The notes beneath the pieces are model-generated. The model did not search any database. It worked only from the letters and a program-made list of their open reading frames with translations, and was not told where the DNA came from. Below are positions 1 through 38,141 of a stretch of DNA of 38,141 nt, piece after piece. The translations under genes and the position numbers were made by a program. Origin of the DNA: Candidatus Rokuibacteriota bacterium (lineage in GTDB: Bacteria; Methylomirabilota; Methylomirabilia; Rokubacteriales; CSP1-6); assembly GCA_016209425.1 (NCBI GenBank), contig JACQWA010000295.1:1-38141 (forward strand), given 5' to 3'. How positions within the stretch are numbered: the stretch's first letter is position 1; the number at the start of each line of letters is the position of its first letter.

Positions 1-291
1 ACATTCTTCGCCAAGCAGTACTTCGAGACGCGGAGCGCCGCCGGGTGGAAGGCCGACCTCCGCCTCATCACCTCCCGACTCGGAACGCTCGAGTCCTACT
101 CCCTCCGGAGCTCGAGCTGGCGGACCGTCTTCGTCCCGTCCCACAACGGCACCCACGTCACGCTCCACTACGAGGTCAGGTACGCCAGGCACGCGTCGGC
201 GGAAACGTTCGTCGTCTTCAAACCGTTCGCCCGCGGCGAGTACAAGATCGTGCGCCACGCCATTGCCTCCCCGGGGCTCATGAAGGAATGA
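1..291 (+). CDS. 3' end of an uncharacterised protein gene
   Basis: Frame 1 is open from the first base and stops with TGA at 289-291, giving the last 96 residues of a protein whose start lies outside the window. The fragment is soluble, with no membrane segment. It has the alternating pattern of a small alpha+beta domain: an aromatic N-terminal helix (TFFAKQYFETRSAAGW), a stretch resembling SRLGTLESYSL, then strands ending in YKIVRHAIASPG. This layout recalls small NTF2-like DUF4019/DUF3887-type domains, but the resemblance is by eye and weak. The gap of 63 nt to the selenoprotein gene, on the same strand, would allow cotranscription. I cannot assign a function. Confidence 0.6.
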   Translation, partial: TFFAKQYFETRSAAGWKADLRLITSRLGTLESYSLRSSSWRTVFVPSHNGTHVTLHYEVRYARHASAETFVVFKPFARGEYKIVRHAIASPGLMKE

Positions 292-354
292 GCGCGCGAA
301 GCGGGGGAGAGGAGAACGCTGAGGGGAGAAGGGCCGGATGAGGAGGTCACGATC

Positions 355-2025
355 ATGCGCTTGGAAGTCCTGAACCCGCAGGCTCCGACCGTCGAGCGGA
401 CCGTCAAGGCGGCTCATCGCCCGCCCGACCTCAAGGGAAAGCGGATCGGTCTCTACTGGAACCTCAAGGCCGGCGGCGACCACGCCCTGACCCGGGCGGC
501 CGAGCTGCTCGCCCAGCGTTCCCCCGGCGTCACGTTCACGCGGTACTGGGGCGAGGTGGGGAGCCTCTTCCGCATGGCGACGGCGGCGGACGTCCAGCGC
601 ATCGCCGCTGAGTGCGACGCGGTCATCGGCACCACCAGCGACTGAGGGTCGTGCACGTCGTGGCTTGTCCACGACATGGTCGAGATGGAAGGGGCCGGTG
701 TGCCCACCGTGTCCTTCACGGCCGAAGCCTTCGCGAGGGACGCTCGCCGGAGTGCCGAAACCTTCGGTCTTCCGGCGCTGCCGATCGCCGTGGTTCCCCT
801 GCCTTTCACCAACCAGACCGCCGATGAAATCCGCCGTGCCGTCGAGGGCGCGATCGACCAGGTGATCCAGGCTCTGACCACCCCGCCCGCACTTCACGTC
901 GAGGTCCCCGCCGCCGCGGCGTCGGCCGAAAGCATCCCCATCGAGGGGTCCGACCCGCTGGATGCCCTCGACCGGATGACCCGCCTCTTCCTGGAACGCG
1001 GCTGGAGCGACGGCTTCCCGCTTGTCCCCCCGACCCCCGATCGGGTCCAGCTGATGCTCCGGGGCACGCGGCGGGTCGCGGGCGAGGTGGTCGCCGTGCT
1101 CGAGCCCGGCTTCGGCGTCGCCACCGTCGAGAAGATCGCGATCAACGGCGTGATGGCCGGCTGCCTGCCCGAGCACCTGCCGGTCCTCCTCGCCGCCGTG
1201 GAGGCGGTCTCGGACCCGAAGTTCTTCCTCCGGATCGCGGCCATGTCCACAGGGCCGCACGCTCCCCTCATGCTGGTGAACGGGCCCATGGCCACGAAGC
1301 TCGGGATCAACTCGGGCCGGTGCGCGCTCGGCCCCGGCTCTCAGAACCACGCCAACGTCGTGATCGGCCGCGCGCTCCGCCTGATCTACATGAACATCGG
1401 CCAGGCCTACCCGGGCGTGATGGACATGGACACGATCGGCTCGGCCAACAAGTTCAGTCTCTGCGTGGCGGAGAACGAGGAGGCCAATCCGTGGCAGCCC
1501 TTCCACGTGGAGCGCGGCTTCGCCCCCGACGCGAGCACGGTCACCGTCATGACCGTGTACGCCCAGTCCGACGTCTTCGATTTCTTCAACACCACTCCCG
1601 AAGGGATCCTCACCACGGTGGCGAGCGCCGCGGCGAACGCCGCCATCGCCTCCACGGGGCGCTGGCTGGAGGGAACCTGGGCCGACCCCAGAACGAAAAC
1701 CAAGATTCGCGACCGGAACTTGCTTCTGCTCTGCCCCGAGCACGCGGCGATCATTGCCCGGCACGGCTGGTCCAAGGCGGATGTGCGGAACTACCTCTAC
1801 CGCCACGCCACGCTCCCGTTCAGGGTTCTGCGCGCGAACCGCGAGCCCTCCACCCTGGTCGCCGGTCGCCCGGACCTTCAGTGGCTCACCGCCCACCCCG
1901 AACTCCCCGTTCCCCTGGTGGAAGCGCCGGAGTGCTACGAGGTCGCCGTGGTGGGCGGAGCGGCGGGGCGAAGCATGTACTTTTACGGGGCCCACGAGGC
2001 CGTCACGAAGCCCATCGAACGGTGA
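355..2025 (+). CDS. UGSC-family selenoprotein with in-frame TGA read as selenocysteine
   Basis: One 556-residue protein if the TGA at 643-645 (codon 97) is decoded as selenocysteine. The reading frame continues unchanged past the TGA, and the context reads GTTSD-U-GSC-TSWLVHDMVEMEG. This gives the U-G-S-C motif (U97, C100) for which the UGSC family is named, a CxxC-like redox pair. A perfect hairpin follows immediately. The start is ATG 355, with AGGAGG at 341-346. Residues 1 to about 180 form the UGSC domain (KGKRIGLYWNLKAGGD early on). Residues from about 190 to 556 form a second conserved region (RGWSDGFPLVPPTPDRV; INSGRCALGPGSQNHANVV) seen in long members of the family. The biochemical role is unknown; a thiol/selenol redox function is inferred. 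Conventional calling would split it into a 96-aa and a 449-aa product, both wrong. Selenocysteine machinery must be encoded elsewhere. Confidence 0.9.
657..675 (+). promoter_or_regulatory. Candidate bacterial SECIS hairpin
   Basis: Directly downstream of the TGA, GTCGTGG (657-663) pairs perfectly with CCACGAC (669-675) around a five-base loop CTTGT. There are 18 nt between the TGA and the loop, and the loop ends in GT. Bacterial SECIS elements sit inside the coding sequence just after the UGA, with a short stem and a G/U-containing apical loop bound by SelB, so position, size and loop all fit. The stem also encodes protein (SWLVHD), so part of its conservation could be due to coding. The call is strong in combination with the UGSC motif. 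Confidence 0.75.
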
Positions 2026-2060
2026 TCTCCGGCGCTCCGGCCCACCCACGCCCACACCGG

Positions 2061-2086
2061 CGCCTCTTCCCCGGTGGGGAGAGGCG
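2061..2086. repeat. Palindromic intergenic repeat (family 2), convergent gap
   Basis: An 11-bp stem with one G-U pair (CGCCTCTTCCC against GGGGAGAGGCG) lies in the 94-nt gap between the convergent selenoprotein and ABC binding-protein genes, followed by GAGGTGAGGGGG. The core CCTCT-CCCC/GGGG-AGAGG and trailing GTGAGGGG recur at 12392-12427 and 33346-33390. In this position it could end transcription from both sides, although there is no T-tract. Confidence 0.55.
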
Positions 2087-2119
2087 AGGTGAGGGGGCAA
2101 GGGAAAAGGGCGAGGGCAG

Positions 2120-3850
2120 CTAGGCGCGCTCGACGATGTAGATGTGCTGCAGCATGTCCACGTAGATGTTGCCGTCCACCACGATCTCGCCCTGCTTGTT
2201 TCGCTCGAGCCCTTTGACCCAGGGCTTGGCTGCCCCGTAGCGCACCACCCAGGCCACCGGGACATATCCGACGTCGGACTGGAGGATCTCCTCGGCCTTC
2301 GCGTAGTGGGCCATGCGCTTCTTCGGGTCGCGGGTATCACGCCCGGTCTCCAGCTCCTTGTCGAAGGCATCGTTGACCCACGCCTGGCGTTTGCCCGTGG
2401 TCTTCTTGCCGTAGAAGGTGTCGAAGTACTCGTTGTGGGGATCCGGGTAGTCCATGAACCAGCGGATCCAGACGAACTGGAGGTCCTGCTTCCACAGCCG
2501 CTCGCGGAAGACTCGCGGCTCGAGCACCTCGAGGTCCGTCTTCATGTTGAGGTTCTCCAGCAGCACCGCCTGGACGGCCTCGGCGAGCGGCCTCGACCCC
2601 AGGGCCTCGTCCCGCATGGAGAGCGTGATCTTGGGCCAGTTCTTCCCGCCTTCGAAGGGCGTCCCCTTCAACATCTCCACGGCGAGCTTGCGGTCGAACC
2701 GCTGGAGGTCGCGGATCTTCTTGTCGTCCAGGGCCCCCGGAAAGCCGGGTGGGATCATGGAGTGGGCCGCGATGGCCAGGCCCTGGCTCACCTTGACGAC
2801 ATTCTCCCGGTCAATGGCGTGGGCCACGGCCTTACGCACCTTCAGGTTGTCGAAGGGGGGCTTGGTCACCTGGGGAAGCAGATACCAGGTGCCCGGATAC
2901 GGGAACCGGAAGACATCCTTCGACGCCCTCGGGTCTGCCTGGAGCCGCCTGAGATCGCCGGCCGCCAGGAGCGTCAGGTCGATCTCATTGTTCTCGTAGG
3001 GAAGCGCCCCGGAGGCCAGGGGGATGATCGGAATGATCACCTTGCTCAGGTGGACGTCCTTCACGCCGTAGTAGTAGGGGTTCTTCTTGAGAACCATCTG
3101 CTTGTTGTGCTCCCACGCCTCCAGGGTGAAGGGCCCGTTCGTGACGATATTGGCCGCCTCCGTCCACTTGTCGCCGTGCTTCTCCACGGCCGGCCGGTAC
3201 GCCGGGAGCGCCGCCAGGTAGGCTGCCAGCACCGGGAAGTAGCCGCGCGGCCCTTCCAGCGTGACCTCGAGCGTCCAGTCATCCTTGGCCTTGACACCCA
3301 CCTGGCTGGGGTCGGTGAGCTGCTTCTTGTTGAACGCCTCGCCGTTCTTGATGTCGTAGAGGAACGACGCGTAAGGGGCGGCGGTGGCAGGATCGAGCTG
3401 GCGCTTCCACGACCACTCGAAGTCGCGCGCCGTCAGGGGGGCGTTGTCCGACCAGCGGGAGTCCTTCCGGATGGCGAACGTCCAGACGGAGCCCTCCTTG
3501 TTTCCCTCGACCCTGGTCGCCATCCACGGCACCGCGACAAAGTCGGCATTGAAAACCATCAGCCCTGCCCAGAGGGCCGGCACACCCTGGCAGTACAGAT
3601 CCTTGTTGAAATCCTGGCTGGCCGGGTCCTGCTGGAACCAACCCCCTCCGCCGTATTTGAGGATCTGCTCCTTGGCCAGCTTCTCTCCCGGCGCCGGCTT
3701 GGTCGGCTTGGCGGCTTCTGCTCTGGTGATGAAGCCGAGCCCCCCGAGGGCAGCCATGGCCCCCACCACCTTCAGGAAGTCGCGCCGGCCGACGCCGATC
3801 GCCTCCAGCCGTTTCTCGAAAAGCGCCAGTTGCTCGTCGGGAATCCTCAT
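2120..3850 (-). CDS. ABC transporter substrate-binding protein, family 5 (peptide/nickel type)
   Basis: A 576-residue periplasmic solute-binding protein of the DppA/OppA family, which captures peptides or other small solutes and delivers them to the two permeases encoded just upstream. The N-terminus carries a twin-arginine export motif, GRRDFLKVV (R22, R23), then a hydrophobic stretch ending near ITRAEAA, so Tat export is likely. Family 5 features include WSWKRQLDPATAAPYAS, NGPFTLEAW near residue 240 and a core like NLKVRKAVAHAIDRE near 340. Length is normal for the family. ATG at 3850 is preceded by AAGGAGG with a 5-nt spacer. It is the last gene of a three-gene operon, 22 nt after the second permease. 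The true substrate cannot be read from the sequence. Confidence 0.93.
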   Translation of the reverse strand: MRIPDEQLALFEKRLEAIGVGRRDFLKVVGAMAALGGLGFITRAEAAKPTKPAPGEKLAKEQILKYGGGGWFQQDPASQDFNKDLYCQGVPALWAGLMVFNADFVAVPWMATRVEGNKEGSVWTFAIRKDSRWSDNAPLTARDFEWSWKRQLDPATAAPYASFLYDIKNGEAFNKKQLTDPSQVGVKAKDDWTLEVTLEGPRGYFPVLAAYLAALPAYRPAVEKHGDKWTEAANIVTNGPFTLEAWEHNKQMVLKKNPYYYGVKDVHLSKVIIPIIPLASGALPYENNEIDLTLLAAGDLRRLQADPRASKDVFRFPYPGTWYLLPQVTKPPFDNLKVRKAVAHAIDRENVVKVSQGLAIAAHSMIPPGFPGALDDKKIRDLQRFDRKLAVEMLKGTPFEGGKNWPKITLSMRDEALGSRPLAEAVQAVLLENLNMKTDLEVLEPRVFRERLWKQDLQFVWIRWFMDYPDPHNEYFDTFYGKKTTGKRQAWVNDAFDKELETGRDTRDPKKRMAHYAKAEEILQSDVGYVPVAWVVRYGAAKPWVKGLERNKQGEIVVDGNIYVDMLQHIYIVERA

Positions 3851-3872
3851 GGTGGCCTCCTTGAAATGCCGG

Positions 3873-4775
3873 TTACTTCATCTTGGGGTCCAGCGCATCC
3901 CGAACCCCGTCCCCGAAGAAGGTAAACGACAGCATCGTGACCGCGATGGCGATCGACGGAAACACGCAGAGGTGCCAATACGAGCGGAGGAACTGCTGGT
4001 TCTCCCCGACCATCTGGCCCCAGGACGGCGTCGGCGGGTTGATCCCCACCCCGATGAACGACAGCGCCGCCTCGGTGAAGATCGCCTCCGGAATCCCGAA
4101 GCTCGCGGTGACGATGATCGGCGTCAGCGAGTTGGGGAAGAGGTGCCGCGTCATGAGGCGGAACCAGCCCGCGCCGAGGGCCCGCGCTCCCTCCACGTAC
4201 TCCTTCTCCTTGATCGAGAGGACCTGGGCGCGGGTCTGCCGGGCGATCCCGACCCAGCCGGTGAGGCCGATGGCGATGAAGATGTTCGTGAGGCCGGCCC
4301 CGAGCGCGGACATGACGAGAATGACGAAGAGCAGGCGGGGAAACGCGTACATCACGTCGATGAATCGTGTCAGGAAGAGATCCACCCGACCCCCGAAGTA
4401 CCCGGAGAGGAGACCGATGGGGACGCCGATCAGCACGACGATCGCCTGAGCGCCGAGTCCCACCAGCATCGAGACGCGCGCCCCGTAGATCATCCGCGAC
4501 AGCACATCGCGGCCCAGCTGATCCGTGCCAAGGGGAAACTCCTTCGAGGGAAACTCGTAGGTCCGACTGAAGCTGCTCTTCGTGTAAGGGTACGGAGCCA
4601 GCCCGTCGGCGAGCAGCGCCACGAGGCAGAGCAGGACGATGACGCCCCCCCCGAGGACGGCCAGCCGATTTCGAAGGAGCCGCCGCCACGCGTCCCGCCA
4701 CAGGCTCGTGGCGTGGACAGTCTCGGCGGGCCACACGACCCCCGCCGCACCCGGAACCCTCTGCACTACCGCCAT
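3873..4775 (-). CDS. ABC transporter permease, DppC/OppC type
   Basis: About 300 residues. This is the inner-membrane permease that pairs with the DppB-type subunit upstream. An N-terminal membrane segment (LAVLGGGVIVLLCLVALLA) precedes the typical periplasmic portion with FPLGTDQLGRDVLSR, a signature of the DppC subfamily. Several further membrane spans follow. The cytoplasmic EAA loop is clear (KEYVEGARALGAGWFRLMTR), the site that contacts the transporter ATPases. I chose ATG at 4775 (MAVVQRV); a TTG ten codons earlier is possible but less attractive. The 147-nt gap to the upstream permease is mostly filled by a dispersed hairpin repeat (4846-4924), unusual inside an ABC operon. Confidence 0.92.
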   Translation of the reverse strand: MAVVQRVPGAAGVVWPAETVHATSLWRDAWRRLLRNRLAVLGGGVIVLLCLVALLADGLAPYPYTKSSFSRTYEFPSKEFPLGTDQLGRDVLSRMIYGARVSMLVGLGAQAIVVLIGVPIGLLSGYFGGRVDLFLTRFIDVMYAFPRLLFVILVMSALGAGLTNIFIAIGLTGWVGIARQTRAQVLSIKEKEYVEGARALGAGWFRLMTRHLFPNSLTPIIVTASFGIPEAIFTEAALSFIGVGINPPTPSWGQMVGENQQFLRSYWHLCVFPSIAIAVTMLSFTFFGDGVRDALDPKMK

Positions 4776-4845
4776 GTGACGTTCGCCCGCACGCCCTTCG
4801 AGCAAGGGTTTTGCCGCCGCAATCGACGTGGAAGGCCCACGGTAA

Positions 4846-4924
4846 GCAGTTCGAGCGGGGGCTTCGCCCCCGCAACCCTCCCGGGGGAGGCATCGGAGGG
4901 GCGGCGAAGCCCCCCTCCGAGTTT
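4846..4924 (-). repeat. Dispersed two-hairpin repeat, family 1, copy C
   Basis: Read on the minus strand this is AAACTCGGAGGGGGGC..., a first hairpin based on CGGAGGGG/CCCCTCCG. A spacer CCTCCCCCGGGAGGGTT follows, then a second hairpin GCGGGGGC-GAA-GCCCCCGC. It aligns along its length with copies at 21418-21496 and 29096-29177. It lies in the permease-permease gap, touching the stop codon of the upstream permease. It resembles REP/BIME-type dispersed palindromes. Confidence 0.8.
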
Positions 4925-5849
4925 AATAGCGGATGCGCGGATCCAGAGCGCCATAAAGGAGGTCCACGATGAGGTTCATGATGGCCAGGAACGCCCCGTA
5001 CAGGAGGATCACGGCCATGATCATGGGATAGTCCCGGCCGGTCATGGACTCGACGAAGAACCGCCCCATGCCCGGGACGCGGAAGATGGACTCCACGAAG
5101 AAGGATCCGGTCCCCACCGCCGCGAACATCGGCCCGAGCAGCGTGACGACCGGAATAAAGGCGTTCTTCAGGACGTGCTTGAAGACCACCAGCCGCTCGC
5201 CGAGCCCCTTGGCGCGCGCCGTCAGGATGTAGTCGGACCGGATCACCTCGAGGATACTGGAGCGGGTGAACCGGGCGATGATTCCCATCGGGCCGAGGGC
5301 CAGCGTGATGGTCGGGAGGACCCACTCCCGCGGCTGACCCCAGCCGCCGGTGGGAAAGAGCGGGAGGAGGAGGGAGAACAGAACGATGAAGAAGACGGCG
5401 AGGATAAAGTTGGGTACGCTCACGCCGAGCGTCGCAAGCCCAACGCTCACATAGTCCCAGGAACGATTCTGATAGACGGCGGCGAGGATTCCCAGCGCCA
5501 CCCCGCCGAGGATGGCGAGGGCCAGGGCCATGCTACCCAGGAAGAGGGAGACGGGGAACGACGCGAGGAGAATTTCGCCCACCGTGCGTGTCTTATAGAC
5601 GAAGGAGTTCCCGAAATCGCCGCGGACCGCCTTGGCGACGAAGATGACGAACTGCTCATGAAGGGGTCTGTCCAGGCCGTACTTCTCGGCCAGGTTCTTC
5701 TGAGCCTCGGGGCTCAACGGGTTGGCGCCCTCGGCCACCGGATCCAGGGGGCTCCCCGGCGTGGCGTGCATGACCAGGAAGGTGACCAGGGCCATGGCCA
5801 GCAGCGTGGGGAGAAGCCAGAAGAGCCGCTGGACCGCGTACTTGAGCAC
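4923..5849 (-). CDS. ABC transporter permease, DppB/OppB type
   Basis: About 308 residues, the first gene of the ABC operon. The product is the membrane subunit of the dipeptide/oligopeptide/nickel permease superfamily. It begins (V/M)LKYAVQRLFWLLPTLLAM, a typical DppB N-terminus with the first membrane span, then HATPGSPLDP. The EAA loop reads RSDYILTARAKGLGERLVV, close to family consensus, and the C-terminus LLYGALDPRIRY is typical. I chose GTG at 5849, preceded by a G-rich Shine-Dalgarno-like run. The longer frame back to 5918 would start inside a good promoter, so it is rejected. No ATP-binding subunit gene is present in the window. Confidence 0.92.
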   Translation of the reverse strand: MLKYAVQRLFWLLPTLLAMALVTFLVMHATPGSPLDPVAEGANPLSPEAQKNLAEKYGLDRPLHEQFVIFVAKAVRGDFGNSFVYKTRTVGEILLASFPVSLFLGSMALALAILGGVALGILAAVYQNRSWDYVSVGLATLGVSVPNFILAVFFIVLFSLLLPLFPTGGWGQPREWVLPTITLALGPMGIIARFTRSSILEVIRSDYILTARAKGLGERLVVFKHVLKNAFIPVVTLLGPMFAAVGTGSFFVESIFRVPGMGRFFVESMTGRDYPMIMAVILLYGAFLAIMNLIVDLLYGALDPRIRY

Positions 5850-5889
5850 ACGCCCCCCGAGAGATTCGGGCCGCCGAACGGTGTGCCCT

Positions 5890-5918
5890 ACTATTGCGAA
5901 CCCGCCCAGCCAAGTCAA
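5890..5918 (-). promoter_or_regulatory. Sigma70-type promoter for the ABC operon
   Basis: On the minus strand, TTGACT (5913-5918) and AATAGT (5890-5895) are separated by 17 bp, close to the -35/-10 consensus. They lie about 40 bp upstream of the GTG start of the first permease. The region is shared with the divergent activator gene starting at 5980. Confidence 0.6.
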
Positions 5919-5961
5919 GCCGGAAGGTGGGGCAAGGGGGAGAGGGTGGGGTAACGAGCCA

Positions 5962-5970
5962 TGTTATCAT
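5962..5970 (+). promoter_or_regulatory. Extended -10 promoter (TGTTATCAT), near-leaderless
   Basis: A TGN-TATNNT extended -10 lies nine bases before the ATG at 5980. A start seven bases after the -10 would leave a leader of only about three bases, and no Shine-Dalgarno sequence is seen. No -35 element is recognisable, which fits extended -10 promoters. Confidence 0.45.
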
Positions 5971-5979
5971 ACGCCCGGG

Positions 5980-7827
5980 ATGACCATCCCCCTCACGATC
6001 CTCCCCGACAACCGGGAGCTCCAGGTCGCTCCCGGCACCACGATCCTCAAGGCCGCCCAGGCTGCCGGGATCGACATTACCGCGACGTGCGGCGGGAGGG
6101 GGCGCTGCACCTCGTGTCGCGTGAAGTTCGTCCGCGGAACCATCCCCCCGCCCACCATCATGGATGAGCTCCAGCTGGGAGACGACCTCGTTCGGGAGGG
6201 GTATCGCCTCTCCTGCCAGTGCCACCTCGCCGAGGCGACCGCCGTGCAGGTCGCCCCGCCGCTCGACGAGCAGGCCTTCCAGATTCTCGGGGCCGATCGA
6301 CGGGTACAGGACGTCGCGCGGGTCGTGATCGACGCCGGGATCACCAAGCAGGTCGTGAAAGTCTCCCTCCCCCGTGAGGAGCATCACCAGACATCCGACC
6401 TGGAAGAGCTCCTGACCGTGATCGGACGCACCACGGAGGACGTTTCCCCCGCCATCCTCAGGCAGCTTCCCCAGAGCCTGCGGGACGGCCAGGGAGAGGT
6501 CACCGTCACCACCTTCGGCCGTCAGGTTCTCGCCGTGGAGAAGGGCGACACCGCGCTCCTCAAGTTCGGCCTCGCCGTGGACATCGGCACCACCAGCGTG
6601 GTCACCACGCTGATCGAGCTGGAATCCGGCGAGCAACTTGCGACGGTGTCCAGCCTGAACCCCCAAGCCGTCTTCGGCGGCGACCTGATGTCGCGGATCG
6701 CCTTCGCCCAGTTCAACCCCGCCAACCTCCGGAAGCTCCAGACCCGGATCATCGGGCTCCTGAACCAGCATGTGGAGGAGATCGTTCGGCAATCGGGCGT
6801 CCTGGCCAAATGGCTCTACAAGGTCGTGGTCGTGGGCAACACCTGCATGCACCACATCCTTCTGGGGATCGACCCCTCCTACGTGGGACTGGCGCCGTAC
6901 GCGCCGGTCATGCGGCACCCCCTGGTCGTCCCCGCGCGCGAGCTCTTCCTCAAGGTGAACCCCGAGGCGCGGGTCTGCCTGCTCCCGATCGTGGCGGGAT
7001 TCGTCGGAGCCGATGCCGTGGCGGTGGCTCTGGCCACCCGGATCTACGAAAGTCCCGAGGTCAGGATCGCGGTGGACATCGGGACCAACGGCGAGGTGCT
7101 GCTCGGGTCGAAGGCGCGTCTCTGGGCCTGCTCCGCTCCCGCCGGCCCCGCCCTGGAGGGCGCCCAGGTCAAGCACGGCATGCGCGGGGCGCTCGGCGCC
7201 ATCGACCGCGTCAGGATCGAGGACGACGTCGAGATCCACACCATCGGCGAGGCAGGGCCGCTGGGCATCTGCGGCTCGGGCATCATCGACGCCCTGGCGT
7301 GCATGCTCGACACGGGCGTCGTGGACTCCACGGGGCTGATTCAGGTCGAGCAGCGGGATCGGCTTCCCCTCCGGCTCAGGGAGCGCGTCGTCATGCGCGG
7401 GGAGGAACGGCAGTTCGTCCTCGTCAAAAAGGGGGAGGTCGGCGCGCCGGCCGAGATCGTGCTCAGCCAGGATGACATCCGCCAGGTTCAGCTCGCCAAG
7501 GGGGCCATCGCGGCCGGCGTGGCGATGCTTCAGCATATTGCCGGAATCCCCTCCGAGCAGGTGGCCGAGCTCATGCTGGCCGGCGGGTTCGGCAACTACA
7601 TCTCGATCCGGAGCGCGCTGCGCATCGGGCTGATCCCGCCGCTCCCCGCCGGGAAGATCCGCTACGTGGGCAACGCCGCCTCGCTCGGCGCCCAGCTCTG
7701 TCTGGTCTCGGAAACCGAACGCCAAAGGGCCGAGCGCGTCGCGCGCAGCATCGAGCACGTCTCCCTGGCGGCGCACCCTGATTTTCAGGACATCTTCGTC
7801 GAATGCATGAACTTCCCCCCATCGTGA
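5980..7827 (+). CDS. [2Fe-2S]/ASKHA protein, corrinoid reductive activator type
   Basis: 615 residues. The N-terminal plant-type ferredoxin domain has C37-x5-C43-x2-C46 and C79 (or C81) for one [2Fe-2S] cluster (TCGGRGRCTSC). A linker region leads to an ASKHA ATPase fold (DUF4445 type) with two phosphate-binding motifs: VDIGTTS at 200-206 and VDIGTNGEV near 365. AGGFGNY lies near 533. This architecture is that of RACo/RamA-like proteins, which use ATP and an electron from the cluster to reduce inactive Co(II) corrinoid to Co(I) in methyltransferase systems. The UroD-type methyltransferase-like gene 0.9 kb downstream fits that role, but no corrinoid protein is encoded here. A longer frame exists upstream, but the ferredoxin domain begins at ATG 5980. 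Confidence 0.88.
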   Translation: MTIPLTILPDNRELQVAPGTTILKAAQAAGIDITATCGGRGRCTSCRVKFVRGTIPPPTIMDELQLGDDLVREGYRLSCQCHLAEATAVQVAPPLDEQAFQILGADRRVQDVARVVIDAGITKQVVKVSLPREEHHQTSDLEELLTVIGRTTEDVSPAILRQLPQSLRDGQGEVTVTTFGRQVLAVEKGDTALLKFGLAVDIGTTSVVTTLIELESGEQLATVSSLNPQAVFGGDLMSRIAFAQFNPANLRKLQTRIIGLLNQHVEEIVRQSGVLAKWLYKVVVVGNTCMHHILLGIDPSYVGLAPYAPVMRHPLVVPARELFLKVNPEARVCLLPIVAGFVGADAVAVALATRIYESPEVRIAVDIGTNGEVLLGSKARLWACSAPAGPALEGAQVKHGMRGALGAIDRVRIEDDVEIHTIGEAGPLGICGSGIIDALACMLDTGVVDSTGLIQVEQRDRLPLRLRERVVMRGEERQFVLVKKGEVGAPAEIVLSQDDIRQVQLAKGAIAAGVAMLQHIAGIPSEQVAELMLAGGFGNYISIRSALRIGLIPPLPAGKIRYVGNAASLGAQLCLVSETERQRAERVARSIEHVSLAAHPDFQDIFVECMNFPPS

Positions 7828-8687
7828 GAGTCCGCGCCGACATTCTCGGCGTGGAGGCGGGGCCGGGGCTCGCGGAGATCGACGCCCGCTGGCTCATGGC
7901 CTATGCCGCCGGGATCGGCGAGGCGAACCCGGTCTACCTGGACACTTCGCGCAAAGATGGGATCGTGGCCCACCCGGTCTTCCCAGTCTGCTACGAGTGG
8001 CCGCTGGCCCCGGCGCTCCGGGCCAAGACAATTCACCCCGACGTCGAGCTGATGGGGGTGCATGCGACCCACGACCTCTTGCTCCACCGGCTTGTCGTTC
8101 CGGGCGACCGACTCACGACGACCGCCCGGATCGTGGGCGTCGAACAGCGCAAACCCGGGGCTTACGTCGTCACCCGGTACGAGACGCGGGACGCTTCGGG
8201 CGCGCCCGTCACCACCACCGATTACGGGACGCTCTATCGTGGGGTGGAGACCGCCGGGCCGGACCGCTGGCTCATCGACGCCCCCGCTGACCCGCACCCC
8301 GCTGACGGGCCGGCCCGTTGGCACGCGCGCGTTCCCATCCTCGCCGGGGCCGCCCACGTCTATACCGAGTGCGCGAGGATCTGGAACCCCGTCCATACCG
8401 ACCGGGCCGTCGCCGCGGCGGCGGGCCTGCCGGACATCATCCTCCACGGCACCGCCACGCTGGCGCTGGCGGTCTCGGCACTGCTCGCGCGCGAGGCCGA
8501 TGACGACCCCACGCGGGTGAAGCGGATCCGCTGCCGGTTCGCCGCGATGGTCCTGATGCCGTCCACCCTCACCGTTCAGGGGCTCACGCGGGAGAAGGCG
8601 CCCGACGGCGAAGCGGTCGGGTTCCGCGTCCTCACCGAGCAGGGGGCGCCCGCGATCCGCGACGGTCTCGTCATCCTTCACGGCTGA
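7803..8687 (+). CDS. MaoC-like double hot-dog protein with altered active sites
   Basis: 294 residues, overlapping the activator gene by 25 nt. Two MaoC/FAS1-type hot-dog halves are visible. The N-terminal one has YAAGIGEANPVYLD, the C-terminal one has ARIWNPVHTDRAVAAAAG followed by LHGTATLAL. Active hydratases of this family carry a D-x-N-P-x-H dyad. Here the first half has E-A-N-P-V-Y (Asp to Glu, His to Tyr) and the second has I-W-N-P-V-H (Asp lost, His kept). The fold call is good, but simple enoyl-CoA hydratase activity is doubtful. It could be an acyl-CoA-binding or changed-specificity hydratase. Its place between the activator and UroD-like genes suggests a shared operon. Confidence 0.82.
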   Translation: MHELPPIVRVRADILGVEAGPGLAEIDARWLMAYAAGIGEANPVYLDTSRKDGIVAHPVFPVCYEWPLAPALRAKTIHPDVELMGVHATHDLLLHRLVVPGDRLTTTARIVGVEQRKPGAYVVTRYETRDASGAPVTTTDYGTLYRGVETAGPDRWLIDAPADPHPADGPARWHARVPILAGAAHVYTECARIWNPVHTDRAVAAAAGLPDIILHGTATLALAVSALLAREADDDPTRVKRIRCRFAAMVLMPSTLTVQGLTREKAPDGEAVGFRVLTEQGAPAIRDGLVILHG

Positions 8688-8700
8688 TCCCGGGGCAACG

Positions 8701-9696
8701 ATGACCAAGCACGAGCGAATCCAGGCCGCCATCGCGCGGAGACCGGTGGACCGCGTCCCCTATGCCGTCTGGTGTCACTTTCCAGAGGTGGACCGCTCCA
8801 CGGCCGGGCTCGCCCAGGCGACGCTCCGCTTTCACCAGCGGTATGGCTCAGATTTCCTCAAGGTCACCCCGGCCGCCGGCTACGCGGTGGCGGACTGGGG
8901 GTGTGTGGAGTCCGACACAGTGCTGCCGGACGGCCACCGTCCCTGCGCCTCCCACGCCGTCAACGCCGCCGCCGACTGGAAAAAGATCAAACCCCTCGAC
9001 ATCACCACGACCGCCTACGGTCAGCACTTGGAGAGCATTGTCCGAGTTGTCGTGGACAGGCGAGCCGACGCGCCGGTCGTGCCGACCATGTTCAGTCCCC
9101 TCTCCCTCGCCCGGAAGCTCTCAGGCGATAGGTTGAACCAGGACCTCCGAGAGCGGCCCGAAGCCGTGGTGGCGGCGCTGGAGGCGATCACCGATACCCT
9201 GATTCGCTTCCTCACCCTCTGTCTGGACGAGGAGGCCGCCGGGATCTTCTACTCGATCCAGGCCGCCAGCCGCCGGTTCCACACCGCGGGAGAATACGCG
9301 AGGTTCGGCGAGCCGTACGACCGGAGGATCCTCGAGGTCACCATGGCGCGGGCCCGCCTCGTGATCGTCCACGCCCACGGCGACGAGCTGATGTTCGACC
9401 AGCTCTCGGCGTTGCCCGGGCACGCCTGGAACTGGGACGATCGCTCCGCGGGGCCGTCGCTCAGAGGGGGAAAGGCCAAGGTCACGGGCGCGGTGATCGG
9501 CGGCGCGAACCAGTCGGCCACCCTCCACGACGGTACGCCCGAAGACGTCCGGGCGGAGGTCATGGACGCCGTGGACCAGACTGACGGGATCGGCCTCATC
9601 GTAGGCCCAGGCTGTGTGCTTCCCCCCGGAGTGCCCGACGAGAACGTGACGGCTCTGGTCAGGGCACTGGGTGGAACAGTCGGGATGGATCTCTGA
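8701..9696 (+). CDS. UroD/MtaA-family methyltransferase-like protein
   Basis: 331 residues, the usual size for the uroporphyrinogen decarboxylase superfamily. It starts MTKHERIQAAIARRPVDRVP, the typical opening of the MtaA/CmuA branch, in which zinc-dependent enzymes move methyl groups between corrinoid proteins and thiols. MtaA-type enzymes use an H-x-C...C zinc site. Here the pattern is H224-A-H226-G and C305 (VGPGCVLPPG), so the middle cysteine is a histidine. The C-terminus PPGVPDENVTALV is also characteristic. True UroD heme enzymes do not have this C-terminal motif. The gene starts 13 nt after the MaoC-like gene and overlaps the next gene by 26 nt. The methyl donor and acceptor are unknown. 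Confidence 0.85.
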   Translation: MTKHERIQAAIARRPVDRVPYAVWCHFPEVDRSTAGLAQATLRFHQRYGSDFLKVTPAAGYAVADWGCVESDTVLPDGHRPCASHAVNAAADWKKIKPLDITTTAYGQHLESIVRVVVDRRADAPVVPTMFSPLSLARKLSGDRLNQDLRERPEAVVAALEAITDTLIRFLTLCLDEEAAGIFYSIQAASRRFHTAGEYARFGEPYDRRILEVTMARARLVIVHAHGDELMFDQLSALPGHAWNWDDRSAGPSLRGGKAKVTGAVIGGANQSATLHDGTPEDVRAEVMDAVDQTDGIGLIVGPGCVLPPGVPDENVTALVRALGGTVGMDL

Positions 9697-10591
9697 GCCC
9701 GGTGACAGTTCCCTGAGGAACCTCGACCTCCGCGGGGGGGCCCTCGCCCTCCTTTTGTCGGCCCTCTGGGGGGGCAACCCGGCCGCGATCAAGATCGGGC
9801 TGTTCGATGCGCCGCCGTTCCGGTTGGGGTGGATGCGCTTCGTCCTCGGGGGACTCTCGATCCTGGCCTGGGCCTGGTGGACGGGGACGCTCGCCCATTT
9901 CAGAATCGAGCGGCACGAGTGGCGGCCGCTGGCATTTCTCGGCGTTCTCTTCACCGTTCAGGTCGGCTGCCTCAACCTTGGAACCGCGTTCACCACGGCC
10001 AGCCACTCGGCACTGCTCCTCAATGCGTACGCGGTCCATACCGTGCTGCTGGCGCATTTCCTCATTCCCGGTGACCGCCTGACCCCTCGAAAGCTGGGCG
10101 GCGCTCTGGTCGCCTACGCGGGCATCGTGATCCTCTTCGCCCGCCAGCTCGGAGGGAGTGGCGCGACGCTCCTCGGCGATGTCATCGTCTCCTTCGGCGC
10201 CGTGCTCCTCGCAGAGCGGACGATTTATCTCGCGCAGGCCGTCCAGCGGATCGACCCGACGAAGCTCCTCCTCGCCCAGGCGGTGATTGGCTCAGCGGGC
10301 CTGGCCGCGCTCTCCCTCGGGCTGGAGGCCGGCACCCCCTACCGCTGGACTGCGTCGCTGGCCCTGTCGATCTTCTATCAGGGGGTGGTCGTGGCCGGGT
10401 TCAACTTCATCGCCAACCTGTGGCTGCTCATGCACTACCGGCCGAGCGCGCTGGCCGGGTTCTGGCTCACCTCGCCCATCTTCGGCGTTCTGCTTTCCGC
10501 TCTTTTCGTGGGAGATCCCCTCACCGGGGCTCTGCTTCTGGCGAGCCTGCTTGTTGCGATCGGCATCGGCCTGACCAGCCGCCCGGCCTGA
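9671..10591 (+). CDS. EamA/DMT-family transporter
   Basis: About 306 residues, very hydrophobic, with roughly ten predicted membrane spans in two repeated halves typical of drug/metabolite (EamA) transporters. Examples are LRGGALALLLSALWGGNPAA at the start and GDVIVSFGAVLLAERTIYLA in the middle. The second repeat includes SALAGFWLTSPIFGVLLSAL. These inner-membrane proteins export metabolites or amino acids; the substrate is unreadable. The GTG at 9671 overlaps the UroD-like gene, suggesting translational coupling. The first membrane span starts near residue 22, so a slightly later start cannot be excluded. Confidence 0.85.
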   Translation: MEQSGWISEPGDSSLRNLDLRGGALALLLSALWGGNPAAIKIGLFDAPPFRLGWMRFVLGGLSILAWAWWTGTLAHFRIERHEWRPLAFLGVLFTVQVGCLNLGTAFTTASHSALLLNAYAVHTVLLAHFLIPGDRLTPRKLGGALVAYAGIVILFARQLGGSGATLLGDVIVSFGAVLLAERTIYLAQAVQRIDPTKLLLAQAVIGSAGLAALSLGLEAGTPYRWTASLALSIFYQGVVVAGFNFIANLWLLMHYRPSALAGFWLTSPIFGVLLSALFVGDPLTGALLLASLLVAIGIGLTSRPA

Positions 10592-10600
10592 TCCTCGCTG

Positions 10601-10609
10601 TGCTATCCT
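10601..10609 (+). promoter_or_regulatory. Extended -10 promoter (TGCTATCCT), leaderless start
   Basis: A TGN-TATNNT element ends seven bases before the ATG at 10617, so transcription would begin at or next to the A of the start codon. No Shine-Dalgarno sequence is present. The motif matches those at 11961 and 31331. Confidence 0.5.
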
Positions 10610-10616
10610 GCTAGCC

Positions 10617-11927
10617 ATGTCAGCTGCGGCTCCGAGGCTGATTGCGGTCGCAGTCCTTCTCGGCCTTGCGGGCTCCCCGGCCCCGTCGCCGGCGCAGCCG
10701 TCCGCCGCCCTGCCTGTTCAGGCCCTCGTCGGTCCCTTCTTTTCAGAGCTGGCCGTCCTTCGCGGGCTTCCCGCGCCCGGACCGCCTCCCGCCGTCGTGA
10801 TCCGCAGCCGGGCCGAAACGCGACGCTACGTCGAGCAGGAGCTGAACCGGAAGTACCCGGCGGCACGGGTGGAGGCCGAGCGGAAGGCGCTGGTGGCCTG
10901 GGGGTTGATTCCGACCGGCTTCGACCTCCGCGGCTTCCTCGTGGACCTGCTCGAGGAGCAGGCAGCGGCCTACTACGATCCGGTGGGAAAAGTTATGGTG
11001 CTGGCCGACTGGCTGACTGCCGAGCAGCAACAAGCCGCGCTCCTGCATGAGCTGGTCCATGCCCTCCAGGACCGCGACGTTGTCCTCGACCAGTTCCTCA
11101 CCGCAGCTCCCGGGAAGGGAGACCAGGCCCTGGCCCGTCAGGCTCTCGTCGAGGGTGAAGCGATCGTCCTTTCCCTGGAGCTCCTGCTCAAGGCTCAGGG
11201 CCTGGATCTCCGGCAGATTCCCGACCTCTCAACCGTCCGGCAACTCGTGGCGGCGCAATCCGTCGGGCCCGTCATCGACAAGGCCCCCAAGTTTCTCAAA
11301 GACCTGCTCCTCTTCCCCTACGTTCAGGGCCTGATCTTCTTTCATCAGTTGAGGCTCGCGCACCCGCAGTCCGTCGTCAGCCAGCTCTACCGCGACCCCC
11401 CCCGCTCGACGAGCCAGATTCTCCATCCCGTAAAGCTCGTCGGCCGGCGGGAAGATCCGCTCCCCGTCAGCCTCCCCGACCTCCGACCGATTCTCCCTCC
11501 GGCCTGGCGCCGGGTGATCGAGGATGAGCTGGGCGAGTGGGCGCTCGGCGCCGTGCTCGAGAGGCATCTGGGCGAGCAGGAGGCCCGCCGCCTGGCCAGC
11601 GGGTGGCGCGGGGATCGCTATCAGGTCTGGGAGGACAGCGGCGGCCAGGCGCTGGTCTACCGGGTGAGCTGGGAAAAAGCGGAGACCGCTGAGGCCTTCG
11701 CCCAGGCCTACGGGGGGCTCCTGGAAAAAAGACATCCGGCCCTTGCGGGGAAGGCCGTGAAGGGCGCGGGGGTACTCTGGAGCTGGCAGGATGGTCCGCA
11801 AGGCTTCCTCGTCGAGCGGCAGGGGCTGGACGTGCTGGTGTTTGAGGGAGTGCCCGCCAGCGCGGTGGAGCCTCTCCGCCAGGCGCTCTGGCGAGTGAGC
11901 CCGCTCGCGCCCACCCCTGTCCGGTGA
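10617..11927 (+). CDS. Secreted HExxH putative zinc metalloprotease
   Basis: 436 residues. A signal peptide is clear (LIAVAVLLGLAGSPAPSPAQ), so the mature protein should be periplasmic or extracellular. Residues 144-148 read HELVH within LLHELVHALQDRD, a zinc-binding HExxH motif. E181 in LVEGEAIVLSLE, 33 residues later, is a plausible third ligand as in gluzincins. AAYYDPVGKVMVLADWL just before the motif is typical of poorly characterised bacterial zinc-peptidase-like families. No family name can be given from sequence alone. The C-terminal half (from about residue 290) carries a repeated small-domain pattern (YRVSWEKAETAEAFAQAYGG). It has its own promoter, so it need not share function with the preceding operon. 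Confidence 0.75.
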   Translation: MSAAAPRLIAVAVLLGLAGSPAPSPAQPSAALPVQALVGPFFSELAVLRGLPAPGPPPAVVIRSRAETRRYVEQELNRKYPAARVEAERKALVAWGLIPTGFDLRGFLVDLLEEQAAAYYDPVGKVMVLADWLTAEQQQAALLHELVHALQDRDVVLDQFLTAAPGKGDQALARQALVEGEAIVLSLELLLKAQGLDLRQIPDLSTVRQLVAAQSVGPVIDKAPKFLKDLLLFPYVQGLIFFHQLRLAHPQSVVSQLYRDPPRSTSQILHPVKLVGRREDPLPVSLPDLRPILPPAWRRVIEDELGEWALGAVLERHLGEQEARRLASGWRGDRYQVWEDSGGQALVYRVSWEKAETAEAFAQAYGGLLEKRHPALAGKAVKGAGVLWSWQDGPQGFLVERQGLDVLVFEGVPASAVEPLRQALWRVSPLAPTPVR

Positions 11928-11960
11928 CGTCACGGGCCCCCACGACCGCTATTCCCCCTG

Positions 11961-11969
11961 TGCTATGCT
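11961..11969 (+). promoter_or_regulatory. Extended -10 promoter (TGCTATGCT)
   Basis: A TGN-TATNNT element lies 24 bases before the ATG at 11994. A short leader would contain the strong Shine-Dalgarno AGGAGG at 11981-11986. No clear -35. Confidence 0.5.
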
Positions 11970-11993
11970 CTGCTCACGACAGGAGGAAGCCTC

Positions 11994-12371
11994 ATGGTCA
12001 CGCAGGTCGATCACATCGAGCTGATCGTTGACGACCTCGAGGGGTACGTCCGGCTGTTCGAGGCCATCGGCTTCAAGCCGCTCTCGCGGACGACCCACCA
12101 CGGCGTCTCGGTGGAGCTCCAGCTCCCCGGCCCCAACCAGCCGATCTTCGAGCTCCACCGAGTCCAGGGCGAGGAGGTCATCGGCGTCAACCACATCGCC
12201 TTCCGCGTCGACGACGTGAGGGCGGCCTACGCCGCCCTGAGGGCCCAGGGGGTGCGCTTCGAGCGCGAGCCCCGGTACATCCAGGAGACCGGCCGGACCA
12301 TCGCCAACGGCCGCGACCCCGACGGCTGGCGCTTCCAGCTCGTGGACGCCAAGCGCCAGAGTCCACAATGA
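11994..12371 (+). CDS. VOC-superfamily (glyoxalase/dioxygenase-fold) protein
   Basis: 125 residues, the size of a single two-module vicinal-oxygen-chelate chain. Module 1 begins VDHIELIVDDLEGYVRLFEA (H7 as first metal-ligand candidate). Module 2 begins GVNHIAFRVDDVRAAYAALR with a second histidine. It ends DPDGWRFQLVD, where the usual final glutamate is less obvious. VOC proteins include glyoxalase I, epimerases and ring-cleavage dioxygenases; methylmalonyl-CoA epimerase-like members look broadly similar, but assignment is not possible here. The start is well supported by AGGAGG seven bases upstream. It is followed by a palindromic repeat and then queF. Confidence 0.83.
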   Translation: MVTQVDHIELIVDDLEGYVRLFEAIGFKPLSRTTHHGVSVELQLPGPNQPIFELHRVQGEEVIGVNHIAFRVDDVRAAYAALRAQGVRFEREPRYIQETGRTIANGRDPDGWRFQLVDAKRQSPQ

Positions 12372-12391
12372 TCCCCCCGAGCCGAGAAGTT

Positions 12392-12427
12392 CCCTCTCCC
12401 CTCCGGGGAGAGGGCCAGGGTGAGGGG
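12392..12427. repeat. Palindromic intergenic repeat (family 2) before queF
   Basis: CCCTCTCCCC (12392-12401), loop TCC, GGGGAGAGGG (12405-12414) form a perfect 10-bp stem, followed by CCAGGGTGAGGGG. The trailing GAGGGG lies about eight bases before the GTG start of queF and may serve as its ribosome-binding site. Confidence 0.75.
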
Positions 12428-12435
12428 CATTAGCG

Positions 12436-12798
12436 GTGCCGACCCAGCCATCCACGCAGCTCGAGGTGGTCCCGAACCCGCATCCGGATCGGGACTACGA
12501 GGTCAACGTGGCCATCCCCGAGTTCACCTGCCTCTGCCCGCGCACCGGCCAGCCCGACTTCGCCACCATCCGGATCCGCTACGTCCCCGACCAGCACCTG
12601 GTGGAGCTCAAGTCGCTGAAGCTCTACATCTGGTCGTACCGGAACGAGGGCGCATTCCACGAGGACGTCATCAACCGGATCCTCGACGACCTCGTGGCCG
12701 CGGCCCGCCCGCGCTGGATCGAGGTGGTGGGCGACTTCAACATCCGCGGCGGCATCAAGACCACGGTCACCGCCACGTACGGGAAACGTCCCGAATAA
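12436..12798 (+). CDS. queF: NADPH-dependent 7-cyano-7-deazaguanine reductase (QueF)
   Basis: 120 residues, matching the short single-domain (type I) QueF. The enzyme reduces the nitrile preQ0 to the amine preQ1 in queuosine tRNA-modification biosynthesis. The active-site segment [16 protein letters not shown] places the nucleophilic cysteine at C34 and the catalytic aspartate at D41. The QueF signature [14 protein letters not shown] and the substrate-binding FHED (H75, E76) follow. Spacings 34-41-76 equal those in the Bacillus subtilis enzyme (55-62-97). The start is GTG. No other queuosine gene is present. It sits alone between a VOC gene and the TRAP operon, 22 nt upstream of dctP. Confidence 0.96.
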
Positions 12799-12820
12799 CC
12801 CCAAGCGGGAGGACGACGTC

Positions 12821-13813
12821 ATGGCACGAGCCCTGTTGGCAGCGCTGATGATCTCCATGCTGGTCCTGGCCGGCTGGACCCCCGTGACGGCGCAGACGCG
12901 CGAGCTCGTCATGGGCAACGTGAACCCCGCGAAGCACGGCACCACGCTCGCCGCCCAGCAGTTCGCCGACAAGCTCGCCGAGCTGACCGGAGGGAAGGTC
13001 AAGGTCATCCACCACCACTCCGGGGCGCTCGGGGGCGAGCGGGAGGTGGGTCAGCAGGTCCAGCTCGGGACCGTCGACTTCACCCCGATGACGACGGCGC
13101 CGCTCTCCACCCTCGTCCCCGAAATGTCCGTCTTCCAGCTCCCCTACATCTTCCGCGACTACCAGCACGTCTACGCGGCGCTGGACGGCAGCGACACGAT
13201 TCGCAAGTACTACGAGCCGGTCCTCGACAAGAAGGGCTTCAGGCTCCTCGGGTTCATCGCCGCGGGCTACCGGGGCATCTACGGCCACTACCCCATCAAC
13301 TCGATCGCGGACGTCAAGGGCAGGAAGGTCCGCGTCCAGGAGGACAAGATCCTCGTCGCCACCTTCAAGGCGCTCGGCATGATCCCGACGGCGATCGCCT
13401 TTCCCGAAGTCGCGACGGCGCTGCAGACCAAGGTGATCGATTTCGGCGAGGGGGGCATCAACACCTACTACCACAACAAGTTCTACGACATCGTCAAGCA
13501 CGTGGCCGACGTGCGGCACACCCACCAGGCCATCGCGCTCCTCATGTCGAAGGCGTCGTGGGCCAAGCAGGACGCGGCGACGCAGAAGGCGATCCTGGAG
13601 GCCGCCAGGCATGCCGAGCAGTGGAACCGGAAGTTCATCCTGGACGAGGACAAGGGGATCCAGGATCAGGTGAAGGCCAAGGGCGTCTCGATCACCAAGC
13701 CCGACGCGAACCCCTTCCGTGAGGCGACCAGGAGCGTCTACGAGGAGTTCTACGCGACGCCGGCCGGCAAGGACGCGCGAAAGATCGTCGATTACATCCT
13801 CAGCTTGAAGTAG
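12821..13813 (+). CDS. dctP: TRAP transporter substrate-binding protein DctP
   Basis: 330 residues with a cleavable signal peptide (LLAALMISMLVLAGWTPVTAQ), exported to the periplasm. Family features include a GALGGEREVGQQVQLGTVDF stretch near residue 65 and PYIFRDYQHVYAALDG. KGRKVRVQE contains the arginine that usually salt-bridges a carboxylate ligand. FPEVATALQTKVIDFGEGG is the standard hinge/pocket segment. The likely substrate is an organic acid, but the exact compound is unreadable. It is followed one base later by the small and then the large permease, so the transporter is complete. Confidence 0.94.
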   Translation: MARALLAALMISMLVLAGWTPVTAQTRELVMGNVNPAKHGTTLAAQQFADKLAELTGGKVKVIHHHSGALGGEREVGQQVQLGTVDFTPMTTAPLSTLVPEMSVFQLPYIFRDYQHVYAALDGSDTIRKYYEPVLDKKGFRLLGFIAAGYRGIYGHYPINSIADVKGRKVRVQEDKILVATFKALGMIPTAIAFPEVATALQTKVIDFGEGGINTYYHNKFYDIVKHVADVRHTHQAIALLMSKASWAKQDAATQKAILEAARHAEQWNRKFILDEDKGIQDQVKAKGVSITKPDANPFREATRSVYEEFYATPAGKDARKIVDYILSLK

Positions 13814-13814
13814 C

Positions 13815-14315
13815 GTGGCCCGCCCCGACCCACCGTTCGGCCGCCGGGGGGCCCAGCTCTACCACGGGCTCGCGCTCCTCGGCGGCCTCGTCCTCGCGAT
13901 CATGGCGCTCGCCGTCTTCCTGCAGGTGGTCCTCCGCTACGTCTTCGCGGTGGGGATCGAGGGGCTCGACGAGGTGCCGCGCTACCTCTTCGTCTGGCTG
14001 GTCATGATCGGCGCGGCGGCCGCGATGCACCGGGGCGAGCACACGGCGCTCGAGTACTTCCTCCACCGGCTGCCCCCCCGCGGGCAGGCGGCCACCCGCG
14101 TTCTCACCCACGGCGCCGGGATGCTCCTGTTCCTCTCGCTCATCAAGACGAGCTTCGTGCTGGTGCCGAACTCGCAGCTCCAGACGAGCGCCGGTCTCGG
14201 CCTGCCGCTGGGCTACGTGTACGCCGCCGTGCCCATCGGCGCGGTGCTCATCATCCTGCCGATGGCCTGGCGGTTCGTCGTCGCCGCGCGCGATCTATGG
14301 CCGAAACACTCCTGA
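13815..14315 (+). CDS. dctQ: TRAP transporter small permease DctQ
   Basis: 166 residues with four membrane spans, as expected for the small TRAP subunit: LALLGGLVLAIMALAVFLQVV, YLFVWLVMIGAAAAMHRGEH, the LLFLSLIKTS region, and a last span near VPIGAVLIILPMAW. The first half ends with the family-typical RYVFAVGIEGLDEVPRYLFV. The GTG start lies one base after the dctP stop, and the gene end overlaps dctM by 19 nt. No strong separate ribosome-binding site is visible, so translation is probably coupled. Confidence 0.92.
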   Translation: MARPDPPFGRRGAQLYHGLALLGGLVLAIMALAVFLQVVLRYVFAVGIEGLDEVPRYLFVWLVMIGAAAAMHRGEHTALEYFLHRLPPRGQAATRVLTHGAGMLLFLSLIKTSFVLVPNSQLQTSAGLGLPLGYVYAAVPIGAVLIILPMAWRFVVAARDLWPKHS

Positions 14316-15583
14316 TCGTCTTCGTGATCTTCGTCATCCTCGGGATGCCGATCTCCGTCGCGCTCGGCGTCGGCACCCTTGCGGCTGCCATGATCTACCC
14401 CGCATTGAATCCGATCATCATCCCGACGCGGTTCGTCGGCCTCCTGTCGGACTCGTTCCTCATCCTCGCCGCACCGCTCTTCATCCTCGCGGGCAACATC
14501 GCGGCGCGGAGCGGTGTGGCGCGCGCGATCATCGACCTGGCGACCGTGCTCGTCGGCCGCTTTCGCGGGGGCCTCGCCTACGTGAACATCCTCGACTCCA
14601 TGCTATTCGGCGGCATCTCGGGCTCGGCGGTGGCGGATGTGTCCGCGCTCGGGACGTTCCTCGTCCCTCAGATGGTCCGGAAGGGCTACGACAAGGATTT
14701 CGCGACCGTGCTCACCATCTGCACGGCGATCCTGGCGCCGATCATCCCGCCCTCGATCATCGCGGTGATCTACGCGTGGATGGCCGACGAGTCCGTCGCG
14801 GCGATCTTCGCGGGCGGCTACCTGCCGGGGGCACTCATCGCGGTCGGGATGGCGGTCCCGACGTTCATCATCGCCAAGCGGCGGAACTACCCCCGCGAGC
14901 CCCGGCCGACGCTCGCGACGTTCACGACGGCCTTCCGCAACGCGCTTCCGGGCCTGATGATCCCCATCATCATCATGGGGGGGATCCTGCTCGGCTGGTT
15001 CACGCCGACCGAGGCCGCCGCCGTCGCGGTGGCGTACGCGCTCGCGGTGCCCCCGCTTTTCTACCGGGAGCTGTCGTGGCGGGAGCTGCCCGAGATCTTC
15101 GCCGACTCCGCGCGCCTCTCCGGCGTCATCGGGCTCATCATCGGGCTCGTGGGAGCCTTCGGCTGGGTGCTGACCTACTCCAAGTTCTCCATCAGGGTCG
15201 CGGAGGCCATCGGGACCTTCGCCCCCACGTGGTGGCTCTTCCTGACGTTCGTCATCGTGCTCTACGTCTTCCTCGGCACCTTCCTGACCCCGTCGGAGAT
15301 CATCCTCGTCACCGTCCCGGTGCTCCTGCCGGGAGCGCAGGCGCTCGGCATCCACCCGATCCACTTCGGCATGGTGTGCGTCATCGCGTCGGCGGTCGGG
15401 CACGTGACGCCGCCCGTGGGGCTCTGCCTCTTCATCGGCATGGCGATCAGCGGCCTGCCGATGGAGAAGCTCGTCCGGCCGCTCCTGCCCTTCCTCGCCG
15501 CCATCATCCTCGTTCTCTTCCTCGTCGCCTTCGTCCCCGACACCGTCCTCCTGGTCCCCCGCGCGCTGGGCTTCGTGAAGTAG
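14297..15583 (+). CDS. dctM: TRAP transporter large permease DctM
   Basis: 428 residues, the normal length of DctM, the ion-coupled transport subunit. Characteristic segments are FILAGNIAARSGVARAIID, FGGISGSAVADVSALGTFLV, and APIIPPSIIAVIYAWMADES with the conserved double proline. PVGLCLFIGMAISG lies near the end. About a dozen membrane spans are evident. It overlaps dctQ by 19 nt and ends TAG at 15583, converging with the damaged epimerase gene, whose open frame continues antisense through most of dctM. Codon pattern and protein conservation favour dctM as the real coding strand here. Confidence 0.95.
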   Translation: MAETLLIVFVIFVILGMPISVALGVGTLAAAMIYPALNPIIIPTRFVGLLSDSFLILAAPLFILAGNIAARSGVARAIIDLATVLVGRFRGGLAYVNILDSMLFGGISGSAVADVSALGTFLVPQMVRKGYDKDFATVLTICTAILAPIIPPSIIAVIYAWMADESVAAIFAGGYLPGALIAVGMAVPTFIIAKRRNYPREPRPTLATFTTAFRNALPGLMIPIIIMGGILLGWFTPTEAAAVAVAYALAVPPLFYRELSWRELPEIFADSARLSGVIGLIIGLVGAFGWVLTYSKFSIRVAEAIGTFAPTWWLFLTFVIVLYVFLGTFLTPSEIILVTVPVLLPGAQALGIHPIHFGMVCVIASAVGHVTPPVGLCLFIGMAISGLPMEKLVRPLLPFLAAIILVLFLVAFVPDTVLLVPRALGFVK

Positions 15584-16312
15584 GCCTCGACCCTCTGTGT
15601 CGCCGAAGCCCACCGCCCTGCCGTCGGAGCGGAGCCCTCTCCCGGTAGTCCTCGGCCCTATATCGAACCGCACGCTCTCGGGCGCGGCAATGCACTTCTC
15701 GACCATTTGCGCAATGTCCCGCTGGCTGCACCAGACGGAGAAATGGCGCGGCGTGGCGGGGCGGTCCTCGCGGTTGACCGCGCCGATCCGCAGGCAGATC
15801 ACGGAGATCCCGTGCGTGTCCGAGTAATGGCGCGCCAGTGCCTCTCCCCAGACCTTGCTGCAGCCGTAGAGCCCGACAGGACGCGGCGGCGCTTCGTGGG
15901 TCAGCCTGGGCCAAGCGCCCATTTCTTTGTACTGTCCTGCCGCCAGCGCGCTGTAGGGGAACTGGCGTTCGTAGTTGCCGACCACCGCGCCGCTGCTCGC
16001 GTAGATGATCCGCTTCACGCCTGCCCGCCGCGACGCCTCAAAGACGTTGTGAGTGCCGACGATGTTGTGGGTGAGGACCTCCTCCCACGTCGCGTGCCGA
16101 TGAGCTATCGCCGCAAGATGGACGACCACGTCGATGCCCGCGAATGCCGCCTGAATCCCCTCCAGATCGGCGATATCCGCCTGATGACAGGCGACGCCCT
16201 CCACCGGGCGACGGTTGAGCGCGCGGAGGTCATACTGGCCCTCCAATCGCTTCCGCACCGCGCCCCCGATGAGTCCGCTCATCCCCGTCACCAGGACCGT
16301 TCGCTGCGCCAT
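15584..16312 (-). pseudogene. NAD-dependent epimerase/dehydrogenase, 3' end degraded
   Basis: An extended SDR with an intact N-terminus: TGMSGLIGG (residues 9-17) is the NAD-binding glycine motif, DVVVHLAAIAHRHATW follows, and S106/S107, Y149 and K153 (YGCSK) form the catalytic set. The family (uronate dehydrogenase-like or nucleotide-sugar epimerase) normally ends 25-45 residues after a RFDI motif. Here homology stops at RFDI (residue 218, about base 15658), and the frame then runs without a stop to 14603, inside dctM. The last 75 bases before dctM contain pieces of plausible C-terminus in two frames, suggesting small indels. It is either a pseudogene or an assembly error. The 3' boundary given is approximate. 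Confidence 0.65.
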
Positions 16313-16435
16313 TCATGAGTCCTTCCCGACCGTCGCTCGGCTCAGCCGACGACCCCGAGGTCGCGCAGGCGCCGGAGGGCGAGGACACCTCGGCGTACGC
16401 TCATTCCCGGTGCCGCGAGCCTAGCCGGCCGAAGC

Positions 16436-16966
16436 TCATCGCCCCGAAACGACTTCAATGAACGAGTCGACGTGCGGTTTGCCGGTCTTGAGCACGCTCA
16501 CCCCCAGAACGTAGTGCTGCGTGAAATCCTGATGGCCGAACGTGACGACGATCGGGACGAGCTGAAAGGCCAATTTTGTCCGCGGCCTGAAGGTGATTTT
16601 GAGCACCGTCTTGAAGCCGGGTCCCAGCAGCGCCCGGTTGCCCAGGAGGGGAAAGCCCACCCACTTTTCCCGAGGGCCGGCTCCCAGGGTCCGGTGAAGC
16701 TCGCGTGAGAGCTTCGCATCGGGGCGGAGCTCCATCCCGGCAACCTCGAGGCTCTTGATCGTCTGGCTTTTCTCGATCCTCAAGCCCAGCTTGCCGCCGT
16801 AGTTCGCCGTGTCCTCCAAGAGCCGCTTGGCGATCCTGGAATCCAGGCGCCCCGGGCCGAACGTGAACTCCACGACGCTCCTCCTGGTCAGAAGGCCTCT
16901 GGTGTGGGACAGAGATGTCGTCGTCACCCTGAACCCCTGGCGACCAACCCGCAACCACAGTGGCAT
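16436..16966 (-). CDS. Uncharacterised 176-residue protein
   Basis: The product is soluble and basic with no signal peptide, and I recognise no family. It starts MPLWLRVGRQGFRVTTT and has predicted beta-rich stretches such as SVVEFTFGPGRLDSRIAKRL, KVLKI-type strands (FKTVLKITFRPRTKLAFQL) and a final IVVTFGHQDFTQHYVLGVSV. Such strand-rich content is compatible with a small binding domain. The ATG at 16966 is preceded by AAGGAG with a 7-nt spacer, so I prefer it over an upstream TTG at 17038. It lies 142 nt downstream of the cyclase/ATPase gene on the same strand. Function unknown. Confidence 0.68.
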   Translation of the reverse strand: MPLWLRVGRQGFRVTTTSLSHTRGLLTRRSVVEFTFGPGRLDSRIAKRLLEDTANYGGKLGLRIEKSQTIKSLEVAGMELRPDAKLSRELHRTLGAGPREKWVGFPLLGNRALLGPGFKTVLKITFRPRTKLAFQLVPIVVTFGHQDFTQHYVLGVSVLKTGKPHVDSFIEVVSGR

Positions 16967-17108
16967 CGTCGGACTCCTTCGTGATCTGGCGTTTAGTTCG
17001 TATGCCGGCAGCGGGGACGCCGGCTGCCGCCGGAACAATGACGAGAGCGTCCGCCCGATCAGGCGGGCTCGGGAGGCGGTCGGGCCTGCCCGCGACCCGT
17101 CCGGCGCA

Positions 17109-20100
17109 TCAGCGCGACACCTTGTCCAGCTCGGCCTGAGCGCGGCCCAGCCAGAAGGCCATGCCCATGGAGGCGAACATGCCGATGGCGGTCGAGAATT
17201 CCGCCCGCGCCTCGGCTGGGCGTCCTGAAGCCGCGAGGAGGCGGCCCAGGCTCAGGTGGCAGCGCGCCAGCGCCGGACGCATGCCGAGCTCCTTGGCCAG
17301 CGCTTTGGCCTGCTCCACGTGTGCGAACGCGGTCGGTGTGTCGGGCGGATCTGCCGCGGCGGCAATGTCGGCCAAAAGGTAGAGCGTGAGCGCCTGGTAG
17401 CCTCGCTCCCCCGGGGACACGGCCAGCTCCAGTGCCCGCTGAGCGGCACGCCTCGCTTCCGGAATCCGTTTAGCCAGAAGCAACCCCTCAGCCCATCGAA
17501 AGTGGAACAGAGCGAGATTGGTCGTGACGCCCATCTGCTCCCGCGCCTTGGCAGCCTGCTCCAGGTACGCCAATCCATCCGCGTGGTGCCCGAGCCAGGC
17601 GAGGGTCAAGCCCCGAAGGGAATAGGCGGTTGGGATCCACGCGAGGACCGCCTTGGTTTGGGAGACATGGCCCGCGCGCTCGCACCACGGCAGCGCCAGC
17701 GAGAAATCGCCCTTGACGATCAGCGGGATCGCGCGAAACCCGTAGGCCATGGCCTGCGGCTGTGGGTGCCCGGAGGCATCGGCCAGCTGGACCGCCCGAT
17801 CGGCGTAGGCCAAGGATCGGTCAAAGTCCCCGATCGCCGCCAGGCAGAAGGCAAGCCAACCGCAGGCGTCCACGTAAGACACCAGCAGGCTCAGGCGGCT
17901 CCGGGCAAGGTCCGCGTCGGGCCCGTCCACGACTCGCGTCAGCAGCTCCACGGCGGAGGGGTAGTCGCCGAGCGAGAGGCGGCTCAGCCCGAGGAGGTGG
18001 GTCGCTCGGATGCGCAGGGTCGGATTGCCCAGGGTGGTCGCAATGTCAAGGGCCTGCCGGCCGTAGTCGAGGCTTTGGCCATATCGCGCCGAGAGCCAGA
18101 AGAAATAGCCCAGCTGCTGGAGCACGCGGCCCAGGCGCGGCGAGTCATTGAGCTGGCGCGCCAGCCGCTCGGCCTCCTCACCCACCTCCATCAGCCGCCG
18201 GACCCGGCCGAGAACCAGGAGCGGCGCGTGGAGGTCCAGGCGGATGTCAATCGCCCGGAGGGTGTTCTCCGAGGTGACCGGCAGGTACGTCATGAGGCTC
18301 AGCCCCTGCTCGTAGCGCTCGACGGTCTCCAGCAGGGCACCCCGCGCATAGGCCTTCGCACCGGCCTTGCGGAGGTAGTCCACGGCCTTTTCCCACACCT
18401 CGCCGCGCACCGCATGGTGGGCGAGGATCTCCGCGTGTTCCGCGAGACGCTCCGGGTAGAGACGCTCCATCGCCTCGACGATCCGTGCGTGAAGCGCGCG
18501 ACGGCGGTCCTGGAGGAGGCTCCCGTAGACCGCCTCCAGCGTGAGCGCATGCTTGAAGGTGTATTCCGGCTGCGGGAAGAGGCTGACCTCGTAGAGGAAC
18601 TCGGCCCCCCGGAGCCGGGCCAGACTTCGCCGCAGCTCCTCGTGCGGCAGCACCCCGATCGCCTCAAGCAAGGCGAAGGGGATGTCCCGACCGATGACCG
18701 CGGCCGTCTCCAGCAGTGCCTTCTCCTCGGGGGGCAGTCGATCAACGCGGGTGGCCAGGACGGCTTGGACGGTCGCCGGCACGTGGATGTTCGACGGCGG
18801 CTTCGCCAAACGATAGGCACCCCGCTCACCCACCAGAACCTGTGCCTCAACCAAGTCCCGGATGGTCTCCTCGAGGAAGAATGGGTTGCCTTCCGTCCGG
18901 TCGATCAGCAGCCGGGTGAGCGCGGCCACGCCATCCCGGTCGCCGACGAGGCTTCGCAGAAGCTCCTCCGCGCTGTCCGGGGGGAGCGGATCCACGCGGA
19001 GCTGCCTGTAGTAGGTTTTGTTGGCCCAGCCATGCTGGTATTCAGGCCGATAGCTCACGAGGAGCAGGACGCGGGCAGTCGGGAGGCCTTCCACGAGGGC
19101 GTCCAGAACCGCCTGTGTTTCCGAATCGATCCACTGGAGGTCCTCGACAGCCAGGCACACCGGCTGGACTTGCGCCTCGCGGAACAGGAGACGCTTGACA
19201 GCCTCGACGCTCCGCTGGCGGCGTTGCGACGGCTCGAGGGCCAGCCACTGCTCGTCATCCACAGCCACGTCGAGGAGCGTCAGCAGGGGAGACAGCGCCG
19301 AGGTCAAGGACTGGTCGAGGTCCAGGATCCTGGCCATGACCTTTTCTCGGATCCGGCGTCCGTTGTCGCCGCCCTCGATTTCGAGATATGTCCTCAGGAG
19401 GCCGACGATCGGGAGGTAAGGGGTGCTCCGACCGTAGGAGAGGGCGCTGGTCTCCAGGACCCGCCAACCGGCGGGGAGTTCCAGACGCGTGAACTCCCAG
19501 ATGAGGCGAGATTTTCCCACGCCCGGCTCGCCGACAATGGCGACCACCTGGCCGTGGCCGGCATTCGCGCGGTCGAGAGCCCGGCGGAGCTCGGCGAGCT
19601 CCAACCCCCGACCAACGAACGGCGTCAGCCCGCGCGCGGCGGAAGCCTGGAGGCGCGAACGCACGGGGCCGATGCCGGTGAGCTCGTAGATCGGGACCGG
19701 CTCCACCAACCCCTTCACCGGCACGGGGCCCAGCGGCTTCAACGTCACGTAGCCCTCGACCAGGCGGCGGGTGTAATCGGTCAGGAAGGTTCGTCCCGGC
19801 GTCGCGAGCTGCTCGACGCGCGCCGCCAGGTGCGTGGTCTGCCCGACCGCGGTGTAATCCATGCGCAGGTCGCTGCCGATAGACCGGACCACCACCTCAC
19901 CGGAGTTGAGCCCGATGCGGATCTGGACGGTGAGACCGTGGCTCTGGCGCAGCTCCTCCGCGAGTCGCGCGAGGGCGTCCTGCATGCGAAGGGCGGCGTA
20001 ACAGGCGCGGACCGCGTGATCCTCATGCGCCAGTGGCGCGCCGAAGAGGGCCATGATCCCGTCGCCCATGACCTGGTTGACCGTCCCCTCGTAATGGTGG

Positions 20101-20471
20101 ACGGCCTCCATCATGCGCTCCAGCGCCGGGTCGAGAAGCTTCCGGGCCTCCTCAGGGTCGCGGTCCACCAGCAGTTCGAGCGAGCCGCGGAGGTCGGCGA
20201 AGAGGACCGTCACGTGCTTGCGCTCGCCCTCCAGCGCGCGCTTGCCGTGGAGGATCTTCTCGGCGAGATATCCTGGCGTGTAGTCCTGAGGCGGCGCGAC
20301 ACGGCCCGCGGTCGGCGCCCCGGCCAGGAGCGCGCCGCATTGGTGGCAGAACTTGTTGGTGGGGGAGTTGAGGCTGCGGCAGGTCGGGCAGGCGAGGTCA
20401 AGCGGGGTCCCACACTCCCCGCAGAACTTCACACCGGCAGGCGAATTGCGGCCACACCGGGGACACTGCAT
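17109..20471 (-). CDS. Zinc-ribbon/class III cyclase/AAA-type ATPase/TPR signalling protein
   Basis: 1120 residues. Two zinc ribbons open the protein (C3, C6, C17, C20; C28, C31, C42, C45). A class III nucleotide cyclase domain follows at about 85-265, with metal aspartates D93 (FADLRGS) and D137 (MGDGIMALFG). A STAND-like ATPase has P-loop GEPGVGKS at 314-321 and an EDLQWIDSE Walker B segment. The C-terminal half is TPR-like helical repeats. Usual purine-specificity and transition-state residues are changed: Q133 for Lys, T207 for Asp, H214 for Asn, while R218 is kept. Cyclic AMP synthesis is therefore uncertain. Such fusions act as cytoplasmic signal integrators. ATG is preceded by GAGAGGAG. 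A remnant of another gene lies just upstream. Confidence 0.92.
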   Translation of the reverse strand: MQCPRCGRNSPAGVKFCGECGTPLDLACPTCRSLNSPTNKFCHQCGALLAGAPTAGRVAPPQDYTPGYLAEKILHGKRALEGERKHVTVLFADLRGSLELLVDRDPEEARKLLDPALERMMEAVHHYEGTVNQVMGDGIMALFGAPLAHEDHAVRACYAALRMQDALARLAEELRQSHGLTVQIRIGLNSGEVVVRSIGSDLRMDYTAVGQTTHLAARVEQLATPGRTFLTDYTRRLVEGYVTLKPLGPVPVKGLVEPVPIYELTGIGPVRSRLQASAARGLTPFVGRGLELAELRRALDRANAGHGQVVAIVGEPGVGKSRLIWEFTRLELPAGWRVLETSALSYGRSTPYLPIVGLLRTYLEIEGGDNGRRIREKVMARILDLDQSLTSALSPLLTLLDVAVDDEQWLALEPSQRRQRSVEAVKRLLFREAQVQPVCLAVEDLQWIDSETQAVLDALVEGLPTARVLLLVSYRPEYQHGWANKTYYRQLRVDPLPPDSAEELLRSLVGDRDGVAALTRLLIDRTEGNPFFLEETIRDLVEAQVLVGERGAYRLAKPPSNIHVPATVQAVLATRVDRLPPEEKALLETAAVIGRDIPFALLEAIGVLPHEELRRSLARLRGAEFLYEVSLFPQPEYTFKHALTLEAVYGSLLQDRRRALHARIVEAMERLYPERLAEHAEILAHHAVRGEVWEKAVDYLRKAGAKAYARGALLETVERYEQGLSLMTYLPVTSENTLRAIDIRLDLHAPLLVLGRVRRLMEVGEEAERLARQLNDSPRLGRVLQQLGYFFWLSARYGQSLDYGRQALDIATTLGNPTLRIRATHLLGLSRLSLGDYPSAVELLTRVVDGPDADLARSRLSLLVSYVDACGWLAFCLAAIGDFDRSLAYADRAVQLADASGHPQPQAMAYGFRAIPLIVKGDFSLALPWCERAGHVSQTKAVLAWIPTAYSLRGLTLAWLGHHADGLAYLEQAAKAREQMGVTTNLALFHFRWAEGLLLAKRIPEARRAAQRALELAVSPGERGYQALTLYLLADIAAAADPPDTPTAFAHVEQAKALAKELGMRPALARCHLSLGRLLAASGRPAEARAEFSTAIGMFASMGMAFWLGRAQAELDKVSR

Positions 20472-20528
20472 CCCGCTGGCTCCTCTCAGCTGCCTGATAC
20501 CGGGTCGCGCACTCCCGCCGCGAAAATG

Positions 20529-20609
20529 CTAATCCCGCGAACAGCGGCAGTCAAGCTCAGGCGAGCCGTGGGAGCCGGTCACGATCGCCGTCTTCCCCTC
20601 AAGTGTCAC
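20529..20609 (-). pseudogene. 5' remnant of a short-chain dehydrogenase gene
   Basis: Immediately downstream of the hydrolase, a GTG overlapping the hydrolase stop (GTGA, 20606-20609) opens a frame reading V/M-TLEGKTAIVTGSHG. That is the first strand and the start of the glycine-rich NAD(P) motif of a classical SDR. It then loses similarity and stops with TAG after 26 codons. About 230 residues of a normal SDR are missing. This looks like the 5' stump of a deleted gene that was once translationally coupled to the hydrolase. Confidence 0.7.
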
Positions 20610-21412
20610 TTCACCCTTCGCAGAAACGCGAGAACGGCCCGGTTGAAGGCCTCCGCCTCCTCGATGAAGAAGCCGTGACCGCCAGGCAGGATTTTCAGCT
20701 GCGCCTTCGGGATAAGCCGGGCCAGGGCCCGCGAGAATGCGGGCGGGGTGAGGATGTCGTCGCGCCCCACGAGGATCCGCGCTGGCGCTTTGACCTTTTT
20801 CAGATCCCTGACCCTGGTGCCATTCCAGGCCAGGAGCCCTCGTGCCTGCCGCTCCATTCCCTCCGGCGTGGTGGGGAATGGGTAGGCGAGGACCCGCATC
20901 AGCGATTCGCTCAAGGCGCCGGGGCGCTCGAAGAAGGCGGGGGAGTACACCAGCGGGAAGAGCACGTCGCGGAAGCGCTCCTCCAGCGTCAGCTTTCGCG
21001 TGAGGGTCACCCACGACTCCACCGTGCGGATAAACCGCCCGTCCCCCTTCGCCCATGTGCAGGCCAGAACCAAGCTCCGGACCATGCGGGGATGACGGAG
21101 GGCCAGCTCCTGGGCGATGGTCCCCCCCATCGAGGCGCCCACCACGTGCGCGCGCCTGACCCCCACGTGTTCCAGCAGCCGCGCGGCATCGTCGGCCATC
21201 AGGGCCGTCGGGTACGTCTTCGATTCGGGCAGATCGCTCTCCCCCACCCCGCGGTTGTCGAAGGTGATGACCTGGTAGTGGGGGGAGAGATCACGCACCT
21301 GATAGAGCCAATTGACCCCGGGCGCTGAGAGACCGTTGATCAGCAGCACCGGAGCACCGGCGCCGTAGACCTCGTAGTGGATTCTGATCCCGTTGATCCG
21401 AGCGAACGGCAT
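20606..21412 (-). CDS. Alpha/beta-fold hydrolase
   Basis: 268 residues, a complete single-domain alpha/beta hydrolase. The oxyanion segment LLINGLSAPG is followed by FDNRGVGESD. The nucleophile elbow is GASMGG (S94). The acid is D218 or D219 in VGRDDILTP, and the histidine is H246 in GGHGFFIE, giving a full catalytic triad. The sequence is of the 3-oxoadipate enol-lactonase/carboxylesterase-like type; substrate cannot be assigned. A family 1 repeat lies a few bases upstream of the ATG. The gene closes the acyl-CoA catabolic run on the minus strand, and a broken SDR start overlaps its stop codon. Confidence 0.9.
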   Translation of the reverse strand: MPFARINGIRIHYEVYGAGAPVLLINGLSAPGVNWLYQVRDLSPHYQVITFDNRGVGESDLPESKTYPTALMADDAARLLEHVGVRRAHVVGASMGGTIAQELALRHPRMVRSLVLACTWAKGDGRFIRTVESWVTLTRKLTLEERFRDVLFPLVYSPAFFERPGALSESLMRVLAYPFPTTPEGMERQARGLLAWNGTRVRDLKKVKAPARILVGRDDILTPPAFSRALARLIPKAQLKILPGGHGFFIEEAEAFNRAVLAFLRRVK

Positions 21413-21417
21413 GCAGC

Positions 21418-21496
21418 AAACTCGGAGGGGGGCTACGCCCCCCTTCCGATTCCTCCCCCCGGGGTTGCGACGGCTAAGCCGTCGCGCGAACGTGCC
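21418..21496 (+). repeat. Dispersed two-hairpin repeat, family 1, copy A
   Basis: It reads AAACTCGGAGGGGGGC..., with first hairpin arms CGGAGGGGGGC/GCCCCCCTTCCG. The spacer CCTCCCCCCGGGGTT follows, then the second hairpin GCGACGGC-TAA-GCCGTCGC, then GCGAACGTGCC. It fills much of the gap between the alcohol dehydrogenase and hydrolase genes, in the opposite orientation to copy C. Confidence 0.8.
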
Positions 21497-21544
21497 CGAT
21501 CGAGGCAGCGAGCGGACAGGTATCTGTTGAAAAGCATCACGCGT

Positions 21545-22549
21545 CTACGGGATGACGGCGACTTTGATGGAGGCGGGGGCGCGCTGGGCGGCGAATGCCT
21601 CCTGGATCCTATCCAAGCCGAAGCGATGCGTCACCAGGGCCTCCGCGTTGACCGCCCCGTCCCTGAGAAGGCGCATGGCCTCGGGGAACTCATCCTGATA
21701 GATCATCGAGCCCACGATCGTGAGCTCCCGCCGCACGACCCAGAAGAAGTGAACGCGGGAGGGCTCGTGGGGAAGCCCGGTCAGGACGATGCGGCCGCCG
21801 GGACGGGCCAGGTCCACCGCTTCCTCCACCGCCTCAGGGGTGCCGGCGGTCTCGACCACCACATCAACACCCTCGCGTCCCGAAAAGCGGCGCGCAGCCT
21901 CAGCCCCGGGCCCGGCCGCAAGGCTCTGCACGGCCTCCGCCCCGAGAGCCCGGGCAAGGGAAAGGCGCCGATCGCTCCGGCTCACCACCAGCACGCGTGC
22001 CCCTCGCGATCGAAGGACCTGAGTGGCCAGAAGCCCCAGCGTCCCGGCCCCCACCACCGCGGCGGTCTCGCCGGTCCGGACGGCGCTCCGGCTGACCGCG
22101 CGGACGACCACCGCCAGGGGTTCGCTAAGCAGGAGCTGCTCGGGGGAGAGGCCGGGAGGGGCGGGCCAGCAGCAGCGCGCCGGGATGAGCGCCAGCTCGG
22201 CGAACCCTCCGTCCACATCGATGCCCACCGCGGTCCGGGACAGGCAGAGGTTCCGGTTTCCCTCACGACAGAGCGCGCAGCTCCCGCAGGAATAGTTGGG
22301 CTCCACGGCCACGGTGTCTCCCGGTTTGACGTTGGCGACGCCGGCACCCACGGCCGCCACCTCCCCGATGAATTCATGCCCCATGATCAGCGGGTACCGG
22401 ACCGGCCGGTCCCCGGACCAGATGCGAAAGTCGGTCCCGCAGAGTCCCGCCGCTCTGACGCGGACCAGCACCTCGCCGGCTCCCGGCGACGGATCGGCTG
22501 CGCCTTCGATGCGGAGGTCTTTCGCGGCGTGGAGGACGGCGGCCTTCAT
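21545..22549 (-). CDS. Zinc-binding alcohol dehydrogenase family protein (MDR)
   Basis: 334 residues, a medium-chain NAD(P)-dependent dehydrogenase. Catalytic zinc ligands are C37 (GLCGTD) with H58-E59 (GHEF). The structural zinc lobe has C88, C91, C94 and C102 (CGSCALC...C). A Rossmann motif, VVGAGTLGLLA, follows. It probably oxidises an alcohol or sugar-alcohol intermediate, as threonine/sorbitol dehydrogenase-like enzymes do, but the substrate is unknown. It starts 10 nt after the stop of the double CoA-transferase gene and so belongs to the same operon. No strong ribosome-binding site is seen, suggesting coupled translation. Confidence 0.92.
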   Translation of the reverse strand: MKAAVLHAAKDLRIEGAADPSPGAGEVLVRVRAAGLCGTDFRIWSGDRPVRYPLIMGHEFIGEVAAVGAGVANVKPGDTVAVEPNYSCGSCALCREGNRNLCLSRTAVGIDVDGGFAELALIPARCCWPAPPGLSPEQLLLSEPLAVVVRAVSRSAVRTGETAAVVGAGTLGLLATQVLRSRGARVLVVSRSDRRLSLARALGAEAVQSLAAGPGAEAARRFSGREGVDVVVETAGTPEAVEEAVDLARPGGRIVLTGLPHEPSRVHFFWVVRRELTIVGSMIYQDEFPEAMRLLRDGAVNAEALVTHRFGLDRIQEAFAAQRAPASIKVAVIP

Positions 22550-22559
22550 CGGAGCAACT

Positions 22560-25025
22560 CTACCGGAGCACCCCCTCGTGGATCAACCCGTCGACCTCGC
22601 TCCGGCTCATGCCGAGAAGCTCGGTCATGACCGCGTGGGTGTGCTCACCCAGGCACGGCGCGGGGCGGAGCTGCCCCGGCGTCTCGGAACATCGGAAGGG
22701 CCATGCCTCGTACGGGGCGCGGCCGATCTCCGGGTGATCGAGCCACCTGAAGGCCCCCCACGCGCTGAGCTGGGGATCTCGGTGCAAATCGGAACAGGAT
22801 TGAACCACGCCGCCCGGCACACCCACAGCCTGAAGCTGGCGGGCCAGGCTTGCGGGGTCCTGCGCCACGGTCCACTGGCCGATCAGGCGATCCAGCTCTT
22901 CCGCGTTGCACCTCCGTGACTCCTGGCTGGCGAATTCGGGTCTCCGGCACCACTCCGGCTCCCCCATGATCCGGCAGAGCGACCGCCAATCGGCCTCGTC
23001 TTCGCAGACGATCACGCACCACCGATCAGGGCCGGCGCAGGGGTAAGCGTTGTGGGGAGCGGCCCCGTCGTCTCGGTTGCCCCGCCGGGCCGCCACCCGG
23101 CCGTTGACGGCGTAGTCCAGGATCGCCGGGGCGAGGAAGTGGAGGCTCGCCTCGAACTGGGAAAGATCCACGTGCTGCCCTTCCCCCGTGCGGCGGCGGT
23201 GATCCAGGGCCGCCAGGAGGGCCGCCGACGCGAAATGATGCGCCACAAAATCCGTGTAGGCCCCGTAGATCATCGCGGGTTCCCGATCGGGCCAGCCGGT
23301 GAGGGCGTAGAAGCCCGCCAGCGCGGCGGCGAGCGAGCCGTAGCCGGCGTAGTGGGAATGCGGGCCGGTCTGCCCCTGCTGGCAGGTGGAGAGCAGGATG
23401 ATGTCGGGCTTGAGGGACCGGAGGTCAGGGTACCCCAATCCCCAGCGCGCCATGGTGCCCGGCGTGAAGGACTCCACCACGACGTCGGCCTGAGCGATGA
23501 GCTGCCGGGCAATCTCCAGGGCCTTTGGGTGCGAGAGGTTCAGGGCCACCGAGCGCTTGCCGGCGTTGTAATTGGCGAAGAGCTGGCTTCGGTTCGGCCC
23601 GGCCTCCCGGTCAGCCCAGGGCGGCAACGTTCGGCCGGGATCGATTCGGGTCGCCGATTCGAGACGAATCACGTCGGCGCCGAACTCGGCCAGGAGGCGG
23701 CCGGTGATGGGCCCGGTGGCGACCCACGCCAAGTCGATCACGCGAATCCCCTCAAAGGGCGCCGACGATGAGGGATCGCAGGCGTGCCCCCGCTCCGTCG
23801 CCCCCGTTCGCTCCCAGCTCGGGAGGACGTCAGCGGTGTGCTCACCGATTGAGGGCGCGGGGCGCCGGAGCGTGGTCGGCGTGACGCTGAACCTGGCGAA
23901 CGGACCGGGATGGACCACCTGCCGGCCGACCCGGGGCAGGGTGACGGGGACGAAAAAGTCCCGGGCCGCCAGCTGGGCGTTCTCCAGGAGGTCCCGCGTG
24001 TCCGCCACCGGCGCGAGGAGAACCCCGCGGGCGAGGGCCCCCTCGTAGAGCGCCCCCTTCGTTTTTGTCGCAAAGAATCGAGCCGCCGCGGCTTCCACCT
24101 GATCCAACTCGGCCTGTCCCCGCTCGCCGGCGCCCAGCAGGTACGCCGCATCCCAGGCGCGCCAGTCGCGCCCGCGCATGAAGTCGGGCGCCATCCCCTC
24201 CTCGTCCATCCAGGCGGTCAAGGCCTCCATGGCCGGGCCTCCGATGGCGCCGCCGCTGGCAATCAGCGCCACGAAGCCGTCGGCGCAGGGGAAGATGATC
24301 CGCCGCCGGAAGCCGGCGTAGCGGGCATGGACGCCGTCGCGGAAGGGTTCGAAGCCGTGCAGCGCTGGCAGCCCTGTCTCGCTCATCATCGTCCACATCA
24401 TGGCGACCTGGGCCGACACCTCCACCCATTGCCCCTGTCCCGTGCGCTCGCGCCAGGAGTGGGCGACCAGCGTCCCCACGGCGGCCTGGGCCGCCGCCTG
24501 GAGGTACGCCTGGGGGACACCGATCCGGACCGGAGGGCGGTCACTATCTCCGAGATGGAACATCATCCCGGCCATTCCCTGGACGACGAGGTCCGGTCCC
24601 TTCCAGTCGCGGTACGGACCGGTCTGGCCGAACGGCGTGATGGAGGTCAGGATGAGGCGGGGATTCGCGCGTTTGAGAGCCTCCCAGCCGAGACCCAGGC
24701 GGTCCAGCCGGCCCGGCGGCAGCGACTCGAGCAGGAAATCGGCACGCCCGGCGAGGTCCCGGACCCGGGCCATGCCCTCAGGCGTTTCCAGATCCGCGAG
24801 GAGGCTCCGGCAGTTGGCAGCGTAGGCCCACCAGTGAAGGCTGCGCTCGGGCTCCTGGATATCGCCGGCGAAGGGGCCGAGGGACCGGACCGGGTTCCCG
24901 CCGGGAGGCTCGACCTTCACGACATCGGCGCCAAGGTCGGCCAGGATCTTCCCGCAAAGCACCCCTCGCGCGTCGGTGAGGTCCAGGACCCGATAGCCCG
25001 CGAGCGGCCCGCTCGACTCCGCCAT
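22560..25025 (-). CDS. Fused double family III (CaiB/BaiF) CoA-transferase
   Basis: 821 residues formed by two complete family III CoA-transferase domains (about 1-400 and 420-821). Each opens with the family's signature (YRVLDLTDARGVLCGKILAD; IRVIDLAWVATGPITGRLLA). In the first, the catalytic aspartate that carries the acyl anhydride is D145 in KGPDLVVQGMAG. In the second, the aligned position is G563 (YAGYGSLAAALAG), so this half is probably inactive in catalysis. The enzyme should move CoA between carboxylic acids in the cytoplasm. ATG at 25025 lies two bases after the SDR stop. The in-frame extension further upstream is antisense-type sequence and is not used. Confidence 0.93.
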   Translation of the reverse strand: MAESSGPLAGYRVLDLTDARGVLCGKILADLGADVVKVEPPGGNPVRSLGPFAGDIQEPERSLHWWAYAANCRSLLADLETPEGMARVRDLAGRADFLLESLPPGRLDRLGLGWEALKRANPRLILTSITPFGQTGPYRDWKGPDLVVQGMAGMMFHLGDSDRPPVRIGVPQAYLQAAAQAAVGTLVAHSWRERTGQGQWVEVSAQVAMMWTMMSETGLPALHGFEPFRDGVHARYAGFRRRIIFPCADGFVALIASGGAIGGPAMEALTAWMDEEGMAPDFMRGRDWRAWDAAYLLGAGERGQAELDQVEAAAARFFATKTKGALYEGALARGVLLAPVADTRDLLENAQLAARDFFVPVTLPRVGRQVVHPGPFARFSVTPTTLRRPAPSIGEHTADVLPSWERTGATERGHACDPSSSAPFEGIRVIDLAWVATGPITGRLLAEFGADVIRLESATRIDPGRTLPPWADREAGPNRSQLFANYNAGKRSVALNLSHPKALEIARQLIAQADVVVESFTPGTMARWGLGYPDLRSLKPDIILLSTCQQGQTGPHSHYAGYGSLAAALAGFYALTGWPDREPAMIYGAYTDFVAHHFASAALLAALDHRRRTGEGQHVDLSQFEASLHFLAPAILDYAVNGRVAARRGNRDDGAAPHNAYPCAGPDRWCVIVCEDEADWRSLCRIMGEPEWCRRPEFASQESRRCNAEELDRLIGQWTVAQDPASLARQLQAVGVPGGVVQSCSDLHRDPQLSAWGAFRWLDHPEIGRAPYEAWPFRCSETPGQLRPAPCLGEHTHAVMTELLGMSRSEVDGLIHEGVLR

Positions 25026-25027
25026 CG

Positions 25028-25789
25028 TCACGCGGCGGAGTGGCCGCCGTCGAGAAAGATCGTCTGTCCCGTCATGAAATCGGAGGCGGGCGAGGCCAGG
25101 TACACGGCGAGCGGCCCGATCTCCTCCGGGCGCCCGGGCCGCCGCATCGGGATATCCCGGAGCAGGCGCTCCCGGAGCTTCTCGTCGGCGAAGGCATCGG
25201 CGTTCATGTCGGTCAGGAACCAGCCGGGGGCGATGGCGTTCACCTGTACGTTGTACCGTGCCCACTCCACGGCCAGGGTCCGCGTGAAGGCCGCGATCCC
25301 CCCCTTGGTCGCGGAATACAACGTGTAGCCGGGGAGCCCCACCGCGACCAGCATGGAGGCGATGTTGATGACCTTGCCCGACCGGGCCGCGATGAAATGG
25401 GGGGCGGCGGCCCGGCAGCCGTTGAAGACGCCCGTCAGGTTGGTGTCGATCATCCGGTCCCACTCCCGGGGCGGCATCTCGGCCAGGGGGGCGACGTGCG
25501 CGACCCCGGAGTTGTTGACGAGAATATCCAGGCGCCCGAAGGCGGCCCGGGTGTGTTCAATCAGCTGCTCGACCTCACCGAGCACCCGCACGTCAGTGGG
25601 CACGACGAGCGCCTGGCGGCCGAGCCGCTCCACCTGATGGCCGGTCTCCTCCAGGTCGGGCTTGGAGCGCCCGGCCAGCGCGACGGCGCCCCCGCCCTCG
25701 GCCAGCGCCAGGGCGATGGCGCGACCGATCCCGCGACTCGCCCCGGTGACGATGGCGACGCGACCGTCCAGCCGGAGCGCCTCAAGCAT
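25028..25789 (-). CDS. Short-chain dehydrogenase/reductase (3-oxoacyl reductase-like)
   Basis: 253 residues, a classical SDR. The cofactor motif is TGASRGIG (15-22), NNSG lies near 92-95, and S145, Y158 and K162 (YSATK) are the catalytic residues. The C-terminus [16 protein letters not shown] is typical. It probably interconverts a 3-oxo and 3-hydroxy acyl or alicyclic intermediate. Its ATG lies inside the last codons of the acyl-CoA synthetase frame (overlap 25782-25789), and it is followed two bases later by the CoA-transferase. The overlap shows that the synthetase once ended at 25782, beyond the present amber codon. Substrate unknown. Confidence 0.93.
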
Positions 25790-27572
25790 AGAGCGACTCG
25801 ATGGCCTTCCGGTACTTGTCCGTGACGACCCTCCGCTTCACCTTGAGCGTCGGGGTCAGCTCGCCGCTTTCCTGGGTGAAGTCAGCGGGCAGCACCGCGA
25901 ACTACTTGATCTTCGCGTAGGACTGGAGGTCGGCGTTCTTCTCCTCCACGATGCGGGACACCCGCTCCACGACCTTGGGATGCCTGACGAGGGACGCCGG
26001 ATCGGTGAGGAGGATGCCCTGCTCCTTGGCGAATTTGGCGAGTTCCTCGGGATTGAGGGTGATGAGCGCCACCGGATACGGTCGCCGGTCTCCGTAGACC
26101 ATGACCTGGCTGATGAAGGGGTCGCCCTTGAGGAGGTTCTCGATATTCTGGGGGGCGATGTTCATCCCCCCGGCCGTGACGATCAGGTCCTTCTTCCGGT
26201 CGGTGATGAAGAGGAACCCTTCCGGGTCGATCGTCCCGATGTCTCCGGTGTGGAACAACCCGTCGGGCTCCCAGACCTCGGCAGTGGCCTCGGGCTTCTT
26301 GAAGTAGCCGCGCGTGGCGATGTTCGACCCCCGGGCCAGGATTTCGCCGTCGGCAGCGATCTTCAGCTCGACGCCGGGGAGCGCCTGCCCGACCGAGCCG
26401 AACTTGAAACGGTCCTCGCGGTTGAAGGTCAGGACCGGGCACGTCTCCGTGAGGCCGTAGCCCTCCAGGATCAGGATGCCGGCGGCGTGGAAGAACTCGG
26501 CGATCTCCTGTGACAGCGGCGCGCCGCCCGACACCGCGAAGCGGAGGCGCCCGCCTAGGGCGTGATGGAGCTTCCCGAAGACGAGCTTGTGGGCCACTCG
26601 GTGCTTCACCCTCAACGGGGCGGGAATCGGCTTGCGCGCCTGCTGGAGCTGGCTCACCTGGCGGCCCGCCCCCAGGGCCCAGTGGAAGATCTTCTTCTTG
26701 GCGGGGGAGCCGGCCTCCACCCCCGCCAGAATCTTCGCGTACACCTTCTCGAAGACGCGCGGCACGCTGCAGATGAAGTGCGGCCGGACTTCCTTCAGGT
26801 TGTCCCCCACTTTGTCCAGGTTTTCCGCGAACGCCGTCGTGAGCCCCCGGTGCACCCCCATGAAGGCTTCCAGGCGGGCGAAGGAGTGCGCCAGCGGGAG
26901 AAAGAGCAGGTGGACGTCCCCCGGCCCGAGCCTGATGATCTGCGAGGCGGAGTTGAGGGACGCCAGGTGATTGGCGTGGGTCTGGACCACCCCTTTGGGG
27001 GGCCCCGTCGTCCCGGAGGTGTAGACGATCGTGGCGATGTCCTCCGGGCGGGTGGAGGCCACGCGCTCGGCGAGGACGCTCTTGAGGCGTTCGCGGTTGT
27101 CCCGGCCCATGCGGCGCAGCTCCTCCCAGGTGTACACGGAGGGCTCCTGGCCCTCGTAGCCCTGAATCACCACGATCTGCTCGAGGCCCTCCATCTTCCC
27201 CCGCACCTCCAGGGCTTTGGCGAGCTGCGCGGGGTCCTCGACGATAAGGGTCTTGGCCTCAGAGTCGTTGACGATGTAGGCGAGCTGCTCCGGGGTGTAG
27301 GAGGGGTAGACCGGAATCGTGATGCCTCCCGCCGAGAAGATGGCGAAATCCGCCTGCACCCATTCGGGACGGCTGGCCGAGAGCAGCGCCACGGCCTCCC
27401 CCGGCTCCCGCCTCAAGGCCAGCAGCCCCAGCGCAACTTCCCGCACGATTTCCCCGAGTTGGCGCCAGCTCAGGGTCTCCCACCTGTCCCCCCGCTTGAA
27501 CTGCTGGGCAGCCGTGTCCCCGCTCTTCTCAATCCGGCTCCAGAAGAGGCGCGCCAGCGTGTCGTCAGCCAT
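25782..27572 (-). pseudogene. Long-chain acyl-CoA synthetase with in-frame amber codon
   Basis: A FadD/AMP-binding enzyme of 596 codons, interrupted by TAG at codon 557 (25902-25904). Upstream parts are intact: YTSGTTGPPKG (184-194, ATP-binding loop), GYGLTETCPVL, and TGDIGTIDPEGF with DRKKDLI. After the TAG the same frame continues for 39 residues with clear homology: [10 protein letters not shown], then [11 protein letters not shown] containing the catalytic lysine K577. It stops at 25782 inside the next gene's start. Termination at TAG would remove the lysine needed for adenylation. A lysine (AAG) at this site would restore the usual K-I-K-K-F. Options are a real nonsense mutation, a sequencing error, or stop readthrough. 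Start ATG follows AGGAGA. Confidence 0.8.
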
Positions 27573-27584
27573 GACTCTCTCTCC

Positions 27585-29090
27585 TTATATGAGCTTCCGG
27601 AGCTCCTTGCGAAGGATCTTCCCGACCGCGTTCTTGGGCAGCGAGTCCACGAAGCGAACCTGCTTGGGGCATTTGAACCTGGCGAGCTTCTCCTGGCAGA
27701 AGGCCATGATCTCGAGGGGCGTGGCCTCGGAGCCGGCCTTCACCACCACGAACGCGAGAACGTCTTCCCCCATGACCGGGTCCGGCATTCCCACGACGGC
27801 CGCCTCGACGATCTTCGGGGAGGCGTAGAGGACCTCCTCGACCTCCCGCGGGTAGATGTTGAAGCCGCCGCGGATGATCAGGTCCTTCTTCCGCTCCACG
27901 ACGTAGAGGTAGCCGTCGGTGTCCAGGCGCCCCATGTCGCCGGTGCTGAGCCAGCCGTTCTTGATCGCCTTCGCGGTCTCCGCGGGCATCCGGTAGTACC
28001 CCAGCATGACGTTGGGGCCCCGCACGCAGATCTCCCCCACCTCACCCGCCGGGAGGACCCGGTCCTGATCGTCGCAGATCCTCACCTCCACGCCGGGGAT
28101 CGGTTTGCCGACCGAGCCGAGCCGGCGCTCCATGGAGAGCCGGTGGGCCGAGACGACGGTCGTTGCCTCGGTGAGCCCGTACCCTTCCAGGATCCTGCCG
28201 CCGAATTTCTTCTCGAAGGGCTCGACGACCTCCAGCGGGAGGGGCGCCGCGCCGGACCCCCAGTAGACCATGGAGGAGGTGTCGTACTGCTCCGCTTCCC
28301 CGTACTGCAGCAGGTAGACGAACATGGTCGGCACGCCGGACATGGAGCGCACCCTGAACTTCTGGATCGTCGAGAGCACCTCCTCCGGGTTGAACCAGCG
28401 GAGCAGCACCCCGCGCGTCCCCAGGAGGTTTCCCGCATTCATCACGGTGAGGCCGTAGGCATGCGAGAGGGGGAGGACGGCCAGCGCCCAATCCTCGCGC
28501 GACAGCTCGTAGAGCGAGGCGGCCGAGCGCGCGTTGGAGACCAGGTTCCGGTGGGAGAGCGCCACGCCCTTCACCCGGCCGGTCGTGCCCGAGGTGTAGA
28601 GGATCACGGCGACATCCGCGTCGTCGCGCTCAACCGTCGCGAACGCGGCCGGCTCGCGCTCGACCAGCTCCGGCAGGTTGAGGATGTTCCCCGTCCCCCC
28701 GCCATCCGCGAGGAGCACGTGCCGGAGGGTCGGCAGCGCGCCCACCAGCGGCTCCACCTTCCAGAGCATGTCGCTCGAAGTGATGACGACTTTGGCCTCC
28801 GAATCCTCCAGGATGTGCTTCACCTCTTCGGGGCCGAGCAGGAAGATCACGGGAACAATGACGCCGCCCGCCCTCAGGATCGCTTGATAGCTCTGCGACA
28901 CCTCCGGGCAGTTGGGGAGCATGACGACCACCCGATCCCCGATCCCGACGCCGAGCGCGCGGAGGACGTTGGCCAGGCGGCCGGCGGCCGCGTGCTGCTG
29001 GACGTTGGTGTACTCCCTCCCCTCAAAGACGAGCGAAACGTACTCGCCGTACTTTTCGAGGTTCTCCTCGCCGAGCCGCGCCAGGTTCAT
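27585..29090 (-). CDS. Acyl-CoA synthetase (AMP-binding, FadD-like)
   Basis: 501 residues, a complete adenylate-forming acyl-CoA ligase. It activates a carboxylic acid with ATP and CoA in the cytoplasm. Core motifs are YTSGTTGRVKG, GYGLTEATTVV, STGDMGRLDTDGY with ERKKDLI, and at the end PKNAVGKILRKEL, which carries the catalytic lysine missing from its neighbour. The start MNLARLGEE at 29090 is preferred over an upstream ATG at 29138, whose extra residues come from the dispersed repeat. A family 1 repeat separates the start from a good AAAGGAGG sequence further upstream. It is followed after 12 nt by the interrupted synthetase gene. Confidence 0.93.
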   Translation of the reverse strand: MNLARLGEENLEKYGEYVSLVFEGREYTNVQQHAAAGRLANVLRALGVGIGDRVVVMLPNCPEVSQSYQAILRAGGVIVPVIFLLGPEEVKHILEDSEAKVVITSSDMLWKVEPLVGALPTLRHVLLADGGGTGNILNLPELVEREPAAFATVERDDADVAVILYTSGTTGRVKGVALSHRNLVSNARSAASLYELSREDWALAVLPLSHAYGLTVMNAGNLLGTRGVLLRWFNPEEVLSTIQKFRVRSMSGVPTMFVYLLQYGEAEQYDTSSMVYWGSGAAPLPLEVVEPFEKKFGGRILEGYGLTEATTVVSAHRLSMERRLGSVGKPIPGVEVRICDDQDRVLPAGEVGEICVRGPNVMLGYYRMPAETAKAIKNGWLSTGDMGRLDTDGYLYVVERKKDLIIRGGFNIYPREVEEVLYASPKIVEAAVVGMPDPVMGEDVLAFVVVKAGSEATPLEIMAFCQEKLARFKCPKQVRFVDSLPKNAVGKILRKELRKLI

Positions 29091-29095
29091 CCCTT

Positions 29096-29177
29096 CACTC
29101 GGAGGGGGGCGCCGCCCCCCTTCCGAACCTCCCCCCACGACTGGGTTGCGCCGGCCGAGCCGGCGCCCGAACGTGCC
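29096..29177 (+). repeat. Dispersed two-hairpin repeat, family 1, copy B
   Basis: CACTCGGAGGGGGGC with arms CGGAGGGGGGC/GCCCCCCTTCCG, spacer CCTCCCCCC...GGGTT, second hairpin GCGCCGGC-CGA-GCCGGCGC, then CCGAACGTGCC. It aligns with copies A and C. It sits six bases upstream of the acyl-CoA synthetase start. Confidence 0.8.
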
Positions 29178-29223
29178 TCAACCCCTGCGCGAGCTCCTCC
29201 TTTGTCGTTTCGCCCACACACTT

Positions 29224-30108
29224 CTACAATCGCTCGAAGATGGTGGCGATCCCCTGCCCGCCGCCGATGCACATGGTGACCAGGCCGTAGCGGACCTGCC
29301 GGCGCTTCATCTCGTGGAGAAGCGTGGCCGCCAGCTTCGCGCCGGTGGCCGCGATGGGGTGGGCCAGGGCAATGGCGCCGCCGTTGACGTTGACCTTCGC
29401 ACGGTCCATCCCCAGCTCGCGGATGACGGCGAGCGACTGGGACGCGAAGGCTTCGTTCAACTCGATCAGGTCGATCCGGTCCAGGGGAAGTCCGGCTTTG
29501 GCGAGTACCTTCCGAACCGCGGGGATGGGCCCGATCCCCATGATCGTGGGGTGGACTCCCCCGACCGCCGTGGCCACGACTCGGGCCCACGGCTTGAGCC
29601 CGGCGCGCTCGGCGCGCGTGGCGTCCATGACCACGCAGGCGGCGGCGCCGTCGCCGATCCCCGAGGAGTTGCCCGCCGTGACCGTGCCGTCCGCCTTGAA
29701 GACGGGCGGAAGCTTGGCGAGCTTTTCCAGGGAGGTATCCCGCCGCGGGTGCTCGTCCACCTCAAACACGACCGGGTCTCCCTTCCTCAGGGGGATCACG
29801 GCGGGAACGATCTCTTCCTTGAACCGACCGGCATCAATGGCCGCCACGGCCCGCCGCTGGCTCTCCAGGGCAAATTCGTCCTGCTCCGCCCGGCCGATGC
29901 GGAACTGCTCGGCCACGTTCTCGGCGGTGATCCCCATGGAGGGGTCGATATCGGCCGGGGCAAGCTGAGCGCGGGTGAACGCGGGGGGGACGCGGCTGAA
30001 CCCGTCAATGGTGTTGTTCTCCATCAGCCAGACGGGAACGCTCTTCAAGGCCTTGCTCTCCCCGGCGACCGCCGTACGCACTGCCGAAACGACGACCGGC
30101 TCACCCAT
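29224..30108 (-). pseudogene. Thiolase lacking the nucleophilic-cysteine region
   Basis: 294 residues against about 390 for an acetyl-CoA acetyltransferase. The first 25 residues match the family N-terminus ([10 protein letters not shown]...ALKSVPV). The sequence then jumps to a part normally found after residue 120 ([13 protein letters not shown]). The missing block of about 95 residues contains the loop with the catalytic cysteine (VCGSG-type motif). The rest is intact: [24 protein letters not shown]250 in GGAIALAHP and C280 in CIGGGQG. Without the nucleophile, thiolysis or condensation is not expected. The junction is in frame, so a stable protein may still be made. It opens the minus-strand catabolic operon. 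Confidence 0.8.
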
Positions 30109-30140
30109 ACCCTGGCCCTCCGAAACCCTGGCCCTCCGAA
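30109..30140. repeat. Perfect 16-bp tandem duplication upstream of the thiolase
   Basis: ACCCTGGCCCTCCGAA occurs twice back to back, directly next to the thiolase ATG (30108). On the minus strand each unit contains GGAGGG, so the gene has two ribosome-binding-site-like sequences 16 bases apart. Confidence 0.85.
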
Positions 30141-30180
30141 ACTCCCCTTTATTTCAATAAGTTAGCCCTGTGAGGCCCTC

Positions 30181-30189
30181 ACCATACCA
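30181..30189 (-). promoter_or_regulatory. Possible extended -10 promoter for the thiolase operon
   Basis: On the minus strand this reads TGGTATGGT, a TGN-TATNNT element about 70 bases upstream of the thiolase ATG, back to back with the phasin promoter. Weak by itself. Confidence 0.3.
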
Positions 30190-30219
30190 CGCCCCGTCTG
30201 ACGCGCCGCGAAAAATCGC

Positions 30220-30249
30220 TTGACAGATTATTACGCGCCGCGTTATCCT
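30220..30249 (+). promoter_or_regulatory. Sigma70-type phasin promoter
   Basis: A perfect TTGACA (30220-30225) and TATCCT (30244-30249) are separated by 18 bp. They lie 28 bases upstream of the phasin ATG, leaving a short leader that contains GGAGG. This is the best -35/-10 pair in the window, as expected for an abundant granule protein. Confidence 0.7.
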
Positions 30250-30276
30250 CGGCCCATCACAGAGGAGGTGCCGACC

Positions 30277-30729
30277 ATGGCAACCACAAAGAAGGCAGAG
30301 GAAGTGTTCGGGCAGTTCACCGGCAAGGCCGTCGAGGGGCTCACGCTCTGGGCCGACGCCAACCAGAAGGTCGTTCGCGAGCTGGTGGATCTCTCCGCCA
30401 GCACGGCCAAGGAGGGAGTCCGGTTGTACGCCGAGCTCCAGTCCTCGGCCGTCGAGGCGCTAAAGGGCGGGCAGGACTTCCTGCTCCGTCGCCAGGCCGA
30501 GTGGCAGGAAATCCAGAAGGATCCCTTCGCCTGGTACCAGAAGAGCGTCCTCGAGGGGATCGAGGCGGCCCAGAACGCCTTTAAGATCCTGGAGGGCAAC
30601 GCCCAGGCCATCACCCAGTCCGCCGAGCGGCTTCAGGCCTCGACCGAGCAGGCGGGCAAGGAGATCCAGCAGACGTTCGCCAGCCTGGGAAGCAAGGTCA
30701 AGACCCTCTACACCCCATCCGTCAACTGA
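30277..30729 (+). CDS. Phasin family protein (PHA granule coat)
   Basis: 150 residues, almost entirely amphipathic helix. The pattern is that of phasin-family proteins, which coat polyhydroxyalkanoate granules: FGQFTGKAVEGLTLWADANQ, then LVDLSASTAKEGVRLYAELQ, and a WYQKSVLEGIEAAQNAFKI segment. No signal peptide. ATG at 30277 has GGAGG eight bases upstream; the longer frame would start at the -35 element. It is monocistronic, with a strong promoter and a strong terminator. It faces phaR, the likely repressor of phasin and granule genes, so PhaR binding in the phasin promoter is plausible. Confidence 0.88.
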   Translation: MATTKKAEEVFGQFTGKAVEGLTLWADANQKVVRELVDLSASTAKEGVRLYAELQSSAVEALKGGQDFLLRRQAEWQEIQKDPFAWYQKSVLEGIEAAQNAFKILEGNAQAITQSAERLQASTEQAGKEIQQTFASLGSKVKTLYTPSVN

Positions 30730-30746
30730 TTCAGACCCGGCGGCCC

Positions 30747-30787
30747 TCATGACCGGCCCGGACGAGCCGGGCCGGTCATGACTTTTT
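30747..30787 (+). terminator. Rho-independent terminator of the phasin gene
   Basis: A perfect 15-bp inverted repeat, TCATGACCGGCCCGG (30747-30761) and its complement (30767-30781), surrounds the loop ACGAG and is followed by CTTTTT. The right arm covers the stop codon of convergent phaR (30776-30778). There is no T-tract for the minus strand, so it chiefly ends phasin transcription. Confidence 0.9.
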
Positions 30788-31276
30788 CCGCTTCCGCGGG
30801 AGCCGTTCCTCCAACGCCCGCAGCTTTTCCTTCAGGGCCACGATCTCGTCCCTGAGGCTCTCAGGCTCCTCGCTCTCCGCCCGGCTCTTCCGGACCTCCG
30901 GCTCCCGTTCTTTCGCCTGGACCCAGCCCGCCCGCGCGGCCCACTCCCTGAAGATCCGGTCGGCTTCCCGCTGGCTGGTGGTGATCCCCTCCAGGCTCGC
31001 GCGCAGCGAGCGCTGGACGAACTCCTGCCACGCCTCCCCGTGCTTGATGAGCTGGTGGAGGAACGCCGTCGGAAGCGCGGCCCGGTGGGTCCGCTCATTC
31101 TCCAACAGGATCTGCGCCAGGGTCACCGAGGTCAGATCCTCGCCCGTGGCCGCGTCCAGGACCCGAATCTCCTTTCCGGCCCGGATCATCTCCTCCAGCT
31201 CCTCGAGGGTGACGTAGCGGCTCTCCTGGGTATCGTAGAGCTTGCGGTTCGAGTAGCGCTTGATCACGTAGGCCAT
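30776..31276 (-). CDS. phaR: Polyhydroxyalkanoate synthesis regulator PhaR
   Basis: 166 residues. The N-terminal PhaR DNA-binding domain is unmistakable: IKRYSNRKLYDT near residues 5-16, SRYVTLEELEEMIRAG, then VLDAATGEDLTSVTLAQIL. The PHB-accumulation regulatory part follows, and a charged coiled coil (LRDEIVALKEKLRALEERL) ends the protein. In other bacteria PhaR represses phasin and its own gene and binds PHA granules, which release the repression. ATG at 31276 is chosen because the conserved domain begins there and a likely promoter lies just upstream. The gene is divergent from the reductase and convergent with the phasin. Confidence 0.94.
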   Translation of the reverse strand: MAYVIKRYSNRKLYDTQESRYVTLEELEEMIRAGKEIRVLDAATGEDLTSVTLAQILLENERTHRAALPTAFLHQLIKHGEAWQEFVQRSLRASLEGITTSQREADRIFREWAARAGWVQAKEREPEVRKSRAESEEPESLRDEIVALKEKLRALEERLPRKRKKS

Positions 31277-31292
31277 GGCGCTCCCCGGCGCC

Positions 31293-31301
31293 AGTCTAAC
31301 A
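31293..31301 (-). promoter_or_regulatory. Extended -10 promoter for phaR (TGTTAGACT)
   Basis: On the minus strand TGTTAGACT lies 17 bases upstream of the phaR ATG and back to back with the reductase promoter at 31331. No -35 is recognisable. Confidence 0.4.
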
Positions 31302-31330
31302 CCCCGCGTCATTCCCCACAAGGCAGCGTT

Positions 31331-31339
31331 TGCTATACT
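31331..31339 (+). promoter_or_regulatory. Extended -10 promoter for the reductase (TGCTATACT)
   Basis: TGC-TATACT is a near-consensus extended -10. It lies 27 bases upstream of the ATG at 31366, with AAGGAGGT at 31353-31360 in the leader. Confidence 0.6.
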
Positions 31340-31365
31340 ACGGCCGCAGCAGAAGGAGGTAAGCC

Positions 31366-32109
31366 ATGAAGCTCAAAGATCGCACCGCACTCGTGACCGG
31401 CGCTTCCCGGGGAATCGGCCGGGCCATTGCCCTGGCCCTGGCCGAGGAGGGGGCCGACGTGGCCGTGAACTATGTCTCAAGTGAGGCGGCAGCCAAGGAC
31501 GTGGTCGAGCAGATCCAGAAGGTCGGACGGAAGGCGATCCTCGCCCGCGCCGACGTCAGCGATTACCCGGACACCTTCCGAATGGCCCAGGAGACCCTCA
31601 AGGAGTTCGGGCATCTCGACATTCTAGTCAACAACGCCGGCATCAGCTCCGACAAGACCTTCGTGAAGATGGATCACGCCTCCTGGCGGAGGGTGCTGGC
31701 GATCAATCTGGACGGGGTCTTCAACTGCACGAAAGTCTTCATCGATCAGATGATCAAGCGGAGCTTCGGACGGGTGGTCAACATCACCTCCATCATCGGC
31801 CAGATCGGGAACTTCGGTCAGGCCAACTACGCGGCGTCCAAGGCCGGGGTGATGGCCTTCACGAAGTCCCTGGCCAAGGAGCTGGCGGGCAAAGGAATCA
31901 CGGTCAACGCGGTGGCGCCGGGATTCATCGAGACGGAGATGGTCGAGGCGATTCCGGAAAAGGTGAGGCACCGCCTGCTGGAGCAGATCCCGTTGAAGCG
32001 CTTTGGCCGGGCCGAGGAGGTGGCCCGGGCCGTGGTCTACCTGGTCTCCTCGGACGGCGGTTACATCACGGGGGCGGAACTCTCCATGAACGGCGGGCTC
32101 TTGATGTGA
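31366..32109 (+). CDS. Acetoacetyl-CoA / 3-oxoacyl-ACP reductase (PhaB/FabG-like SDR)
   Basis: 247 residues, a classical SDR of the FabG/PhaB group. It has TGASRGIG at 11-18, NNAG at 89-92, N114, S142, Y155 and K159 (NYAASKAG). The GQIGNFGQANYAASKAG region is typical of both FabG and PhaB. Its position between phaR and the phaJ-phaE-phaC operon favours the acetoacetyl-CoA reductase role, making (R)-3-hydroxybutyryl-CoA with NADPH as PHA monomer. A fatty-acid role cannot be excluded from sequence. It has a strong Shine-Dalgarno (AAGGAGGT, 5-nt spacer) and its own promoter. Confidence 0.92.
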   Translation: MKLKDRTALVTGASRGIGRAIALALAEEGADVAVNYVSSEAAAKDVVEQIQKVGRKAILARADVSDYPDTFRMAQETLKEFGHLDILVNNAGISSDKTFVKMDHASWRRVLAINLDGVFNCTKVFIDQMIKRSFGRVVNITSIIGQIGNFGQANYAASKAGVMAFTKSLAKELAGKGITVNAVAPGFIETEMVEAIPEKVRHRLLEQIPLKRFGRAEEVARAVVYLVSSDGGYITGAELSMNGGLLM

Positions 32110-32142
32110 GAGGGCCGCAAGCGCGAGCGAAGGCGAGCTACC

Positions 32143-32730
32143 TTATCGGGCACCCGACCCTTGCGGTCGGGTCGTGCGCGGCCGGCAGGCGGCGAGCGCG
32201 GAGACGCCCAGCATCCCCCAGACGCTCAGGGCCTGGGCCGCCCAAGCCCACGGCTGGAGCGCCCAACAGGTGAGGGTGCCGATCCCGCTCTTGTCCTCGG
32301 CGTAGATGACGCGGCTCTTCGGCGGCTTCACCCAGGCCTCTCCGACCAACACCTCTTCCCCGCGCTGGTTCAGGCAAACGGTCTTCAGCCGGATCCGGTT
32401 CCGCTCCGGCATGATTTCCAGCACCTCGACCCGAGCCGTGATCGTGTCCCCCGCCCTGACCGGGTTCAGGAACTGAAGGGCCTGGGTCTTGTAGATGCTC
32501 CCGGGGCCCGGGAGCCGGGTGCCGATCACGGCGGAGAGCAGCCCCGCCGTCCAGATCCCGGGGGCGATCGGCCCCTTGAACGGGGTGGCCGCGGCGAAGG
32601 CCGGGTCGGTGTGAACGGGATTGTGATCGCCGACGGCATCCACGTATTCGGCAATGTCGCCTTCCCGGACCGTCCGGCAAAGTTCCGCCGAGTCGCCGAC
32701 TGCCAGCTCGTCGATGGCGCGACCGATCAT
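32143..32730 (-). CDS. MaoC-family (R)-enoyl-CoA hydratase (PhaJ-like) with C-terminal extension
   Basis: 195 residues. The hot-dog hydratase core has an intact dyad, D35 and H40 in VGDHNPVHTDPAFAAATPFKG, and TARVEVLEIMPERNRIRL further on. It probably hydrates trans-2-enoyl-CoA to (R)-3-hydroxyacyl-CoA, feeding beta-oxidation intermediates to the PHA synthase. PhaJ enzymes usually end near residue 140. Here about 55 more residues follow, including a hydrophobic stretch from about 155 to 181 (WALQPWAWAAQALSVWGMLG) and a basic tail, perhaps a membrane or granule anchor. The start overlaps the stop of the PhaE-like gene (ATGA, 32727-32730). Last gene of the PHA operon. Confidence 0.88.
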   Translation of the reverse strand: MIGRAIDELAVGDSAELCRTVREGDIAEYVDAVGDHNPVHTDPAFAAATPFKGPIAPGIWTAGLLSAVIGTRLPGPGSIYKTQALQFLNPVRAGDTITARVEVLEIMPERNRIRLKTVCLNQRGEEVLVGEAWVKPPKSRVIYAEDKSGIGTLTCWALQPWAWAAQALSVWGMLGVSALAACRPRTTRPQGSGAR

Positions 32731-33305
32731 TGAGCCACCCGTTCTGCGGCGCGCCGCGCCGCGGCCGCCTCGTGATCCTCGAGCGACTTGAACAGATCGT
32801 CCATCCGCGCCAGCAGCGCGCCCAGGCGGTCCTCCAATCCCTCGATCCGATCCTCCAGGTCCACCAACTGCCGGGCGATCCCGACGACCTGGCTGCGTGA
32901 GGGGACGCCGAGGGCCTGGAGGGTCGCCTCGGTGGACTCTTCGGCGACCTTCTTCGCGGGCCCCTGAAGCGACAACCACTGGTCGAGATACTTTCCCAGC
33001 GCCTGGGCGAACGCCTCGGTCCCCATGGCTTGCTCCAGGACCTTCCCCCAGGCCGCAATCCACTGGTCCAGAAACTGCTTCCACTGGCCGAGAAGCTCCG
33101 GCGTGGCCGGCCCCTGGGTCAAGAGCTTGGTCCAGGCGGCGATCCCCTGGTCCATGAACGGCCGCCAGAACTGGAGCGGGTCGGGAATTTGCCCCTGGCC
33201 GGCTTGGCCCCACTGGCCCACGAGCCGGGCCCAGGCCTGCGTCCCCTCCTCAAGCTGCTTCTTCCACAGGTCAAACAGAGCGTGGGTGCTCGAGTTGTCT
33301 GCCAT
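32727..33305 (-). CDS. Short PhaE-like PHA synthase subunit with tryptophan repeats
   Basis: 192 residues, helical, cytoplasmic. An 18-residue motif W-x10-W-x5-Q occurs three times: W14/W25/Q31, W47/W58/Q64 and W75/W86/Q92. The last two are close copies (IAAWTKLLTQ; IAAWGKVLEQ). A degenerate fourth follows near LGKYLDQWLSLQ. The C-terminus is a coiled coil (LVDLEDRIEGLEDRLGALLA). The gene sits next to a class III-like phaC, whose partner PhaE activates and stabilises the synthase. The length is closer to the small PhaR subunit of class IV synthases than to a typical PhaE of about 350 residues. ATG 33305 follows GAGGTGAG. Confidence 0.82.
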   Translation of the reverse strand: MADNSSTHALFDLWKKQLEEGTQAWARLVGQWGQAGQGQIPDPLQFWRPFMDQGIAAWTKLLTQGPATPELLGQWKQFLDQWIAAWGKVLEQAMGTEAFAQALGKYLDQWLSLQGPAKKVAEESTEATLQALGVPSRSQVVGIARQLVDLEDRIEGLEDRLGALLARMDDLFKSLEDHEAAAARRAAERVAQ

Positions 33306-33319
33306 GGTCTCACCTCGTA

Positions 33320-33390
33320 TCAATCCCCCTCACCATCTCAATCCCCCTCACCCTCCCCTCTCCCCCCCGGGGGAGAGGATCACGGTGAGG
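33320..33390. repeat. Direct repeat plus nested palindrome (family 2) between phaC and phaE
   Basis: TCAATCCCCCTCACC occurs at 33320-33334 and again at 33338-33352 (period 18). The second copy leads into a nested inverted repeat: CCTCACC (33346-33352) with GGTGAGG (33384-33390), and inside it CCTCTCCCCC (33357-33366) with GGGGGAGAGG (33369-33378). The core is shared with the repeats at 2061 and 12392. It could reduce read-through from phaC to phaE or stabilise the upstream mRNA. Confidence 0.75.
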
Positions 33391-33395
33391 AGGGG

Positions 33396-34496
33396 TCACT
33401 CGGAGCGCGGGGCCAGCCACGCCGAGACCTTGGGCCAGCAGTGGATCGCGGCCCCGCGGCCGGCAATGAGGGAGATGTGGCCGCCGGGCAGCTCCACGTA
33501 TTCCTTATCCTGGCTTCCCACCGCGTGGATCAGGGCCTTCACGCAGTCCGGGGGCGCGATGTAATCCTCCTTGGCCCCCACCACGAACACGGGGCACCGG
33601 ATCGCCTCGAGGCGCACGGCCTTGCCCGCCAGCCTCAGCTCGCCCCGGATCATTCGGTTCTCCTGGTAGAACTCCTTCACCCACTGGCGGAAGAACTCCC
33701 CCGGAAAGGCCACGTAGTCGTTGGCCCACTTGTTGAGCGCCCTGAACCCCTCCACGTAGGCGTCGTTCCAGAGGTTCCACCAGAGGTTCAGCCCGGTGGT
33801 CACGTCCATCGTGGGCTTCAGGAGCTTGAAGCCGGCCTTCACCAGATCGGCCGGGATCTGGCCGAGCGTGTCCACGAACTTGTCGGCGTCGAAGTACTTC
33901 CGGTCGAGCCAGACCCTGAACTGCCCCGACTTGGAAAAGTCGATGGGACCCGCCATGTTGACGAAGTTCCTCACGCGGATCTCGGGATACACAGCGATGA
34001 AGCAGGCCGAGAGCGGAGCCCCCATGCAGTAGCCGAGGACGCTGAGCTCGCCCGCGCCGGAGGCTTCCAGCGCCTTTTTGGCCATCCGCGGAAGGATGCG
34101 CGTCACGCAATCTTCGAGAGTGAGTTGGTTGTCCTCCGGGCCAAAGACCCCCCAGTCCAGGAGGTAAAAGTCGAACCCCTGCCGGGTCATGTGCTCGACA
34201 AAGCTCCCCCCGGGGAGGAGGTCGAAGATGTACGGCCGGCTGATCCCCAGGTTCGGGACGAACAGGAGCGGGGTCCGGTACCGCCGGCTGGACTCATACC
34301 GATACAGACGCGATTTGTTCTTGCGGTAAATCTCCTGCTTGGGCGTCTGGCCGACGAGGGGCTCCTTCGGGTTCAGCACCTGCTCGGCGAAGTTCTTCAT
34401 CCGCCCGAGATTCCGGTCCAGCTCCTCCTGCCACTGGGCGATCACCGGAGCATCCGCTGCCGGCTCCTCGGTGAGCATCGTGAAGCGGTCAGGCAT
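33396..34496 (-). CDS. phaC: Class III-like PHA synthase catalytic subunit PhaC
   Basis: 366 residues. The enzyme polymerises (R)-hydroxyacyl-CoA on granules, releasing CoA. The lipase-like box is GYCMGA, with the catalytic cysteine C157. The other catalytic residues are D311 (GAKEDYIAPP) and H340 (GGHISLIAG). Length and spacing (157/311/340) closely follow the Allochromatium class III enzyme (149/302/331). Other features are FVPNLGISRPYIFDLLPGGS and FYLLDWGVFGPEDN. The ATG at 34496 overlaps the stop of the upstream CoA-transferase by one base (TGATG), implying coupled translation. The longer open frame upstream is antisense-type and not used. Confidence 0.95.
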   Translation of the reverse strand: MPDRFTMLTEEPAADAPVIAQWQEELDRNLGRMKNFAEQVLNPKEPLVGQTPKQEIYRKNKSRLYRYESSRRYRTPLLFVPNLGISRPYIFDLLPGGSFVEHMTRQGFDFYLLDWGVFGPEDNQLTLEDCVTRILPRMAKKALEASGAGELSVLGYCMGAPLSACFIAVYPEIRVRNFVNMAGPIDFSKSGQFRVWLDRKYFDADKFVDTLGQIPADLVKAGFKLLKPTMDVTTGLNLWWNLWNDAYVEGFRALNKWANDYVAFPGEFFRQWVKEFYQENRMIRGELRLAGKAVRLEAIRCPVFVVGAKEDYIAPPDCVKALIHAVGSQDKEYVELPGGHISLIAGRGAAIHCWPKVSAWLAPRSE

Positions 34497-35782
34497 CAGA
34501 GCACCCCCTGGGTTTTGAGCTCGGCCAGGCGTCCCGGGCCGAGGCCGAAATACTTGGCGTACACGTGAGCGTTGTGATAGCCCGGCGGGCGGCACGCCCA
34601 CTTCAGCCGGGGCGGCGTCCGGGTCAGCCGCCACGCCGGCATCTGGAGCAGCAGCCGGCCGTAGATCGGATCTTCCACGGTCCTGAAGCAGCCCCGTTCC
34701 CACCAGTGGGCCTCCTGCAGCACCTTGGTCGGGGGGTTCATCGGGCCAAACACGATGATCCCGGGGCCGGGATCCGCCAGCACCTTCTCCAGTATCTCAT
34801 CGGCCGTGAAATTGATGGACCATTTTTCGATCTCGTCCCTCAGGAGCACTTCATTCTCGGGCTTGGTCCGCTGGAGGGTGGTGTTGAAGCGGGGATCCCT
34901 GGCCAGTTCCGGGCGCCCCATGACCCGGCAGATCGCCTGAAAGTTCGGGTCCGTGTAGCCGGCGATGAAGGCGTAGCCGTCTTTCACCCGAACGAAGGTG
35001 TACGGGAAGACGGCCAGCTCGTAGAGCCCCATTCGCCCCCTCACCTGCCCGGTGGCGTGATACAGCAGCACCGTGTATTCCAGGTAGCGCAGGAGCGCCT
35101 CGGCGCCGGAGACGTCGATCATCTGCCCCTGGTTCGAACTCTCCCGCCAGTGCAGGGCGCCCAGGACCGCCATGGCGGCCCAGGCCGCCTGGGCGTAGGC
35201 GCTGATCCAGCTTCCCACCCGGATGGGAGGGCCATCGGGATCGCCCGTGACGTGGAGCAGGCCGGACAGTGCCTGATCGGTCAGGTCGTATTCGCCGGCC
35301 TGCCCGGGGGCGTCCGGTCCAAATTGACCGTAGGTGGAGCACGCCACGTAGATGAGGCGGGGGTTCACGTTCGCAAGCTGGCGGTAGCCGAGGCCGAGCC
35401 GATCCAGGTGGCCTGGGGCGAACCCTTCGATCAGGACATCCGCGCGGGCCGCCAGCCCCTTCAGCAGTGCCCGGCCGCGCCGCGTGCCGAGGTTGAGCGT
35501 GACGCAGTACTTATTCCGCGCCTCAGCGGCGAAGGCCAAACCGGTGCCGTCGAGGGTGGCCTCCGGCGGCCCCCACTGGCGGACCGGATCCCCCCCGGGC
35601 GGCTCGACCTTGATCACCTCGGCGCCCAGCTCCGCCAGGTACGTCCCGGTGACAAAGGCGCCGTAATGCCCCCGGGAGATGTCCAGCACCACCAGGTCGT
35701 CAAGCGCCTCAGGCTTGCCCGACGCACGCGCCGGATCCTCCTCCGCATGGATCCACTCGTCCCACTTCACCGATTCCCTCAC
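34496..35782 (-). CDS. Family III CoA-transferase (CaiB/BaiF), phaC-proximal
   Basis: 428 residues. It moves CoA from a donor acyl-CoA to a carboxylic acid via an aspartyl-anhydride intermediate. The domain begins at about residue 28 with LDDLVVLDISRGHYGAFVTG. The catalytic aspartate is D166 in AGEYDLTDQALSGLL. VEPPGGDPVR and ADVLIEGFAPGHLDRLGLGY are standard. The GTG start (GTGAGG) overlaps the previous gene's stop by four bases (35779-35782), and the gene's own stop overlaps the phaC ATG. This tight linkage suggests that it makes hydroxyacyl-CoA for the synthase. Donor and acceptor are unknown. Confidence 0.92.
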   Translation of the reverse strand: MRESVKWDEWIHAEEDPARASGKPEALDDLVVLDISRGHYGAFVTGTYLAELGAEVIKVEPPGGDPVRQWGPPEATLDGTGLAFAAEARNKYCVTLNLGTRRGRALLKGLAARADVLIEGFAPGHLDRLGLGYRQLANVNPRLIYVACSTYGQFGPDAPGQAGEYDLTDQALSGLLHVTGDPDGPPIRVGSWISAYAQAAWAAMAVLGALHWRESSNQGQMIDVSGAEALLRYLEYTVLLYHATGQVRGRMGLYELAVFPYTFVRVKDGYAFIAGYTDPNFQAICRVMGRPELARDPRFNTTLQRTKPENEVLLRDEIEKWSINFTADEILEKVLADPGPGIIVFGPMNPPTKVLQEAHWWERGCFRTVEDPIYGRLLLQMPAWRLTRTPPRLKWACRPPGYHNAHVYAKYFGLGPGRLAELKTQGVL

Positions 35783-37113
35783 CGCAAAACTCCCTCCCCG
35801 CTCCAGCCGTCGGGAGGCTTGGCCCCCATCTTGTCTGCCCACTTGCCGATCACGCCTTGAGCCTCCAGCGCGCGGATCTCCTCGTCGGAGAGGCCGAGGA
35901 GCTTTTTGAAGACAAACTCGTTATGGAAGCCCACGGGCTTGCCCGCCCACTTGATCCGAGCCGGCGTGGCGGAGAGCTTCGGCGCCGGGCCGTACTCCAC
36001 CATGGTTCCGTAGACCGGATCCTCGTGCTCCCAGACCGAGCGCCGGGCGCGGAGGTGGCGGCTCTCGTAGTGGTCCTTTCCCGTCAGAACCGGAGCGGCG
36101 GACACCCTAAACCGCCGAGCGGCCTTCGCGATCTCGGACCGCGTCCGCTTTTCGCACCACGCCCGGACGAGCGCATCCAGGGAATCCGCGTTGTCGGGGT
36201 TGCGCCGCGACTCGAAGCTGACGAAACGAGGATCCCCGGCCAGGCTGGTCTTTCCCAGCATCCGCAGTAATCCCCGGAATTCGGCGTCGCTGCCCGCCAC
36301 GAGGGCCACGTACCCGTCCCTGCAGCGATAGACGCCCGAGGGGGCGAAGACCGGGTCGCGGTTGCCCGTCCTGGGGCGGTCGCGCTTCGTGAGCCCCGCG
36401 TAGAGCCAGGTCCAGTCCATCGCGCGGAGCAACCCCTCGCACTGGGCCATCTCCACGAACTGCCCTTCACCCGTGCGGTCCCGCCAGCGCAGGGCCGCCA
36501 GCGCTCCCAGGGCCGACATGCAGGCGCCGAACCAGTCCCCGAGGTAGTTGCCGATCTTGGTCGGGTGCTCCCCCGGCGTCCCGGTGATGGCCGTCAGCCC
36601 GGATACGGCCTGGGCGAGCCCGTCGTAGGAGGCGCGTCCCCGGGAGAAGGGGCCCCACTGGCCGAAGCCCGTGTTCGCCACGTAGATCAGGCGCGGGTTG
36701 ACCTCGCTCAGCTGGCGGTAGCCGATCCCGAACTTCTCCTCGAGAGTCCCCGCCTTGAAATTTTCGATCACGATGTCGGACCGGGCGGCCAGCTTCCGGA
36801 TGAGGGCCTGGCCGTCCGGCTTGTGCATGTCGATCCCCACGTGGTACTTGGAGTGGTTCTGGGAGAAGAAGGCGACCGAAACGTTCTTCCAGAAGAAGGC
36901 GGCACTGCCGAGGATCCGCGTGACGTCCCCCTGCCCCGGCATCTCGACCTTGATCACCTCGGCGCCCAATTCCCCCAGGAAGTCGGCCGTGGCCGGGCCG
37001 AAGATGATCACCGAGAGATCGAGGACCCGGATGCCCTGGAGCGCTTCGGGCTTTTCGTGGATCCGAGCCGGGTCGAACAGCCTGGCAGCCCACTTGAAGT
37101 AGGCGCCGGTCAT
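35779..37113 (-). CDS. Family III CoA-transferase (CaiB/BaiF), distal
   Basis: 444 residues, a second single-domain family III CoA-transferase, distinct in sequence from its neighbour. It begins with LQGIRVLDLSVIIFGPATAD and has VIKVEMPGQGDV. The catalytic aspartate is D164 in RGRASYDGLAQAVSGLT. IVIENFKAGTLEEKFGIGY is the usual subdomain signature. ATG at 37113 is one base after the hydrolase stop, and the stop overlaps the next CoA-transferase start. Two adjacent family III genes may encode a heteromeric enzyme, as known for some succinyl-CoA transferases. Both here keep the aspartate, so two separate activities are equally possible. Confidence 0.92.
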   Translation of the reverse strand: MTGAYFKWAARLFDPARIHEKPEALQGIRVLDLSVIIFGPATADFLGELGAEVIKVEMPGQGDVTRILGSAAFFWKNVSVAFFSQNHSKYHVGIDMHKPDGQALIRKLAARSDIVIENFKAGTLEEKFGIGYRQLSEVNPRLIYVANTGFGQWGPFSRGRASYDGLAQAVSGLTAITGTPGEHPTKIGNYLGDWFGACMSALGALAALRWRDRTGEGQFVEMAQCEGLLRAMDWTWLYAGLTKRDRPRTGNRDPVFAPSGVYRCRDGYVALVAGSDAEFRGLLRMLGKTSLAGDPRFVSFESRRNPDNADSLDALVRAWCEKRTRSEIAKAARRFRVSAAPVLTGKDHYESRHLRARRSVWEHEDPVYGTMVEYGPAPKLSATPARIKWAGKPVGFHNEFVFKKLLGLSDEEIRALEAQGVIGKWADKMGAKPPDGWSGEGVLR

Positions 37114-37114
37114 C

Positions 37115-38083
37115 TCAGAGGTCCCCCCGCCCCTCATTCCAGCCAAGAAGCACCTTGACCTTCGCGAACAGGCGACGAAGGATCGACCCCTGCGCGAGGC
37201 CACCCCCCCAGGGCAGACGGCCCAGCTGGCTCTGCGCCACCGACCCGACGAAGTCCAGGAGCGCTTGGTTGACCCGCGCAGCAGCCTCCAGCGGGAGCAT
37301 ATGCCCCGCCCCCTCGACGATCTGGAGCCGCGACCCCTGAATGAGCTCGTTCAACCGTTCGGAGAGCGCAGGGGGCGTCAGCCGGTCCTGGCTACCGCAC
37401 AGAATCAGGGTCGGCATGCGGAGCCCCCGCACCATCTCCTCCAGGTCCATGGCCCGGGCCGCCGCGACGTCCTTCAGGATCGTCTCCGGTCGGCACGTCC
37501 GAATCTCTTCCATCCCCAGCAGGACGACCTGTCTCGGAGCCCCCGGCGCAAACAAGATCTTTTTCGCCATCGCAAAAAAGAAAACTTTCCGCAGAGGCCC
37601 TGGCAGATACCAGAGAAGACTTCCCAGCGAACCGTCGCCCCCCGGAAGCTTGGCGCATGTCGAGAGGAGGAGGAGACCTTCCACCACCTCCGGATGTCGG
37701 GCGGCGAGCGCCTGAGCCACAGCACCCCCCAACGAGTGCCCCGCCACGAACACGGGGCCGGTGTCGAGCGCATCGAGGAGCGCCCGGGCGCTATCGGCGT
37801 AGCCTTCCACCGTCGCCTCGGGGATCGGGTCAGACTCGCCATGCCCTGGCAGGTCGATGGCCAGGACCCGCAGCACTTGGCCGAGGCCCCAGAGCTGATT
37901 GGTCCACGAGCGGGCACTCATCCCCGCCCCGTGCACCAGAAGAGTGGTCGGACCCGTTTCGGCCCACACGTCTCCCGCGGCCAGGTACGACACCCTCGCT
38001 CCCCCGGATCCCACAGAACGGCGGACGATACCCCCCTCCGCGGGTCTCGAAGCCGACCGAGCTTCGGCGCGCATCGTTTTCAC
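37115..38083 (-). CDS. Alpha/beta-fold hydrolase heading the PHA operon
   Basis: 322 residues. The core has LLVHGAGMSARSW, IDLPGHGESD, the nucleophile elbow GHSLGG (S117), D233 in GSQDRLTPP and H261 in GAGHMLPLE, a complete triad. A C-terminal tail of about 40 residues (from SVAQSQLGRLP) goes beyond the usual fold. No signal peptide, so it acts in the cytoplasm. In this operon it could be a thioesterase, lactonase, ester hydrolase or short PHA-oligomer hydrolase that releases hydroxy acids for the CoA-transferases. That is inference. The start may be ATG 38083 or the ATG three codons later. Only 58 bases of upstream sequence are present. Confidence 0.88.
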   Translation of the reverse strand: MKTMRAEARSASRPAEGGIVRRSVGSGGARVSYLAAGDVWAETGPTTLLVHGAGMSARSWTNQLWGLGQVLRVLAIDLPGHGESDPIPEATVEGYADSARALLDALDTGPVFVAGHSLGGAVAQALAARHPEVVEGLLLLSTCAKLPGGDGSLGSLLWYLPGPLRKVFFFAMAKKILFAPGAPRQVVLLGMEEIRTCRPETILKDVAAARAMDLEEMVRGLRMPTLILCGSQDRLTPPALSERLNELIQGSRLQIVEGAGHMLPLEAAARVNQALLDFVGSVAQSQLGRLPWGGGLAQGSILRRLFAKVKVLLGWNEGRGDL

Positions 38084-38141
38084 TGTTGGCCAACCCGTAG
38101 CGAACCGCGTGCCAACTTGAACGGACCCCCAGGGCCCCCGG

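Follow-up and report, generated by a model that had tools for sequence, protein, structure and literature searches.

A TGA codon at positions 643 to 645 divides an open reading frame near one end of a 38,141-nucleotide contig from a Candidatus Rokuibacteriota bacterium. The question raised by this locus is whether positions 355 to 2025 encode one selenoprotein or two separate products and, if one, what that protein does. The whole contig, referred to here as the window, was analyzed; it is contig C230 of a 4.45-Mb assembly that is 94% complete. The initial annotation, made from sequence alone, had proposed a single selenoprotein of the UGSC family and predicted that a standard annotation would show two proteins. 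Standard gene calling does indeed split the frame. When the TGA is read through, the translation comprises 556 residues with a U97-G-S-C motif; as had been described, G-S-C follows the TGA directly in frame, and 459 residues follow U97. The reading as one UGSC-family selenoprotein is borne out by a match to PF24696, by the selenocysteine (Sec) machinery of the genome, by TGA-bearing paralogues, and by homologues whose frames read through the same site. Coordinates of all features are collected in Table 1.

Codon 97 was compared across 121 aligned homologous codons from the window's genome, its class, and public genomes, a set in which a few loci overlap. The codon is TGA in 117, TGC in three, and TGT in one. 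The window's genome encodes five UGSC domains, each with one TGA at this same codon. An alignment with Cys-bearing homologues had been proposed as a check, and in it the homologous frames continue through codon 97 (∼50% protein identity across the TGA), with TGC at this codon in one Cys homologue (L038).

The initial annotation had also pointed to selA, selB, selC, and selD, and all four were found in the genome. The tRNA-Sec gene (selC; 70.9 bits), selB, and selA lie together on contig C423 and selD lies on contig C441, each scoring above its curated cutoff. The selD gene (L027, positions 2578 to 3519 of C441) itself contains an in-frame TGA and probably encodes a selenoprotein. Of 13 genomes with Sec copies of the UGSC gene that were tested for selA, 12 have it at full length and the remaining one shows just a contig-edge fragment. 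Among the four genomes with Cys copies, two lack selA and two keep it; the correspondence between Sec or Cys copies and selA is imperfect, and a strict one was not adopted.

The hairpin reported downstream of the TGA is present as described, with a 7-bp stem (positions 657 to 663 paired with 669 to 675) that starts 11 nt past the TGA and a CTTGT loop that begins 19 nt after it. Taken alone, the window's hairpin is weak: dinucleotide shuffling of positions 640 to 695 gives z = 0.28, and 13% of synonymous shuffles equal it. Across 114 distinct TGA homologues, the best stem score (base pairs, with GU counted as half) was 7.6 versus 4.9 in synonymous shuffles (Wilcoxon p = 2e-20, for sequences that are not independent), and in 92 of them the start of the loop falls 18 to 19 nt past the TGA. 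The three TGC copies showed no excess (4.5 versus 4.9), and the single TGT copy scored 6.0 versus 4.6. Within the window's subfamily, 8/8 Sec copies keep the CTT Leu codon of the loop together with the stem core TCGTGG/CCACGA, and L038 has lost both. No Rfam match was found near this region. The hairpin has SECIS-type geometry and is conserved beyond synonymous shuffles family-wide; the case for it is strong in aggregate and not significant in the window copy alone.

Decoding of UGA 643 as Sec, presumably helped by the downstream hairpin and the genome's own machinery, is well supported by that machinery, by TGA conservation, by the family-wide hairpin, and by the distribution of selA. It is very improbable that the TGA genuinely ends translation or reflects a sequencing error, with positions 355 to 645 and 676 to 2025 as separate products or a decaying gene: gene calling divides the frame there and the window's hairpin by itself is not beyond chance, but the TGA recurs in 5/5 genome copies and nearly all homologues, the frame is kept past it, L038 carries a Cys codon at the site, the Sec machinery is complete, and the downstream ATG at 676 has no ribosome-binding signal ahead of it comparable to AGGAGG.

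Table 1. Features of the selenoprotein locus in window coordinates
Feature	Position	Strand	Basis
Ribosome-binding site AGGAGG, 8 nt before ATG 355	341..346	+	Sequence
Complete CDS, UGSC plus partner domain, 556-aa selenoprotein	355..2025, including stop TGA 2023-2025	+	Translation, domain matches
UGSC domain (PF24696), predicted Rossmann/flavodoxin-like, GrdB/PrdB-like around Sec	364..879	+	Profile matches, AlphaFold2 model
Sec97 codon TGA	643..645	+	TGA in 117/121 aligned homologous codons, Cys codon in 4
Cys100 codon, presumed resolving cysteine of U-x-x-C	652..654	+	97% conserved in alignment; role inferred
SECIS-type hairpin, 7-bp stem, CTTGT loop	657..675	+	Sequence, conservation in subfamily
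Low-confidence linker between domains	880..945	+	pLDDT down to ∼60 at residues 181-190
Partner domain, no solved-structure match	946..2022	+	Homologous adjacent genes, domain matches, model of domain alone
Cys270 codon, NxVMAGC motif of partner domain	1162..1164	+	96% conserved

The N-terminal part of the protein matches PF24696 at 135.9 bits (cutoff of 25) over positions 1 to 171 of 172, and the UGSC-family motif, U/C-G-x-C with a TGA-coded Sec, is present as U97-G98-S99-C100. Against the NCBIfam equivalog NF041046 (UGSC_fam), the window protein scores 108.9 bits, below the threshold of 125, and is thus placed in a divergent UGSC subfamily. The gene is a divergent, fused, and new member of a known family; environmental surveys place that family's proteins with the most abundant of all selenoproteins (PMC2398784, 2008).

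Profile searches connect this domain to the selenoprotein subunits of the glycine and D-proline reductases. Among 69 UGSC-bearing proteins, 31 match TIGR01917 (glycine reductase selenoprotein B), and others match the TIGR01918, PrdB, GrdF, and GrdH models; the best hit to the GrdB-type model reaches an E value of 2.3e-6 in relatives that carry no annotation as members. When PrdB-like Sec proteins of the phylum were aligned and compared with the UGSC profile, the match had a 93.7% probability (P = 1.9e-7) with Sec aligned on Sec, and the profile-profile score was 55.5 versus ≤17.2 in 20 column shuffles. These comparisons make the UGSC domain a distant homologue of the Sec domain of GrdB and PrdB, a relationship that is new here and is not stated in the literature searched, which was largely open-access. 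The window protein itself reaches 12.1 bits versus 602 at the GrdB/PrdB family cutoffs (TIGR01917, TIGR04483, and PF07355), and the list of Pfam families matched by UGSC proteins does not include PF07355. We infer that the UGSC/partner protein resembles a GrdB/PrdB subunit in its working; by the family cutoffs it is not a member. PrdB/GrdB-like proteins with an in-frame TGA are themselves common in the phylum (68 of 95 genomes; L143 to L172, L189 at G000 C376:12364-13032, and L190 at C239:12066-12716, G000 being the window's genome), and all fall under the D-proline reductase cutoff.

The long C-terminal region, which the initial annotation had left unexplained, proved to be the usual partner domain of the UGSC family, fused here and encoded elsewhere by homologous adjacent genes. 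Residues 190 to 556 share 37 to 40% identity with a separate gene adjoining each of the four other UGSC genes of the window's genome, downstream in two cases and upstream in two. The neighboring upstream open reading frame, which had been put forward as a possible partner, does not fill that role: the contig start truncates it, it matches no Pfam family, and the other loci carry no homologue of it. Within the window's class, 71 of 95 genomes carry the partner domain, one of them in as many as 15 copies, and it also occurs in public genomes of Chloroflexota, Beta-, Gamma-, and Deltaproteobacteria, Actinomycetes, Rokubacteria, Binatia, and others. A UGSC domain lies within 1.5 kb on the same strand for 128 of 140 copies; the other 12 sit at contig ends, lie a little beyond that distance, or have no such neighbor at all. 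Pairwise distances of UGSC and partner domains correlate at r = 0.88 over 107 pairs (permutation maximum of 0.10), and 12 paralogous pairs within a single Chloroflexi genome give 0.93; in the window's genome, with five pairs only, r = 0.25 is not significant. Adjacency and distances support the view that the two domains travel together and co-evolve. Partner domains with no UGSC domain nearby include a sixth copy in the window's genome (C57:3089-4120) as well as L055, L059, L108, and L109; such copies may have a UGSC protein from elsewhere as mate or may play another role.

Modeled alone, the partner domain reaches a pLDDT of 93. No solved structure matches the model (best E value of 9e-3, TM of 0.21), and searches of Pfam, NCBIfam, PDB sequences, PDB folds, and viral folds placed the domain in no known family. 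Weak fold matches (TM of ∼0.21) to the fumarase alpha subunit and to cyclic amide hydrolases were considered and not accepted. The domain models confidently, and its predicted fold is apparently unsolved, a finding that is new here. Asp219, Gly220, Asn264, Cys270, Asn334, Arg339, Asn347, Glu373, and Trp380 are invariant or nearly so. Some copies were flagged as containing one TGA, but an additional Sec in the partner domain was rejected, as these are in-frame stops at the C-terminal end in the loci read. Pfam and NCBIfam scans found no homology to a pyruvoyl subunit (GrdE/PrdA) in the partner domain, so that substrate activation cannot simply be copied from the GrdB/PrdB enzymes.

Fusion with the UGSC domain first is seen in 36 of 126 partner-domain copies in the tree set. 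In the partner-domain tree, the window copy falls within nine fused copies (SH-aLRT of 99) nested in sixteen (97), and the fused state requires about seven changes overall, so fusion (or splitting) arose repeatedly. A UGSC/Unknown_1 fusion appears in Fig. S1A of the 2008 Global Ocean Sampling paper (PMC2398784), and the fusion as a kind is therefore not new. By position and description, the partner domain is probably Unknown_1.

Taken together, the U-x-x-C motif, the distant GrdB/PrdB homology, and the regular second subunit make a selenol reductase the best reading of this gene: a UGSC selenol domain fused to its usual partner in a GrdB/PrdB-like two-part enzyme, to which we give somewhat better than even chances. 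In PrdB, the selenolate is thought to attack the alpha-carbon of a substrate held by the pyruvoyl subunit PrdA, and a cysteine is then thought to resolve the selenoether (PMC3091704). By analogy, the Sec97 selenolate, at the start of a helix in the Rossmann-like domain, would attack a small substrate held at partner residues Asp219, Asn264, Cys270, Asn334, Arg339, Glu373, and Trp380; Cys100 would release the product with formation of an Se-S bond, which a general thiol reductant would reopen. The several paralogues per genome and the nearby solute-receptor genes could then reflect different imported substrates.

Genomic context bears on this reading. Following the window gene on the opposite strand is an oligopeptide-type ABC transporter (receptor at 2120 to 3850, permeases at 3873 to 5849). 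The operon neighbors of related UGSC/partner pairs are mostly solute receptors (TctC 19 and SBP_bac_5 14 of 145), with assorted CoA-ester and hydrolase genes and no consistent redox partner gene. This context weakly suggests catabolism of imported compounds. It is also compatible with a selenol-dependent isomerase, lyase, or transferase, in which the selenolate would be a nucleophilic catalyst and the main reaction, on an organic acid or peptide-like compound taken up by the cell, would fall to the partner, whose invariant polar residues look enzyme-like. We consider this unlikely, since the conserved U-x-x-C pair and the GrdB/PrdB homology indicate an Se-S redox step; moreover, TctC genes are very common in Betaproteobacteria generally.

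Further observations concern the surroundings of these genes. In the window's clade, 8 of 16 members have an SBP_bac_5 gene no more than 2 kb away, compared with 3 of the 79 other copies (Fisher, 1e-5). Seven of these eight cases come from one Chloroflexi genome; the association is thus only a lead, and a strong link to peptide-type receptors was not accepted. The Chloroflexi genome JACPQD01 (L034, L035, L037, L050, L054, and L087) contains at least 12 UGSC/partner pairs, many beside SBP_bac_5. Within the window, positions 5980 to 9696 group a RACo-type corrinoid activator, a MaoC-like dehydratase, and a URO-D-family (methyltransferase-like) gene, which suggests a corrinoid methyl-transfer cluster. 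Three loci (L061, L081, and L103) come from public MAGs titled Bordetella parapertussis; these titles look mislabeled, as the loci group with uncultured Betaproteobacteria and the isolate codes resemble those of betaproteobacterial MAGs.

Structure prediction bears on the other functional alternative, a thioredoxin-like thiol oxidoreductase that would use disulfides or peroxides, with the fused domain as its protein substrate or an unrelated redox domain. A UxxC motif is compatible with such a redox site, and a thioredoxin-like nature was suggested for UGSC in 2008 (PMC2398784). AlphaFold2 with 105 homologues gave one confident two-domain model of the whole chain (pLDDT of 94, pTM of 0.93), in which the UGSC domain has an alternating beta-alpha fold. 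Its closest PDB matches are of the flavodoxin/Rossmann type, and no thioredoxin fold is among the 50 best. The predicted fold therefore disagrees with the published suggestion, and with the sequence profiles pointing to GrdB/PrdB, a thioredoxin-like oxidoreductase is quite unlikely.

Extending the selenol-reductase reading, UGSC and its partner might constitute a class of selenoenzyme that has gone unrecognized, built of two parts, widespread among uncultured bacteria, and expanded to many copies per genome. Its selenol would be of the GrdB/PrdB type and its substrate-activating subunit would have a new fold, possibly with a self-made cofactor at the conserved Cys270; the reaction would be cleavage of C-N or C-heteroatom bonds in compounds that the cell imports. 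We offer this broader proposal tentatively. What the analysis adds is the GrdB/PrdB relationship and the recognition of the C-terminal part as the family's usual partner. An abundant family filed as thioredoxin-like now stands beside GrdB/PrdB with a regular partner, which poses a concrete question: what does the enzyme pair reduce? The natural fusion, with both halves in one chain, is handy for structure work.

Three known systems can be set beside this protein. With PrdB of D-proline reductase and GrdB/GrdF/GrdH of the glycine, sarcosine, and betaine reductases, it shares distant but significant homology around Sec, the UxxC motif, and the pairing of a Sec subunit with a second subunit; it differs in having no detectable pyruvoyl proprotein (PrdA/GrdE), in scoring far under the family cutoffs, and in a partner that matches no solved fold. 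In the UGSC/Unknown_1 proteins (PMC2398784), UGSC likewise shares a chain with a second conserved domain, which is found by itself as well; those proteins come from marine Global Ocean Sampling data, a data set that the window's genome lies outside, and Unknown_1 was compared by position and description. The third is the UGSC family itself (PF24696; PMC2398784), with which the window protein shares the UxxC motif, the TGA codon, and the full-length domain, while being divergent in sequence and carrying the partner domain in the same chain.
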